From: Prevotella sp.
GTDB lineage: Bacteria; Bacteroidota; Bacteroidia; Bacteroidales; Bacteroidaceae
DNA length: 41,770 nucleotides
Assembly (NCBI GenBank): GCA_022769825.1
Contig: JALEJI010000043.1
Location: 1 to 41,770, forward strand
Direction of reading: 5' to 3'
Part shown: positions 1 through 41,770 of the stretch, piece after piece
Numbering within the stretch: the stretch's first letter is position 1
Layout: each line of letters opens with the position of its first letter
Notes under the pieces: model-generated
Databases searched by the model: none
What the model saw: the letters and a program-made list of their open reading frames with translations, nothing else
What the model was told of the DNA's origin: nothing
Translations under genes and position numbers: made by a program

Positions 1-165
1 GCTCACCCGCGGGGAGAATTGAACGGTTCGTTTTTCTACCCAAGCCGCATACACCATATATTATATAATGTGTACGGCTCGCTTCTTGTACTACTTCTCT
101 GTTTATGTAAATCTCTTCAAAGAACTCTTTTCTTGTTTGCTAACCAGCGTATTTCCGAAAAGCGA
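1..165 (-). other. Probable untranslated leader of an rRNA operon, with boxA-like motif
   Basis: Downstream of the 169-200 promoter, the minus strand carries GTTCTTTGAAGAGATTTA (108-125). This resembles the boxA antitermination motif of rRNA leaders (E. coli TGCTCTTTAACAATTTA). A hairpin follows, with arms at 43-54 and 70-79. No 16S sequence lies inside the window, so calling this an rRNA leader is an inference from the promoter strength, the boxA-like motif and the lack of an ORF. A leader of another non-coding transcript is the alternative. Confidence 0.4.
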
Positions 166-168
166 GTG

Positions 169-200
169 CAAAGGTATGGACTTTTACGATACCCTCCAAA
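169..200 (-). promoter_or_regulatory. Strong leftward Bacteroidetes-type promoter
   Basis: Read on the minus strand this is TTTG (197-200), a 20-nt spacer, then TACCTTTG (169-176), an exact match to the Bacteroidetes -33/-7 consensus. It drives transcription toward position 1 and off the window. No protein start is convincing in the roughly 160 nt that follow, so a stable RNA operon is the likely target. Confidence 0.7.
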
Positions 201-228
201 TGTTTTTGCGATTATTTTTCAAAAATGA

Positions 229-435
229 TGGATAATTGATGTAAATCAATGGAATGGGTGATTTTTTAGACGGGATAGACTTTATAGACTATTATAGACA
301 GGATAGACTATTATAGACAGATGGACAAGATGGACGGAATGGGCACATGAGGCAGGACAAGCCGCAGAAGAAACGCGACACATGTTGGTAGAAATGTTAA
401 AAATGCAACAAAATGAAGATTTTTAAGGCAAAAGA
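229..435. repeat. Non-coding stretch with short ATAGAC repeats
   Basis: This lies between the leftward promoter and the trp promoter. Positions about 268-320 contain five or so copies of ATAGAC spaced by a few bases, some as TTATAGAC and GGATAGAC. No gene, RNA or terminator is convincing here. Confidence 0.5.
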
Positions 436-466
436 TTTGCTAATTGAAACAAAACATATAACTTTG
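436..466 (+). promoter_or_regulatory. Promoter of the trp operon leader
   Basis: TTTG (436-439), a 19-nt spacer and TAACTTTG (459-466) match the Bacteroidetes promoter consensus. Transcription would start near 473. That gives a leader of about 500 nt before trpD, containing the 19-bp repeats, the leader peptide and the attenuator terminator. Confidence 0.7.
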
Positions 467-560
467 CAACTGAAATAGTAAACAGACAAGAAGCCTGAAA
501 CACTATCATTATAAGGTAAAGCATTATAAGGCAAGGCGTCTGCAACTATAAAATAAATTA

Positions 561-673
561 GAACCATAAACAAGACACGAACAATAAACAAGAACAAGAA
601 CAATAAATAAGAACACGAACAATAAATAAGAACACGAACAGCAAAAAAGAACACGAACAATAAATAAAAAAGC
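561..673 (+). repeat. 19-bp tandem repeat in the trp leader (six units)
   Basis: Units begin at about 561, 579, 598, 617, 636 and 655 with the pattern GAACAATAAATAAGAACAC. The third and fourth are identical and the outer ones are diverged or one base short. The array is A-rich and nearly free of T-rich pairing partners, so it should be single-stranded in the transcript. It ends 6 bp before the trp leader peptide start codon. Confidence 0.8.
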
Positions 674-679
674 AAGAAT

Positions 680-739
680 ATGACAAATAATGTATCTACA
701 TATTGGTGGTGGCGTAACTCAAGATTGATAAAGTCGTGA
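680..739 (+). CDS. trpL: trp operon leader peptide (19 codons, three consecutive Trp)
   Basis: ATG at 680, TGA at 737-739. The peptide is MTNNVSTYWWWRNSRLIKS, with three adjacent TGG codons at 704-712. It sits between a good promoter (436-466) and an intrinsic terminator (786-821), upstream of trpD. A run of Trp codons in a short leader ORF before a terminator is the classical design for ribosome-mediated attenuation: stalling on scarce charged tRNA-Trp would change leader folding. Positions 692-700, just before the Trp codons, are perfectly complementary to 752-760. Positions 733-739, at the end of the ORF, are perfectly complementary to 804-810 in the terminator. The upstream A-rich sequence would serve as ribosome entry without a Shine-Dalgarno site. 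The gene symbol is assigned by analogy; the peptide is too short for family recognition. Confidence 0.8.
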   Translation: MTNNVSTYWWWRNSRLIKS

Positions 740-785
740 GGAGCGAAGCCGTGTAGATACTTCAATCATAAGATGAAGAAACAAG

Positions 786-821
786 AAAGAGGCCTGCCGT
801 GAATCACGACAAGCCTCTTTT
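786..821 (+). terminator. Attenuator terminator upstream of trpD
   Basis: The 5' arm at 786-802 pairs with the 3' arm at 804-820 through 15 pairs and two C/A mismatches, with an effective loop of about 5 nt, followed by a short T run (818-821). It lies 47 nt after the leader peptide stop and about 160 nt before trpD. The 3' arm (804-810) can instead pair with 733-739, which would block the terminator. Confidence 0.75.
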
Positions 822-842
822 ACTTTATAATAAACACAACAT

Positions 843-977
843 AGAACATTATAATAAACTGAACGGTGAACATCAGAAGAACATTATAAGAAACTGAATG
901 GTGAACATCATAAGAAACAGAATGGTGGACATCATAAGAACATTATAATAAACATAACGAAGAACATTAAAAAATAC
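843..977 (+). repeat. 35-bp direct repeats between the attenuator and trpD
   Basis: Two near-identical 35-bp units lie at 843-877 and 878-912 (core AACATTATAA, then AAACTGAA, then GGTGAACATCA). Shortened copies follow at 913-936, 937-960 and 961-977. The array fills the space between the terminator and the trpD start codon. It has no ORF and no obvious hairpin. Confidence 0.75.
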
Positions 978-981
978 GGAT

Positions 982-1986
982 ATGAACATCACAGGCATTT
1001 TCAACCGTCTCCTCGACCATGAGGAGCTGAAACGTGAGGAAACAAAAGACTTGCTCATCGCCATCACGCACGGAGAGCTCAACGACGCGGAGATTGCCGC
1101 GCTCCTTACCGCCATCAAGATGCGCGGCATCACGGTGGACGAACTTCTCGGCTTCCGCGACGGCATCTTAGAGACTGGCGTGCCAGTGCCCTTGGACTGC
1201 GATAGATACATTGACGTAGTGGGAACAGGCGGCGACCGCAAGAATACGTTTAACATATCCACCACCGCTTGCTTCGTGATAGCCGGAGCTGGATACAAGG
1301 TGGCAAAGCACGGCAACTACGCCGCCACGAGCGTGAGTGGGGCTTCAAACGTGATAAAGAACCACGGCGTGACGTTCACTGATGACATCGACAAGCTCAA
1401 CCGCTCGATAAACGAGTGCGGCATTGTTTATCTCCACGCCCAGCTCTTTGCCAAGGCAATGAAGTTTGTTGGCGCCATACGCAAGGCGTTGCCCTTCCCG
1501 ACTTTCTTCAATCTCCTCGGCCCCATCATCAACCCGTCGAAGCCCCAGTGCCAGCTCCTTGGCACCGCCACGCTCGACCAGATGCGCCTCTACCAGCAGG
1601 TGTACCAGAAGATAGGCATCGACTACGGCATCGTGAACAGCATTGACGGCTACGACGAGATTTCGCTCACGAGCGACTTCAAGGTCATCACCAACGACTA
1701 CGAGCGCATATTCAAGCCCTCCGACCTCGGGTTCAAGACGGCCAAGCCAGAGGAGATAGTAGGCGGAGCCACAGAGGAAGAAGCCAAGCAGATTTTCGAC
1801 AACGTGCTGGCCAACACCGCATTGCCCGCGCAGAAGAACATAGTGCTGGCCAACGCCGCGTTCGGCATCCAGGTGCTGGAGAAAGGCAAGAAGCCTATAA
1901 GCGAATGCATAGACATAGCACGCGAGAGCATAGACAGCGGCAAGGCATTGGCGACATTCAAGAAGTTTGTTGAGTTGAACAAGTAA
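982..1986 (+). CDS. trpD: Anthranilate phosphoribosyltransferase
   Basis: Transfers phosphoribose from PRPP to anthranilate, the second committed step of tryptophan synthesis, in the cytosol. The protein is 334 residues, normal for the family. It carries the PRPP/anthranilate-binding signature GTGGDRKNTFNIST near residue 81 and KHGNYAATS shortly after. A DD(E)-type Mg site region is expected later but was not aligned. ATG at 982 follows the leader repeats directly. It is the first structural gene of the operon; trpC begins 17 bp after its stop. Expression should depend on the upstream attenuator. Confidence 0.96.
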   Translation: MNITGIFNRLLDHEELKREETKDLLIAITHGELNDAEIAALLTAIKMRGITVDELLGFRDGILETGVPVPLDCDRYIDVVGTGGDRKNTFNISTTACFVIAGAGYKVAKHGNYAATSVSGASNVIKNHGVTFTDDIDKLNRSINECGIVYLHAQLFAKAMKFVGAIRKALPFPTFFNLLGPIINPSKPQCQLLGTATLDQMRLYQQVYQKIGIDYGIVNSIDGYDEISLTSDFKVITNDYERIFKPSDLGFKTAKPEEIVGGATEEEAKQIFDNVLANTALPAQKNIVLANAAFGIQVLEKGKKPISECIDIARESIDSGKALATFKKFVELNK

Positions 1987-2003
1987 TCCCCAAATTCTGA
2001 CCC

Positions 2004-2792
2004 ATGGACATATTAGAAGAGATAGTGGCCCACAAGCGGGTGGAGATTGACGAGCGCAAGCGGTTCGTCCCCCTCCAGCAATTCACTGGCGCCATACAAC
2101 AGATGATGGATGAAGGCAAGCCCGCCTCCATGAGCGAGGCCCTGACATCATCGGCCACAGGCATCATAGCCGAGTTTAAGCGCAAGAGCCCATCGAAGGG
2201 TTGGATCCATCGCGACGTGAAGCCGCAAGAGGTGACCCCACTCTACCAGAGCAACGAGGCGTCGGCACTGAGCATCCTCACCGACACGCAATATTTCGGC
2301 GGCTACGACGAGTATATCCAGCAAGCGCGGCAAGCCGGGGTTACGATACCCATACTCTACAAGAACTTCATCATCGACGAATACCAGCTGTTCCAGGCCC
2401 GTTTCTGCGGAGCCTCGGCGGTGTTGCTCATCGCCGCCTGCCTCACCAAGGACGAATGCAAGCACTTGCAGCACCTGGCCCACGAACTTGGCATGGAGAC
2501 CCTGCTGGAGATGCACAACTACCGCGATTTCGACTACGCCTCGCTGGAGCCCGACATGTATGGCATAAACAACCGCAATCTCGGCACGTTCACCACCGAC
2601 GTGAACAACAGCTTCCGCCTCGCCAGCCGACTGCCCCAAGGCGCTTGCCTCGTGAGCGAGAGCGGCATAAGCCATCCCGACACCGTGAAAGAGCTACGGG
2701 AAGTGGGATTCAGAGGATTCCTTATCGGAGAGAGATTCATGAGAGAGGCTGACCCTGGCGCGGCCCTCAAACAATTCATTGAAGAGGTATGA
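2004..2792 (+). CDS. trpC: Indole-3-glycerol-phosphate synthase
   Basis: Closes the ring of CdRP to indole-3-glycerol phosphate with loss of CO2. The protein is 262 residues, a single TIM barrel and not fused to TrpF. Recognisable motifs are the N-terminal ILEEIVAHKRVEI helix, IIAEFKRKSPSKG with the catalytic Lys, ILYKNFIIDEYQ, GINNRNL and the C-terminal phosphate-binding VSESGI and FLIGERFM. The last codon overlaps the trpF start as ATGA (2789-2792), implying coupled translation. Confidence 0.96.
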   Translation: MDILEEIVAHKRVEIDERKRFVPLQQFTGAIQQMMDEGKPASMSEALTSSATGIIAEFKRKSPSKGWIHRDVKPQEVTPLYQSNEASALSILTDTQYFGGYDEYIQQARQAGVTIPILYKNFIIDEYQLFQARFCGASAVLLIAACLTKDECKHLQHLAHELGMETLLEMHNYRDFDYASLEPDMYGINNRNLGTFTTDVNNSFRLASRLPQGACLVSESGISHPDTVKELREVGFRGFLIGERFMREADPGAALKQFIEEV

Positions 2793-3514
2793 TAATAAAA
2801 GTATGTGGGATGCGTGATGCCCAAAACATCCGCGACGTGGCCGAGCTCAACATTGACATGATGGGGTTCAACTTCTGGCCAAAGAGCAAACGCTACGTCA
2901 ACATGATAAGCTCACAGGCCGGCATCGTGCCCGACTACAGCCAGGAGCGGCTATGCGAAATAGCCAACAATAGCGGCTCGCCACGATACGCCTTCCCAAA
3001 GAGGGTAAAACGCGTGGGCGTGTTCGTCGACGAGATGCCGCAAACGATAGTGACTCGCGTGTACAACTATTCGCTCGACTACATCCAGCTCCACGGAGAC
3101 GAGACGCCAACGCTGATAGACAACCTGCGGAGCACGTTGGTGCCTGACATCGTGCCCGAGATAAAGTTCATAAAAGCCTTTGGCATATCCACCGCCGCCG
3201 ACTTCGCCGCGTGCGAGGCTTTCGAGGGAAAGGCCGACCTTCTGCTCTTCGACTACAAGACGACAGGGCGCGGAGGCAGCGGCAAGCACTTCGACTGGTC
3301 GTTGCTCGACGCCTACCACGGCTCTACGCCGTTCCTGCTCAGTGGCGGCATAGGCCCCGACGACGCTGAAGAGATTTCGCGAATAAGCCATCCGCTATTC
3401 GCCGGCGTCGACGTGAACAGCCGCTTCGAGACAGAGCCAGCCATGAAAGACGTGGAAAAGCTGAGAGGTTTCGTGGAGCGCATAAGACATCATAACACAA
3501 TGGGAAACCTGTAA
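2789..3514 (+). CDS. trpF: Phosphoribosylanthranilate isomerase
   Basis: Isomerises phosphoribosylanthranilate to CdRP. It begins IIKVCGMRD, with the catalytic Cys, and has MGFNFWPKSKRYV, VGVFVDE, IQLHGDE with the catalytic Asp region, and a C-terminal LSGGIGPDDAEEI phosphate site. At 241 residues it is longer than the usual 200-210. The extra length is largely an insertion between KRYV and VGVFVDE (about residues 35-70). The start overlaps trpC by 4 nt; trpA follows after 13 nt. Confidence 0.95.
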   Translation: MIIKVCGMRDAQNIRDVAELNIDMMGFNFWPKSKRYVNMISSQAGIVPDYSQERLCEIANNSGSPRYAFPKRVKRVGVFVDEMPQTIVTRVYNYSLDYIQLHGDETPTLIDNLRSTLVPDIVPEIKFIKAFGISTAADFAACEAFEGKADLLLFDYKTTGRGGSGKHFDWSLLDAYHGSTPFLLSGGIGPDDAEEISRISHPLFAGVDVNSRFETEPAMKDVEKLRGFVERIRHHNTMGNL

Positions 3515-3527
3515 AAGCAACATAGCT

Positions 3528-4304
3528 ATGAACAAAATCAATCAAGTATTTGCCAACCGTGGCGACAGGAAACTGCTCAGCCTGTATTTCTGTGCCGGCT
3601 GCCCCACCCTGGACGGCACGGCGGATGTGATCAAGGCCATGGAGCGCCACGGCATCGACTTCGTGGAAGTGGGCATGCCCTTCAGCGACCCGCTCGCCGA
3701 CGGCCCCGTGATACAGTCGGCAGGAGCCATAGCCCTGAAGAATGGCATGACTACCCGACTGCTTCTCTCGCAGCTCAAGGCCATCAAGGATGAAGTGTCG
3801 ATACCATTGATATTCATGGGGTATCTCAACCCGATACTGCATTATGGATACGAGAAGTTCTTCGCCGACCTCGCCGACAGCGGCGTGTCGGGCGTCATCA
3901 TCCCCGACCTTCCATTTGCCGACTACCAGACGATAGTGAAACCCATCGCCGACCGCTACGACATTCGCGTCATCATGATGATAACGCCGGAGACGAGCGA
4001 CGAGCGCATAAGGTTCATCGACGACAACACCGACGGCTTCATCTACATGGTGTCGTCGGCAAGCGTAACGGGAGCGCAAAAGGAGTTCGACGCCAAGAAG
4101 GTGGCTTATTTCAGCCACATCAACTCCATGAACCTCCGCATACCCCGCATGATAGGTTTCGGCATAAGCAACAAGCAGACGCTTGACAGCGCGCAACAAA
4201 ACGCCGCCGGTGCCATAATAGGCAGCAAGTTCGTGAACCTGCTGCGCGAGACCAACGACCCCGACAAGGCCCTCGACAAGCTCATGAAAGCACTGGGAGA
4301 GTGA
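3528..4304 (+). CDS. trpA: Tryptophan synthase alpha chain
   Basis: Cleaves indole-3-glycerol phosphate to indole and glyceraldehyde-3-phosphate, passing indole to TrpB in the alpha2beta2 complex. It is 258 residues. The family signature VEVGMPFSDPLADGPVIQ near residue 45 includes the catalytic Glu, and a conserved PDLPF follows with the catalytic Asp. The C-terminal GFGISNKQT and AIIGSKFV form the phosphate site. Here trpA precedes trpB, the reverse of the usual trpBA pair. Confidence 0.96.
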   Translation: MNKINQVFANRGDRKLLSLYFCAGCPTLDGTADVIKAMERHGIDFVEVGMPFSDPLADGPVIQSAGAIALKNGMTTRLLLSQLKAIKDEVSIPLIFMGYLNPILHYGYEKFFADLADSGVSGVIIPDLPFADYQTIVKPIADRYDIRVIMMITPETSDERIRFIDDNTDGFIYMVSSASVTGAQKEFDAKKVAYFSHINSMNLRIPRMIGFGISNKQTLDSAQQNAAGAIIGSKFVNLLRETNDPDKALDKLMKALGE

Positions 4305-4336
4305 ATAAGAGGAACAAATATAAAAAGAACAAGACT

Positions 4337-5533
4337 ATGGAACCAGACAAGAACGGCTTTTTCGGCCAATATGGCGGGGCGTACATCCCAGAGATATTAT
4401 ATAAGGTGGTGCACGACCTGCAAGACCAGTACAAGGAGATAATAGACTCCAAGGAGTTTCAAGACGAGTATGGGCTACTGCTGAAAGACTACGTGGGCCG
4501 ACCATCCCCACTCTACTATGCCAAGCGCATGAGCGAGAAATACGGTTGCAAGCTCTACCTGAAGCGTGAGGACCTGAACCACACGGGCGCCCACAAGATA
4601 AACAACACCATTGGCCAGATACTCATGGCCAAGAAGATGGGCAAGACGCGCGTCATCGCCGAGACCGGCGCCGGACAGCACGGCGTGGCCACGGCCACCG
4701 TTTGCGCGCTGTTCGACATGGAGTGCGAGATTTTCATGGGCAAGACCGACGTGGAGCGCCAACACACCAACGTGGAGCGCATGAAGATGCTCGGAGCCAA
4801 GGTTCACCCCGTGACCACGGGCAACATGACCCTGAGCGACGCCTGCACCGCCGCCATCAGGGACTGGTGTTGCCACCCCGACACCACGTTCTACATCGTG
4901 GGCTCCACGATGGGGCCTCACCCCTACCCCGACATCGTGGCGAGGCTGCAAAGCGTGATATCAAAAGAGCTGAAATGGCAACTCCAGGAGAAGATTGGCC
5001 GAGACTACCCCGACTATCTCGTGGCTTGCGTGGGAGGCGGAAGCAACGCCGCCGGCACCATTTACCACTACATCGAGGACTCTCGCGTGAAGATTGTGCT
5101 GGCCGAGGCCGGAGGCCACGGCGTTGACACCGACCACACCGCCGCCACCATACATTGCGGCACCAAGGGCATAGTGCACGGCTCGCGCACACTCGTCATG
5201 CAAGACGACGACGGCCAGATAAAAGAGGCGTTCACCATATCGGCCGGCCTCGACTACCCGGGCATAGGACCCATGCACGCGCATCTGGCCAAAACGGGAC
5301 GCGAGAAGGTAGTGGCCATAAACGACGACGAGGCCATACGCGCCGGATACGAGCTGACGCGCATGGAGGGAATAATACCCGCCATAGAGAGCGCGCACGC
5401 CGTGGCGGCACTGTCGAAGATGACTTTCAAGCCCGACGACGTGGTAGTGCTCACGGTGTCGGGACGTGGCGACAAGGACATCGAGACATATCTCAACAAC
5501 AAAGACATGGCAGGGGATTATGGCAAGTTTTAA
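4337..5533 (+). CDS. trpB: Tryptophan synthase beta chain
   Basis: PLP enzyme that condenses indole with serine to tryptophan. The chosen start is ATG at 4337 (MEPDKNGFFGQYGG), giving 398 residues, the standard size. A GTG 36 bp upstream would add a Lys/Asn-rich tail and overlap trpA, which is less likely. Motifs: LNHTGAHKINN with the PLP lysine, AETGAGQHG, GGGSNA phosphate loop, and the GRGDKD C-terminal motif. Its last 14 nt overlap the start of trpE. Confidence 0.96.
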   Translation: MEPDKNGFFGQYGGAYIPEILYKVVHDLQDQYKEIIDSKEFQDEYGLLLKDYVGRPSPLYYAKRMSEKYGCKLYLKREDLNHTGAHKINNTIGQILMAKKMGKTRVIAETGAGQHGVATATVCALFDMECEIFMGKTDVERQHTNVERMKMLGAKVHPVTTGNMTLSDACTAAIRDWCCHPDTTFYIVGSTMGPHPYPDIVARLQSVISKELKWQLQEKIGRDYPDYLVACVGGGSNAAGTIYHYIEDSRVKIVLAEAGGHGVDTDHTAATIHCGTKGIVHGSRTLVMQDDDGQIKEAFTISAGLDYPGIGPMHAHLAKTGREKVVAINDDEAIRAGYELTRMEGIIPAIESAHAVAALSKMTFKPDDVVVLTVSGRGDKDIETYLNNKDMAGDYGKF

Positions 5534-6929
5534 TTATCACACCACTACGAAAAGGCTGCTCGGCGACCTCTTCACGCCCGTCAGCCTCTACATGCGCCTG
5601 CGCGACCTTTACCCGCAGTCGATGCTCATGGAAAGCTCCGACTATCACGGAAGCGAGAACGCCAAGAGCTTCATCGGCATAGACCCCATGGCGAGCATAC
5701 AAGTGGCCCACGGGACACTGACGATGACCTTCCCCGACGGCAGCTCAGTAAAGAGGGACATACCCGTGGAGAACAGCGACAAGCCGAAGCTGGCCGTGGC
5801 AAAGGCCATGAACGACTTTTTGGGCAGTTTCCACGTCGAAGGCGAAGGCTGCCAATACTACGGCATATTCGGCTTCACGTCGGCCAACGCCGTGCGCTAC
5901 TTCGAGAACATACCGGTGAAGGACACCACCATGGAGCGCAACGACGCGCCCGACATTCTCTACCTCCTCTTCAAGGACATCATCGTGTTCGACCATTTCA
6001 ACAACATGATCGACTTCATTACCCTTGGCACGGCCGACGAGCTGCAAAACCTGCTGACCGCGGCCAACAAGCCCAACGTGAAGCCTTACGGGTTCCACGC
6101 CGTGGGCGGCGCCACGTCGACGCTGACCGACGAGGAGCACAAGGCCAACATAAGGCGCTGCGTGCGCCATTGCCTGCGAGGCGACGTGTTCCAGATAGTG
6201 ATAAGCCGAAGGTTCATACAGAAATATGAGGGCGACGACTTCAAGCTCTACCGCGTGTTGCGCTCCATCAACCCCAGCCCCTACCTGTTCTACTTCGACT
6301 TCGGCGGCTACCGCATCTTCGGCTCATCGCCCGAGACCCACAACCGCATAGTGGGCAACAAGGCGTTTATAGACCCCATTGCCGGCACCACGAAACGCAC
6401 GGGCAACACCGAGCAAGACCGCAAGAACGCCGAGTTTCTGCGCAACGACCCCAAGGAGAACGCCGAGCACGTGATGCTCGTGGACCTGGCACGCAACGAC
6501 CTCAGCCGCAACTGCCACAACGTGAAGGTGGACTTCTACAAGGACATGCAATATTACAGCCACGTCATCCACCTGGTGAGCCGTGTCAGCGGCGAGCTCA
6601 ACGATGGCGCCGACCACACGCTGGAGTTTATCGACACCTTCCCCGCCGGCACGCTGAGCGGCGCGCCAAAGGTGAGGGCGCTGCAGCTCATCAACGAGAT
6701 GGAGCCACACAACCGCGGTGCCTACGGAGGTTGCATAGGCTCGATAAGCCTCAACGGCGACCTAAACCAAGCTATCGTGATACGCACGTTCATCAGCCGC
6801 AACGGCGAGCTGTGGTTCCAGGCCGGGTCGGGCGTGACGGCAAAGAGCAACGACGACTATGAGCTGCAAGAAAGCAACAACAAGCTCGGAGCATTAGTGA
6901 AAGCCATAAAGGAAGCAGAAAGACTATGA
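5520..6929 (+). CDS. trpE: Anthranilate synthase component I
   Basis: Makes anthranilate from chorismate using ammonia from TrpG. I chose ATG 5520 (MASFNYHTTT), giving 469 residues. The longer frame would run far into trpB. The chorismate-binding domain shows FIDPIAGTTKRTG, the DLARNDLSR motif, and TFPAGTLSGAPKVRAL near the C-terminal third. Feedback inhibition by tryptophan is known for the family; the N-terminal region that binds it is present but was not checked residue by residue. Its stop overlaps trpG as ATGA. Confidence 0.96.
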   Translation: MASFNYHTTTKRLLGDLFTPVSLYMRLRDLYPQSMLMESSDYHGSENAKSFIGIDPMASIQVAHGTLTMTFPDGSSVKRDIPVENSDKPKLAVAKAMNDFLGSFHVEGEGCQYYGIFGFTSANAVRYFENIPVKDTTMERNDAPDILYLLFKDIIVFDHFNNMIDFITLGTADELQNLLTAANKPNVKPYGFHAVGGATSTLTDEEHKANIRRCVRHCLRGDVFQIVISRRFIQKYEGDDFKLYRVLRSINPSPYLFYFDFGGYRIFGSSPETHNRIVGNKAFIDPIAGTTKRTGNTEQDRKNAEFLRNDPKENAEHVMLVDLARNDLSRNCHNVKVDFYKDMQYYSHVIHLVSRVSGELNDGADHTLEFIDTFPAGTLSGAPKVRALQLINEMEPHNRGAYGGCIGSISLNGDLNQAIVIRTFISRNGELWFQAGSGVTAKSNDDYELQESNNKLGALVKAIKEAERL

Positions 6930-7489
6930 AAACAGTGATTATAGACAACTACGACTCCTTCACCTTCAACCTCGCGCACCTCTTAAAGGAATTGGGCGCC
7001 GAGGTCGACGTGGTGCGCAACGACCAGTTTGAGTTGCCCGCCTTGGAGCGATACGACAAGATAGTGCTCTCGCCCGGCCCCGGCATTCCGTCGGAGGCCG
7101 GACTCCTGCTCGACGTGATACGCGCTTACGCCGGACGCAAGCCCATGCTCGGCGTATGCCTTGGCCACCAGGCCATCGGCGAGGTGTTCGGCGCCAAGCT
7201 GGAGAACCTGACGGAGGTATACCACGGCGTGGCGACCGACTGCGAGCACTTCTCCAACGACCCCATCTTCAATGGCATGCCCAGGCATTTCGAGGTCGGG
7301 CGATACCACAGCTGGGTGGTCAGCAAGGATGGGCTCCCCGACTGCCTTGAAGTGACGGCGACCAGTCCCGACGGCAACATCATGGCATTGCGCCACAAGC
7401 GCTATCCGGTGCACGGCATACAGTTCCACCCAGAGAGCGTGCTCACGCCCCTCGGCAGGCAGATAGTGGGCAACTGGCTGAACGAATGA
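6926..7489 (+). CDS. trpG: Anthranilate synthase component II (glutamine amidotransferase)
   Basis: Releases ammonia from glutamine for TrpE. It is a 187-residue class I amidotransferase. The nucleophile lies in LGVCLGHQAIGE (about residue 79) and the catalytic His/Glu pair in QFHPESVLTP near the C-terminus. NYDSFTFNL at the N-terminus is typical. It could also serve para-aminobenzoate synthesis in genomes lacking pabA; that cannot be judged from this window. It overlaps trpE by 4 nt and ends 7 nt before the next gene. Confidence 0.95.
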   Translation: MKTVIIDNYDSFTFNLAHLLKELGAEVDVVRNDQFELPALERYDKIVLSPGPGIPSEAGLLLDVIRAYAGRKPMLGVCLGHQAIGEVFGAKLENLTEVYHGVATDCEHFSNDPIFNGMPRHFEVGRYHSWVVSKDGLPDCLEVTATSPDGNIMALRHKRYPVHGIQFHPESVLTPLGRQIVGNWLNE

Positions 7490-7496
7490 CGTTGCC

Positions 7497-8384
7497 ATGA
7501 TAAACTTCGGCACATGGCTCAGGCAAAAGGCGGGGTGCAGGGTGCAGAAGCTCGCCGTGGACGCGGGCTTCTCGTGTCCCAACCGCGACGGGCGGCTGTC
7601 GACGGGCGGCTGCACGTTTTGCAACAACGACGCCTTCAACACATCTTATTGCGACAGGCGGAAAAGCATAACCCGGCAACTGGAAGACGGCAAGAGGTTT
7701 TTCGGCAGGAAGCAGGCCGGCACGAAATACCTGGCTTATTTCCAGGCGTTTTCCAACACCTACGCCCCACTGCCACTATTGAAAGCCATGTACGAGGAGG
7801 CCCTCGCCGTGGACGACGTGACAGGAATAGTGATAGGCACGCGGCCTGACTGCGTGGACAAGGAGAAACTCGACTACATAGAGCAACTGTCGCGCCGCGC
7901 CTTGGTCATCATGGAATATGGCTTGGAGAGCTGCAACGACGAGACCCTGCGACGCGTAAACCGCGGCCACGACTTCGCCTGCGGCAAGCGAGCCATCGAG
8001 GAGACCCACAAGCGGGGCATCTACACCTGCGCCCACCTCATCCTGGGCCTGCCCGGGGAGGACAAGGTGGAGATGCTGAGGCAAGCCGACGTCGTGTCCT
8101 CGTTGCCCATAGACATCTTGAAGCTACATCAGCTGCAAATAGTGAGAGGCACCGCGATGGCGAGGGAATATGAGCGGCATCCCTTCCACACGTTCACGTT
8201 GGAAGAATACGTCGACTTGCTTGCCGACTACCTGCCTCGTCTGCGCGATGACATGGTGATGGAGCGTTTCGTCAGCGAGACACCGCCCAAACTGCTCATG
8301 GCTCCCCGCTGGGGAGTGAAGCCTCAAGAAGTGACCCGTCTGGTGATTGAAAAGTTAGCGTCACAAGAATCTCTTTGCCAATAA
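7497..8384 (+). CDS. Radical SAM protein, YhcC/TIGR01212 family
   Basis: A 295-residue protein with Cys27, Cys39 and Cys42 in a CX11CX2C arrangement (SCPNRDG...GGCTFC). This is the variant radical SAM cluster motif of the YhcC family. GLESCNDETLRRVNRGH and HLILGLPGE are also family hallmarks. It should bind a 4Fe-4S cluster and S-adenosylmethionine. The substrate is not established; some relatives are related to Elp3-like tRNA-modifying enzymes. It starts 7 nt after trpG and is probably read from the trp promoter, though no role in tryptophan synthesis is evident. Confidence 0.88.
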   Translation: MINFGTWLRQKAGCRVQKLAVDAGFSCPNRDGRLSTGGCTFCNNDAFNTSYCDRRKSITRQLEDGKRFFGRKQAGTKYLAYFQAFSNTYAPLPLLKAMYEEALAVDDVTGIVIGTRPDCVDKEKLDYIEQLSRRALVIMEYGLESCNDETLRRVNRGHDFACGKRAIEETHKRGIYTCAHLILGLPGEDKVEMLRQADVVSSLPIDILKLHQLQIVRGTAMAREYERHPFHTFTLEEYVDLLADYLPRLRDDMVMERFVSETPPKLLMAPRWGVKPQEVTRLVIEKLASQESLCQ

Positions 8385-8391
8385 GCATGCG

Positions 8392-8775
8392 AATAATATT
8401 TTACAAATGGTCGTCTGAGAATCGATTTTTTTCAACCAAGCAGTCTCTTGGTCGCAAATGACACGATTATGGACTGTTTTGATAAAACACTGATTATCAG
8501 TCAATTGCAATTTTAACAGCCTTTCAGCGTCGCAAAATCACTGAAAAACCGTCGCCGTTACAGTGCAATCGCGTCGCCGTTACAGTGAAATCGCGTCGCC
8601 GTTACGGTGAAATGGCGTCGCCGTTACGGTGCAATCGCGACGCGGTTACACCGTAACGGCAAAACTTTTTGGCAAAAAAGCCACCGACGGCATTTCCAAA
8701 GAGCGAAAGGCTACCCTTTTTCCGCTCTATTTGCCCCTGTTTCCAAGTGTTAAATTTTGGCAATAATATTTTACA
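8392..8775 (+). repeat. 384-bp dispersed element, copy A
   Basis: This has the same length and inverted orientation relative to copy B at 36239-36622. Both ends carry AATAATATTTTACA as a direct repeat (8392-8405 and 8762-8775). The segment after the left end (to about 8460) and the last 70 bp are about 85-90% identical to copy B by eye. The middle is more diverged except for a 22-bp array. No conserved ORF is shared by the copies. It is a non-autonomous, MITE- or REP-like element, or a structured RNA; which is not decided. Confidence 0.8.
8551..8660 (+). repeat. 22-bp tandem array ending in a hairpin (inside copy A)
   Basis: Four units at 8551, 8573, 8595 and 8617 share GTCGCCGTTAC(A/G)GTG(C/A)AAT(C/G)GC. 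A fifth, at 8639-8660, carries the inverted sequence. GCCGTTACGGTG (8620-8631) pairs perfectly with CACCGTAACGGC (8649-8660) around a 17-nt loop. The units adjoin one another without spacers, so this is not a CRISPR array. Confidence 0.85.
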
Positions 8776-8878
8776 CTTTCGAATATAATGGGAGCAAGCC
8801 ACGTGTGCAGGCCATCGTGTGTTGTCGGGTTTCCAGAGGGCAACGCGGCGATATTTATTTCGCCTTTTCCATAAAAAG

Positions 8879-8910
8879 TTTGCCGCTTTCAATTATTTGC
8901 ATTAACTTCG
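8879..8910 (+). promoter_or_regulatory. Promoter of the transglutaminase-like gene
   Basis: TTTG (8879-8882), a 20-nt spacer and TAACTTCG (8903-8910) give one mismatch to the -7 consensus. The start codon at 8961 is about 45 nt from the predicted transcription start. Confidence 0.6.
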
Positions 8911-8960
8911 CATAAGAAAACGTGAAACACGCAATCGAAAAATAATCATTTCTTAAAAAC

Positions 8961-10163
8961 ATGAAGATTAAAAGTGTAATACTACTTTTTGCGTTAGCCC
9001 TTTCGCTGTCGGCTTTCGCAGGAGGCAAATATGCCGGCGTGCCCAAAAAGTATCATGCCCTGCTCGACCGGGCCATGGTCACTGCCGGCGGCAACGCCAA
9101 AGAGCTGAAAAAGGCATTGAAGGAAGTTCCCGCAAGCGAGAGGGAAGGCATGGCCTTCCTCATTTCCTACATGCCGGAGAGAGACGCCAAGACCCTGACC
9201 GCCGACTTCCTGAAAGAGCACGTGCAGTATGCCTACAAGGCAAGAAACGAGTTTCCTTGGGCGAAAGCCGTGCCCAACGACATCTTCCTGAACGACGTGG
9301 TGGCCTATGTCAACCTGAACGAGGAGCGCGAGAGCTGGCGCAAGGACTTCTACGAGCGTTTCAAGAAATACGTGGCCCAGTGCAAGACGATGCGCGAGGC
9401 CATCGACTCGGTGAACAAGAACATCCGCGACGAGGTGCAGGTAGACTACAACACGAAGCGCGAGAAGGCCGACCAGGCTCCATACGAGTCGATGAGGCAG
9501 CACATGGCCTCTTGCTCTGGCCTCTCCATCCTGCTGACCGACGCCTTCCGCGCCGTGGGCATACCATCGCGCGTGGCCGGAACGCCCAACTGGTATGACA
9601 ACCGTGGCAACCACAACTGGAGCGAGGTGTGGGTCAACGGCGGCTGGCACTTCACCGAGTATTACCCATCTGAAGACCTGGACAAGTCGTGGTTCCTCGC
9701 CGACGCTGGCAAGGCCATAAAGGAGGATGTGGGCAAAGCCATCTACGCCGCCTCGTTCAAGCCCGCCGACTCCTACTTCCCCTTGGTCTGGGACATGAGC
9801 ATCCGTTACGTGCATGCCGCCAACGTGACCGACCGCTACACCAGCCTGTACAGGGCACAGCTTGCAGCCACTCCAGCCGACGGCAGCCACGTGGACTTGA
9901 GGGTCATGGTGTTCAAGGACAAGAACCACGCCAAGGCCTCGGGCGACCGCGTGGCAACCAACCTCGACGTGTTTGCCGGCGACAAGCAGATTTTCGGGGG
10001 ACGAAGCACGGGCGCCACGCAAGACATGAACGACGTGCTCACCTTCAAGGTCGAGAAAAACAAGACCTACACCGTGAAGTTCGTCAACGGCAAGGGCGTG
10101 CCGGAAGCCAAGGACGTGAACGTGGGCGACCAGACAACAACCTTGAAATTGTATATGGAGTAA
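8961..10163 (+). CDS. Secreted transglutaminase-like protein
   Basis: A 400-residue protein with an N-terminal signal peptide ending near SLSAFAGG. A transglutaminase-like (papain-fold) domain lies in the middle. Cys185 sits in CSGLSILLTDAFRAVGIPSR, His218 in NHNWSEVWVNGGWHF, and an acidic residue follows in EYYPSEDLD. This arrangement is typical of bacterial transglutaminase-core proteins, which are mostly predicted cysteine peptidases or amidases rather than cross-linking enzymes. The C-terminal 110 residues look like a beta-sandwich domain. It is probably periplasmic or surface-located. It is transcribed alone, between its own promoter and the terminator at 10170-10216. The substrate is unknown. 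Confidence 0.85.
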   Translation: MKIKSVILLFALALSLSAFAGGKYAGVPKKYHALLDRAMVTAGGNAKELKKALKEVPASEREGMAFLISYMPERDAKTLTADFLKEHVQYAYKARNEFPWAKAVPNDIFLNDVVAYVNLNEERESWRKDFYERFKKYVAQCKTMREAIDSVNKNIRDEVQVDYNTKREKADQAPYESMRQHMASCSGLSILLTDAFRAVGIPSRVAGTPNWYDNRGNHNWSEVWVNGGWHFTEYYPSEDLDKSWFLADAGKAIKEDVGKAIYAASFKPADSYFPLVWDMSIRYVHAANVTDRYTSLYRAQLAATPADGSHVDLRVMVFKDKNHAKASGDRVATNLDVFAGDKQIFGGRSTGATQDMNDVLTFKVEKNKTYTVKFVNGKGVPEAKDVNVGDQTTTLKLYME

Positions 10164-10169
10164 GGACAT

Positions 10170-10216
10170 AAAAGCGTGCCGAAACCGTGCCAACGAGTTT
10201 CGGCACGCTTTTTTTG
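10170..10216 (+). terminator. Intrinsic terminator
   Basis: A perfect 16-bp stem (10170-10185 with 10197-10212), an 11-nt loop and a run of T. It closes the transglutaminase-like transcription unit. Confidence 0.9.
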
Positions 10217-10225
10217 ATGAAAAAA

Positions 10226-10257
10226 TTTGCTGAATTCAATAATACAGTGTAACTTTA
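10226..10257 (+). promoter_or_regulatory. Promoter of the transketolase gene
   Basis: TTTG (10226-10229), 20-nt spacer, TAACTTTA (10250-10257). The last base departs from consensus. It gives a leader of roughly 155 nt. Confidence 0.55.
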
Positions 10258-10421
10258 CACACCAAAGTTAAAGTCCAACGATACCAGTCATTGAGAACTG
10301 GAAGCCTACCGATGTCGTGCTTGGCTTTGACAACTCAAGCCCGGGCAGAAATATCATGGCCACGTGGCTTACACGTTTTCCATCAGACAGAAATAACACA
10401 GATAGAATCATACCAAAAATT

Positions 10422-12446
10422 ATGAATGACATTAAAACAATGAATCATGCCGCTGACAACATTCGCATCCTTGCTGCCAGCATGGTAGAGAATGCCAAGT
10501 CTGGACACCCAGGCGGCGCGATGGGCGGCGCTGACTTCATCAACGTGCTCTTCTCCGAATATCTCGTGTGGGACCCAGAGGACCCCACGTGGACAGGTCG
10601 CGACCGGTTCTACCTTGACCCGGGACACATGAGCCCCATGCTCTACTCCACCCTTACCCTGCAAGGCCGCTTCAGCATCGACGACATCAAGCAGTTCCGC
10701 CAGTGGGGCACTCCATGCCCCGGACACCCAGAGGTTGATGTCATGCATGGCATTGAAAACTCATCCGGTCCCCTTGGACAAGGCCACGCCATCGCCGCCG
10801 GCGCCGCTGTAGCCGAGAAGTTCCTTGAGGCACGCCTGGGCCACGTGATGATGAGGCACCACATCTACGCCTACATCTCCGACGGTGGCATAGAGGAAGA
10901 AATATCACAGGGCGTGGGCCGCATAGCCGGAGCCCTCGGCCTGGACAACCTCATAATGTTCTACGACGCCAACAACGTGCAGCTGTCGACAACCGTCGAC
11001 GAGGTGATGGCCGAGGACACGGCCGCCAAATACCGCGCGTGGAACTGGACCGTCATGGAAATCGACGGCAACGACGTGGCGCAAATACGCCAGGCCCTCG
11101 ACAAGGCCACGGCCGGCACCGGGCACCCCGTGCTCATCATAGGCAAGACCGTGATGGCAAAGGGCGCATTGAAGGCCGACGGCACAAGCTATGAGAACAG
11201 CGTGAAGACACACGGCGCGCCACTCGGCGACGGCGCGTATGTGAACACCATAAAGAACCTTGGAGGCGATCCGGAGAAGCCGTTTGAGATTTTCGACGAC
11301 GTGAAGAAGCTCTACGACGACCGACGCGAGGAACTCAAGAAGATCGTGGCCGAGCGCAGGGCCGAGGAAGCCGAATGGGCAGCGCAGAACCCAGAGAAGA
11401 AGAAGCATATGGACGAATGGTTCTCTGGCAAGGCTCCACACGTCGACTGGAGCAAGATAGAGCAAAAGCCCGACGTGGCCACACGCGTGGCTTCTTCGGC
11501 ATGCCTGAAGCTCCTCGCCCATGAGGTGCCAAACATGATTTGCTCTTCAGCAGACCTCTGCAACTCCGACAAGACCGACGGATTCCTCAAGGAGACCCAC
11601 GACCTGGTGAAAGGCGACTTCACGGGAGCATTCTTCCAGGCAGGCGTGTCGGAGCTGACAATGACCGACATGTGCATCGGCATGATGCTACACGGCGGCG
11701 TAATCAGCGCCATGGGCACGTTCTTCGTCTTCTCCGACTACATGAAGCCCGCCATCCGTTTGGCCGCGTTGATGGGCACTCCGGTGAAGTTCATCTGGTC
11801 GCACGACGCGTTCCGCGTTGGCGAGGACGGACCTACGCACCAGCCCGTGGAGCAGGAAGCGCAGATAAGGCTCTTGGAGAAGCTCCAGAACCACAAGGGA
11901 GAGGACAGCGTGAGGGTGTTCCGCCCGGCCGACAGCGACGAGACCACCGTTTGCTGGCAGATGGCAATGGAGAACATGGAGACGCCTACCGCGCTCATCC
12001 TCTCGCGCCAGACCATCAACAGCCTTCCCGAGGGCAACGACTACGAGCAAGCGCGTAAGGGCGCTTATGTCGTAAGCGAGTCAGACGACAACCCGGACAT
12101 CATACTCGTGGGCAACGGCTCCGAGGTAGCCACGCTGGTAGCTGGCGCAAGACTGTTGCGCAAAGACGGCATCCGCGTGAGGGTCGTGAGCGCGCCTTCA
12201 GAAGGCTTGTTCCACAGGCAACCCGTTGGCTATCAAGAGAGCGTCTTGCCTTACGAGGCGAAGAAGTTTGGCCTCACCGCAGGTCTGCCATGCACGCTTG
12301 AGGGCCTGGTGGGCATCGGACCTAACAGCCGCATCCACGGCCTGAGGAGCTTTGGCTTCTCAGCCCCATACAAGGTGCTCGACGAGAAGCTCGGCTACAC
12401 GGCAGAGCACGTCTACAAGGAAGTGAAAGAGTTCATGGAGCGATAA
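10422..12446 (+). CDS. tkt: Transketolase
   Basis: Thiamine-diphosphate enzyme of the non-oxidative pentose phosphate pathway, moving two-carbon ketol units between sugar phosphates. From ATG 10422 it is 674 residues, close to the family norm. A second ATG at 10440 is an equally plausible start, while an in-frame GTG at 10317 would add an unrelated N-terminal tail. Motifs: ENAKSGHPGGAMGGADF, the ThDP-binding region GPLGQGHAIAAGAAVAEKF, ISDGGIEEE, and in the second half THQPVEQEAQIRLLEKL with the catalytic Glu region. All three domains are present. It is flanked by its own promoter and terminator. Confidence 0.93.
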   Translation: MNDIKTMNHAADNIRILAASMVENAKSGHPGGAMGGADFINVLFSEYLVWDPEDPTWTGRDRFYLDPGHMSPMLYSTLTLQGRFSIDDIKQFRQWGTPCPGHPEVDVMHGIENSSGPLGQGHAIAAGAAVAEKFLEARLGHVMMRHHIYAYISDGGIEEEISQGVGRIAGALGLDNLIMFYDANNVQLSTTVDEVMAEDTAAKYRAWNWTVMEIDGNDVAQIRQALDKATAGTGHPVLIIGKTVMAKGALKADGTSYENSVKTHGAPLGDGAYVNTIKNLGGDPEKPFEIFDDVKKLYDDRREELKKIVAERRAEEAEWAAQNPEKKKHMDEWFSGKAPHVDWSKIEQKPDVATRVASSACLKLLAHEVPNMICSSADLCNSDKTDGFLKETHDLVKGDFTGAFFQAGVSELTMTDMCIGMMLHGGVISAMGTFFVFSDYMKPAIRLAALMGTPVKFIWSHDAFRVGEDGPTHQPVEQEAQIRLLEKLQNHKGEDSVRVFRPADSDETTVCWQMAMENMETPTALILSRQTINSLPEGNDYEQARKGAYVVSESDDNPDIILVGNGSEVATLVAGARLLRKDGIRVRVVSAPSEGLFHRQPVGYQESVLPYEAKKFGLTAGLPCTLEGLVGIGPNSRIHGLRSFGFSAPYKVLDEKLGYTAEHVYKEVKEFMER

Positions 12447-12467
12447 TCCAGGACAATGACCATAAGC

Positions 12468-12504
12468 AAAGAGCCGGAACCCACGAGGATTCCGGCTCTT
12501 TTAT
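12468..12504 (+). terminator. Intrinsic terminator after transketolase
   Basis: A perfect 12-bp stem (12468-12479 with 12490-12501), a 10-nt loop and TTTT. It also lies downstream of the convergent small ORF at 12555-12647. The A run on the other side may let it work in both directions. Confidence 0.9.
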
Positions 12505-12554
12505 TGAAAGTCTTAAATTGCTTTATTACCTGAAAATGATGGAAAGGCCACGCC

Positions 12555-12647
12555 TTAGCGCGCCATCTTGTCCATCATAAGGGCTGCCATTGCTATGCAT
12601 ACGAACATTACGGTAGCCGTGATTGCGAAAGTTGAAATACTCATCAT
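12555..12647 (-). CDS. Small single-span membrane peptide (30 residues)
   Basis: On the minus strand ATG ATG (12645-12647 and 12642-12644) opens a 30-codon frame ending TAA at 12555-12557. The peptide starts MMSISTFAIT, has a continuous hydrophobic stretch of about 20 residues rich in Ala, Val, Met and Ile, and ends DKMAR. This is the layout of a single transmembrane helix with a charged cytosolic tail. AAGGAGAAG lies about 8 nt upstream of the start, a clear Shine-Dalgarno that is unusual in this genome. A leftward promoter lies at 12841-12871. I do not recognise a family. Partner-regulating or respiratory small subunits of this size exist, but no function is assigned. Confidence 0.6.
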   Translation of the reverse strand: MMSISTFAITATVMFVCIAMAALMMDKMAR

Positions 12648-12840
12648 AATATTACTTCTCCTTTTTTTAATTTATTATACATTACCGGCATCACTCTATA
12701 GCCGGCGCTATCCTGAATTTCCGTTATCCTGAAAAAATCCTTATCCTGAAAAACTAAATCCTATACTTCAATCTTAAATGTTATCTGAATACTATCTGTT
12801 GCCTTTCTGAAGGCCCTTACTTTCTTATTGACGCTGCAAA

Positions 12841-12871
12841 GTTAGACATTTCTCGCTGTGTGCGCAAACAA
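12841..12871 (-). promoter_or_regulatory. Leftward promoter upstream of the small membrane peptide
   Basis: On the minus strand a TTG, a spacer of about 20 nt and TAACTTTG match the Bacteroidetes consensus; the end coordinates are good to a few bases. It leaves an untranslated leader of nearly 190 nt. That leader contains three copies of TTCAGGATA (12709-12760). Confidence 0.55.
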
Positions 12872-12922
12872 TTGGTGTTGCAAATGAATGATTTGCCGTT
12901 TATATTTGATTATCGTCAAACA

Positions 12923-12961
12923 GGTTGACATACGTCAACCCACAGATTTGACGCATGTCAA
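12923..12961. promoter_or_regulatory. Pair of palindromic operator-like sites
   Basis: GGTTGACATACGTCAACC (12923-12940) and TTGACGCATGTCAA (12948-12961) share the palindrome TTGAC-N4-GTCAA. Their centres are 23 bp apart, about two helical turns. They lie between the leftward promoter of the small peptide and the rightward YbhN-type gene. The binding protein is unknown. Confidence 0.55.
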
Positions 12962-13066
12962 CGCGTGGCAAGGCCAAACGAGGAAGCTTGCCCATAATGC
13001 TAAGTAATGATAAAGTTGATGCCATAGCAATGTTGAATCAAAATATTTTTATAATTTTGCAAGGCA

Positions 13067-14080
13067 ATGGAATCGAAGAAGACCATAAACACGATCATTC
13101 AGATGGCGACATCCCTGCTTTTGGGTGGTGCCATACTTTATTGGATGTATCGTGGTTTCGACATCAAGAGCATCGGCAACGTGATGCTGCACAAGATGAA
13201 TTGGACGTGGATGCTCCTCTCGTTCCCGTTCGGCATTCTGGCCCAGGCGTTTCGAGGTTGGAGATGGCAGCAGACCCTTGAGCCATTGGGAGAGAAGCCG
13301 CGCCAAGGCGTCTCCGTCAACAGCATCTTCGTTTCCTACGCGGCAAGCCTCATCATACCACGTTCCGGCGAGATAGCGCGCTGCGGGATATTGAAACGTT
13401 GGGAGGGTGTGTCCTTCCCAAAGTCGCTGGGCACGGTCGTCACGGAGCGGGCCATCGACACGTCGCTCATAGTCCTCATCACAGCCCTGACCTTTCTCTG
13501 GCAATTGCCCGTGTTCAACAGGTTCTTCTCAAGCACCGGCACCCGCCTCGACGAGATACTGTCGCAGTTCTCGACGGCAGGATGGTGGGTGACAGCCATC
13601 TGCGCCGTGGCAGCATTGCTGTTGATCTGGCTTCTGCTTCGGCGGTTGTCGATATATAATAAGGTGAAAAACACCTTCGCGGGGCTTCTCGCCGGCATCG
13701 TGTCGGTGAAGGGCGTGCGCAACATTCCGCTGTTCATCTTTTTCAGCGTCGGGATATGGGCATGCTATTTCCTGCATTATTACCTCACCTTCTTTTGTTT
13801 CTCCGCTACATCCCACTTGGGAATGGCTTGCGCGCTGGTGACATTCATCGTGGGTTCCATCGCCGTCATCGTGCCGACGCCAAACGGGGCCGGACCTTGG
13901 CATTTCGCCGTGAAGACCATGCTCATCCTCTATGGCGTGGCCTCAAACGACGCATTGTATTTCGTATTGATAGTCCACACCGTGCAGACCCTCCTCGTGC
14001 TGCTGCTTGGCATCTACGGATGGATGGCGCTGGCGCTGACAAAGAAGAGGCAAACCGCGAAAGGCAAGAAACAGAATTAA
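13067..14080 (+). CDS. YbhN/UPF0104-type integral membrane protein (LPG synthase TM-like)
   Basis: A 337-residue polytopic protein with about eight hydrophobic segments, matching the lysylphosphatidylglycerol-synthase transmembrane family (PF03706). Recognisable features are FPFGILAQAFRGWRWQ, SLIIPRSGEIARCGILKR and the C-terminal PTPNGAGPWHFA. The soluble aminoacyl-transfer domain of MprF is absent, so lipid lysylation by this protein alone is unlikely; members are often discussed as lipid-handling membrane proteins. A -7-like TAATTTTG at 13052-13059 ends 7 nt before the ATG. Either the mRNA is leaderless, the start is the ATG at 13103, or the promoter lies elsewhere. pepD follows after 40 nt. 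Confidence 0.85.
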   Translation: MESKKTINTIIQMATSLLLGGAILYWMYRGFDIKSIGNVMLHKMNWTWMLLSFPFGILAQAFRGWRWQQTLEPLGEKPRQGVSVNSIFVSYAASLIIPRSGEIARCGILKRWEGVSFPKSLGTVVTERAIDTSLIVLITALTFLWQLPVFNRFFSSTGTRLDEILSQFSTAGWWVTAICAVAALLLIWLLLRRLSIYNKVKNTFAGLLAGIVSVKGVRNIPLFIFFSVGIWACYFLHYYLTFFCFSATSHLGMACALVTFIVGSIAVIVPTPNGAGPWHFAVKTMLILYGVASNDALYFVLIVHTVQTLLVLLLGIYGWMALALTKKRQTAKGKKQN

Positions 14081-14120
14081 CACAAGAACAACTTAACACA
14101 TTATTTAATAACCAAAAACT

Positions 14121-15575
14121 ATGAGTGAAATCCGCAACCTTCAACCAGCCGCCATCTGGCGCAACTTTGATGACCTCACACAGATTCCACGCCCGAGCGG
14201 TCATGTGGAGAAAGTGCAAGAGTTTCTTCTCGACTTCGCAAAGCGCGTAGGCGTAGAGGCCTTCAAGGACCCAGCAGGCAACATCGTCATGAGAAAGCCC
14301 GCCACGCCTGGCTATGAGAACCGCAAGACCGTGTTGCTGCAAGCCCACATGGACATGGTGCCGCAAAAGAGCCCCGACTCTAACCACAACTTCGAGACCG
14401 ACCCGATAGAAACCTACGTGGAAGACGGATGGGTACACGCCAAGGGAACCACGCTCGGCTCAGACGACGGCATGGGCGTGGCCGCGATAATGGGCATAAT
14501 GGAGGCCAACGACATAAAGCACGGCCCTGTGGAGGCCCTTATCACACGCGATGAGGAGACAGGCATGTACGGAGCCAACGAACTGCCTGAAGGCGAACTT
14601 CACAGCGACATACTCATGAACCTCGACTCCGAGCTTTGGGGCAAGTTCTGCATCGGCTCGGCAGGCGGTATCGACGTCACGTCAACACTCGAATACAAGC
14701 CCGTAGACAACGATCAGGAGACAGCCGTAAAGGTTACTCTCAAAGGCTTGCGTGGCGGACACTCCGGCCTCGAAATCAACGAGGGTCGCGCAAATGCCAA
14801 CAAGGAGATGGTGCGCCTGGTTCGCAAGGCCGTGGCGGAAATGGGCGCGCGTCTCGCCCAGTGGCACGGCGGAAACATGAGAAACGCCATTCCTTTCAAG
14901 GCTGAGGTGGTGCTCGCCTTGCCTAAAGACCAGGTAGAGAACCTCAAGGCTCTCGTGGAGAAACAACGTGTCGCCATCGAAGATGAGTTCAAGGGCATTG
15001 AGAAAGGCGTGGAGTTCTTCGTCGAGGACGTGGAAAACCCGAAGGAACTGCTGCCTTGCGAGATTCAAGACAACCTCGTGGATGCCATCTACGCCTGCCA
15101 CAACGGCGTGATACGCATGATACCTTCTTACCCGAAAGTGGTGGAGACATCTTCCAACCTCGCCATCATAAACATAGAGGCAGGAAAGGCAGAGATAAAG
15201 ATCCTCGCGCGCTCGAGCCGTGAGGACATGAAAGAATATGTGGCCACGATGCTTGAGAGCTGCTTCAACATGGCCGGCATGCGCACGATGCTCAGCGGCA
15301 GCTACGGCGGATGGGACCCGAATCCCGACAGCGAGATTCTCAACCTGCTGAAGAAAGTCTACAAGGAGCAGACAGGCGAGGACGCCACAGTGCAGGCCGA
15401 CCACGCCGGACTGGAATGTTCTGTCATCCTCAGCAAGTACCCAGGCATGGACGTGGTGAGCCTTGGCCCGACATTGCTCTCGCCCCACACCACGAGCGAG
15501 CGCTTCAAGATAGACACGGCAGAACCATTCTGGAAGCTGCTGACGGCAACACTCGAGCAGATTCCCGAGAAATAA
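14121..15575 (+). CDS. pepD: Aminoacyl-histidine dipeptidase (cytosol non-specific dipeptidase)
   Basis: M20-family metallodipeptidase that hydrolyses Xaa-His and other dipeptides in the cytosol. At 484 residues it matches PepD. Metal-binding motifs visible: LLQAHMDMVPQ (His), TTLGSDDGMG (bridging Asp), ITRDEETGMYGA (catalytic and metal Glu) and NLDSE. The inserted dimerisation domain contains LRGGHSGLEI, and a C-terminal His lies in LLSPHTTSER. It is the second gene after the YbhN-type protein and is closed by a terminator at 15607-15644. Confidence 0.95.
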   Translation: MSEIRNLQPAAIWRNFDDLTQIPRPSGHVEKVQEFLLDFAKRVGVEAFKDPAGNIVMRKPATPGYENRKTVLLQAHMDMVPQKSPDSNHNFETDPIETYVEDGWVHAKGTTLGSDDGMGVAAIMGIMEANDIKHGPVEALITRDEETGMYGANELPEGELHSDILMNLDSELWGKFCIGSAGGIDVTSTLEYKPVDNDQETAVKVTLKGLRGGHSGLEINEGRANANKEMVRLVRKAVAEMGARLAQWHGGNMRNAIPFKAEVVLALPKDQVENLKALVEKQRVAIEDEFKGIEKGVEFFVEDVENPKELLPCEIQDNLVDAIYACHNGVIRMIPSYPKVVETSSNLAIINIEAGKAEIKILARSSREDMKEYVATMLESCFNMAGMRTMLSGSYGGWDPNPDSEILNLLKKVYKEQTGEDATVQADHAGLECSVILSKYPGMDVVSLGPTLLSPHTTSERFKIDTAEPFWKLLTATLEQIPEK

Positions 15576-15606
15576 GGCCGCATGGCTTTAAGACAGCATG
15601 ATACAT

Positions 15607-15644
15607 TGCACGGATATTGACACTCTTAATATCCGTGCATTTTT
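15607..15644 (+). terminator. Intrinsic terminator after pepD
   Basis: A perfect 12-bp stem (15607-15618 with 15628-15639), a 9-nt loop and TTTTT. Confidence 0.9.
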
Positions 15645-15742
15645 ATATGCGTGATTATTCACGTCAATCACATCAGAACGTCAAGCTTGCTTGAACGTTA
15701 TGCCGAGCGCAGCCTATCTTATGCAAAAAATCAAGTCAAACC

Positions 15743-15774
15743 TTTGCGCCTAAGGATTTTTTTCTTTACTTTTG
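15743..15774 (+). promoter_or_regulatory. Promoter of the corA leader
   Basis: TTTG (15743-15746), 20-nt spacer, TACTTTTG (15767-15774), an exact consensus match. It gives a leader of about 120 nt before the corA start. Confidence 0.7.
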
Positions 15775-15801
15775 CACCGTAAAACAATTCAGTAAAACAA
15801 T

Positions 15802-15837
15802 ATGGACGATTATCACGCGGACAGTTACAATAATTAG
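15802..15837 (+). CDS. Short acidic upstream ORF in the corA leader
   Basis: ATG 15802 to TAG 15835-15837 encodes MDDYHADSYNN. It starts about 22 nt after the predicted transcription start and ends 1 nt before the first arm of the leader hairpin (15839-15848). Three of eleven residues are Asp, two of them directly after Met. In enteric Mg2+ transporter leaders, acidic or Pro-rich nascent peptides are known to destabilise ribosomes at low Mg2+. Here that role is only suggested by position and composition. Confidence 0.4.
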   Translation: MDDYHADSYNN

Positions 15838-15838
15838 C

Positions 15839-15896
15839 GTGAGGATTGAGCATTACCGCCAATCTTCACAACCTGTTCATGTTAAAAAAGATTGGC
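15839..15896 (+). promoter_or_regulatory. Two mutually exclusive hairpins before corA
   Basis: Hairpin 1 pairs 15839-15848 with 15860-15869 (10 bp including one G-U). Hairpin 2 pairs GCCAATCTT (15858-15866) with AAGATTGGC (15888-15896), 9 bp perfect, ending 4 nt before the ATG at 15901. The two share 15860-15866, so only one can form. Hairpin 2 would hide the A-rich ribosome entry region. Confidence 0.55.
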
Positions 15897-15900
15897 AGCA

Positions 15901-16827
15901 ATGAAAACATACTGGAGCATTGAAAAGCAACTAAGGGTCATCGACGAGTGGAAGTCGGGGTGCTGGATTCAGGTCACCTGCCCTACCGATGACGACCAGC
16001 GAGAACTGGAAGAGAGGTTTAACATTCCCGACTATTTCATGAGCGACATCAGCGATACCGATGAGCGCGCGCGTTATGAGTACGACGACGGTTGGACCCT
16101 TATAATCCTTCGTATTCCTTATGTCAAGGAGATAAGGTCGCGCACTCCTTATACCACGGTGCCGTTGGGCATAATCCACAAACGCGACGTAACCATCACC
16201 GTCTGCTTCTACGAGACGAACATGATGCTCGACTTCGTGAGCTTTCATCAGAAACGTGGCGTGGGATTCACCGATTATGTCGACATGACCTTCAGGCTCT
16301 TCCTGTCTTCTGCCGTGTGGTACCTGAAGCGGCTGAAGCAAATCAACGCACTTATAGAAAAAGCGAAACACAACCTTGACCATGAGGTGAACAACGAGAG
16401 CCTTATCGGCCTGAGCCGACTGCAAGACTCGCTCACTTACTTCATCACGTCAATACGTGGCAACGAGAACCTGTTGCAGAAACTGAAGTTCAAGCTGCAA
16501 GTCGACGAACTCGACGCCGACCTCATCGAGGACGTGAACATCGAGATGACACAGGCCAGGGAGACCACGAATATCTATTCCGACATCTTGGAATCCACGA
16601 TGGACACGTATTCGAGCATCATCAACAACAACATGAACACCACCATGCGTACCCTCACGTCGCTCAACATCATCCTGATGGCACCTACGCTCATATCAAG
16701 CATATACGGAATGAACGTGGTGAACGGCCTGGAGGCATCGAAGTATGGGTTCATAATCTGCATCGCCGTTTCAGTGCTTGTGACAGGCGTCAGCTGGTGG
16801 ATTTTACGACATAAAAAACTTATTTAG
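15901..16827 (+). CDS. corA: CorA-family magnesium transporter
   Basis: An inner-membrane divalent-cation channel of the CorA type, probably importing Mg2+ as a homopentamer. From ATG 15901 it has 308 residues; a TTG three codons upstream is rejected. A long soluble N-terminal alpha/beta domain and helical stalk precede two C-terminal transmembrane helices. The family signature GMN is at residues 270-272 (SIYGMNVVNG) and follows the first helix. Cobalt or other divalent ions are alternative substrates. The leader has a promoter, a small ORF and competing hairpins, suggesting post-initiation control. Confidence 0.9.
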   Translation: MKTYWSIEKQLRVIDEWKSGCWIQVTCPTDDDQRELEERFNIPDYFMSDISDTDERARYEYDDGWTLIILRIPYVKEIRSRTPYTTVPLGIIHKRDVTITVCFYETNMMLDFVSFHQKRGVGFTDYVDMTFRLFLSSAVWYLKRLKQINALIEKAKHNLDHEVNNESLIGLSRLQDSLTYFITSIRGNENLLQKLKFKLQVDELDADLIEDVNIEMTQARETTNIYSDILESTMDTYSSIINNNMNTTMRTLTSLNIILMAPTLISSIYGMNVVNGLEASKYGFIICIAVSVLVTGVSWWILRHKKLI

Positions 16828-16880
16828 CTCATTTACAGTAAAAAACATTCCAAAAATTAGCATAATACAATCTTTTTAGC

Positions 16881-16888
16881 TAAGTTTG
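16881..16888 (+). promoter_or_regulatory. Probable -7 element of the DUF349 gene
   Basis: TAAGTTTG is an exact TAnnTTTG match about 100 nt before the start codon. The corresponding -33 TTG is not clear. Confidence 0.4.
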
Positions 16889-16991
16889 CATCATATTTAT
16901 TAACAATTGGAAGCCATGCCCGTCTGAGGCGTTTGCTGACATGCAGCAGCATGGCCATGGAACTCCGAGTCATAAACTTAAACATAGTGAA

Positions 16992-18878
16992 ATGATGGAC
17001 TCTCAAGAAAACACCACCCCAAAGGGAATCGAGGAAGAGCAGAAGGCCGAGGCCGCTGCCCCAGTGACAAATGTCGACAATGAAAACGACGTGAAAGAAG
17101 ATGCCAAGGCTGACACGCAAGAGCAGGCCGCGGCGGTTGAGCCAGACGCGCAAGATACCGCTGCCGAAGACCTCGCTAAGAAAGTCTACGCCTCAAAGAA
17201 AGAGGTGCTCGACCGCATCGAGGAAATAGCTAATGGCGACGACACTCCAGGAAAGGACGAGGTTGACCACTTGAAGGCTTCTTTCTACCGTTTCCAAATA
17301 GCGGAACGCGACAAGAAGCAAAAGGAATATCTTGAAGCTGGAGGCGACCCTGAGAAATACCAGATTCTCCCCGACGAAGATGAAGAGGCTTACAAGGCCA
17401 ACATGCGAGTCATCAAGGAAAAGCGCGCGAAGGCTTTTGAGAAGGCACAGCAAGAGCGAGAGGAAAACCTCAAGCACAGGGAGGAAATCATAGAGAAGAT
17501 AAAGAACATGGCCACGTCGCCAGACGAGGCCAACAAGTCGTACAACGAATTCAAGACTCTGCAACAGGAGTGGAAGGGCATTGGAGCCGTGCCGCCAGAG
17601 AAATCGAGCGAGACATGGCGCAACTATCAGCTCTACGTCGAGCAGTTCTACGACTTGCTGAACCTCAACCGCGAGGCTCGTGAATACGACTTCAAGAAGA
17701 ACCTCGAAGCCAAGACCAAGCTATGCGAGGAAGCCGAGAAACTCGCCGACGAGCCTGACGTGGTGAGCGCTTTCCATCAGCTGCAAGACCTGCACGAGCA
17801 ATATCGCGAGATTGGCCCAGTGGCTAAGGAGATGCGCGAGAACATTTGGACAAGATTCAAGAACGCGAGCACCGTAATCAACAAGAAACACCAAGACCAC
17901 TTCGAGAAGCTGCGCGCCAACGAAGAGGAGAACCTTGCCAAGAAGACGGGGCTCTGCGAGAAGACGGAAGCCGTGGCGAAAGAAGAAAACAAGAACGCTG
18001 CCGACTGGGAGAAGCACTCGAAGGAGATCATCGCCATACAGCAGGAGTGGAAGACCATAGGCTTCGCTCCGAAGAAGAGCAACGAGGAGATTTTCCAACG
18101 CTTCCGCAAGGCTTGCGACGACTTCTTCGGTCGCAAGGCAGAATATTTCAAGGAGGTAAGGGCACGTCTTTACGAGAACGCCGAGAAGAAGAAGGCCCTT
18201 GTGGCCAAGGCGCAAGAACTTTCCGACTCTACCGACTGGAAGGCCACTTCCGACAAGCTCATACAGCTGCAGAAGGAATGGAAGACGGTTGGCACGGCTC
18301 CACGAAAGATTAGCGACCAGCTCTGGAACGACTTCCTCACGGCTTGCAACCATTTCTTCGACGCGCGCAACGCCGCTCATGCCAGCGTGCACGACGAGGA
18401 GCGTGAGAACCTGCAGAAGAAGCGCGACATCATAGAGGAACTGAAGAAAATAACAGCCACGGACAGCGACGCACGCGAGAAAGTGCAGGAGCTGGCAGAC
18501 AAGTACAACGCCGTCGGCCATGTGCCTTTCCGCGAGAAGGACAAGGTCTACAAGGAGTATCACGAGGTGATGGACAAGATCTTCGAGGAGCTGCACATCT
18601 CAGCGGCTCGCCGCCATCTCGACAACTTCAAGAACAACCTCCGCGGCATGGCAAAGAAGGGCGAGGACGCCGTGGACAACGAGCGCACGCGCCTTGTAAG
18701 ACGCTTTGAGCAACTGAAGCAGGAAATCACTACTTACGAGAACAACCTCGGATTCCTCAGCATCTCCAGCAAGAAGGGCAACAGCCTCGTCGACGAGATG
18801 AACCGCAAGGTGCAAAAGCTCAAGGACGACGCCCAGCTCATAAAAGAGAAGATAAAGGCTATCGACCAACAGAAGTAA
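16992..18878 (+). CDS. DUF349 helical repeat protein
   Basis: A 628-residue, highly charged, mostly helical protein without signal peptide or membrane segment. After an acidic, Ala/Glu-rich, probably disordered N-terminus (residues 1-60) come five DUF349 repeats about 77 residues apart. They are marked by LQQEWKGIGAVP (~190), LHEQYREIGPV (~266), IQQEWKTIGFAP (~348), LQKEWKTVGTAP (~425) and LADKYNAVGHVP (~499). The last 100 residues are predicted coiled coil. DUF349 proteins are common in Bacteroidetes and have no firmly established role. ATG 16992 or 16995 is preferred over the upstream 16941, whose added residues are unlike the rest. It is monocistronic, ending at a hairpin at 18903-18941. 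Confidence 0.88.
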   Translation: MMDSQENTTPKGIEEEQKAEAAAPVTNVDNENDVKEDAKADTQEQAAAVEPDAQDTAAEDLAKKVYASKKEVLDRIEEIANGDDTPGKDEVDHLKASFYRFQIAERDKKQKEYLEAGGDPEKYQILPDEDEEAYKANMRVIKEKRAKAFEKAQQEREENLKHREEIIEKIKNMATSPDEANKSYNEFKTLQQEWKGIGAVPPEKSSETWRNYQLYVEQFYDLLNLNREAREYDFKKNLEAKTKLCEEAEKLADEPDVVSAFHQLQDLHEQYREIGPVAKEMRENIWTRFKNASTVINKKHQDHFEKLRANEEENLAKKTGLCEKTEAVAKEENKNAADWEKHSKEIIAIQQEWKTIGFAPKKSNEEIFQRFRKACDDFFGRKAEYFKEVRARLYENAEKKKALVAKAQELSDSTDWKATSDKLIQLQKEWKTVGTAPRKISDQLWNDFLTACNHFFDARNAAHASVHDEERENLQKKRDIIEELKKITATDSDAREKVQELADKYNAVGHVPFREKDKVYKEYHEVMDKIFEELHISAARRHLDNFKNNLRGMAKKGEDAVDNERTRLVRRFEQLKQEITTYENNLGFLSISSKKGNSLVDEMNRKVQKLKDDAQLIKEKIKAIDQQK

Positions 18879-18900
18879 TTTTACAGGTAAGACATAAATT

Positions 18901-19003
18901 GAGTAGGAGATAAACACTAATCACAGGTGTTTATCTCCTACTTTCGTTTTCCGACCTCTCACACCACCGCACATGCGATTCCGTATACGGCGATTCCTAT
19001 TTT
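18901..19003 (-). mobile_element. Group II intron 3'-end remnant (domains V-VI only)
   Basis: Read on the minus strand, about 18964-18996 is a domain V-like hairpin (CGCCGTATACGGAATCGCA then TGTGCGGTGG), followed by GTGAGAGG and a final helix. The flank from GAGTAGGAG to CCTATTTT matches the 3' end of the intron at 40783-40879 at nearly every base outside the interior of the last helix. One A/C mismatch and one G-U in domain V suggest decay. No reverse transcriptase lies beside it; the sequence upstream on that strand is the unrelated phosphatase gene. Confidence 0.7.
18903..18950 (+). terminator. Strong hairpin, probable terminator after the DUF349 gene
   Basis: A perfect 15-bp stem (18903-18917 with 18927-18941) with a 9-nt loop, then TTTCGTTTT. 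Read on the minus strand it is the last helix of the group II intron remnant described at 18901-19003, so it may serve both genes. Confidence 0.7.
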
Positions 19004-19060
19004 ATTTTCAAACAAGATGTAGCAAGGACATGGCAAGGCCGTAGCGTCGGGCGAAGTCCT

Positions 19061-19576
19061 CTACAGCATCAGTATCCTCACCTCGGCATTGTGCATCTTT
19101 TGTATTTCGTTCATCGGCTTCTTGAAATACACGCTCTGTATAGCCTTGTTTATGATGCCATGACCGACGGCGAGCACCACCTTGCCGGGATATGCCGTCT
19201 TTATCCATGTAAGGAAGTTTTGAGCGCGGCTTTTCATGTGTTCAAGGCTCTCCACGTCATCGGGCCATTCCACGTTTTCAAGGTCGGGAATAAACTTGCC
19301 CGTGAACGATCCCCAATCACGCTCACGCAGCAGCGGAGACGTCACGATGTCTTCCGGCTTCAGTCCCCTTGCCGACGCTATTATGGAGCAAGTCTGGATG
19401 GCACGATGCAAGTCGCTTGCCACGAAAGCGTCTATTTTCGCGTCTTTCATCTTTTCTGCGACATCACGAGCCTGGGCCTTGCCGGTCTCGTTGAGTTCCC
19501 CTCCTTGCCAGCCCTGTAATATCTGGGCGGCGTTGGCCACGGTCTCGCCGTGGCGCACAAGATATAATGTAGTCAT
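19061..19576 (-). CDS. Histidine phosphatase family protein (phosphoglycerate mutase-like)
   Basis: A 171-residue cytosolic protein of the two-histidine phosphatase fold. LVRHGETVANA at the N-terminus carries the phospho-accepting His. LLRERDWGSFTGKF and the C-terminal AVGHGIINKAI supply the remaining active-site residues. It belongs to the GpmB/CobC-like branch; the substrate cannot be told from sequence. A leftward -7 (TAATTTTG, 19620-19627) lies about 45 nt upstream. It converges on the DUF349 gene with the intron remnant in between. Confidence 0.9.
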   Translation of the reverse strand: MTTLYLVRHGETVANAAQILQGWQGGELNETGKAQARDVAEKMKDAKIDAFVASDLHRAIQTCSIIASARGLKPEDIVTSPLLRERDWGSFTGKFIPDLENVEWPDDVESLEHMKSRAQNFLTWIKTAYPGKVVLAVGHGIINKAIQSVYFKKPMNEIQKMHNAEVRILML

Positions 19577-19670
19577 AACAAATCGTTATCCTAATGGATT
19601 ATTGTCATTATTCGGGTTGCAAAATTACAAAAAATAACACGGTTTGATAAAATGTTCTGATAAAAAAGCC

Positions 19671-19678
19671 TATCTTTG
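19671..19678 (+). promoter_or_regulatory. Probable -7 element of the DUF308 gene
   Basis: TATCTTTG matches TAnnTTTG, 72 nt before the ATG at 19751. A TTTG at 19643-19646 is 24 nt away, longer than normal spacing. The divergent phosphatase promoter is within 50 bp. Confidence 0.45.
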
Positions 19679-19750
19679 CATTATCTTTTCACTCTGGAAA
19701 TCACGGCGTCCCCATACAAGACCTTTGAGGACACGGCAAAACAATTTATT

Positions 19751-20389
19751 ATGAAAGTCTTTCGTAGCAGCGTTTTTCGCGCGTTGTGCGCCATAGTCAT
19801 CGGCGCGTTGTTGGTAAAATATCGTGAGCAGACCGTGACATGGATCACGGTTGCCATTGGTATAATCTTCCTCGTGAGCGGCATAATCAGCATCACCGCG
19901 TGGTTCTCAGCCAAGCGCAAGGGAGGCACTAACGGCATGGACATCTACGACGTGCAAGGCCGTCTCATCACCATGCCCTCGCAGCCATTCCCCGTTGTCG
20001 GGCTTGGCAGCGTCATCCTTGGTGGCGTGCTGGCAATGTTTCCAAACAGTTTTGTCAATGGCCTGACCTATATCATCGCGATAATGCTGATCTTAGGCGC
20101 GCTCACACAGTTTTTCAACCTCACCGTCGCCCGTCGCTTCGCCAACATCGGCATCGTGTGGTGGATATTCCCCACCTTGGTGCTGCTGGTCGGCCTTGTC
20201 GCCGTGGTCAAGCCGTCGTTCATAGCCAGTGCCCCGTTGCTCGTCCTTGGCTGGTGCATCATCGTCTACGGGGCGATAGACCTCATAGACTCTATCAAGA
20301 TACACCAGTGCCGCAGACAGATGGGAGCGGTCAACGGCACCGATGAAGCCACGGCCGAGGAAATCAAAGAAGAGAAGACGCCGGAGTGA
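19751..20389 (+). CDS. DUF308/HdeD-like membrane protein
   Basis: A 212-residue integral membrane protein with about six hydrophobic segments in paired form (ALCAIVIGALLVKYRE, AIGIIFLVSGIISI, VVGLGSVILGGVLAMFP and so on) and a charged C-terminal tail. It fits the DUF308/HdeD family, whose E. coli member is linked to acid resistance; that role is not demonstrated here. ATG 19751 is chosen because the upstream extension precedes or overlaps the likely transcription start. Its last 26 nt overlap the convergent uridine kinase gene. Confidence 0.8.
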   Translation: MKVFRSSVFRALCAIVIGALLVKYREQTVTWITVAIGIIFLVSGIISITAWFSAKRKGGTNGMDIYDVQGRLITMPSQPFPVVGLGSVILGGVLAMFPNSFVNGLTYIIAIMLILGALTQFFNLTVARRFANIGIVWWIFPTLVLLVGLVAVVKPSFIASAPLLVLGWCIIVYGAIDLIDSIKIHQCRRQMGAVNGTDEATAEEIKEEKTPE

Positions 20390-20993
20390 GGGTCTTGATA
20401 TAATCAGTCAACATGCCGATGCCCTTCAAGTTTTCTCCGCCCTCAGGTATTATGACATCGGCAAAGCGCTTCGTGGGCTCGATAAACTGCTCATGCATGG
20501 GCTTCAGCACCTTCAAATATCTGTCCACGACCATTGACACGGTGCGTCCCCTGTCGATAGTGTCGCGCTGGATGTTGCGAATGAGACGCTCGTCGGAGTC
20601 GCAGTCCACGAAAATCTTCAAGTCCATCATGTCGCGCAACCGCTTGTTGAGCAACGTCATGATGCCCTCTATTATTATGACAGGCTTGGGCTCCACGTGG
20701 ATGGTCTCTGGCAACCTGTTGCTGAGGATGTACGAATAAGTAGGCTGCTCAATGGCAATGCCATTGGCAAGATCGTGAACCTGCTTGATGAGCAACTTCC
20801 AGTCGAAAGCGTCTGGATGGTCGAAGTTTATGGCCTTACGCTCCTCGTCGGTAAGCCCCGTCGTGTCGTTGTAATAAGAGTCGAGTGGCACCACGGCCAC
20901 ATGGTCGGGAGGAAGCGACTCCACTATTTTCTTGACTACAGTGGTCTTGCCGGAGCCTGTGCCACCGGCAATGCCGATAATTGTTGGTTTCAT
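20364..20993 (-). CDS. udk: Uridine kinase
   Basis: Phosphorylates uridine and cytidine in pyrimidine nucleoside salvage. It is 209 residues with a Walker A loop GGTGSGKTT at residues 10-18. DSYYNDTTGL and NFDHPDAFDW (substrate recognition) and RDTIDRGRTV are family hallmarks. It is the last gene of a minus-strand group: secreted EEP nuclease, UDG-superfamily protein, udk. A salvage kinase next to nuclease genes fits reuse of scavenged nucleosides. The stop lies inside the DUF308 gene on the other strand. Confidence 0.94.
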   Translation of the reverse strand: MKPTIIGIAGGTGSGKTTVVKKIVESLPPDHVAVVPLDSYYNDTTGLTDEERKAINFDHPDAFDWKLLIKQVHDLANGIAIEQPTYSYILSNRLPETIHVEPKPVIIIEGIMTLLNKRLRDMMDLKIFVDCDSDERLIRNIQRDTIDRGRTVSMVVDRYLKVLKPMHEQFIEPTKRFADVIIPEGGENLKGIGMLTDYIKTLTPASSLL

Positions 20994-21022
20994 TGTCTTG
21001 TCTTGTTTCTAAGTCTGTTCTT

Positions 21023-21619
21023 TTATAAAATGCCCAATTCCCTGAACATGTTGTCATAATACGCGGCCTTGTCCTCAAGCTTCATGGGATAGGCACGGCT
21101 TGAGCTTGGCTGCCTGTACAGGCTTATCGCCCTGCCATGGAAGTCGAAATCTACATGCCCGCCCATCTTCAAGTCGTTGGCCTTCTGGCCTATGCCATAA
21201 TGCTCCATGAAGATTTTGGTGGCCAGCCGGCCTGCCGTGAGCACGCCACGACATAGCGGCAAGGCCGTGAGCATGGCGTCGAGGTCTGCCCTCTCCACCA
21301 CTTCCAAGTCCTTGTCTGATGCCGTCCCCTTGGTACGCCTGATTCGCAAGCAGGTGTCGAAAATGGCGATGCCCCTCTCCGAGAGAAACGCCTTCAAATC
21401 GTCGAGGCGATAGGTCTTGTTGCCCTCGTCCACGAAATGAAGCTTGTCGCCAAAGAAGCACAGCCCCATGATGCGCCACATGTCGTTAGTGTAGTTGGGA
21501 TAATACCAGTCTATGCACCAGCGTTTTGGCGATGGCGGGAAGGTGCCGAGCATCAGCAGCCGGGCCGTCTTGGGCAAGAAAGGCTCAAAGGGATGGCTTT
21601 CTATGTCAAACGTCGGCAT
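21023..21619 (-). CDS. Uracil-DNA glycosylase superfamily protein
   Basis: A 198-residue protein with the layout of the single-domain UDG fold. LLMLGTFPPSPKRWCIDWYYPN near residue 20 corresponds to the G(x)PP-type catalytic loop, GVLTAGRLATKIF to the central strand and helix, and LYRQPSSSRAY near residue 165 to the C-terminal motif. It most resembles the G:T/U mismatch (MUG-like) branch, but the catalytic residue assignment is uncertain, so the activity is inferred. It starts 6 nt after the EEP nuclease stop and is translated in the same direction, ending 29 nt before udk. Confidence 0.7.
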   Translation of the reverse strand: MPTFDIESHPFEPFLPKTARLLMLGTFPPSPKRWCIDWYYPNYTNDMWRIMGLCFFGDKLHFVDEGNKTYRLDDLKAFLSERGIAIFDTCLRIRRTKGTASDKDLEVVERADLDAMLTALPLCRGVLTAGRLATKIFMEHYGIGQKANDLKMGGHVDFDFHGRAISLYRQPSSSRAYPMKLEDKAAYYDNMFRELGIL

Positions 21620-21625
21620 CGTGGG

Positions 21626-22804
21626 TCAGTCTTTCTTGTTCTTGTCTTTCTCCACCCTTGCCTTCTGCTCAGCCTCCGACGAGGCGATGTTCCTCAGCTC
21701 AGCCTCCGTGTACTCGGGCAGGGCGAACACGCTTTCCTTCAACGCCTTGTCTTTCTTCTCGCGCTGTTCTTTCACGAGATACACCACGGTGGGCAGGTGG
21801 TCAGAGAAGCCGTCGAGCCAAACGCCTCCGGCCGTGGTGCGCTTGGTGCCTCCCTTGTACTTGCCTTCCTTCTGGAAGAGGTAAGGCATGCGCTGAACCT
21901 CGTACTTGAAGTATTTAAGCGTCGTGAAATCCTTTTCCCCGTTCTTGTTTATAAGGCTTGGCGACAATATTATCTGGTCGAAAAGGTTCCATGAGCCTTG
22001 ATATTGCAGCGTGCCGGTGCCTTGCTTGGCAAGCACGTTGTACCAAGGGTTATACATGTCGTCCTTGCCAACCATGTCCGCCTCCTCCTTAGCGGAGAGC
22101 ACCTCATGCATGCTCTTGTTGGTAGGGTCGTCGTTCATGTCGCCCATCACTATGACTTTCGCCTTAGGGTCAAGGCCGAGAATCCTGTCTTTCAACGCCT
22201 TCACCTGCGCGGCGCCCACCTCGCGGAAGTAGCTGACATTGAAGCGGCTCGGCAGGTGGTTGACGATTATCACCACGTGCTCGCCAGCCATCTCACCGCT
22301 GACGGCAAAGAAGCCACGGGTGCGGAAGAGCGAGTCTTGCTTCTCGGTGGGCACATAAGGGTAGAGCCTATAAGCCTTGACGGAGAAGAGCGACGGATTG
22401 TAGATAAGGGCGCAGTCGATGCCACGGCGGTCGGGACCCTCGACATGGCAGAACTTGTATCCGCGCTTGCTGAGCTCAGGCTGGGCACACAGGTCGGTAA
22501 GGCAACGGTCGTTTTCCACTTCCGACACGCCAATCGCGGAGCAGCCCACGCCGGGGAGCATCGTCGTGCCCATGTCGCCAAGGGCGCGAGCCATGTTGTG
22601 CAACTTGTGTGAATACTTCATGCCGTTCCACTTATACGAGCCCGAAGGCAGGAACTGATAGTCGTTCTTGCCAGCGTCGTGGCACGTGTCGAAAAGGTTC
22701 TCAAGGTTGTAGAAACCCACGGCATAAGCGTGAAACTTCTTCTGGGCGCCTACTGAGACACAGAAGAACAGCAATAAGAAAAACGCGGAAAAATACTTTT
22801 TCAT
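21626..22804 (-). CDS. Secreted endonuclease/exonuclease/phosphatase family protein
   Basis: A 392-residue protein from ATG 22804. The upstream extension is rejected because MKKYFSAFFLLLFFCVSVGAQ is a clean signal peptide. The DNase I-like (EEP) fold is complete: FYNLENLFD, GVSEVEN with the metal Glu, IVNHLPSR with a catalytic His, GDMNDDP and the terminal SDHLP. The highly charged C-terminus (last 60 residues) follows. Related secreted members act on DNA, RNA or phosphoesters; the substrate here is inferred to be nucleic acid from neighbours. It is divergent from the TonB-dependent receptor at 22948. Confidence 0.88.
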   Translation of the reverse strand: MKKYFSAFFLLLFFCVSVGAQKKFHAYAVGFYNLENLFDTCHDAGKNDYQFLPSGSYKWNGMKYSHKLHNMARALGDMGTTMLPGVGCSAIGVSEVENDRCLTDLCAQPELSKRGYKFCHVEGPDRRGIDCALIYNPSLFSVKAYRLYPYVPTEKQDSLFRTRGFFAVSGEMAGEHVVIIVNHLPSRFNVSYFREVGAAQVKALKDRILGLDPKAKVIVMGDMNDDPTNKSMHEVLSAKEEADMVGKDDMYNPWYNVLAKQGTGTLQYQGSWNLFDQIILSPSLINKNGEKDFTTLKYFKYEVQRMPYLFQKEGKYKGGTKRTTAGGVWLDGFSDHLPTVVYLVKEQREKKDKALKESVFALPEYTEAELRNIASSEAEQKARVEKDKNKKD

Positions 22805-22910
22805 CTTGTCAAAACGTAGTCTTGTTATTTGTTTTTGCAAATATCGGAATATTTTTCGATATTTCATTGTTTCTTAATTAAAAAACCAACAATAATATGT
22901 TGTTTTTTAC

Positions 22911-22918
22911 TATCTTTG
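22911..22918 (+). promoter_or_regulatory. Probable -7 element of the TonB receptor operon
   Basis: TATCTTTG, an exact TAnnTTTG match, lies 30 nt before the receptor start. A TTG at the usual spacing is not evident. Confidence 0.45.
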
Positions 22919-22947
22919 CAACATTATCAATACTCATATTTTAATTT

Positions 22948-25500
22948 ATGCAAAAGAAGCTTATCATGGCCCTGGCTGCCTTAGGCACGGTCTCGGCGGG
23001 TTATGCCCAGCGAGACTCTGTCAACATTGGCGAGCAGGCCTTTACCTTCACAGAGGCACAGCTTGGCGAAGACGAGAACGTGACACAGAGCGTGTCGATC
23101 ATCTCTTCCAGCACCAACGCCTATGCCAACGGGGTGGGATACCGTTGGAGTCCCGTGAGATTCAAGTACAGGGGCTACAACGCCAAGTACAACGAGATGT
23201 ACATTAACGGCAACCCGGCCAACGACGTGGAGCGTGGCGGCTTCAGCTACTCTTTCGTGGGCGGACTCAACAACCAGACGCGCAACATGGAGTCGGCACT
23301 GCCTTTCGAGGGAAACAACTTCTCAATGACGGCGCTCGGCGGAAGCAACAACTACAACTTCCGTCCATCGGCAATGCCCGTGGGCCAGAAATTCTCGCTG
23401 GCCGGCGCCAACCGCAACTACACGGCACGCGCCATGTACTCTTACAACTCCGGCCTCAACAACAACGGTTGGGCGTGGTCGGCAGCCCTGACTTACCGAT
23501 GGGCAAACCGCGGCTACGTGGAAGGCATGTTCTACAACTCGCTGAGCTATTTCCTCGGGTTGGGAAAGGTGTTCTCCAACCGCCACTCGCTGTCGCTTGT
23601 CACGTGGGGCAACCCCACTGAGCGTGCCACGCAGAGCGCGTCGACCGACGAGATGTATTGGCTCGCAAACAACTACAACTACAACCCCAACTGGGGATAC
23701 CAAGACGGCAAGAAGCGAAACTCACGCGTGGTCAACGACTTCGCGCCGGCGGCCTTGTTGACCTGGGACTTCAAAATCGACGACAACACCAAGCTGACCA
23801 CGTCGCTGCTGGGCAAGTATGCCATGTACAGCAGCACACGCCTCAACTACAACAACGCCACCAACCCCGCGCCAGACTATTACAGCCTCATGCCAAGCTA
23901 TTTCTATAATGTATGGGACAAGGACGACAGCGACACCAACACGCCGTCGGCCCTCGATTCTTGGCAGGCCGCCGTCGACTTCTTCAGGTCGTCGAAGGCC
24001 AACAGGCAAATCAACTGGGACAAGCTTTATTATTCCAACAAGATGGCATCGGCACAGGGCGCTGACGCCATGTATTACCAGCAGGCTTACCACGACGACC
24101 AGCTCGCCTTCAGCCTTTCATCGTCGCTCCACAAGGACTTATCGTCAAGCAGTTCGCTCAACGTCGGCGTGAACCTCAGCACCAACAAGGGCATGCACTA
24201 TCAGACCATGGAAGACCTGATGGGAGCAACCTCTTTCCACAACTCCAACTATTATGTCATCGGCACCTACACCGAGACTGCCCCGGAGGCGTTCTACGAC
24301 CTCAACGACGGCAGCACGCCAAAGCTCGTGAAGGAAGGCGACCGCTTCGGCTACGACTACAACGTCTTCGTGAACCGCGCGCAGGCATGGACGGGATACG
24401 AGCTTAGCCTCGACCGCGCAAAGCTGTTCGTAAGCGGACGCATTGGCGGCACGTCGTTGCAGCGCGAGGGAAAGATGCGCAACGGTCTCGCGGCCAACAA
24501 CTCGTATGGCAAGAGCGAGAAGGCTTACTTCCTCGACGGAGGCGGCAAGGCCGGCATCAGCATCAACGCCGGACGTGGCAACACCATCTACCTCGGTGGC
24601 GGATATGAGTGGAAGGCGCCAACGGCCAACGTGGCGTTCGCCTCTCCGCAAATCAACAACGACTTCGTGAAAGACCTCTCTACCGAGAAGATATTGTCGG
24701 CCGAGGTGGGCTATCAATACCAGACAAGCTGGCTGCACGCCAACATCCAGGGCTACTACTCTCGCCTTCAGGATGTCACGGAATACAGCATGTTCTACTA
24801 TGACAACGCCAACTCGTTCTCTTACGTGTCGCTTTCGGGCATCAACAAGCATTACTATGGCGTGGAGCTCGGCCTTGACTTCAAGGTGACGTCCGCGTTC
24901 AGCATCAAGACCCTTGCCACTGTCAGCGAGGCCAAGTATGCCAACAACGCCAACGTGCGCTACATGCTATCCGACGACGGCAAATACTACGATGACATCG
25001 TGGTCAACAAGAACATGCGCGAGGGCGGAACGCCGCTGTCGGCCTACTCCATCGGCCTGTCTTACAACACCAACGGCTGGTATCTCGACCTTATCGGCAA
25101 CTACTACGACCGCATATACCTTTATTATACTCCTGTCAGCCGTTACTACTCCAACCTCCCTATCGCAAAAGACGAGAACGGCAACACCATCGTAGACGAG
25201 GACAACAAGCCCATGCGCGACCTCTCAAAGGTTCCGTCGCAGGCCAAGGGCAAGGGTGGCTTCATGCTCGACGCATCAATCGGCAAGAGCATATACATCG
25301 GCAAGCACCAGATGTCTTTCAACCTCACGCTCACCAACATTCTCAACAATCGCAAGATCGTGACCGGTGGCATGGAGCAGAACCGCCAGTCGTACGACGA
25401 CAGCGGAGAGGCCATTAGAACCTACAACTTCATCAACAACCCGAAGAAGTTCTATGTGAACGGCATCAACGGCATGCTCAACATAACATATAAACTCTAA
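22948..25500 (+). CDS. TonB-dependent outer membrane receptor
   Basis: An 850-residue protein: signal peptide (residues 1-20, ending SAGYAQ), a short plug domain (about 30-190) and a long barrel rich in aromatic-alternating strands. The plug begins without the CarboxypepD-like domain that SusC homologues carry. The C-terminus, NGINGMLNITYKL, is a typical closing strand although not ending in Phe. It probably imports a large ligand using TonB energy. The two downstream lipoproteins carry OB-like domains rather than SusD folds, so this is not a glycan SusCD pair. Nucleic-acid fragments are a plausible ligand, by context only. Confidence 0.85.
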   Translation: MQKKLIMALAALGTVSAGYAQRDSVNIGEQAFTFTEAQLGEDENVTQSVSIISSSTNAYANGVGYRWSPVRFKYRGYNAKYNEMYINGNPANDVERGGFSYSFVGGLNNQTRNMESALPFEGNNFSMTALGGSNNYNFRPSAMPVGQKFSLAGANRNYTARAMYSYNSGLNNNGWAWSAALTYRWANRGYVEGMFYNSLSYFLGLGKVFSNRHSLSLVTWGNPTERATQSASTDEMYWLANNYNYNPNWGYQDGKKRNSRVVNDFAPAALLTWDFKIDDNTKLTTSLLGKYAMYSSTRLNYNNATNPAPDYYSLMPSYFYNVWDKDDSDTNTPSALDSWQAAVDFFRSSKANRQINWDKLYYSNKMASAQGADAMYYQQAYHDDQLAFSLSSSLHKDLSSSSSLNVGVNLSTNKGMHYQTMEDLMGATSFHNSNYYVIGTYTETAPEAFYDLNDGSTPKLVKEGDRFGYDYNVFVNRAQAWTGYELSLDRAKLFVSGRIGGTSLQREGKMRNGLAANNSYGKSEKAYFLDGGGKAGISINAGRGNTIYLGGGYEWKAPTANVAFASPQINNDFVKDLSTEKILSAEVGYQYQTSWLHANIQGYYSRLQDVTEYSMFYYDNANSFSYVSLSGINKHYYGVELGLDFKVTSAFSIKTLATVSEAKYANNANVRYMLSDDGKYYDDIVVNKNMREGGTPLSAYSIGLSYNTNGWYLDLIGNYYDRIYLYYTPVSRYYSNLPIAKDENGNTIVDEDNKPMRDLSKVPSQAKGKGGFMLDASIGKSIYIGKHQMSFNLTLTNILNNRKIVTGGMEQNRQSYDDSGEAIRTYNFINNPKKFYVNGINGMLNITYKL

Positions 25501-25515
25501 ACAAAGGTGAGAACC

Positions 25516-26391
25516 ATGAAGAACACAATTAATATAAAGACGACATACCTCCTGATCTTTGCCTTGGCGTGCACGCTTTTCTCATCGTGCATGAACGGCG
25601 ACTGGGACGAGCCCGACTTCAATGGCGCAGCGCCTTATGGCAACAACAGCCTGACGGAGCAGAACGTCATCCCCATAGCTGATCTCATAAAGAAATACCA
25701 TAACTTATTATTCGAGTCGACCACCGACCAAAACAAGCAGATAGACGAGGACATCATGATAAAGGGCCGTATCACTGGCAACGACGTGGGCGGCAACATC
25801 TATAAGCAGGTGACGCTGCAAGACACCACCGCGGCCATTATCATCGCCATAAACGAGGGCGGCTTGAACGGATACCTTGCCGAGGGCAGCGAGATTCTCG
25901 TAGATCTCAAGGGGCTCTACATCGGCAGCTACCGCAAGCAGCCAGAGATAGGCGCGCCCTACAACGGCAACAGCATAGGCCGCATGCAGAAAGACATCTG
26001 GGCAAAACACTTCAAGATCCTCGGCTCGCCAGACGCCTCGCTGATTCAGCCCGTCGACTTCTTCAGCACAATCAAAAACGACGAGAAGATGGAGGCCACC
26101 TGCGCCAAGCTCGTCACCTTGAAAGACGTAAAGTTCAAGGAGGCCGACGGCAAGTCGACATTCTCCACTGGCACCTCCACCGGCAACGCCGTGAACCAGG
26201 AGCTCGAAGGTTATGGCTCGAAAGTGGTTATCAGGACGAGCACCTACGCCGATTTCGCCGCCATACCCCTGCCTTACGACAACGTGGCGAAGAAGAAGCT
26301 GAAGTGCGACATCACTGGCATTGCCACACGATACAACTCCACTTGGCAAATCCTCATACGCAAGACCAGCGACATCGTGGTGAAGCAATAA
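25516..26391 (+). CDS. Surface-type lipoprotein with DUF5689-like domain
   Basis: A 291-residue lipoprotein from ATG 25516 (GTG 25507 rejected). The lipobox LFSSC places the lipid-carrying Cys at residue 25, followed by MNGDWDEPDF, an acidic stretch like the Bacteroidetes surface-export signal. The body (about 55-285) matches DUF5689: IKGRITGNDVGGNIYKQVTLQDTTAAI and SEILVDLKGLYIG give the five-stranded OB-fold pattern seen in extracellular nuclease-associated proteins. It starts 15 nt after the receptor stop, so the two should be co-expressed and may form a receptor-lid pair. The ligand is unknown. Confidence 0.78.
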   Translation: MKNTINIKTTYLLIFALACTLFSSCMNGDWDEPDFNGAAPYGNNSLTEQNVIPIADLIKKYHNLLFESTTDQNKQIDEDIMIKGRITGNDVGGNIYKQVTLQDTTAAIIIAINEGGLNGYLAEGSEILVDLKGLYIGSYRKQPEIGAPYNGNSIGRMQKDIWAKHFKILGSPDASLIQPVDFFSTIKNDEKMEATCAKLVTLKDVKFKEADGKSTFSTGTSTGNAVNQELEGYGSKVVIRTSTYADFAAIPLPYDNVAKKKLKCDITGIATRYNSTWQILIRKTSDIVVKQ

Positions 26392-26462
26392 GGCCACGCG
26401 TGCCATTGGGCAACCAACAATAAACACACAAACACTCACACGAATAAAACACAAGAATAAAT

Positions 26463-27869
26463 ATGAAAGCGATTTTTAAATTAGCATTTGCCTTCGCTGC
26501 CCTTCTTTCGTTCGCGGCATGCTCCGACGTGCCCATGCCTTACGAGCAGCCTGGAGATAACCCCAAAGGCGACGAGCCATCAACCGAGACCGTGGCAAAG
26601 GGAACCGGCACGCAGGCCGACCCTTACAACGTGACCGCAGCCCTGAAGGTTATAAACGCTCTTGCCTCTGGCGAGGTGACACCTACCGCCATCTACGTGA
26701 AGGGCGCGGTTAAGCAGATTAAGCAAATAGAGACCGAGCAGTTTGGCAACGCCAACTACTATATCACCGACGACGGCAACAACGAGATTTACATCTTCCA
26801 AAGCTATTACCTCGGCAACCGCAAGTTCACCGCCAGCGACAAGCTGGAGGTTGGCGACACCGTGGTGGTCTATGGCAAGTTCACCAACTACATGGGCAAC
26901 ACCCCGGAGACCGTGGGCAAGGGCACAAGCTACATCTACAGCCTCAATGGCAAGACAGAGGGCGGCACCACACCCGACACGCCCGCTGAGGGCGAGGCCA
27001 CTGGCGACGGAACCAAGGACCACCCCTACAACAGCGTGGCAGCCAACAAATACACATCTTCTCTCGCTTCAGGCGCGGAGTCAGACAAAGACATTTACAT
27101 CAAGGGCAAGGTTGTTTCAGTGAAGGAGCAATACGGCACCCAGTTTGGCAACGCTACTTTCTACATCTCCGATGACGGCAAGGCCGACAACCAGTTCTAC
27201 GTCTTCCGCGCGCTTTATTTGAATAATGAGAGATACGCTTCCGGCGCAACGCTGAACCCTGGCGACGAAGTCGTGGTATGTGGCAAGGTTACCAACTACA
27301 TGGGTAACACCCCAGAGACCGTACAAGGCAAGGCCTACCTCGTTTCATTGAAGAGCAATGGCGGTGGAACTTCAGGTGGTGGCGACACAGGCGACACCAA
27401 TGCTGCCAACGGTGACTTCGAGAACTGGACAAGCGGCCAGCCAAACAATTGGAAGACCACGTCCACAGCAGGCAACGCCACGCTCAGCCAAAGCACCGAC
27501 GCACACGGCGGGAAATATTCCGTCAAAGTGGCGGGAACACCTTCTGCCAACAAACGTCTCGGCTACAAGGAAATGACATTGAAGGCAGGCGAATACACCA
27601 TGACGTTCTATGTAAAAGCCGCTACCTCAACAGGTGGATCTGTTCGCCCAGGTTATGTACCTGTTACCGATGGCAAAGTCGGCAACTATATCTATGGCGA
27701 TTATGTCAACGACTTAACCAACACGACATGGGCGAAGGTCACTTACAAGTTTACCATCGCCGAGGAAGGCACCTACAGCCTCGTCATAATGAACAGCAAG
27801 AAACCTGGCGGCCATGTCTTGATTGACGACTTCACACTGACACTTGGCTCAACGAGCGTGATTAAATAA
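26463..27869 (+). CDS. Lipoprotein with two tandem OB-like domains and a C-terminal jelly-roll
   Basis: A 468-residue lipoprotein with lipid-carrying Cys20 (LSFAAC) and acidic follow-up SDVPMPYEQ. Two homologous domains lie at about residues 44-160 and 178-297. Both contain YNV/S.AA, IYVKG/IYIKG, QFGNA.(Y/F)YI(T/S)DDG, DTVVVYGK or DEVVVCGK and TNYMGNTPETV. A Gly-rich linker (GGGTSGGGDTGDT) leads to a C-terminal beta-sandwich (314-465) that resembles carbohydrate-binding or choice-of-anchor modules, beginning NGDFENW. The OB-like domains suggest binding of nucleic acid or oligosaccharide. It is the third gene of the receptor operon and is followed by a terminator at 27887-27923. Confidence 0.75.
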   Translation: MKAIFKLAFAFAALLSFAACSDVPMPYEQPGDNPKGDEPSTETVAKGTGTQADPYNVTAALKVINALASGEVTPTAIYVKGAVKQIKQIETEQFGNANYYITDDGNNEIYIFQSYYLGNRKFTASDKLEVGDTVVVYGKFTNYMGNTPETVGKGTSYIYSLNGKTEGGTTPDTPAEGEATGDGTKDHPYNSVAANKYTSSLASGAESDKDIYIKGKVVSVKEQYGTQFGNATFYISDDGKADNQFYVFRALYLNNERYASGATLNPGDEVVVCGKVTNYMGNTPETVQGKAYLVSLKSNGGGTSGGGDTGDTNAANGDFENWTSGQPNNWKTTSTAGNATLSQSTDAHGGKYSVKVAGTPSANKRLGYKEMTLKAGEYTMTFYVKAATSTGGSVRPGYVPVTDGKVGNYIYGDYVNDLTNTTWAKVTYKFTIAEEGTYSLVIMNSKKPGGHVLIDDFTLTLGSTSVIK

Positions 27870-27886
27870 TAAATATTATTTTTAGC

Positions 27887-27923
27887 AATCCCATCATCAG
27901 CAAAAAAGATGATGGGATTTTTT
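27887..27923 (+). terminator. Intrinsic terminator ending the receptor operon
   Basis: A perfect 12-bp stem (27887-27898 with 27908-27919), a 9-nt loop and TTTT. Confidence 0.9.
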
Positions 27924-28043
27924 ATGTACGTGGCCCTTGATTCGAATGTACAATTGGCATTGCCGGTATTAACGTGCAAGGGCCGCACCCTTCCATGAAA
28001 ACAGAATAAACCAAACAGAAAAATAAAATATCTTCCCAATTCC

Positions 28044-28074
28044 TTGGCAGATGTGAATATTCTTCGTAACTTTG
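28044..28074 (+). promoter_or_regulatory. Promoter of rpmE2
   Basis: TTG (28044-28046), 20-nt spacer, TAACTTTG (28067-28074), full consensus. The start codon is about 45 nt further on. Confidence 0.7.
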
Positions 28075-28124
28075 CACACGATATAGCATTAGCACATTAT
28101 TAACAAGTTACATAAAAGAACAAA

Positions 28125-28376
28125 ATGAAAAAAGGTATTCATCCAGAAAACTATCGCCCCGTCGTGTTCAAGGACATGTCCAACGGCGATATGTTCCTTA
28201 CAAAGTCTACATGCAAGACTACAGACACAGTAGAGTTTGAAGGCGAGACTTACCCAGTGGTCAAGGTAGAAATCTCAAGCAGCTCTCACCCATTCTACAC
28301 GGGCAAGAGCAAGCTCGTCGACACAGCAGGTCGCGTGGACCGCTTCATGAACCGCTACGGCAAGCTGAAGAAGTAA
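28125..28376 (+). CDS. rpmE2: 50S ribosomal protein L31 type B
   Basis: An 83-residue ribosomal protein. [42 protein letters not shown] and the basic C-terminus match the long, zinc-free (type B, C-minus) L31. The four zinc-binding cysteines of type A are absent; one Cys remains. In many bacteria this paralogue replaces the zinc form under zinc shortage. Whether this genome also has type A is not visible. It has its own promoter and terminator, and so is an insertion in function between the receptor operon and the nuclease. Confidence 0.95.
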
Positions 28377-28406
28377 TACTTTATTCTACAAGCATAAAGA
28401 CATTTG

Positions 28407-28450
28407 AAAATGCGGTCGGACGTAGTTGCATATGCGTCCGTCCGCATTTT
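28407..28450 (+). terminator. Intrinsic terminator after rpmE2
   Basis: Arms 28407-28422 and 28435-28450 pair over 16 bp with one T/T mismatch. The 3' arm itself ends in TTTT. Confidence 0.85.
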
Positions 28451-28487
28451 CTGCTTATTAGGCAGATCCTGTTAATTTACATTCACC

Positions 28488-29402
28488 ATGAAGAACCATT
28501 GGAAGTCGGCGGCATGGATGCTGCTCGTGTTAGCCTCACTCTTCACCGCATGCTCGGAGAGCGACAACCTGCCCAAGCCAAGCAAGGGAACCGAGACAGA
28601 GGCCAACGACAACGCCAACCCCACAAAGCAAAACAGCAACTACGCACGCCTTGAGTTCCCCCACGTCAAGACCGACGGCAACAACCTCGTAGTGGTGCAC
28701 AGCACCACGGAGTATGGCGTGAACTTCTCCGTGGAATGGGATTGCGACAAGAAGGCGCAACGCTGGACGTGCTATGAAATGGACGCGAGAACCAGCACAA
28801 AGAACTGGAACCGCAAAAACTGGGATACGACATCATGGGGCGGTGACCCATTCCAGGAAGACAAGGACATACCGGAACAGTATCGCACGACACTTTACGA
28901 CTACCATGGCTCAGGCTATGACCGTGGGCACATCTGCCCATCGGCCGACAGACTGAACTCCAAGGACGCCAACGAGCAGACTTTCTACCTCAGCAACATG
29001 CAGCCACAGGTCAACGGCTTCAACACGGGCGTCTGGGCCACAATGGAGAGCCAGCTCCGCACAGTCTGGAACACCTCAAAGTATCGCGACATGCTCTATG
29101 TTTGCAAGGGCGGCACGATAGACAAGAGCTCGCAAATAGCTGGTTACGCAAAGAACAAGCTCATCGTGCCAAAATATTTCTTCGCCGCGATACTCGCCGT
29201 CAAGGACGGACAATACAAGGCCATCGGACTGTGGTTTGAGCACAAGAAGAACAACGACAAGCACCTGTCAAACTACGTAGTGTCAATAGGCGAACTGGAG
29301 AAGCTCACCGGCATCGACTTCTTCTGCAACCTCCCCGACAAGACGGAGAAGAAGGTGGAGTCGGCAACCAAAGCCGAGATGCTTATCGACTGGGGATTGT
29401 GA
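28488..29402 (+). CDS. Lipoprotein DNA/RNA non-specific endonuclease (NUC1 family)
   Basis: A 304-residue lipoprotein: lipobox LFTAC with Cys22, then SESDN, an acidic surface-export-like signal. The Serratia-type nuclease domain spans about 55-290. The catalytic motif is D145-R146-G147-H148 (YDRGHICPSADR), and the Mg-binding Asn lies in FYLSNMQPQVNGFN. The family cleaves single- and double-stranded DNA and RNA. The anchor and signal predict an outer-membrane location facing either the periplasm or the outside. It lies close to the TonB receptor and the secreted EEP nuclease, which supports a shared role in nucleic-acid breakdown. A strong terminator follows. Confidence 0.92.
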   Translation: MKNHWKSAAWMLLVLASLFTACSESDNLPKPSKGTETEANDNANPTKQNSNYARLEFPHVKTDGNNLVVVHSTTEYGVNFSVEWDCDKKAQRWTCYEMDARTSTKNWNRKNWDTTSWGGDPFQEDKDIPEQYRTTLYDYHGSGYDRGHICPSADRLNSKDANEQTFYLSNMQPQVNGFNTGVWATMESQLRTVWNTSKYRDMLYVCKGGTIDKSSQIAGYAKNKLIVPKYFFAAILAVKDGQYKAIGLWFEHKKNNDKHLSNYVVSIGELEKLTGIDFFCNLPDKTEKKVESATKAEMLIDWGL

Positions 29403-29421
29403 AATTATCCAACTCCGAAAT

Positions 29422-29492
29422 AAATCTGAAAATCGTTTATCGTGGACGTCAAGCCACAGTTTGACGCGCACGGCGATTTTCAGATTTTTCGT
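29422..29492 (+). terminator. Long hairpin terminator after the nuclease gene
   Basis: A perfect 14-bp outer stem (29422-29435 with 29474-29487) encloses inner helices CGTG/CACG and CGTCAA/TTGACG, followed by a T-rich tail. The remaining stretch to 29647 holds nothing I recognise. Confidence 0.85.
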
Positions 29493-29647
29493 TTATACCC
29501 CTACATACCGAGCCGTTACGGCTGTTCACCGGAATACGACGCGAGCGCCAATTGGCCTTAGCCGTGATATGCCACCGGCTTTCCATGGCAACAAATCTTT
29601 ACATGTTCCGCCATGAGCATGACCTGATATAATTGCTCAAAAACTTC

Positions 29648-29678
29648 TTGGATAAACAAAATAAAATCAGTAACTTTG
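29648..29678 (+). promoter_or_regulatory. Promoter of the EamA-nadBAC operon
   Basis: TTG (29648-29650), 20-nt spacer, TAACTTTG (29671-29678). The predicted start leaves a leader of only about 20 nt and settles the EamA start codon at 29705. Confidence 0.75.
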
Positions 29679-29704
29679 CCTTTCGTAAGAAAGTATCAGG
29701 CTCC

Positions 29705-30616
29705 ATGCGATTTACAAACAAGGACATCAATGCATCATCAGCGGTTACGGGATTCGCCGCCGGCATCTTCGCGGCTATTTTCTACGGCACCAATCCCTTG
29801 GGCGCGTTGCCACTTTACGCTGACGGCATCACCTCTGGCAACGTCTTGTTTTATCGTTACGGCCTCTCCGTGGCCTTTTTTTTCCTATGGCTTATCATGC
29901 GTGGCGAATCGCTGAAAATAAAGCGTGGACACGCCATCAAGCTCGCCGTGCTCGGCATGATGTTCGCCATGTCGTCGCTGACGCTCTTCGAGAGTTTCCA
30001 CTACATGAACGCCGGCATAGCCTCAACCATACTCTTTTCCTACCCCATCATGACGGCCCTCATCATGGTGATGTTCTACCATGAGCGCGTCAGTTGGCGC
30101 ACGACCTTTGCCATAGTGCTTGCCATCTCCGGCATAGCTTTGCTTTACCGTGGCGGAGGCCCGGGAAGCGACACGCTGTCGTCTACAGGCGTGCTGCTTG
30201 TGCTGTTCTCTTCCCTGCTCTACGCCCTTTACATAGTCTACGTAAAGCAGTTCAAGGTAGAGGGCATGTCAAGCGTGAAGTTCACCGCGTGGGTCATCTT
30301 CTTCGGGTGGATATGCATCATGGCGTTCATGGCATTGAAGGGAGAGGCCCTGCAAGTGCTCCATGGCACTCAATGGATTTGGGGCATACAGCTGGCATTG
30401 CTGCCCACGGTGCTCAGTCTTTTCCTCATCAACGTGGCCATAAAGAGCATCGGATCCACGCCTACGGCGATAATGGGAGCCCTGGAGCCGCTCACCGCGG
30501 TGGTGATATCCTGCACGCTCTTCGGCGAGGAGTTCACCCTCCGCCTGGCAATAGGCATCATACTGATACTCTCGGCGGTAATGCTCGTCATCATAAAAAA
30601 GAAACAACACAACTAA
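29705..30616 (+). CDS. EamA/DMT-family transporter
   Basis: A 303-residue inner-membrane protein with ten predicted helices in two EamA repeats (about 15-145 and 165-298). GIFAAIFYGTNPLGALPLY opens the first and IMGALEPLTAVVISCTLFGEEFT marks the end of the second, both typical of the drug/metabolite transporter superfamily. Substrates in this family are mostly amino acids, metabolites or cofactors. nadB starts 21 nt after its stop and the only promoter seen is upstream of this gene. A role in moving an NAD precursor or quinolinate-related compound is therefore possible but unproven. Confidence 0.88.
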   Translation: MRFTNKDINASSAVTGFAAGIFAAIFYGTNPLGALPLYADGITSGNVLFYRYGLSVAFFFLWLIMRGESLKIKRGHAIKLAVLGMMFAMSSLTLFESFHYMNAGIASTILFSYPIMTALIMVMFYHERVSWRTTFAIVLAISGIALLYRGGGPGSDTLSSTGVLLVLFSSLLYALYIVYVKQFKVEGMSSVKFTAWVIFFGWICIMAFMALKGEALQVLHGTQWIWGIQLALLPTVLSLFLINVAIKSIGSTPTAIMGALEPLTAVVISCTLFGEEFTLRLAIGIILILSAVMLVIIKKKQHN

Positions 30617-30637
30617 GTAAATATTCTCCAGAGTCAC

Positions 30638-32230
30638 ATGACATATCATTACGATTTCCTCATCATCGGCGGTGGCGTAGCCGGTATGAGCTTTGCACTC
30701 AAAGTAGCCAATGCCCATAAGGGTTCTGTCGCCATCATCTGCAAGACCACTCTCGACGAGGCCAACACCGCGAAGGCGCAGGGCGGCATAGCCTCGGTCA
30801 CCAACCTCGCCGTGGACAACTTCGACAAGCACATCCACGACACCATGGTGGCTGGCGACTGGCTTTCCGACCCCAAGGCCGTTGAGCATGTGGTGCGCAA
30901 CGCCCCCGACGCCATAAAGGATCTCGTGAAGTGGGGTGTCAACTTCGACAAGAAAGATGACGGATCGTTTGACCTGCATCGCGAGGGCGGACACTCTGAG
31001 TTCCGCATCCTGCACCATCAAGACGACACGGGCTTCGAGATTCAACGTGGCTTGATGGCAGCCGTCAAAAGCAACCCCGACATAACGGTGCTCGAAAACC
31101 ACTTCGCCGTGGAGATAATCACCCAGCACCATCTCGGCCAGGAGGTGACACGCCGCACGCCCGACATCGAGTGCTATGGCGCTTATGTCATTAACCCAGA
31201 GACTCAGAAAGTGGACACGTATCTCTCTCGCGTCACCCTCATGGCAACAGGTGGCACGGGCGCGGTCTATGCCACGACGTCAAACCCGGAAATAGCCACG
31301 GGCGACGGCATAGCGATGGCTTATCGCGCCAAGGCCACGGTGAAAGACATGGAGTTCGTGCAGTTCCACCCCACCGTGCTCTACAACCCGGCGGAGACGC
31401 ACCCTGCCTTCCTCATCACGGAGGCCATGCGCGGATATGGAGCTATACTCAAGTTGCCCGACGGAACGGAGTTCATGCAGAAATATGACCCGCGCCTGTC
31501 GCTCGCGCCACGCGACATCGTGGCACGCGCCATAGACCACGAGATGAAGATCCACGGTCTCGACCACGTGTGCCTCGACGTGACGATGAAAGACCCGGAG
31601 CAAACGAAGAAGCATTTCCCTCATATCTACGAGAAATGCCTGTCCATCGGCATCGACATCACCAAGCAGATGATACCGGTATGTCCGTCGGCCCACTACA
31701 TGTGCGGCGGCATCAAGGTGGACCTCAACGCCGAGAGCTCAATACATCGCCTCTATGCCGTGGGCGAGTGCTCATGCACAGGCCTGCACGGCGGCAACCG
31801 ACTGGCTTCCAACTCGCTCATCGAGGCTGTGGTCTACGCCAAGAGCGCTGCCGAGCACGCCATCGAGAACATAGACAACTACCATTTCGAGGAGGACGTG
31901 CCAGAGTGGAACGACTTCGGAACGCTCACCAATGAGGAGAAGGTGCTCATCACGCAGGATGAGAAAGAGGTGGGACAGGTGATGTCTACCTACGTGGGCA
32001 TCGTGCGCTCCAACCTCCGCTTGAAGCGTGCGTGGACCCGCCTCGACATGCTCTACGAGGAGACTGAGGACCTCTTCCGCCGCGTCAAGCCAACACGCGA
32101 CATCTGTGAGCTCCGCAACATGATAAACGTGGGCTATCTCATCACGCGCCAGGCCATAGAGCGACACGAGAGCCGCGGACTGCACTACAACATAGACTAC
32201 CCACGCACCGACAAGCCTACGGAAAAATAA
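30638..32230 (+). CDS. nadB: L-aspartate oxidase
   Basis: FAD enzyme that oxidises L-aspartate to iminoaspartate, the first step of de novo NAD synthesis; it works with fumarate as acceptor in anaerobes. It is 530 residues. The FAD-binding IIGGGVAGMSFAL is at residue 8 onward, ANTAKAQGGIA is the flavin-contact motif, and HTMVAGDWL, FVQFHPTVLY and GEC(S)CTGLHGGNRLASNSLIE are conserved in succinate dehydrogenase/aspartate oxidase relatives. nadA follows after 17 nt, as expected of a nadBAC operon. Confidence 0.95.
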   Translation: MTYHYDFLIIGGGVAGMSFALKVANAHKGSVAIICKTTLDEANTAKAQGGIASVTNLAVDNFDKHIHDTMVAGDWLSDPKAVEHVVRNAPDAIKDLVKWGVNFDKKDDGSFDLHREGGHSEFRILHHQDDTGFEIQRGLMAAVKSNPDITVLENHFAVEIITQHHLGQEVTRRTPDIECYGAYVINPETQKVDTYLSRVTLMATGGTGAVYATTSNPEIATGDGIAMAYRAKATVKDMEFVQFHPTVLYNPAETHPAFLITEAMRGYGAILKLPDGTEFMQKYDPRLSLAPRDIVARAIDHEMKIHGLDHVCLDVTMKDPEQTKKHFPHIYEKCLSIGIDITKQMIPVCPSAHYMCGGIKVDLNAESSIHRLYAVGECSCTGLHGGNRLASNSLIEAVVYAKSAAEHAIENIDNYHFEEDVPEWNDFGTLTNEEKVLITQDEKEVGQVMSTYVGIVRSNLRLKRAWTRLDMLYEETEDLFRRVKPTRDICELRNMINVGYLITRQAIERHESRGLHYNIDYPRTDKPTEK

Positions 32231-32247
32231 ACACATGCCAAGCAACC

Positions 32248-33234
32248 ATGGAATCAATAGAATCTTTGAAAAATAAAATTAAAGAATTAGCCAATTCGCG
32301 CCACGCCCTCATCCTCGCCCATTACTACACACGTCCTGAGATACAAGAGGTTGCCGACTTCATTGGCGACTCACTTGCCTTGGCGCGCAAGGCCGCAGAT
32401 ACCGACGCTCCCGTGCTGGTGATGTGCGGCGTGCATTTCATGGCAGAGACATGCAAACTGCTCTCGCCCAACAAGATTGTGCTTGAGCCAGACCCATCAG
32501 CCGGCTGCTCGCTGGCCGACAGCTGCAAGGCCAACGACCTTGCACAATACAAGAAAGAGCATCCCGGATACAAGGTAATAAGCTATGTCAACACCACGGC
32601 GGCGGTGAAGGCCCTGTCCGACTGTTGCGTCACCTCTGGCAATGCCGTGAAGGTCATCAACAGTCTGCCCAAGGACGAGAAACTGATTTTCGGTCCCGAC
32701 TACAACCTCGGCAACTACATCAACTCCATCTCCGGTCGCCAGATGCTACTCTGGAACGGCGGTTGCCACGTGCACGAGAAGTTCTCCGTCAACGCCATAC
32801 TCGCCTTGAAGAAGCAATATCCCGACGCCATCGTCATGGCGCACCTTGAATGCAAGGCGCCCGTGCTCGCCTTGGCCGACGTGAAAGGCTCCACGGCGAG
32901 CATGCTCACCTACGCCAAGGCTCACCCAGAGCAGAAACAGTTTATCGTGGCTACCGAGGCCGGCATACTGTTCGAGCTGAGCAAGCAGTGCCCCGACCAA
33001 GAGTTCATACCCGTGCCTCCAGAGGTCACGGAGGGCGAGAACGGCATTGGCGCCACGAAAGCCGAGGGCGGCATACCCGCGTCGTGCGCTTGCAACGAAT
33101 GCGAGTTCATGAAGCTCAACACCTTGGAGAAGATCATCAAATGCCTGGAAACGCTCCAGCCGCAAGTGACAATCCCTGAGGACATAGCCTGCGAGGCGGT
33201 AAAGCCAATAGAGAAAATGCTGAGCCTCTCCTGA
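32248..33234 (+). CDS. nadA: Quinolinate synthase
   Basis: Condenses iminoaspartate with dihydroxyacetone phosphate to quinolinate using a 4Fe-4S cluster. It is 328 residues. LILAHYYTRPEIQEVADFIGDS at the N-terminus, MCGVHFMAETCKLL, the central WNGGCHVHE and the C-terminal CACNECEFMKLNTLEKI are the family's three conserved regions; the cluster cysteines lie in the latter segments. It is in line with nadB and nadC. Confidence 0.95.
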   Translation: MESIESLKNKIKELANSRHALILAHYYTRPEIQEVADFIGDSLALARKAADTDAPVLVMCGVHFMAETCKLLSPNKIVLEPDPSAGCSLADSCKANDLAQYKKEHPGYKVISYVNTTAAVKALSDCCVTSGNAVKVINSLPKDEKLIFGPDYNLGNYINSISGRQMLLWNGGCHVHEKFSVNAILALKKQYPDAIVMAHLECKAPVLALADVKGSTASMLTYAKAHPEQKQFIVATEAGILFELSKQCPDQEFIPVPPEVTEGENGIGATKAEGGIPASCACNECEFMKLNTLEKIIKCLETLQPQVTIPEDIACEAVKPIEKMLSLS

Positions 33235-33271
33235 TAAAATCACCTTAACCCGACATTAAAACATCATTCAC

Positions 33272-34180
33272 ATGAACTACAAGCAAACAGAAAAAGAACT
33301 TACCGACCGTCTTATCGACCTATCATTTGCCGAGGACATTGGCGACGGCGACCACACCACCCTATGCTGCATCCCCGCCGACGCCATGGGCGAGAGCGAA
33401 CTGATGATAAAGGAAGAGGGCATCTTCGCCGGCGAGCGCGCTGCCAAGGAAGTGTTCAGCCGCTTCGACCCTGACCTGAAAGTGACCATGCACATGCACG
33501 ACGGCGACCACGTGCGCCCAGGCGACATCGTGCTCTCGGTAAGCGGACGCGAGCAGAGCCTCCTCACCACCGAGCGCCTCATGCTCAACATCTGCCAGCG
33601 CATGAGCGGCATAGCCACCATGGCCCACCGCTACCAGCAGGCTCTCATCGACGCGGGCACTAAGACGCGCGTCCTCGACACGCGCAAGACCACGCCGGGC
33701 ATGCGCATGCTGGAGAAAGAGGCCGTGCGCATCGGAGGCGGAATGAACCACCGCATAGGTCTCTTCGACATGATCCTGCTCAAGGACAATCACATCGACT
33801 TCTGCGGTGGCGTGCACAACGCCATAACCCGCGCGCGCCAATATTGCAAGGACAAGGGCCTCGACTTGAAGATAGAATGCGAGGTGCGCGACTTCGCAGA
33901 GCTTAACGAAGCCCTGAAGGACCTGCCCGACCGCATCATGTTCGACAATTTCACGCCTGCCGACACGGTAAAGGCCGTGGAACTCGTACACGCCGCCAAG
34001 AACGCCGACGGAACGCCGGCCCACATAGAGACGGAATCGTCGGGTGGCATCACCTTCGACACCATGATTCCGTATGCCAAGGCCGGAGTGGACTTCATCT
34101 CCTTTGGCGCGCTGACCCACAGCGTCAAGGCCCTCGACATGAGCCTCAAGGCAAAGGGGTCGTCGAAGCTCTCCATGTAA
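33272..34180 (+). CDS. nadC: Nicotinate-nucleotide pyrophosphorylase (carboxylating)
   Basis: Converts quinolinate and PRPP to nicotinate mononucleotide and CO2, completing the de novo branch. It is 302 residues, a type II PRT. Motifs: LNICQRMSGIATMAHRY, DTRKTTPGMRMLEKEAVRIGGG, LFDMILLKDNHI, and ESSGGI..DTMIPYAKAGVDFIS near the C-terminus. All substrate-binding Arg/Lys/His residues expected from these motifs are present. The next gene begins 39 nt after its stop. Confidence 0.95.
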   Translation: MNYKQTEKELTDRLIDLSFAEDIGDGDHTTLCCIPADAMGESELMIKEEGIFAGERAAKEVFSRFDPDLKVTMHMHDGDHVRPGDIVLSVSGREQSLLTTERLMLNICQRMSGIATMAHRYQQALIDAGTKTRVLDTRKTTPGMRMLEKEAVRIGGGMNHRIGLFDMILLKDNHIDFCGGVHNAITRARQYCKDKGLDLKIECEVRDFAELNEALKDLPDRIMFDNFTPADTVKAVELVHAAKNADGTPAHIETESSGGITFDTMIPYAKAGVDFISFGALTHSVKALDMSLKAKGSSKLSM

Positions 34181-34219
34181 GCTTACTCGCGAAACTATTG
34201 AAATGAATTAATACCACAA

Positions 34220-35491
34220 ATGAGACTATACCATTCGACAAGGCCCGTGCTTGCCTTGGCCCTCTGCGCGCTGATTTCGGCATGCGGAGGCAAGGAGGGC
34301 AAGAAAGACGTGAAGAAAAAAGAGAAGCCCGTGGCGATGACCGTGGACACGGCTCTCCAGTCACGCCTCAAGGCTTTTTGCGCCCAACCTCGCGTAAAGG
34401 GCAAGTTCGGGCTTTACGTCTACGACCTCACCGCCGACAAACCTGTCACCGCCGAGAACATTGACCACGCGCAGCCAGTGGCATCATGCACGAAGGTGCT
34501 CGCCGGTGTAGCCGCGCTCAACAAGCTTGGCGCCAACTATTCGTACCGCACCACGCTATATACCAGGGGCAACATCGTGAAAGACACGCTGCGGGGCGAC
34601 ATAATGCTCATGGCTGGCCTTGACCCTTTGCTCAAGGCTGAAGACATGAGGATGTTCGCGCGCCATCTGCGCCGGATGGGTGTCAGACAAGTGGATGGCA
34701 AGTGCTTCCTGAACCTCAAGCTCAAGGAAAAGGTCAAGGCAGAGCAACACTGGTTTCCTTGGGATCTCTCCTTTTCTAAATATGGCATCCTGTTCAAGGG
34801 CCCCGACGCCGTGGAGAAAGCCTTAAAGACCGCGCTCAACGCTTCTGGCATAAAGATAAAAGACGGTTTCGAGCACGTCGCGCCAGAGAGAGACAACGCC
34901 AACAAGTGGAGAGGTCGCTTTCGCGTGATTTGTACGGTTAGTGCCGTCACGAAGTTCATGTGGAAGAACTCCAGCAACACCAAGGCCACAAGCCTACTCT
35001 ACACATTGGGCAACGCCGTCAAGCCAAACAACAATGGCTCGGCCGACGCTCTCGCCTCAGCTGGCGTGGGATACATCAGGGCGTTCATGCGCGACTCTCT
35101 GCATCTCACCGACACGGCGCTGGTCGTTCACGACGGTTGCGGCCTCTGCACCAATAACCACTTGTCGCCAAAAAGCCTCGTAGCCGTGCTCAAGTTTGGC
35201 TATCACCACAAGCCCATCCACGAGCAGCTCATGCGCAACCTCTCCATCTCAGGCGTCGACGGCACGCTGCACAGACTGCTTTACGACCCAAGGCTGAAGG
35301 GGCAAATACATGGCAAGACTGGCACGTTGTCGCATCCTTACGGCATATCGTCGCTCGCCGGCTACTGCAAGGGGGCCAACGGCCATGACCTGTGCTTCGC
35401 CTTCCTCAACTCGGAGATGTCGGTCCTCGACGCGCACGTGCTGCAGCGCAAGCTGTGCCTCGTGCTTGTGGGCGAACAAAAAGCTAAATGA
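34220..35491 (+). CDS. dacB: Lipoprotein D-alanyl-D-alanine carboxypeptidase (PBP4, S13 family)
   Basis: A 423-residue protein predicted to be a lipoprotein (LISACGGKEG, Cys22). The S13 peptidase/PBP4 layout is visible: active-site SCTK at 89-92, a DGCGLCTNN segment at 305-313 and KTG at 366-368. In PBP4 homologues the middle motif is normally DGSGLS followed by N. Here both serines are cysteine, so the SxN element reads C-T-N. The family trims peptidoglycan stem peptides in the periplasm. It is somewhat shorter than E. coli DacB (477). Position directly after nadC suggests co-transcription without an obvious functional link. Confidence 0.82.
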   Translation: MRLYHSTRPVLALALCALISACGGKEGKKDVKKKEKPVAMTVDTALQSRLKAFCAQPRVKGKFGLYVYDLTADKPVTAENIDHAQPVASCTKVLAGVAALNKLGANYSYRTTLYTRGNIVKDTLRGDIMLMAGLDPLLKAEDMRMFARHLRRMGVRQVDGKCFLNLKLKEKVKAEQHWFPWDLSFSKYGILFKGPDAVEKALKTALNASGIKIKDGFEHVAPERDNANKWRGRFRVICTVSAVTKFMWKNSSNTKATSLLYTLGNAVKPNNNGSADALASAGVGYIRAFMRDSLHLTDTALVVHDGCGLCTNNHLSPKSLVAVLKFGYHHKPIHEQLMRNLSISGVDGTLHRLLYDPRLKGQIHGKTGTLSHPYGISSLAGYCKGANGHDLCFAFLNSEMSVLDAHVLQRKLCLVLVGEQKAK

Positions 35492-35521
35492 GGGATTAAC
35501 GTAAAACAACTGAGATTACAC

Positions 35522-36181
35522 ATGAAAAAGATTTCAGCAAAACATATTTTATCATCAAAGCTTCCTGAGCAATTGCAAGACGTGCCCGCGTTGCTCGACG
35601 CCGAGGGCGTGGCGTTCACGGCTATCGACACCAACAACTGGGCGGCCGACTTTCCCTACACGCCCAAGGTGGAGTTTCGCATTGCCCACACGGGGCAAAG
35701 CATAGTGCTCAACTACCGTGTGACGGAAGACTCGGTGAGGGCCGTGGCAGCCGACGATGGCAACGTGTGGGAAGACTCGTGCTGCGAGTTTTTCTCCGTT
35801 CCTGCTGGCGACGACCTTTACTACAACATAGAATGCAACTGCGCGGGCCACATGCTCATCGGCTGTGGGCCGGAACGCGAGAATCGCGAGCGTGCCACGC
35901 AGCAGGTGCTCGACACCGTAAGGCGTTGGTCGTCGTTGGGGTGCCAACCTTTCGAAGAAAAAGACGCGCCGGCTGTATGGCAACTGGTGCTTGTGGTTCC
36001 GGTATCAGCTTTCTACAATCACCACATTACCGACCTCTCGGGCAAGACCATCCGTGCCAACTTCTACAAGTGTGGCGACAAGCTCCGCAAGGTCCACTTC
36101 CTGTCGTGGAACCCAATCGACGTGCCAAGCCCTGACTTCCATTGCCCTAAATTCTTCGGAGAAGTAGAGTTCGAGCGTTGA
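35522..36181 (+). CDS. CBM9-like carbohydrate-binding family protein
   Basis: A 219-residue protein without signal peptide that matches the carbohydrate-binding family 9-like group seen in Bacteroidetes. NWAADFPYTPKVEFRIAHT, LNYRVTEDSVRA, VWEDSCCEFF, YYNIECNCAGHML, WQLVLVVPVSAF, and the ending FHCPKFFGEVEFER are typical of that family. Beta-sandwich fold is expected. The absence of a secretion signal makes an intracellular sugar-binding role odd, and the function is not established. It is the last gene of the EamA-nad operon, 30 nt after dacB and just before repeat copy B. Confidence 0.75.
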   Translation: MKKISAKHILSSKLPEQLQDVPALLDAEGVAFTAIDTNNWAADFPYTPKVEFRIAHTGQSIVLNYRVTEDSVRAVAADDGNVWEDSCCEFFSVPAGDDLYYNIECNCAGHMLIGCGPERENRERATQQVLDTVRRWSSLGCQPFEEKDAPAVWQLVLVVPVSAFYNHHITDLSGKTIRANFYKCGDKLRKVHFLSWNPIDVPSPDFHCPKFFGEVEFER

Positions 36182-36238
36182 CTTCAAGGAAGCAGGACGT
36201 GGAAACCGCATTGACGGCAATATGCGCCAACGTCGAAA

Positions 36239-36622
36239 TGTAAAGTATTATTGCCAAAATTTAACACTTGGAAGCAGGTGCTTTTAGAGCGGAAAAACGG
36301 CTTCAAGGTGCCCCTTTGCAGCATCGCAAGCCCGTTTTTGGCCAAAACCTTTTGCCGTTACGGTGCAATCGCATCGCCGTTACACCGTAACGGCAACGCG
36401 ATTGCACCGTAACGGCAACGCGATTACACCGTAACGGCGACGCGATTGCACCGTAACGGCAGCGCCAAATAAGCGCATCGGCAACACCTAAGAACCACAA
36501 AGTCTACAAGCCTTTAATAATCAACAACTTACAAAAACGCCCCATAATCGCGTCATTTACAACCAAGAGACAACTTGGTTGAAAAAAATCGATTCTCAGA
36601 CGACCATTTGTAAACTATTATT
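36239..36622 (-). repeat. 384-bp dispersed element, copy B (inverted)
   Basis: Reverse-complement partner of 8392-8775, with identical length. Its ends (36239-36252 and 36609-36622) are the same 14-mer as in copy A, with one substitution between them. The segments facing the AGCS gene (36541-36622) and the CBM9 gene (36239-36300) are close matches to copy A. The inner 22-bp array is at about 36353-36463. It lies downstream of one gene and upstream of the next, like copy A. Confidence 0.8.
36353..36463 (-). repeat. 22-bp tandem array inside copy B
   Basis: On the minus strand, four units of (G)CCGTTACGGTG(C/T)AATCGCGT(T/C) are followed by an inverted unit with CACCGTAACGGC, as in copy A. The number of units is similar but the bases that vary differ between copies. 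Base changes tend to preserve CCGTTACGGTG, its pairing core. Confidence 0.8.
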
Positions 36623-36647
36623 ACCCCTATTAAATTGGCGCATTTGG

Positions 36648-36676
36648 CGCTTTGCTGGGGCGGCCCCTGCAAAGCG
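36648..36676 (+). other. GC-rich hairpin
   Basis: CGCTTTGC (36648-36655) pairs with GCAAAGCG (36669-36676), with an inner GGGG/CCCC helix and one T/T mismatch. There is no T run, so terminator function is doubtful. The rest of 36677-36842 shows nothing recognisable. Confidence 0.5.
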
Positions 36677-36842
36677 GCAATCACCCCAAAATCCAGGAAG
36701 CCACTGAAATCTATGCTGAGACGCGGCTTGTCTTATGCCATGATATCTGATAATCGTCTATGCTCGACCGCCTAATGCAACTATCAAGCACCATAATATT
36801 ACATTTTCATTGTTTTATGGCTTAATTATTAAATAAAAACAC

Positions 36843-36850
36843 TAACTTTG
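36843..36850 (+). promoter_or_regulatory. -7 element upstream of the AGCS symporter
   Basis: TAACTTTG is an exact -7 match, 73 nt before the start. The nearest TTG (36810-36812) is 30 nt away, too far for the consensus, so the -33 is uncertain. Confidence 0.45.
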
Positions 36851-36923
36851 CAGCCAAAAGTTGCAATAAGGGAGCATTTCCCATGTTTTCCTGACAAAAC
36901 AACACTTAGCACACGCAAAGTAT

Positions 36924-38273
36924 ATGGATTACCTGAACGCATTTTTCACCACTCTAAGTAGCCTTCTGTGGGGCTGGCCCATGATTGCCTTATTGCTTGG
37001 CACCCATGTCTTTCTCACCATCCGCCTTCGTTTCCCACAGCTGAAGATACTGAAAGCCATAAAATTGTCGGTGAAACGAGACAAAGATGCCTCTGGCGAC
37101 GTGTCACAATTCGGGGCCTTGGCCACCGCGCTTGCCGCCACCATCGGCACGGGCAACATCGTGGGCGTGGCCACCGCCATATCGCTGGGAGGTCCTGGCG
37201 CGGTGTTCTGGTGTTGGCTCACCGGCGTTTTCGGCATCGCGACCAAATACGGAGAAGGCCTGTTGGCAATAAAGTATCGTGAGACGACAGCCGACGGCAG
37301 GATGCTGGGAGGGCCGATGTACGCGCTCGAGAAAGGCTTGGGCTGGAAATGGATGGCCGTGCTCTTCGCCATATTCACCGCTTGCGCGTCGTTCGGCATA
37401 GGCAGCACTGTTCAGGCCAATGCCATAGCCACTATCACGCACGAGGCCTATGGTGTGCCAACAACCATCGTGGGCATTGCCGTAAGCCTGCTTATAGCAG
37501 CCGTGGTCTTGGGCGGCGTAAAAAGCATAGCCAAGGTGTGCGGTTTCTTGGTGCCGTTCATGGCAATCTTCTATGTCTTGGGGTGCATATACATCCTCAG
37601 TGTCAACGGCAGCTACGTATGGCCCGCCATAAAGTTGATTGTCGAATCCGCCTTTTCACCACAAGCCGCCAGTGGCGGTTTCGCGGGCACGTCAGTGATG
37701 TTGGCAGCCCGGTATGGCATATCACGCGGTCTTTTCTCCAACGAGTCGGGCATGGGTTCCGCACCCATCGTGGCCGCCGCGGCCCGCACACGCAACCCCG
37801 TAAGACAGGCGTTGGTGTCAAGCACCGGTACGTTTTGGGACACCGTCGTCATCTGCGCCATCACGGGTGTGGTCATCGTAAGCAGCATCCTTGCCTACCC
37901 GGACATCTCTTACACCGACGGAGCCACGCTGACCAAGATGGCTTTCGACAAGATTCCCTACGTGGGCAAGCCTCTGTTGAGCTTCGGTCTCCTCACGTTT
38001 GCCTTTAGCACCATCCTTGGTTGGAGCTATTACGGCGAGCGCGCCGTTGAGTATCTGAAGGGCAAACGCTGGATGCTGGTCTATCGCGTGTTGTTCATCA
38101 TCTCCATATTCGCGGGAAGCGTGGCAAACCTCAATGTCGTGTGGAACCTGTCCGACTGCACCAACGCCTTGATGGCTATACCAAACCTCATCTCACTGCT
38201 GCTTTTGAACGGCGTAATCGTGCATGAGACAAGGAAATACTTATGGCGCAATCGCTTAGACCGCAAGATGTAG
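36924..38273 (+). CDS. Sodium:alanine symporter (AGCS family)
   Basis: A 449-residue inner-membrane transporter with about ten to eleven helices. AGCS signatures are visible: GALATALAATIGTGNIVGVATAI near residue 60, GPGAVFWCWLTGVFGIATKYGE, and SRGLFSNESGMGSAPIVAAAA near 270. The family co-transports alanine, glycine or other small neutral amino acids with Na+ (or H+). Substrate specificity cannot be read from these motifs. It is monocistronic. Confidence 0.93.
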   Translation: MDYLNAFFTTLSSLLWGWPMIALLLGTHVFLTIRLRFPQLKILKAIKLSVKRDKDASGDVSQFGALATALAATIGTGNIVGVATAISLGGPGAVFWCWLTGVFGIATKYGEGLLAIKYRETTADGRMLGGPMYALEKGLGWKWMAVLFAIFTACASFGIGSTVQANAIATITHEAYGVPTTIVGIAVSLLIAAVVLGGVKSIAKVCGFLVPFMAIFYVLGCIYILSVNGSYVWPAIKLIVESAFSPQAASGGFAGTSVMLAARYGISRGLFSNESGMGSAPIVAAAARTRNPVRQALVSSTGTFWDTVVICAITGVVIVSSILAYPDISYTDGATLTKMAFDKIPYVGKPLLSFGLLTFAFSTILGWSYYGERAVEYLKGKRWMLVYRVLFIISIFAGSVANLNVVWNLSDCTNALMAIPNLISLLLLNGVIVHETRKYLWRNRLDRKM

Positions 38274-38358
38274 ACCGTCTGCGACGCGTCGCGCGGCCAT
38301 TTACGCATAGTGGACAAGGTTTACCGCTCGTGTAAAGGTAACAGGTCGCAGACGAGGT

Positions 38359-38691
38359 TTACAGGTCGTGGGCAAGGATGTCTTGAAGTTCGTTTATCAC
38401 CATTTTCAAGTATTCCCTGATTTGCCCCTCCCCTATTCCGTGGATGCGCTCCGGAGACAAGGCGGTCAAAGCCTCAACACTCTCCATTCGCGTCATGGAG
38501 GGCAGTCGAAGGTCGGACAACACCAAGTCGAATCCGCGTGCGGCGTTTCCCTGTTTCGCTGTTTCCTCCCAAGCGGCAATGGCCGACTTTACGGATGTGG
38601 TCTTCTCCACCTCAAATCCCTTTTTCCTAAGCCATGCCTGTATTATGGTTCCAAACGAGAGGTCGTCCTCCACGATGAGAATCTTTTCCAT
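38359..38691 (-). pseudogene. Truncated or internally deleted response regulator receiver
   Basis: A 110-residue reading frame that starts as a normal receiver domain: ILIVEDDLSFG with the acidic pocket, and LVLSDLRLP with the phospho-accepting Asp60. The region after it lacks strands 4 and 5, including the conserved Thr/Ser and Lys of receivers and any output domain. Instead it runs SMTRMESVEALTAL and an amphipathic segment ending NELQDILAHDL. A receiver of NtrC type that has lost its centre and output is the simplest reading; a small dedicated adaptor is the alternative. No sensor kinase lies nearby. Confidence 0.55.
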
Positions 38692-38934
38692 GCCTTAACA
38701 ATCTCTTTACTTTACATAATGCTTGTTCGAGCTGCAAAACTAATATTAATAATTGATATGAGCAGGGCAAAAATCATCCACCATACGCATATTTTCAGTA
38801 ATTTTGCCAACGGATAAATTCAATAGACCACAGTAGCTTTTAACAACCATTGCGGTCATAATAAGCAAGGACACTTGCGACAAGTGGGAATGGGCAGCAT
38901 TAAAGCTGGTTTTACTATCAATAGCTCAGATATA

Positions 38935-39906
38935 ATGAAAAGGATAACAGGCACATGTTTTCTGACAGGAGCATTGCTTAGCATGGCAACAGATGCTTTG
39001 GCACAGGGCAACGACTCCATACCACGCAAATGGGTAGACGGCAATTTCTACACGGAAGCCAACTATGGCTACAACTTTTTCGGCGACAAACGCGATACCT
39101 ACGACTTTCCGCACGCGGTGGTCGATCTGAACATTCACCTTGGCAAGGGGTGGCACTTGAGCACGGAACAAGAGTTTGACTACCTTACGGAAAACGGCGA
39201 CTGGCCAAAGCACTTCTCCGACGAATACAGCGTAAACTGGGCTTACGTGAAGAAAGACTTTTCGCCCAAGCTGAGCGTCATGGCCGGCATACTGAACATT
39301 CCCCTGGGATTGATCAGCTCCTATTACAATACGGGGTTGACGGTGTACGACCCATTGTCGGAAAACCGCGTACTGCCCATGAAATGGCACGAGACGGCCA
39401 TTGCCGTCACGGGCAAGTTGGGCAAGATTAGTTATTGGTTGGGATATCTCTGCCATATCGACGGCGACGTGGAGGATTATGAAAATCACGGAAGGGCCGC
39501 AAGGATAGACTGGTATCCGAACAACGCCTTGCGACTTGGCGTGTCGGGGTTCATAGGGAAAGGCGAGTTTCTTGGTGACGAGTCGGGCGCGGAGAAATGG
39601 TGCGACTATGCCGACATAGACTACAACTACGACCATGGCAAATGGATTTCCAGCGGAGAGGTTGTCTACCAGTCGGAAAGCAACAACATGTCCATTGGAG
39701 CGGAAGTCGGCTATCGGGTGACCAATTGGCTGCTGCCCTTCGCGAGATATGACCTGCTGACCATTGCCCACGAGAAGAACTACAAAGTATCCACCGTGGG
39801 ACTGAACGCTGGCCCGTTTCATGGCGTGGGCATTAAGCTCCAACTTTCGCAGGAAGGTGGAAACACGAGATTCGACTCAAGCCTGGCATACAGCCTGAGC
39901 TTTTAG
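38935..39906 (+). CDS. Outer membrane beta-barrel (porin-like) protein
   Basis: A 323-residue protein from ATG 38935; the upstream ATG is rejected because the signal peptide begins MKRITGTCFLTGALLSMATDALAQ. The rest alternates short amphipathic strands (FYTEANYGYNFF, LSTEQEFDYLT, VNWAYVKKDFSPKLSVMAGIL) and ends SSLAYSLSF, a classical barrel-closing strand with terminal Phe. The overall look is of a 14-16-strand porin of the OprP/OprO-like or DUF-type group. The substrate is unknown. A -7-like TAATTTTG at 38799-38806 lies upstream. Confidence 0.7.
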   Translation: MKRITGTCFLTGALLSMATDALAQGNDSIPRKWVDGNFYTEANYGYNFFGDKRDTYDFPHAVVDLNIHLGKGWHLSTEQEFDYLTENGDWPKHFSDEYSVNWAYVKKDFSPKLSVMAGILNIPLGLISSYYNTGLTVYDPLSENRVLPMKWHETAIAVTGKLGKISYWLGYLCHIDGDVEDYENHGRAARIDWYPNNALRLGVSGFIGKGEFLGDESGAEKWCDYADIDYNYDHGKWISSGEVVYQSESNNMSIGAEVGYRVTNWLLPFARYDLLTIAHEKNYKVSTVGLNAGPFHGVGIKLQLSQEGGNTRFDSSLAYSLSF

Positions 39907-40084
39907 GAAACCGCGGCCATGCCGTTGAAGCATAACCGCGACAAGGCAAGGAGAGAAGTAAAAGCCTATGCCGCAACCGTTTACAGATAACGTTGGGCAT
40001 AAGTCAACTTTAGAAATGGCTAACCGCCTTGTTATATTATAATATGTCAGAATAATATAATAAGCATTAAAAACAACGCCGACA

Positions 40085-40117
40085 TTGCATAACATCCACC
40101 AAATTAGCGTAACTTTG
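40085..40117 (+). promoter_or_regulatory. Promoter of the glutathione peroxidase gene
   Basis: TTG (40085-40087), 22-nt spacer, TAACTTTG (40110-40117). The spacer is 2 nt longer than the other promoters here. Confidence 0.55.
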
Positions 40118-40150
40118 TTTTTGTAATATTTACAACAAAGACAAAGCAAT

Positions 40151-40696
40151 ATGAAAACAGTTTATGATTTCTCCCTGAAAGACAAGAACGGAAACGAGGT
40201 AAGCCTCAATGAATATAAAGACAAGGTCCTGCTCATCGTGAACACGGCCACTGGCTGCGGCTTCACGCCCCAATATGAAGAGTTGGAGGCAATGTATCAC
40301 CGCCTGAAAGACAAGGGCCTTGAGATTCTCGACATACCGTGCAACCAGTTTGGCCACCAGGCTCCTGGAACCGACGCGGAGATAAAGGAGTTTTGCACGG
40401 TGAAGTTTGGCGCCGACTTCCCACAGTTCAAGAAGAGCGTCGTTAACGGCGAGGGCGAACTGCCACTCTACACATGGCTGAAAACCGAAAAGCCTTTCAC
40501 TGGATCGTATGAGCCGAAACTGGCCGCCGTGATGGAGAAACTCTACAACGAAGCCAACGCCGTGCCGCGCAAGAAAGACGACATACAGTGGAACTTCACC
40601 AAGTTTCTCGTAAACAAGAATGGCGAGGTTGTGGCACGCTTCGAGCCTACCGACGACCTGAAAAAAGTGGAAGAGGCCATCAATGCTGAGCTTTGA
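40151..40696 (+). CDS. Glutathione peroxidase family protein
   Basis: A 181-residue thiol peroxidase of thioredoxin fold. The peroxidatic residue is Cys36 (NTATGCGFTPQYEELE) rather than selenocysteine. IPCNQFG contains the conserved Gln and resolving-Cys region, and WNFTKFLVN carries the conserved Trp and Asn. Bacterial Cys members usually draw electrons from thioredoxin instead of glutathione. No signal peptide is present. It probably reduces hydrogen and lipid peroxides during oxygen exposure. It is monocistronic with its own promoter. Confidence 0.94.
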   Translation: MKTVYDFSLKDKNGNEVSLNEYKDKVLLIVNTATGCGFTPQYEELEAMYHRLKDKGLEILDIPCNQFGHQAPGTDAEIKEFCTVKFGADFPQFKKSVVNGEGELPLYTWLKTEKPFTGSYEPKLAAVMEKLYNEANAVPRKKDDIQWNFTKFLVNKNGEVVARFEPTDDLKKVEEAINAEL

Positions 40697-40782
40697 CAAG
40701 GTTGATGCGCAGCAAATCAAAAAAGGGGATTCATGGCGACTGCATCCGTCAGACGCTTTCATCCTGACAATGATTCTGAATC

Positions 40783-40879
40783 GAGTAGGAGGAAAACGAA
40801 GTAGTTTTCTTCCTACTTTCGTTTTCCGACCTCTCACACCACCGTACATGCGGTTCCGCATACGGCGGTTCCTATTTTG
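40783..40879 (-). mobile_element. Group II intron 3' end (domains V and VI)
   Basis: On the minus strand about 40840-40873 is a typical domain V: CCGCCGTATGCGGAACCGCA pairs back with TGTACGGTGG, leaving a GAAC tetraloop. It is followed by GTGAGAGG and a last helix (40785-40816). All domain V pairs are intact. The 3' boundary should lie near 40783-40786. It is downstream of the reverse transcriptase on the same strand, as in an ordinary group II intron. Confidence 0.8.
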
Positions 40880-40968
40880 GGTGCCATTCAAGATACGACC
40901 CTATTAAAGTTGCATACCCTGCCCTACATAGGTGTTCATTTGTTATAGCTCTATGCAGTATGTAGCTA

Positions 40969-41770
40969 TTAGCTATTAGCTATACGCCAATAGCCCTTGC
41001 GAGTATTACCCCATTCGTATGCTTGGTATTTATTGATACCACATCTAATGAGGTTTGCCACTTTTGTCTTGACTTTCTTCCAGGCTTTCCATATACACAT
41101 GCGTATTCGATGTCTTAACCATTCGTCTGTTTCATGCAAGAGACGCTTCATATTGGCAAGGTGATAATAACTGACCCACCCTCTTATGTATTCTTTCAGC
41201 TTTTGCTTCCTCTTGGCATATCCCCATCCGTTGCTGCGACTTGTCAGTTCTTTCAACCTTGACTTCATTTTGGCTTTGGACTTTGGATGTACCGTGAGTT
41301 GGCATTTGCCTTTCATCACATAGAAGGAGTAGCCGAGGTATTTAACTCCGCGCACATACGACACTACGGTCTTTTCCTTGTTGACTTTGAGATATAGAGC
41401 ATTCTCTATAAATCGGGTTACACTCTCCTTCACTCGCATTGCTACCCTTTTGGACTTGCAGAATATCATCGAGTCGTCGGCATAGCGCACAAAGGGGAGT
41501 CCCCTGCGTTCGAGTTCTTTATCCAACTCGTTGAGCATGATGTTACTCATCAACGGACTTAACGGTCCGCCTTGGGGAGTTCCTTCCTCGCTCGCTTCAA
41601 ACAAACCTTTGTTCATTACACCACTTCGAAGATATTTGTGTATAAGACTGACAACTCTGCCGTCTTTTATCGTACGGCTGAGGATTTCTATGAGCTTGCT
41701 ATGGCTCACGGTGTCGAAGAAGCGTTCAAGGTCAAGGTCCACTACATATATGTAGCCCTCGTTGATTATC
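40969..41770 (-). CDS. Group II intron reverse transcriptase/maturase (partial, runs off the window)
   Basis: The C-terminal about 267 residues of an intron-encoded protein; the 5' part is beyond position 41770. Visible parts: VDLDLERFFDTVSH (RT motif 3), TPQGGPLSPLMSNIMLNELD (motif 4), RYADDSMIF with the catalytic Asp pair (motif 5), LGYSFY (motif 7), then the maturase X domain (GWGYAKRKQKLKEYIRGWVSYY) and a short basic tail. An HNH endonuclease domain is not seen after GYWRIANS. No frameshift or stop interrupts the visible part, so the intron may be functional. Domain V-VI lies 90 nt downstream. Confidence 0.9.
   Translation of the reverse strand, partial: IINEGYIYVVDLDLERFFDTVSHSKLIEILSRTIKDGRVVSLIHKYLRSGVMNKGLFEASEEGTPQGGPLSPLMSNIMLNELDKELERRGLPFVRYADDSMIFCKSKRVAMRVKESVTRFIENALYLKVNKEKTVVSYVRGVKYLGYSFYVMKGKCQLTVHPKSKAKMKSRLKELTSRSNGWGYAKRKQKLKEYIRGWVSYYHLANMKRLLHETDEWLRHRIRMCIWKAWKKVKTKVANLIRCGINKYQAYEWGNTRKGYWRIANS

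What the first reader, a model, noticed from the sequence alone, without database searches (positions are those of the whole stretch)
436..982. Complete transcription attenuator for the trp operon in a Bacteroidales-type genome
Seen: a consensus promoter, a 19-codon ORF with three consecutive Trp codons (704-712), an intrinsic terminator (786-821) and trpD. Two alternative pairings support a switch. Positions 692-700 pair perfectly with 752-760 and enclose the Trp codons. Positions 733-739 pair perfectly with 804-810, inside the terminator's 3' arm. A ribosome stalled at Trp codons would leave 733-739 free to block the terminator; one reaching the stop codon at 737-739 would cover it and allow termination. 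Established: this logic controls trp in enteric bacteria. Inference: it acts the same way here, with an antiterminator that differs in using the end of the leader ORF.
Basis: partly seen in the sequence, partly recalled or inferred. Interest (0 to 1): 0.8.

Follow-up and report, generated by a model that had tools for sequence, protein, structure and literature searches.

The report
Tryptophan-sensing switch before trp genes
In front of this bacterium's tryptophan-making genes lies a short leader that codes for three tryptophans in a row and can form two competing RNA folds that are conserved in relatives; it likely works as a switch in which a ribosome that stalls for lack of tryptophan would let the genes be copied, an ordinary kind of control whose predicted antiterminator is worked out here for a known RNA family.

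Summary

It is the outer half of a longer predicted antiterminator that also holds the terminator's 5' arm. In folding with assumed ribosome footprints the outer helix exceeds P 0.5 in 87 of 91 leaders with a ribosome at the Trp codons, 17 of 91 without one and 1 of 91 at the stop codon, while the terminator is only partly transcribed. At full length the terminator wins, so any effect must be kinetic.

Added here: the antiterminator, leaders beyond Rfam's reach, and leaders before trpB2-like genes and lone trpB or trpF. No experiment was available. New member of a known kind.

The parts
436..466 (+). Bacteroidota-type promoter TTTG-N19-TAACTTTG (-33 and -7 elements)
   Evidence: Pattern; same kind of pattern upstream of 36 of 38 same-genus leaders, 0.4 expected from shuffles; consensus quoted in PMC7366714
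575..670 (+). 19-nt direct repeats that lengthen the 5' leader of this genome
   Evidence: family D2, 4 overlapping 39-nt copies spaced 19; -7 element to ATG is 213 nt here and 22-93 nt in the other 37 same-genus leaders
680..739 (+). leader peptide ORF MTNNVSTYWWWRNSRLIKS*
   Evidence: similar leaders in same-genus kin
704..712 (+). three consecutive Trp codons (control codons)
   Evidence: 2 to 4 Trp residues in each of the 126 leader peptides extracted (100 with 3, 22 with 2, 4 with 4; at least two were required by the extraction)
692..701 (+). arm 1 of the leader (1:2) hairpin, pairs with 751-760
   Evidence: Free fold; the RF01692 model has a hairpin here
751..760 (+). arm 2 of the leader (1:2) hairpin
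733..740 (+). octamer GTCGTGAG over the stop codon: outer antiterminator strand; 733-739 pairs with 804-810
   Evidence: mostly paired inside the 1:2 hairpin in the free fold
743..750 (+). inner antiterminator strand: 743-745 pairs with 798-800, 748-750 with 791-793
   Evidence: statistical support weaker than for the outer helix
786..820 (+). intrinsic-terminator hairpin (786-801 / 805-820) followed by TACTTTAT
   Evidence: terminator helix covaries over 91 leaders, 91.9% of 1337 cells paired, 13 of 15 pairs with a change on both sides
804..810 (+). antiterminator target in the terminator loop and upper 3' arm
982..1986 (+). trpD, first gene of the operon
   Evidence: NCBIfam TIGR01245, 289.2 bits, cut-off 199.05
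2004..7489 (+). trpC, trpF, trpA, trpB, trpE, trpG in this order
   Evidence: NCBIfam hits: TrpC, TrpA, TrpB, TrpG above a curated cut-off; TrpF and TrpE below the cut-offs of their best models, but those are their best hits

Best explanation
Window 436-982 holds a promoter pattern, a leader ORF with three Trp codons, a terminator hairpin and a conserved, covarying complementarity between the end of the ORF and the terminator, and it likely works as a ribosome-mediated transcription attenuator of the trp operon. Shown: the parts, their homologues and the covariation. Inferred: a ribosome waiting for charged tRNA-Trp at 704-712 would cover arm 1 (692-701) and so break the 1:2 hairpin, which frees 733-750. 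This strand would then pair with 791-793, 798-800 and 804-810 as the terminator is being transcribed, delaying the hairpin until the polymerase has passed. With tryptophan plentiful the ribosome would run on to the stop codon and cover 733-750; with no ribosome the 1:2 hairpin would hide the octamer. Both would give termination near 821. The element is a divergent member of the Bacteroid-trp family.
For: RF01692 aligns over its whole model at 657-798 (1-131 of 131, E 3.5e-4).

Leader association: a match of model R1 at E<=2e-8 is present in 102 of 107 TrpD-positive genomes and in 8 of 43 others (lists, counted; R1 was built from 91 leaders of which 38 are of this genus).

Outer helix: 93.4% of 695 cells paired, 4 of 8 pairs with changes on both sides in 39 cells, covariation score 0.264 (shuffles 0.209, 0 of 500 as high), slid controls 12.4-60.6%. 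The sixth octamer base faces an unpaired terminator-loop base in 80 of 91 leaders; in these 80 the pair is GC 38, GU 25, AU 15 and unpaired 2.

Cases against the terminator's own pairing: L039 and L043 have T in the 3' arm with G in the 5' arm (G-U) but A in the octamer (A-U). L034, L035, L038 and L040 have octamer C-G where the terminator has T-G.

Native versus swapped terminators: 0 of 5000 permutations as good, overall and within clades.

Ribosome folding: outer helix P>0.5 in 87 of 91 stalled, 17 of 91 free, 1 of 91 at stop, with RNA exposed to the end of its target. Scanning the ribosome gives 82-88 of 91 from the first Trp codon to +15 nt. At 8 nt of exposed 3' arm the leader holds the 5' arm more than the 3' arm does in 51 of 91 and, in 35 further leaders, 24 of 35 when stalled; 0 of 91 and 2 of 35 free; 2 of 91 and 2 of 35 at stop.
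Against: At full length the outer helix exceeds P 0.5 in only 1 of 91 stalled leaders, so the model needs kinetics that were not simulated. In the window it holds until base 816 and is lost at 818.

The footprint (about 31 nt) is assumed, and the stop state masks the octamer by construction in most leaders. At 5 nt of exposed 3' arm the 5' arm is held more by the leader in 90 of 91 stalled, but also in 39 of 91 free, 33 of 91 at stop, and in 55 of 91 stalled leaders with shuffled sequence.

In one search the column shuffles still pair in 90.2% of cells, since the helix is strongly conserved; 19 of 500 shuffles reach 4 doubly changed pairs, and the number of pair types (10) is not above shuffles (487 of 500 as high). 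Related rows inflate shuffle controls.

The inner helix alone beats shuffles in 9 of 91 leaders; permutations as good as native are 34 of 5000 overall and 1 of 5000 within clades. In 14 further same-genus leaders loop plus 3' arm pairing is significant in 5, and in 21 more distant ones in 8, against 12 for 5' arm plus loop, so the exact form is not universal. Octamer position 1 fails in 14 rows where the terminator pair holds.

The U-tract is imperfect and the 5' leader is unusually long here. No transcript data were available.
Confidence: 0.86

Rival explanations
1. The octamer-terminator pairing is incidental and the working antiterminator is the classical one, in which the leader holds only the terminator's 5' arm.
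For: In 21 leaders from more distant loci 5' arm plus loop pairing is significant in 12, the 5' arm alone in 5 and loop plus 3' arm in 8. An inner 5'-arm helix exists in the window, and inner helices fit their own terminator better than swapped ones within clades (1 of 5000 as good). At octamer positions 1, 3 and 5 more rows keep a Watson-Crick pair with the 5' arm only than with the octamer only (14 against 2, 2 against 0, 15 against 12).
Against: In the 85 distinct leaders of the main set loop plus 3' arm pairing is significant in 64, 5' arm plus loop in 7 and 5' arm in 2. At positions 2 and 4 more rows pair with the octamer only (18 against 1, 24 against 0); those at position 4 are leaders whose terminator stem is shorter there, and those at position 2 mostly share one ancestral mismatch.
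Confidence: 0.12
2. The nascent peptide, not the Trp codons, senses tryptophan: WWWRxSR acts as an arrest peptide that stalls the ribosome, as TnaC does with free tryptophan (TnaC recalled, and seen in the listing).
For: The sequence after the Trp codons is well conserved within the genus (WWWRxSRxxKS in most leaders).
Against: Leaders L081, L090 and L098 read the conserved bases in another frame and run to a stop at W+60 with other C-termini, while the octamer stays. Outside the genus the residues after Trp differ (WWWNNLRQTS in L051, YWWRPLQLNKS in L087).
Confidence: 0.04
3. The octamer binds the finished terminator loop as a pseudoknot that stabilises termination rather than preventing it.
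For: Part of the complementarity lies in the terminator loop, and full-length RNA prefers the terminator. Pseudoknots were not modelled.
Against: The pairing also uses bases of the upper 3' arm that the terminator needs (on average 2.2 to 4.8 per leader by group). The octamer is mostly paired elsewhere in the no-ribosome fold of the window.
Confidence: 0.05
4. The hairpin is an unregulated terminator or a leftover, and the Trp codons are coincidental.
For: No expression data; imperfect U-tract; the pattern scan alone finds no excess of terminator-like sites.
Against: The ORF with Trp codons, a terminator and the pairing recur before trpD or trpB, whichever comes first, in 36 of 36 same-genus loci read, and before trp genes in other families.
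Confidence: 0.03

Closest known systems
Bacteroid-trp RNA, Rfam RF01692 (listed in Weinberg et al. 2010, PMC2864571; table row seen)
   Same: Cis-regulatory leader in Bacteroidota, Trp-codon ORF, a hairpin around the Trp codons, whole-model alignment; likened to the E. coli trp leader in PMC6414381 (passages)
   Different: Scores 45.5 bits, below the gathering score of 49. The Rfam model ends inside the terminator's 5' arm (position 131 aligns to base 798), so it contains no antiterminator or complete terminator. The leader is lengthened by 19-nt repeats.
Escherichia coli trpL attenuator (recalled; Rfam family Trp_leader, recalled as RF00513)
   Same: Trp-codon leader peptide, pause-type hairpin, terminator, antiterminator formed when the ribosome stalls (also stated in PMC8229198, passages)
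   Different: No match to that family among the eight hits listed at E<=10. Here the predicted antiterminator strand overlaps the stop codon and continues past the 5' arm through the loop into the 3' arm; in E. coli (recalled) it takes the 5' arm only.
T-box riboswitches for tryptophan genes (recalled)
   Same: Respond to tRNA-Trp charging and switch a terminator
   Different: Sense tRNA directly without translation; no T-box match among the eight hits. A 2008 survey found none in 7 Bacteroidetes/Chlorobi genomes (PMC2494555, passages).

Membership tests
Bacteroid-trp (RF01692) | Covariance-model match at the gathering score | tested here: inconclusive
   45.5 against 49 bits, E 3.5e-4, whole model aligned. 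Similar same-genus leaders reach 56.4 (L006), 63.4 and 59.1 bits (G399, G024); of 15 further trpD-first same-genus loci given to the scan 1 reached it. Miss read as divergence, not as lack of homology.
Bacteroid-trp (RF01692) | Lies upstream of trp genes in Bacteroidota | tested here: met
   trpD at 982 and six further trp genes; similar leaders in the same genus and family.
Bacteroid-trp (RF01692) | Short ORF with at least two Trp codons inside a hairpin | tested here: met
   Three Trp codons at 704-712 inside the 692-760 hairpin
Bacteroid-trp (RF01692) | Tryptophan-dependent transcription termination in cells | not testable with these tools
   No expression data
Enterobacterial Trp_leader family | Match to its Rfam model | tested here: not met
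   Not among the 8 matches at E<=10
Ribosome-mediated attenuator (general kind) | Cognate codons in a leader ORF, terminator and mutually exclusive antiterminator | tested here: met
   By sequence and predicted folds:
Ribosome-mediated attenuator (general kind) | Ribosome position decides between the two folds | tested here: inconclusive
   Supported by constrained folding only
T-box | Match to a T-box model | tested here: not met
   Not among the 8 matches at E<=10

The most novel reading that the evidence does not exclude
Bacteroid-trp leaders of Bacteroidaceae and Flavobacteriaceae switch with an antiterminator whose conserved core, an octamer normally laid over the leader's stop codon, seizes the terminator's loop and upper 3' arm while a second, freely drifting strand seizes its 5' arm. 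This gives a late, purely kinetic decision point unlike the 5'-arm-only textbook switch. The whole leader behaves as a portable cassette that stays at the head of the operon when gene order is permuted and has been placed before trpB2-like genes and salvage trpB or trpF.
Probability: 0.55. Interest if true: 0.55.

Novelty: new member of a known kind. Interest (0 to 1): 0.4.

Why it matters
It turns a catalogued RNA family, for which I found no described antiterminator, into a switch with named, mutable base pairs, testable in laboratory Bacteroides or Flavobacterium. If it works as predicted, a ribosome can follow RNA polymerase closely enough to control it in a phylum that mostly starts translation without Shine-Dalgarno sites (recalled). 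It also shows that the family is under-annotated: 1 of 15 further trpD-first same-genus loci reached the Rfam gathering score, while a model that includes the terminator finds leaders at E<=2e-8 in 110 of 150 genomes of the genus.

Tried and rejected

The alignment gave only a middling signal for the 1:2 hairpin arms (61.6% of 816 cells paired, slid versions up to 55.0%), probably because the arms are not well aligned across clades; I rely on Rfam's model and single-sequence folds for that hairpin.

I first thought that the antiterminator used only the loop and 3' arm. One search, which let the leader pair with the whole terminator, and (at least six leader-terminator pairs in 124 of 126 exposed-RNA folds, on average 5.8 to 8.6 of them in the 5' arm by group) showed otherwise, so that view was dropped.

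Trp leaders before trpB2-like genes were found in 4 of 119 genomes with that gene (G047, G070, G116, G135; positions compared by eye, loci read); among 30 trpB2 loci read, 2 had a leader and 2 more had short W-containing ORFs that look spurious. The window's own trpB2-like gene (C75) has no R1 match.

Seven of 42 further loci gave no leader plus terminator by script (L150 at a contig end, L161, L167, L173-L176) and were dropped from later counts. In one search, 14 loci where trpD is internal were replaced by their upstream stretches, and L076 (the window again) was left out. One search dropped 6 near-duplicate leaders. R1 matches at E between 1e-5 and 1e-3 include reverse-strand hits on the hairpin and were not counted as leaders.

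Literature: eight searches (listings) and passages of six papers showed no description of an antiterminator for this family. The supplements of PMC2864571 could not be read (no look-ups allowed), the review PMC2387123 is not held, and most subscription journals are missing, so this is no proof of absence.

Full report
What is there. The window reads, in order: a promoter pattern TTTG-N19-TAACTTTG at 436-466, a leader ORF at 680-739 coding MTNNVSTYWWWRNSRLIKS, a hairpin at 786-820 followed by TACTTTAT, and trpD at 982, then trpC, trpF, trpA, trpB, trpE and trpG.

What it is. At Rfam's gathering threshold the only match in the window was a group II intron far away. With the threshold lowered, RF01692 Bacteroid-trp matched 657-798 with 45.5 bits (gathering 49), E 3.5e-4, over the full model. 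Weinberg et al. 2010 (PMC2864571) list Bacteroid-trp in their table; I saw that row only. PMC6414381 (passages) notes that this element upstream of the Flavobacterium psychrophilum trp operon resembles the E. coli arrangement. So the attenuator kind, and the family, were known.

Relatives. In the 30 best of these the upstream DNA was read at once: 16 have the leader directly before trpD. In the other 14, trpD is internal and the leader precedes trpB. Six more loci also carry it. Thus 36 of 36 read loci, chosen by closeness of TrpD, have the leader at the head of the operon. Adding 26 loci from an RF01692 search of 247 genomes of the phylum and the 29 best new loci of 52 matches in 201 genomes of the family gave 91 leaders. 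The script found an in-frame ORF and a terminator in each of these.

The antiterminator, outer helix. On the 91-row alignment A2 the octamer (window 733-740) and the terminator loop plus upper 3' arm pair in 93.4% of 695 cells, with 39 cells changed on both sides in 4 of 8 pairs; slides of 1-3 columns give 12.4-60.6%. Column shuffles, which keep the strong conservation, give 90.2% and a covariation score of 0.209 against 0.264 (0 of 500 as high on both measures), but they reach the number of doubly changed pairs in 19 of 500 and the number of pair types in 487 of 500. For comparison the terminator gives 91.9% of 1337 cells. The sixth octamer base faces a base that lies in the terminator loop in 80 of 91 leaders; there the pair is GC 38, GU 25, AU 15, unpaired 2. 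Where octamer and 5' arm disagree on a Watson-Crick pair with the 3' arm, the counts (octamer only against 5' arm only) are 2:14, 18:1, 0:2, 24:0 and 12:15 for positions 1 to 5. Many of these rows share one ancestral change, and at position 4 the stem is simply shorter in one group, so they are not independent events.

Duplex energies average -10.5 kcal/mol for octamer region and target against -3.7 for other windows of the same leaders. Shuffles reach p<=0.05 in 68 of 91, and swapping terminators among leaders never does as well in 5000 permutations, overall or within clades.

Inner helix. Folding of the window from 723 on, as if the RNA before it lay under a stalled ribosome, gives 733-739:804-810, 743-745:798-800 and 748-750:791-793 at -21.2 kcal/mol, unchanged until base 816 is exposed; the terminator takes over at 818. 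Without a ribosome the 1:2 hairpin 692-760 includes most of the octamer. The inner helix drifts in sequence (GCC:GGC, AGTC:GACT, CCTTC:GAAGG and others). Its support is modest: 9 of 91 beat shuffles, and 34 of 5000 (overall) or 1 of 5000 (within clades) permutations match native.

Ribosome position. With a footprint of about 31 nt masked, and RNA exposed to the end of the octamer's target, the outer helix exceeds P 0.5 in 87 of 91 leaders stalled at Trp codons, 17 of 91 without ribosome and 1 of 91 at the stop codon (the last is largely by construction). Moving the ribosome codon by codon gives 82-88 of 91 from the first Trp codon to 15 nt beyond, 17-42 of 91 at offsets -30 to -6 upstream (69 at -3), 46 at +18 and 3 or fewer further on. 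In 35 further leaders not used to define the pairing the contrast is similar at 8 nt of exposed 3' arm (5' arm held by the leader in 24 stalled, 2 free, 2 at stop of 35; main set 51, 0 and 2 of 91). At 5 nt it is less clean: main set 90 stalled, 39 free, 33 at stop and 55 stalled with shuffled sequence of 91; further leaders 34, 16, 17 and 22 of 35. At full length the terminator wins nearly always, so the switch would have to be kinetic.

Wider spread. A model built from A2 (R1) matches 114 of 150 genus genomes at E<=1e-3 and 110 at E<=2e-8. Of the 107 TrpD-positive genomes 102 have such a strong match, of the 43 others 8 (G043, G092, G093, G114 and G139 have TrpD without a match). In 296 phylum genomes 86 match at E<=1e-3, many weakly and not all real. 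Loci read from other families (L152-L156) show WWW leaders and terminators before what reads by eye as trpE, trpG and trpD. Of these five genomes, G156, G198 and G213 are listed without an RF01692 match, G311 is not among its 27 matches, and G594 was not yet drawn then. In 21 more distant leaders pairing with 5' arm plus loop is significant in 12 and with loop plus 3' arm in 8; in the 85 distinct leaders of the main set the numbers are 7 and 64, and in 14 further same-genus leaders 0 and 5. L171 shows a long loop and 3'-arm helix with partly different letters (-18.6 kcal/mol, p 0.002).

Other genes under the leader. In four genus genomes a leader precedes a TrpB-like gene of the trpB2 type (L142, L145, L147, L148; the first 70 residues of one match NF009057 with 64 bits; positions). 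In others it precedes trpB without further trp genes in the stretch read (L139, L140) or trpF (L137, L138), judged by eye; some of these genomes are incomplete.

Verdict. The finding is real and the reading sound, but the kind is known. The added value is the covarying antiterminator, the ribosome-position test and the spread beyond Rfam's reach. All function is inferred.

Noticed in passing
window 40780-40870 and 40969-41769, minus strand: Group II intron domain (RF00029, 46.9 bits) and a reverse-transcriptase-like ORF (by eye) at the window's right edge; the ORF runs off the end.
   Followed up: no
window 575-670 and 822-980: 19-nt direct repeats between promoter and leader ORF, and repeats spaced 24 and 35 nt between terminator and trpD; they make this 5' region longer than in kin.
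   Followed up: partly
window 982-7489: trp gene order D-C-F-A-B-E-G; in 19 of 36 same-genus loci read trpB comes first instead, with the leader before it.
   Followed up: partly
L142, L145, L147, L148: Trp attenuator-like leaders before a stand-alone trpB2-like gene in 4 of 119 genomes that carry that gene.
   Followed up: partly
L137, L138, L139, L140: Leader kept before trpF or trpB in genomes where the TrpD search found nothing, perhaps a salvage or decaying pathway under tryptophan control; one of these genomes is only 77% complete.
   Followed up: partly
L081, L090, L098: Leaders whose reading frame differs after the Trp codons and ends far downstream, while the octamer is unchanged in sequence.
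   Followed up: partly
window 268-320: Short repeated TAGAC-type motif upstream of the trp promoter (by eye).
   Followed up: no
window 30638-34180: Three adjacent ORFs that read by eye as nadB, nadA and nadC.
   Followed up: no
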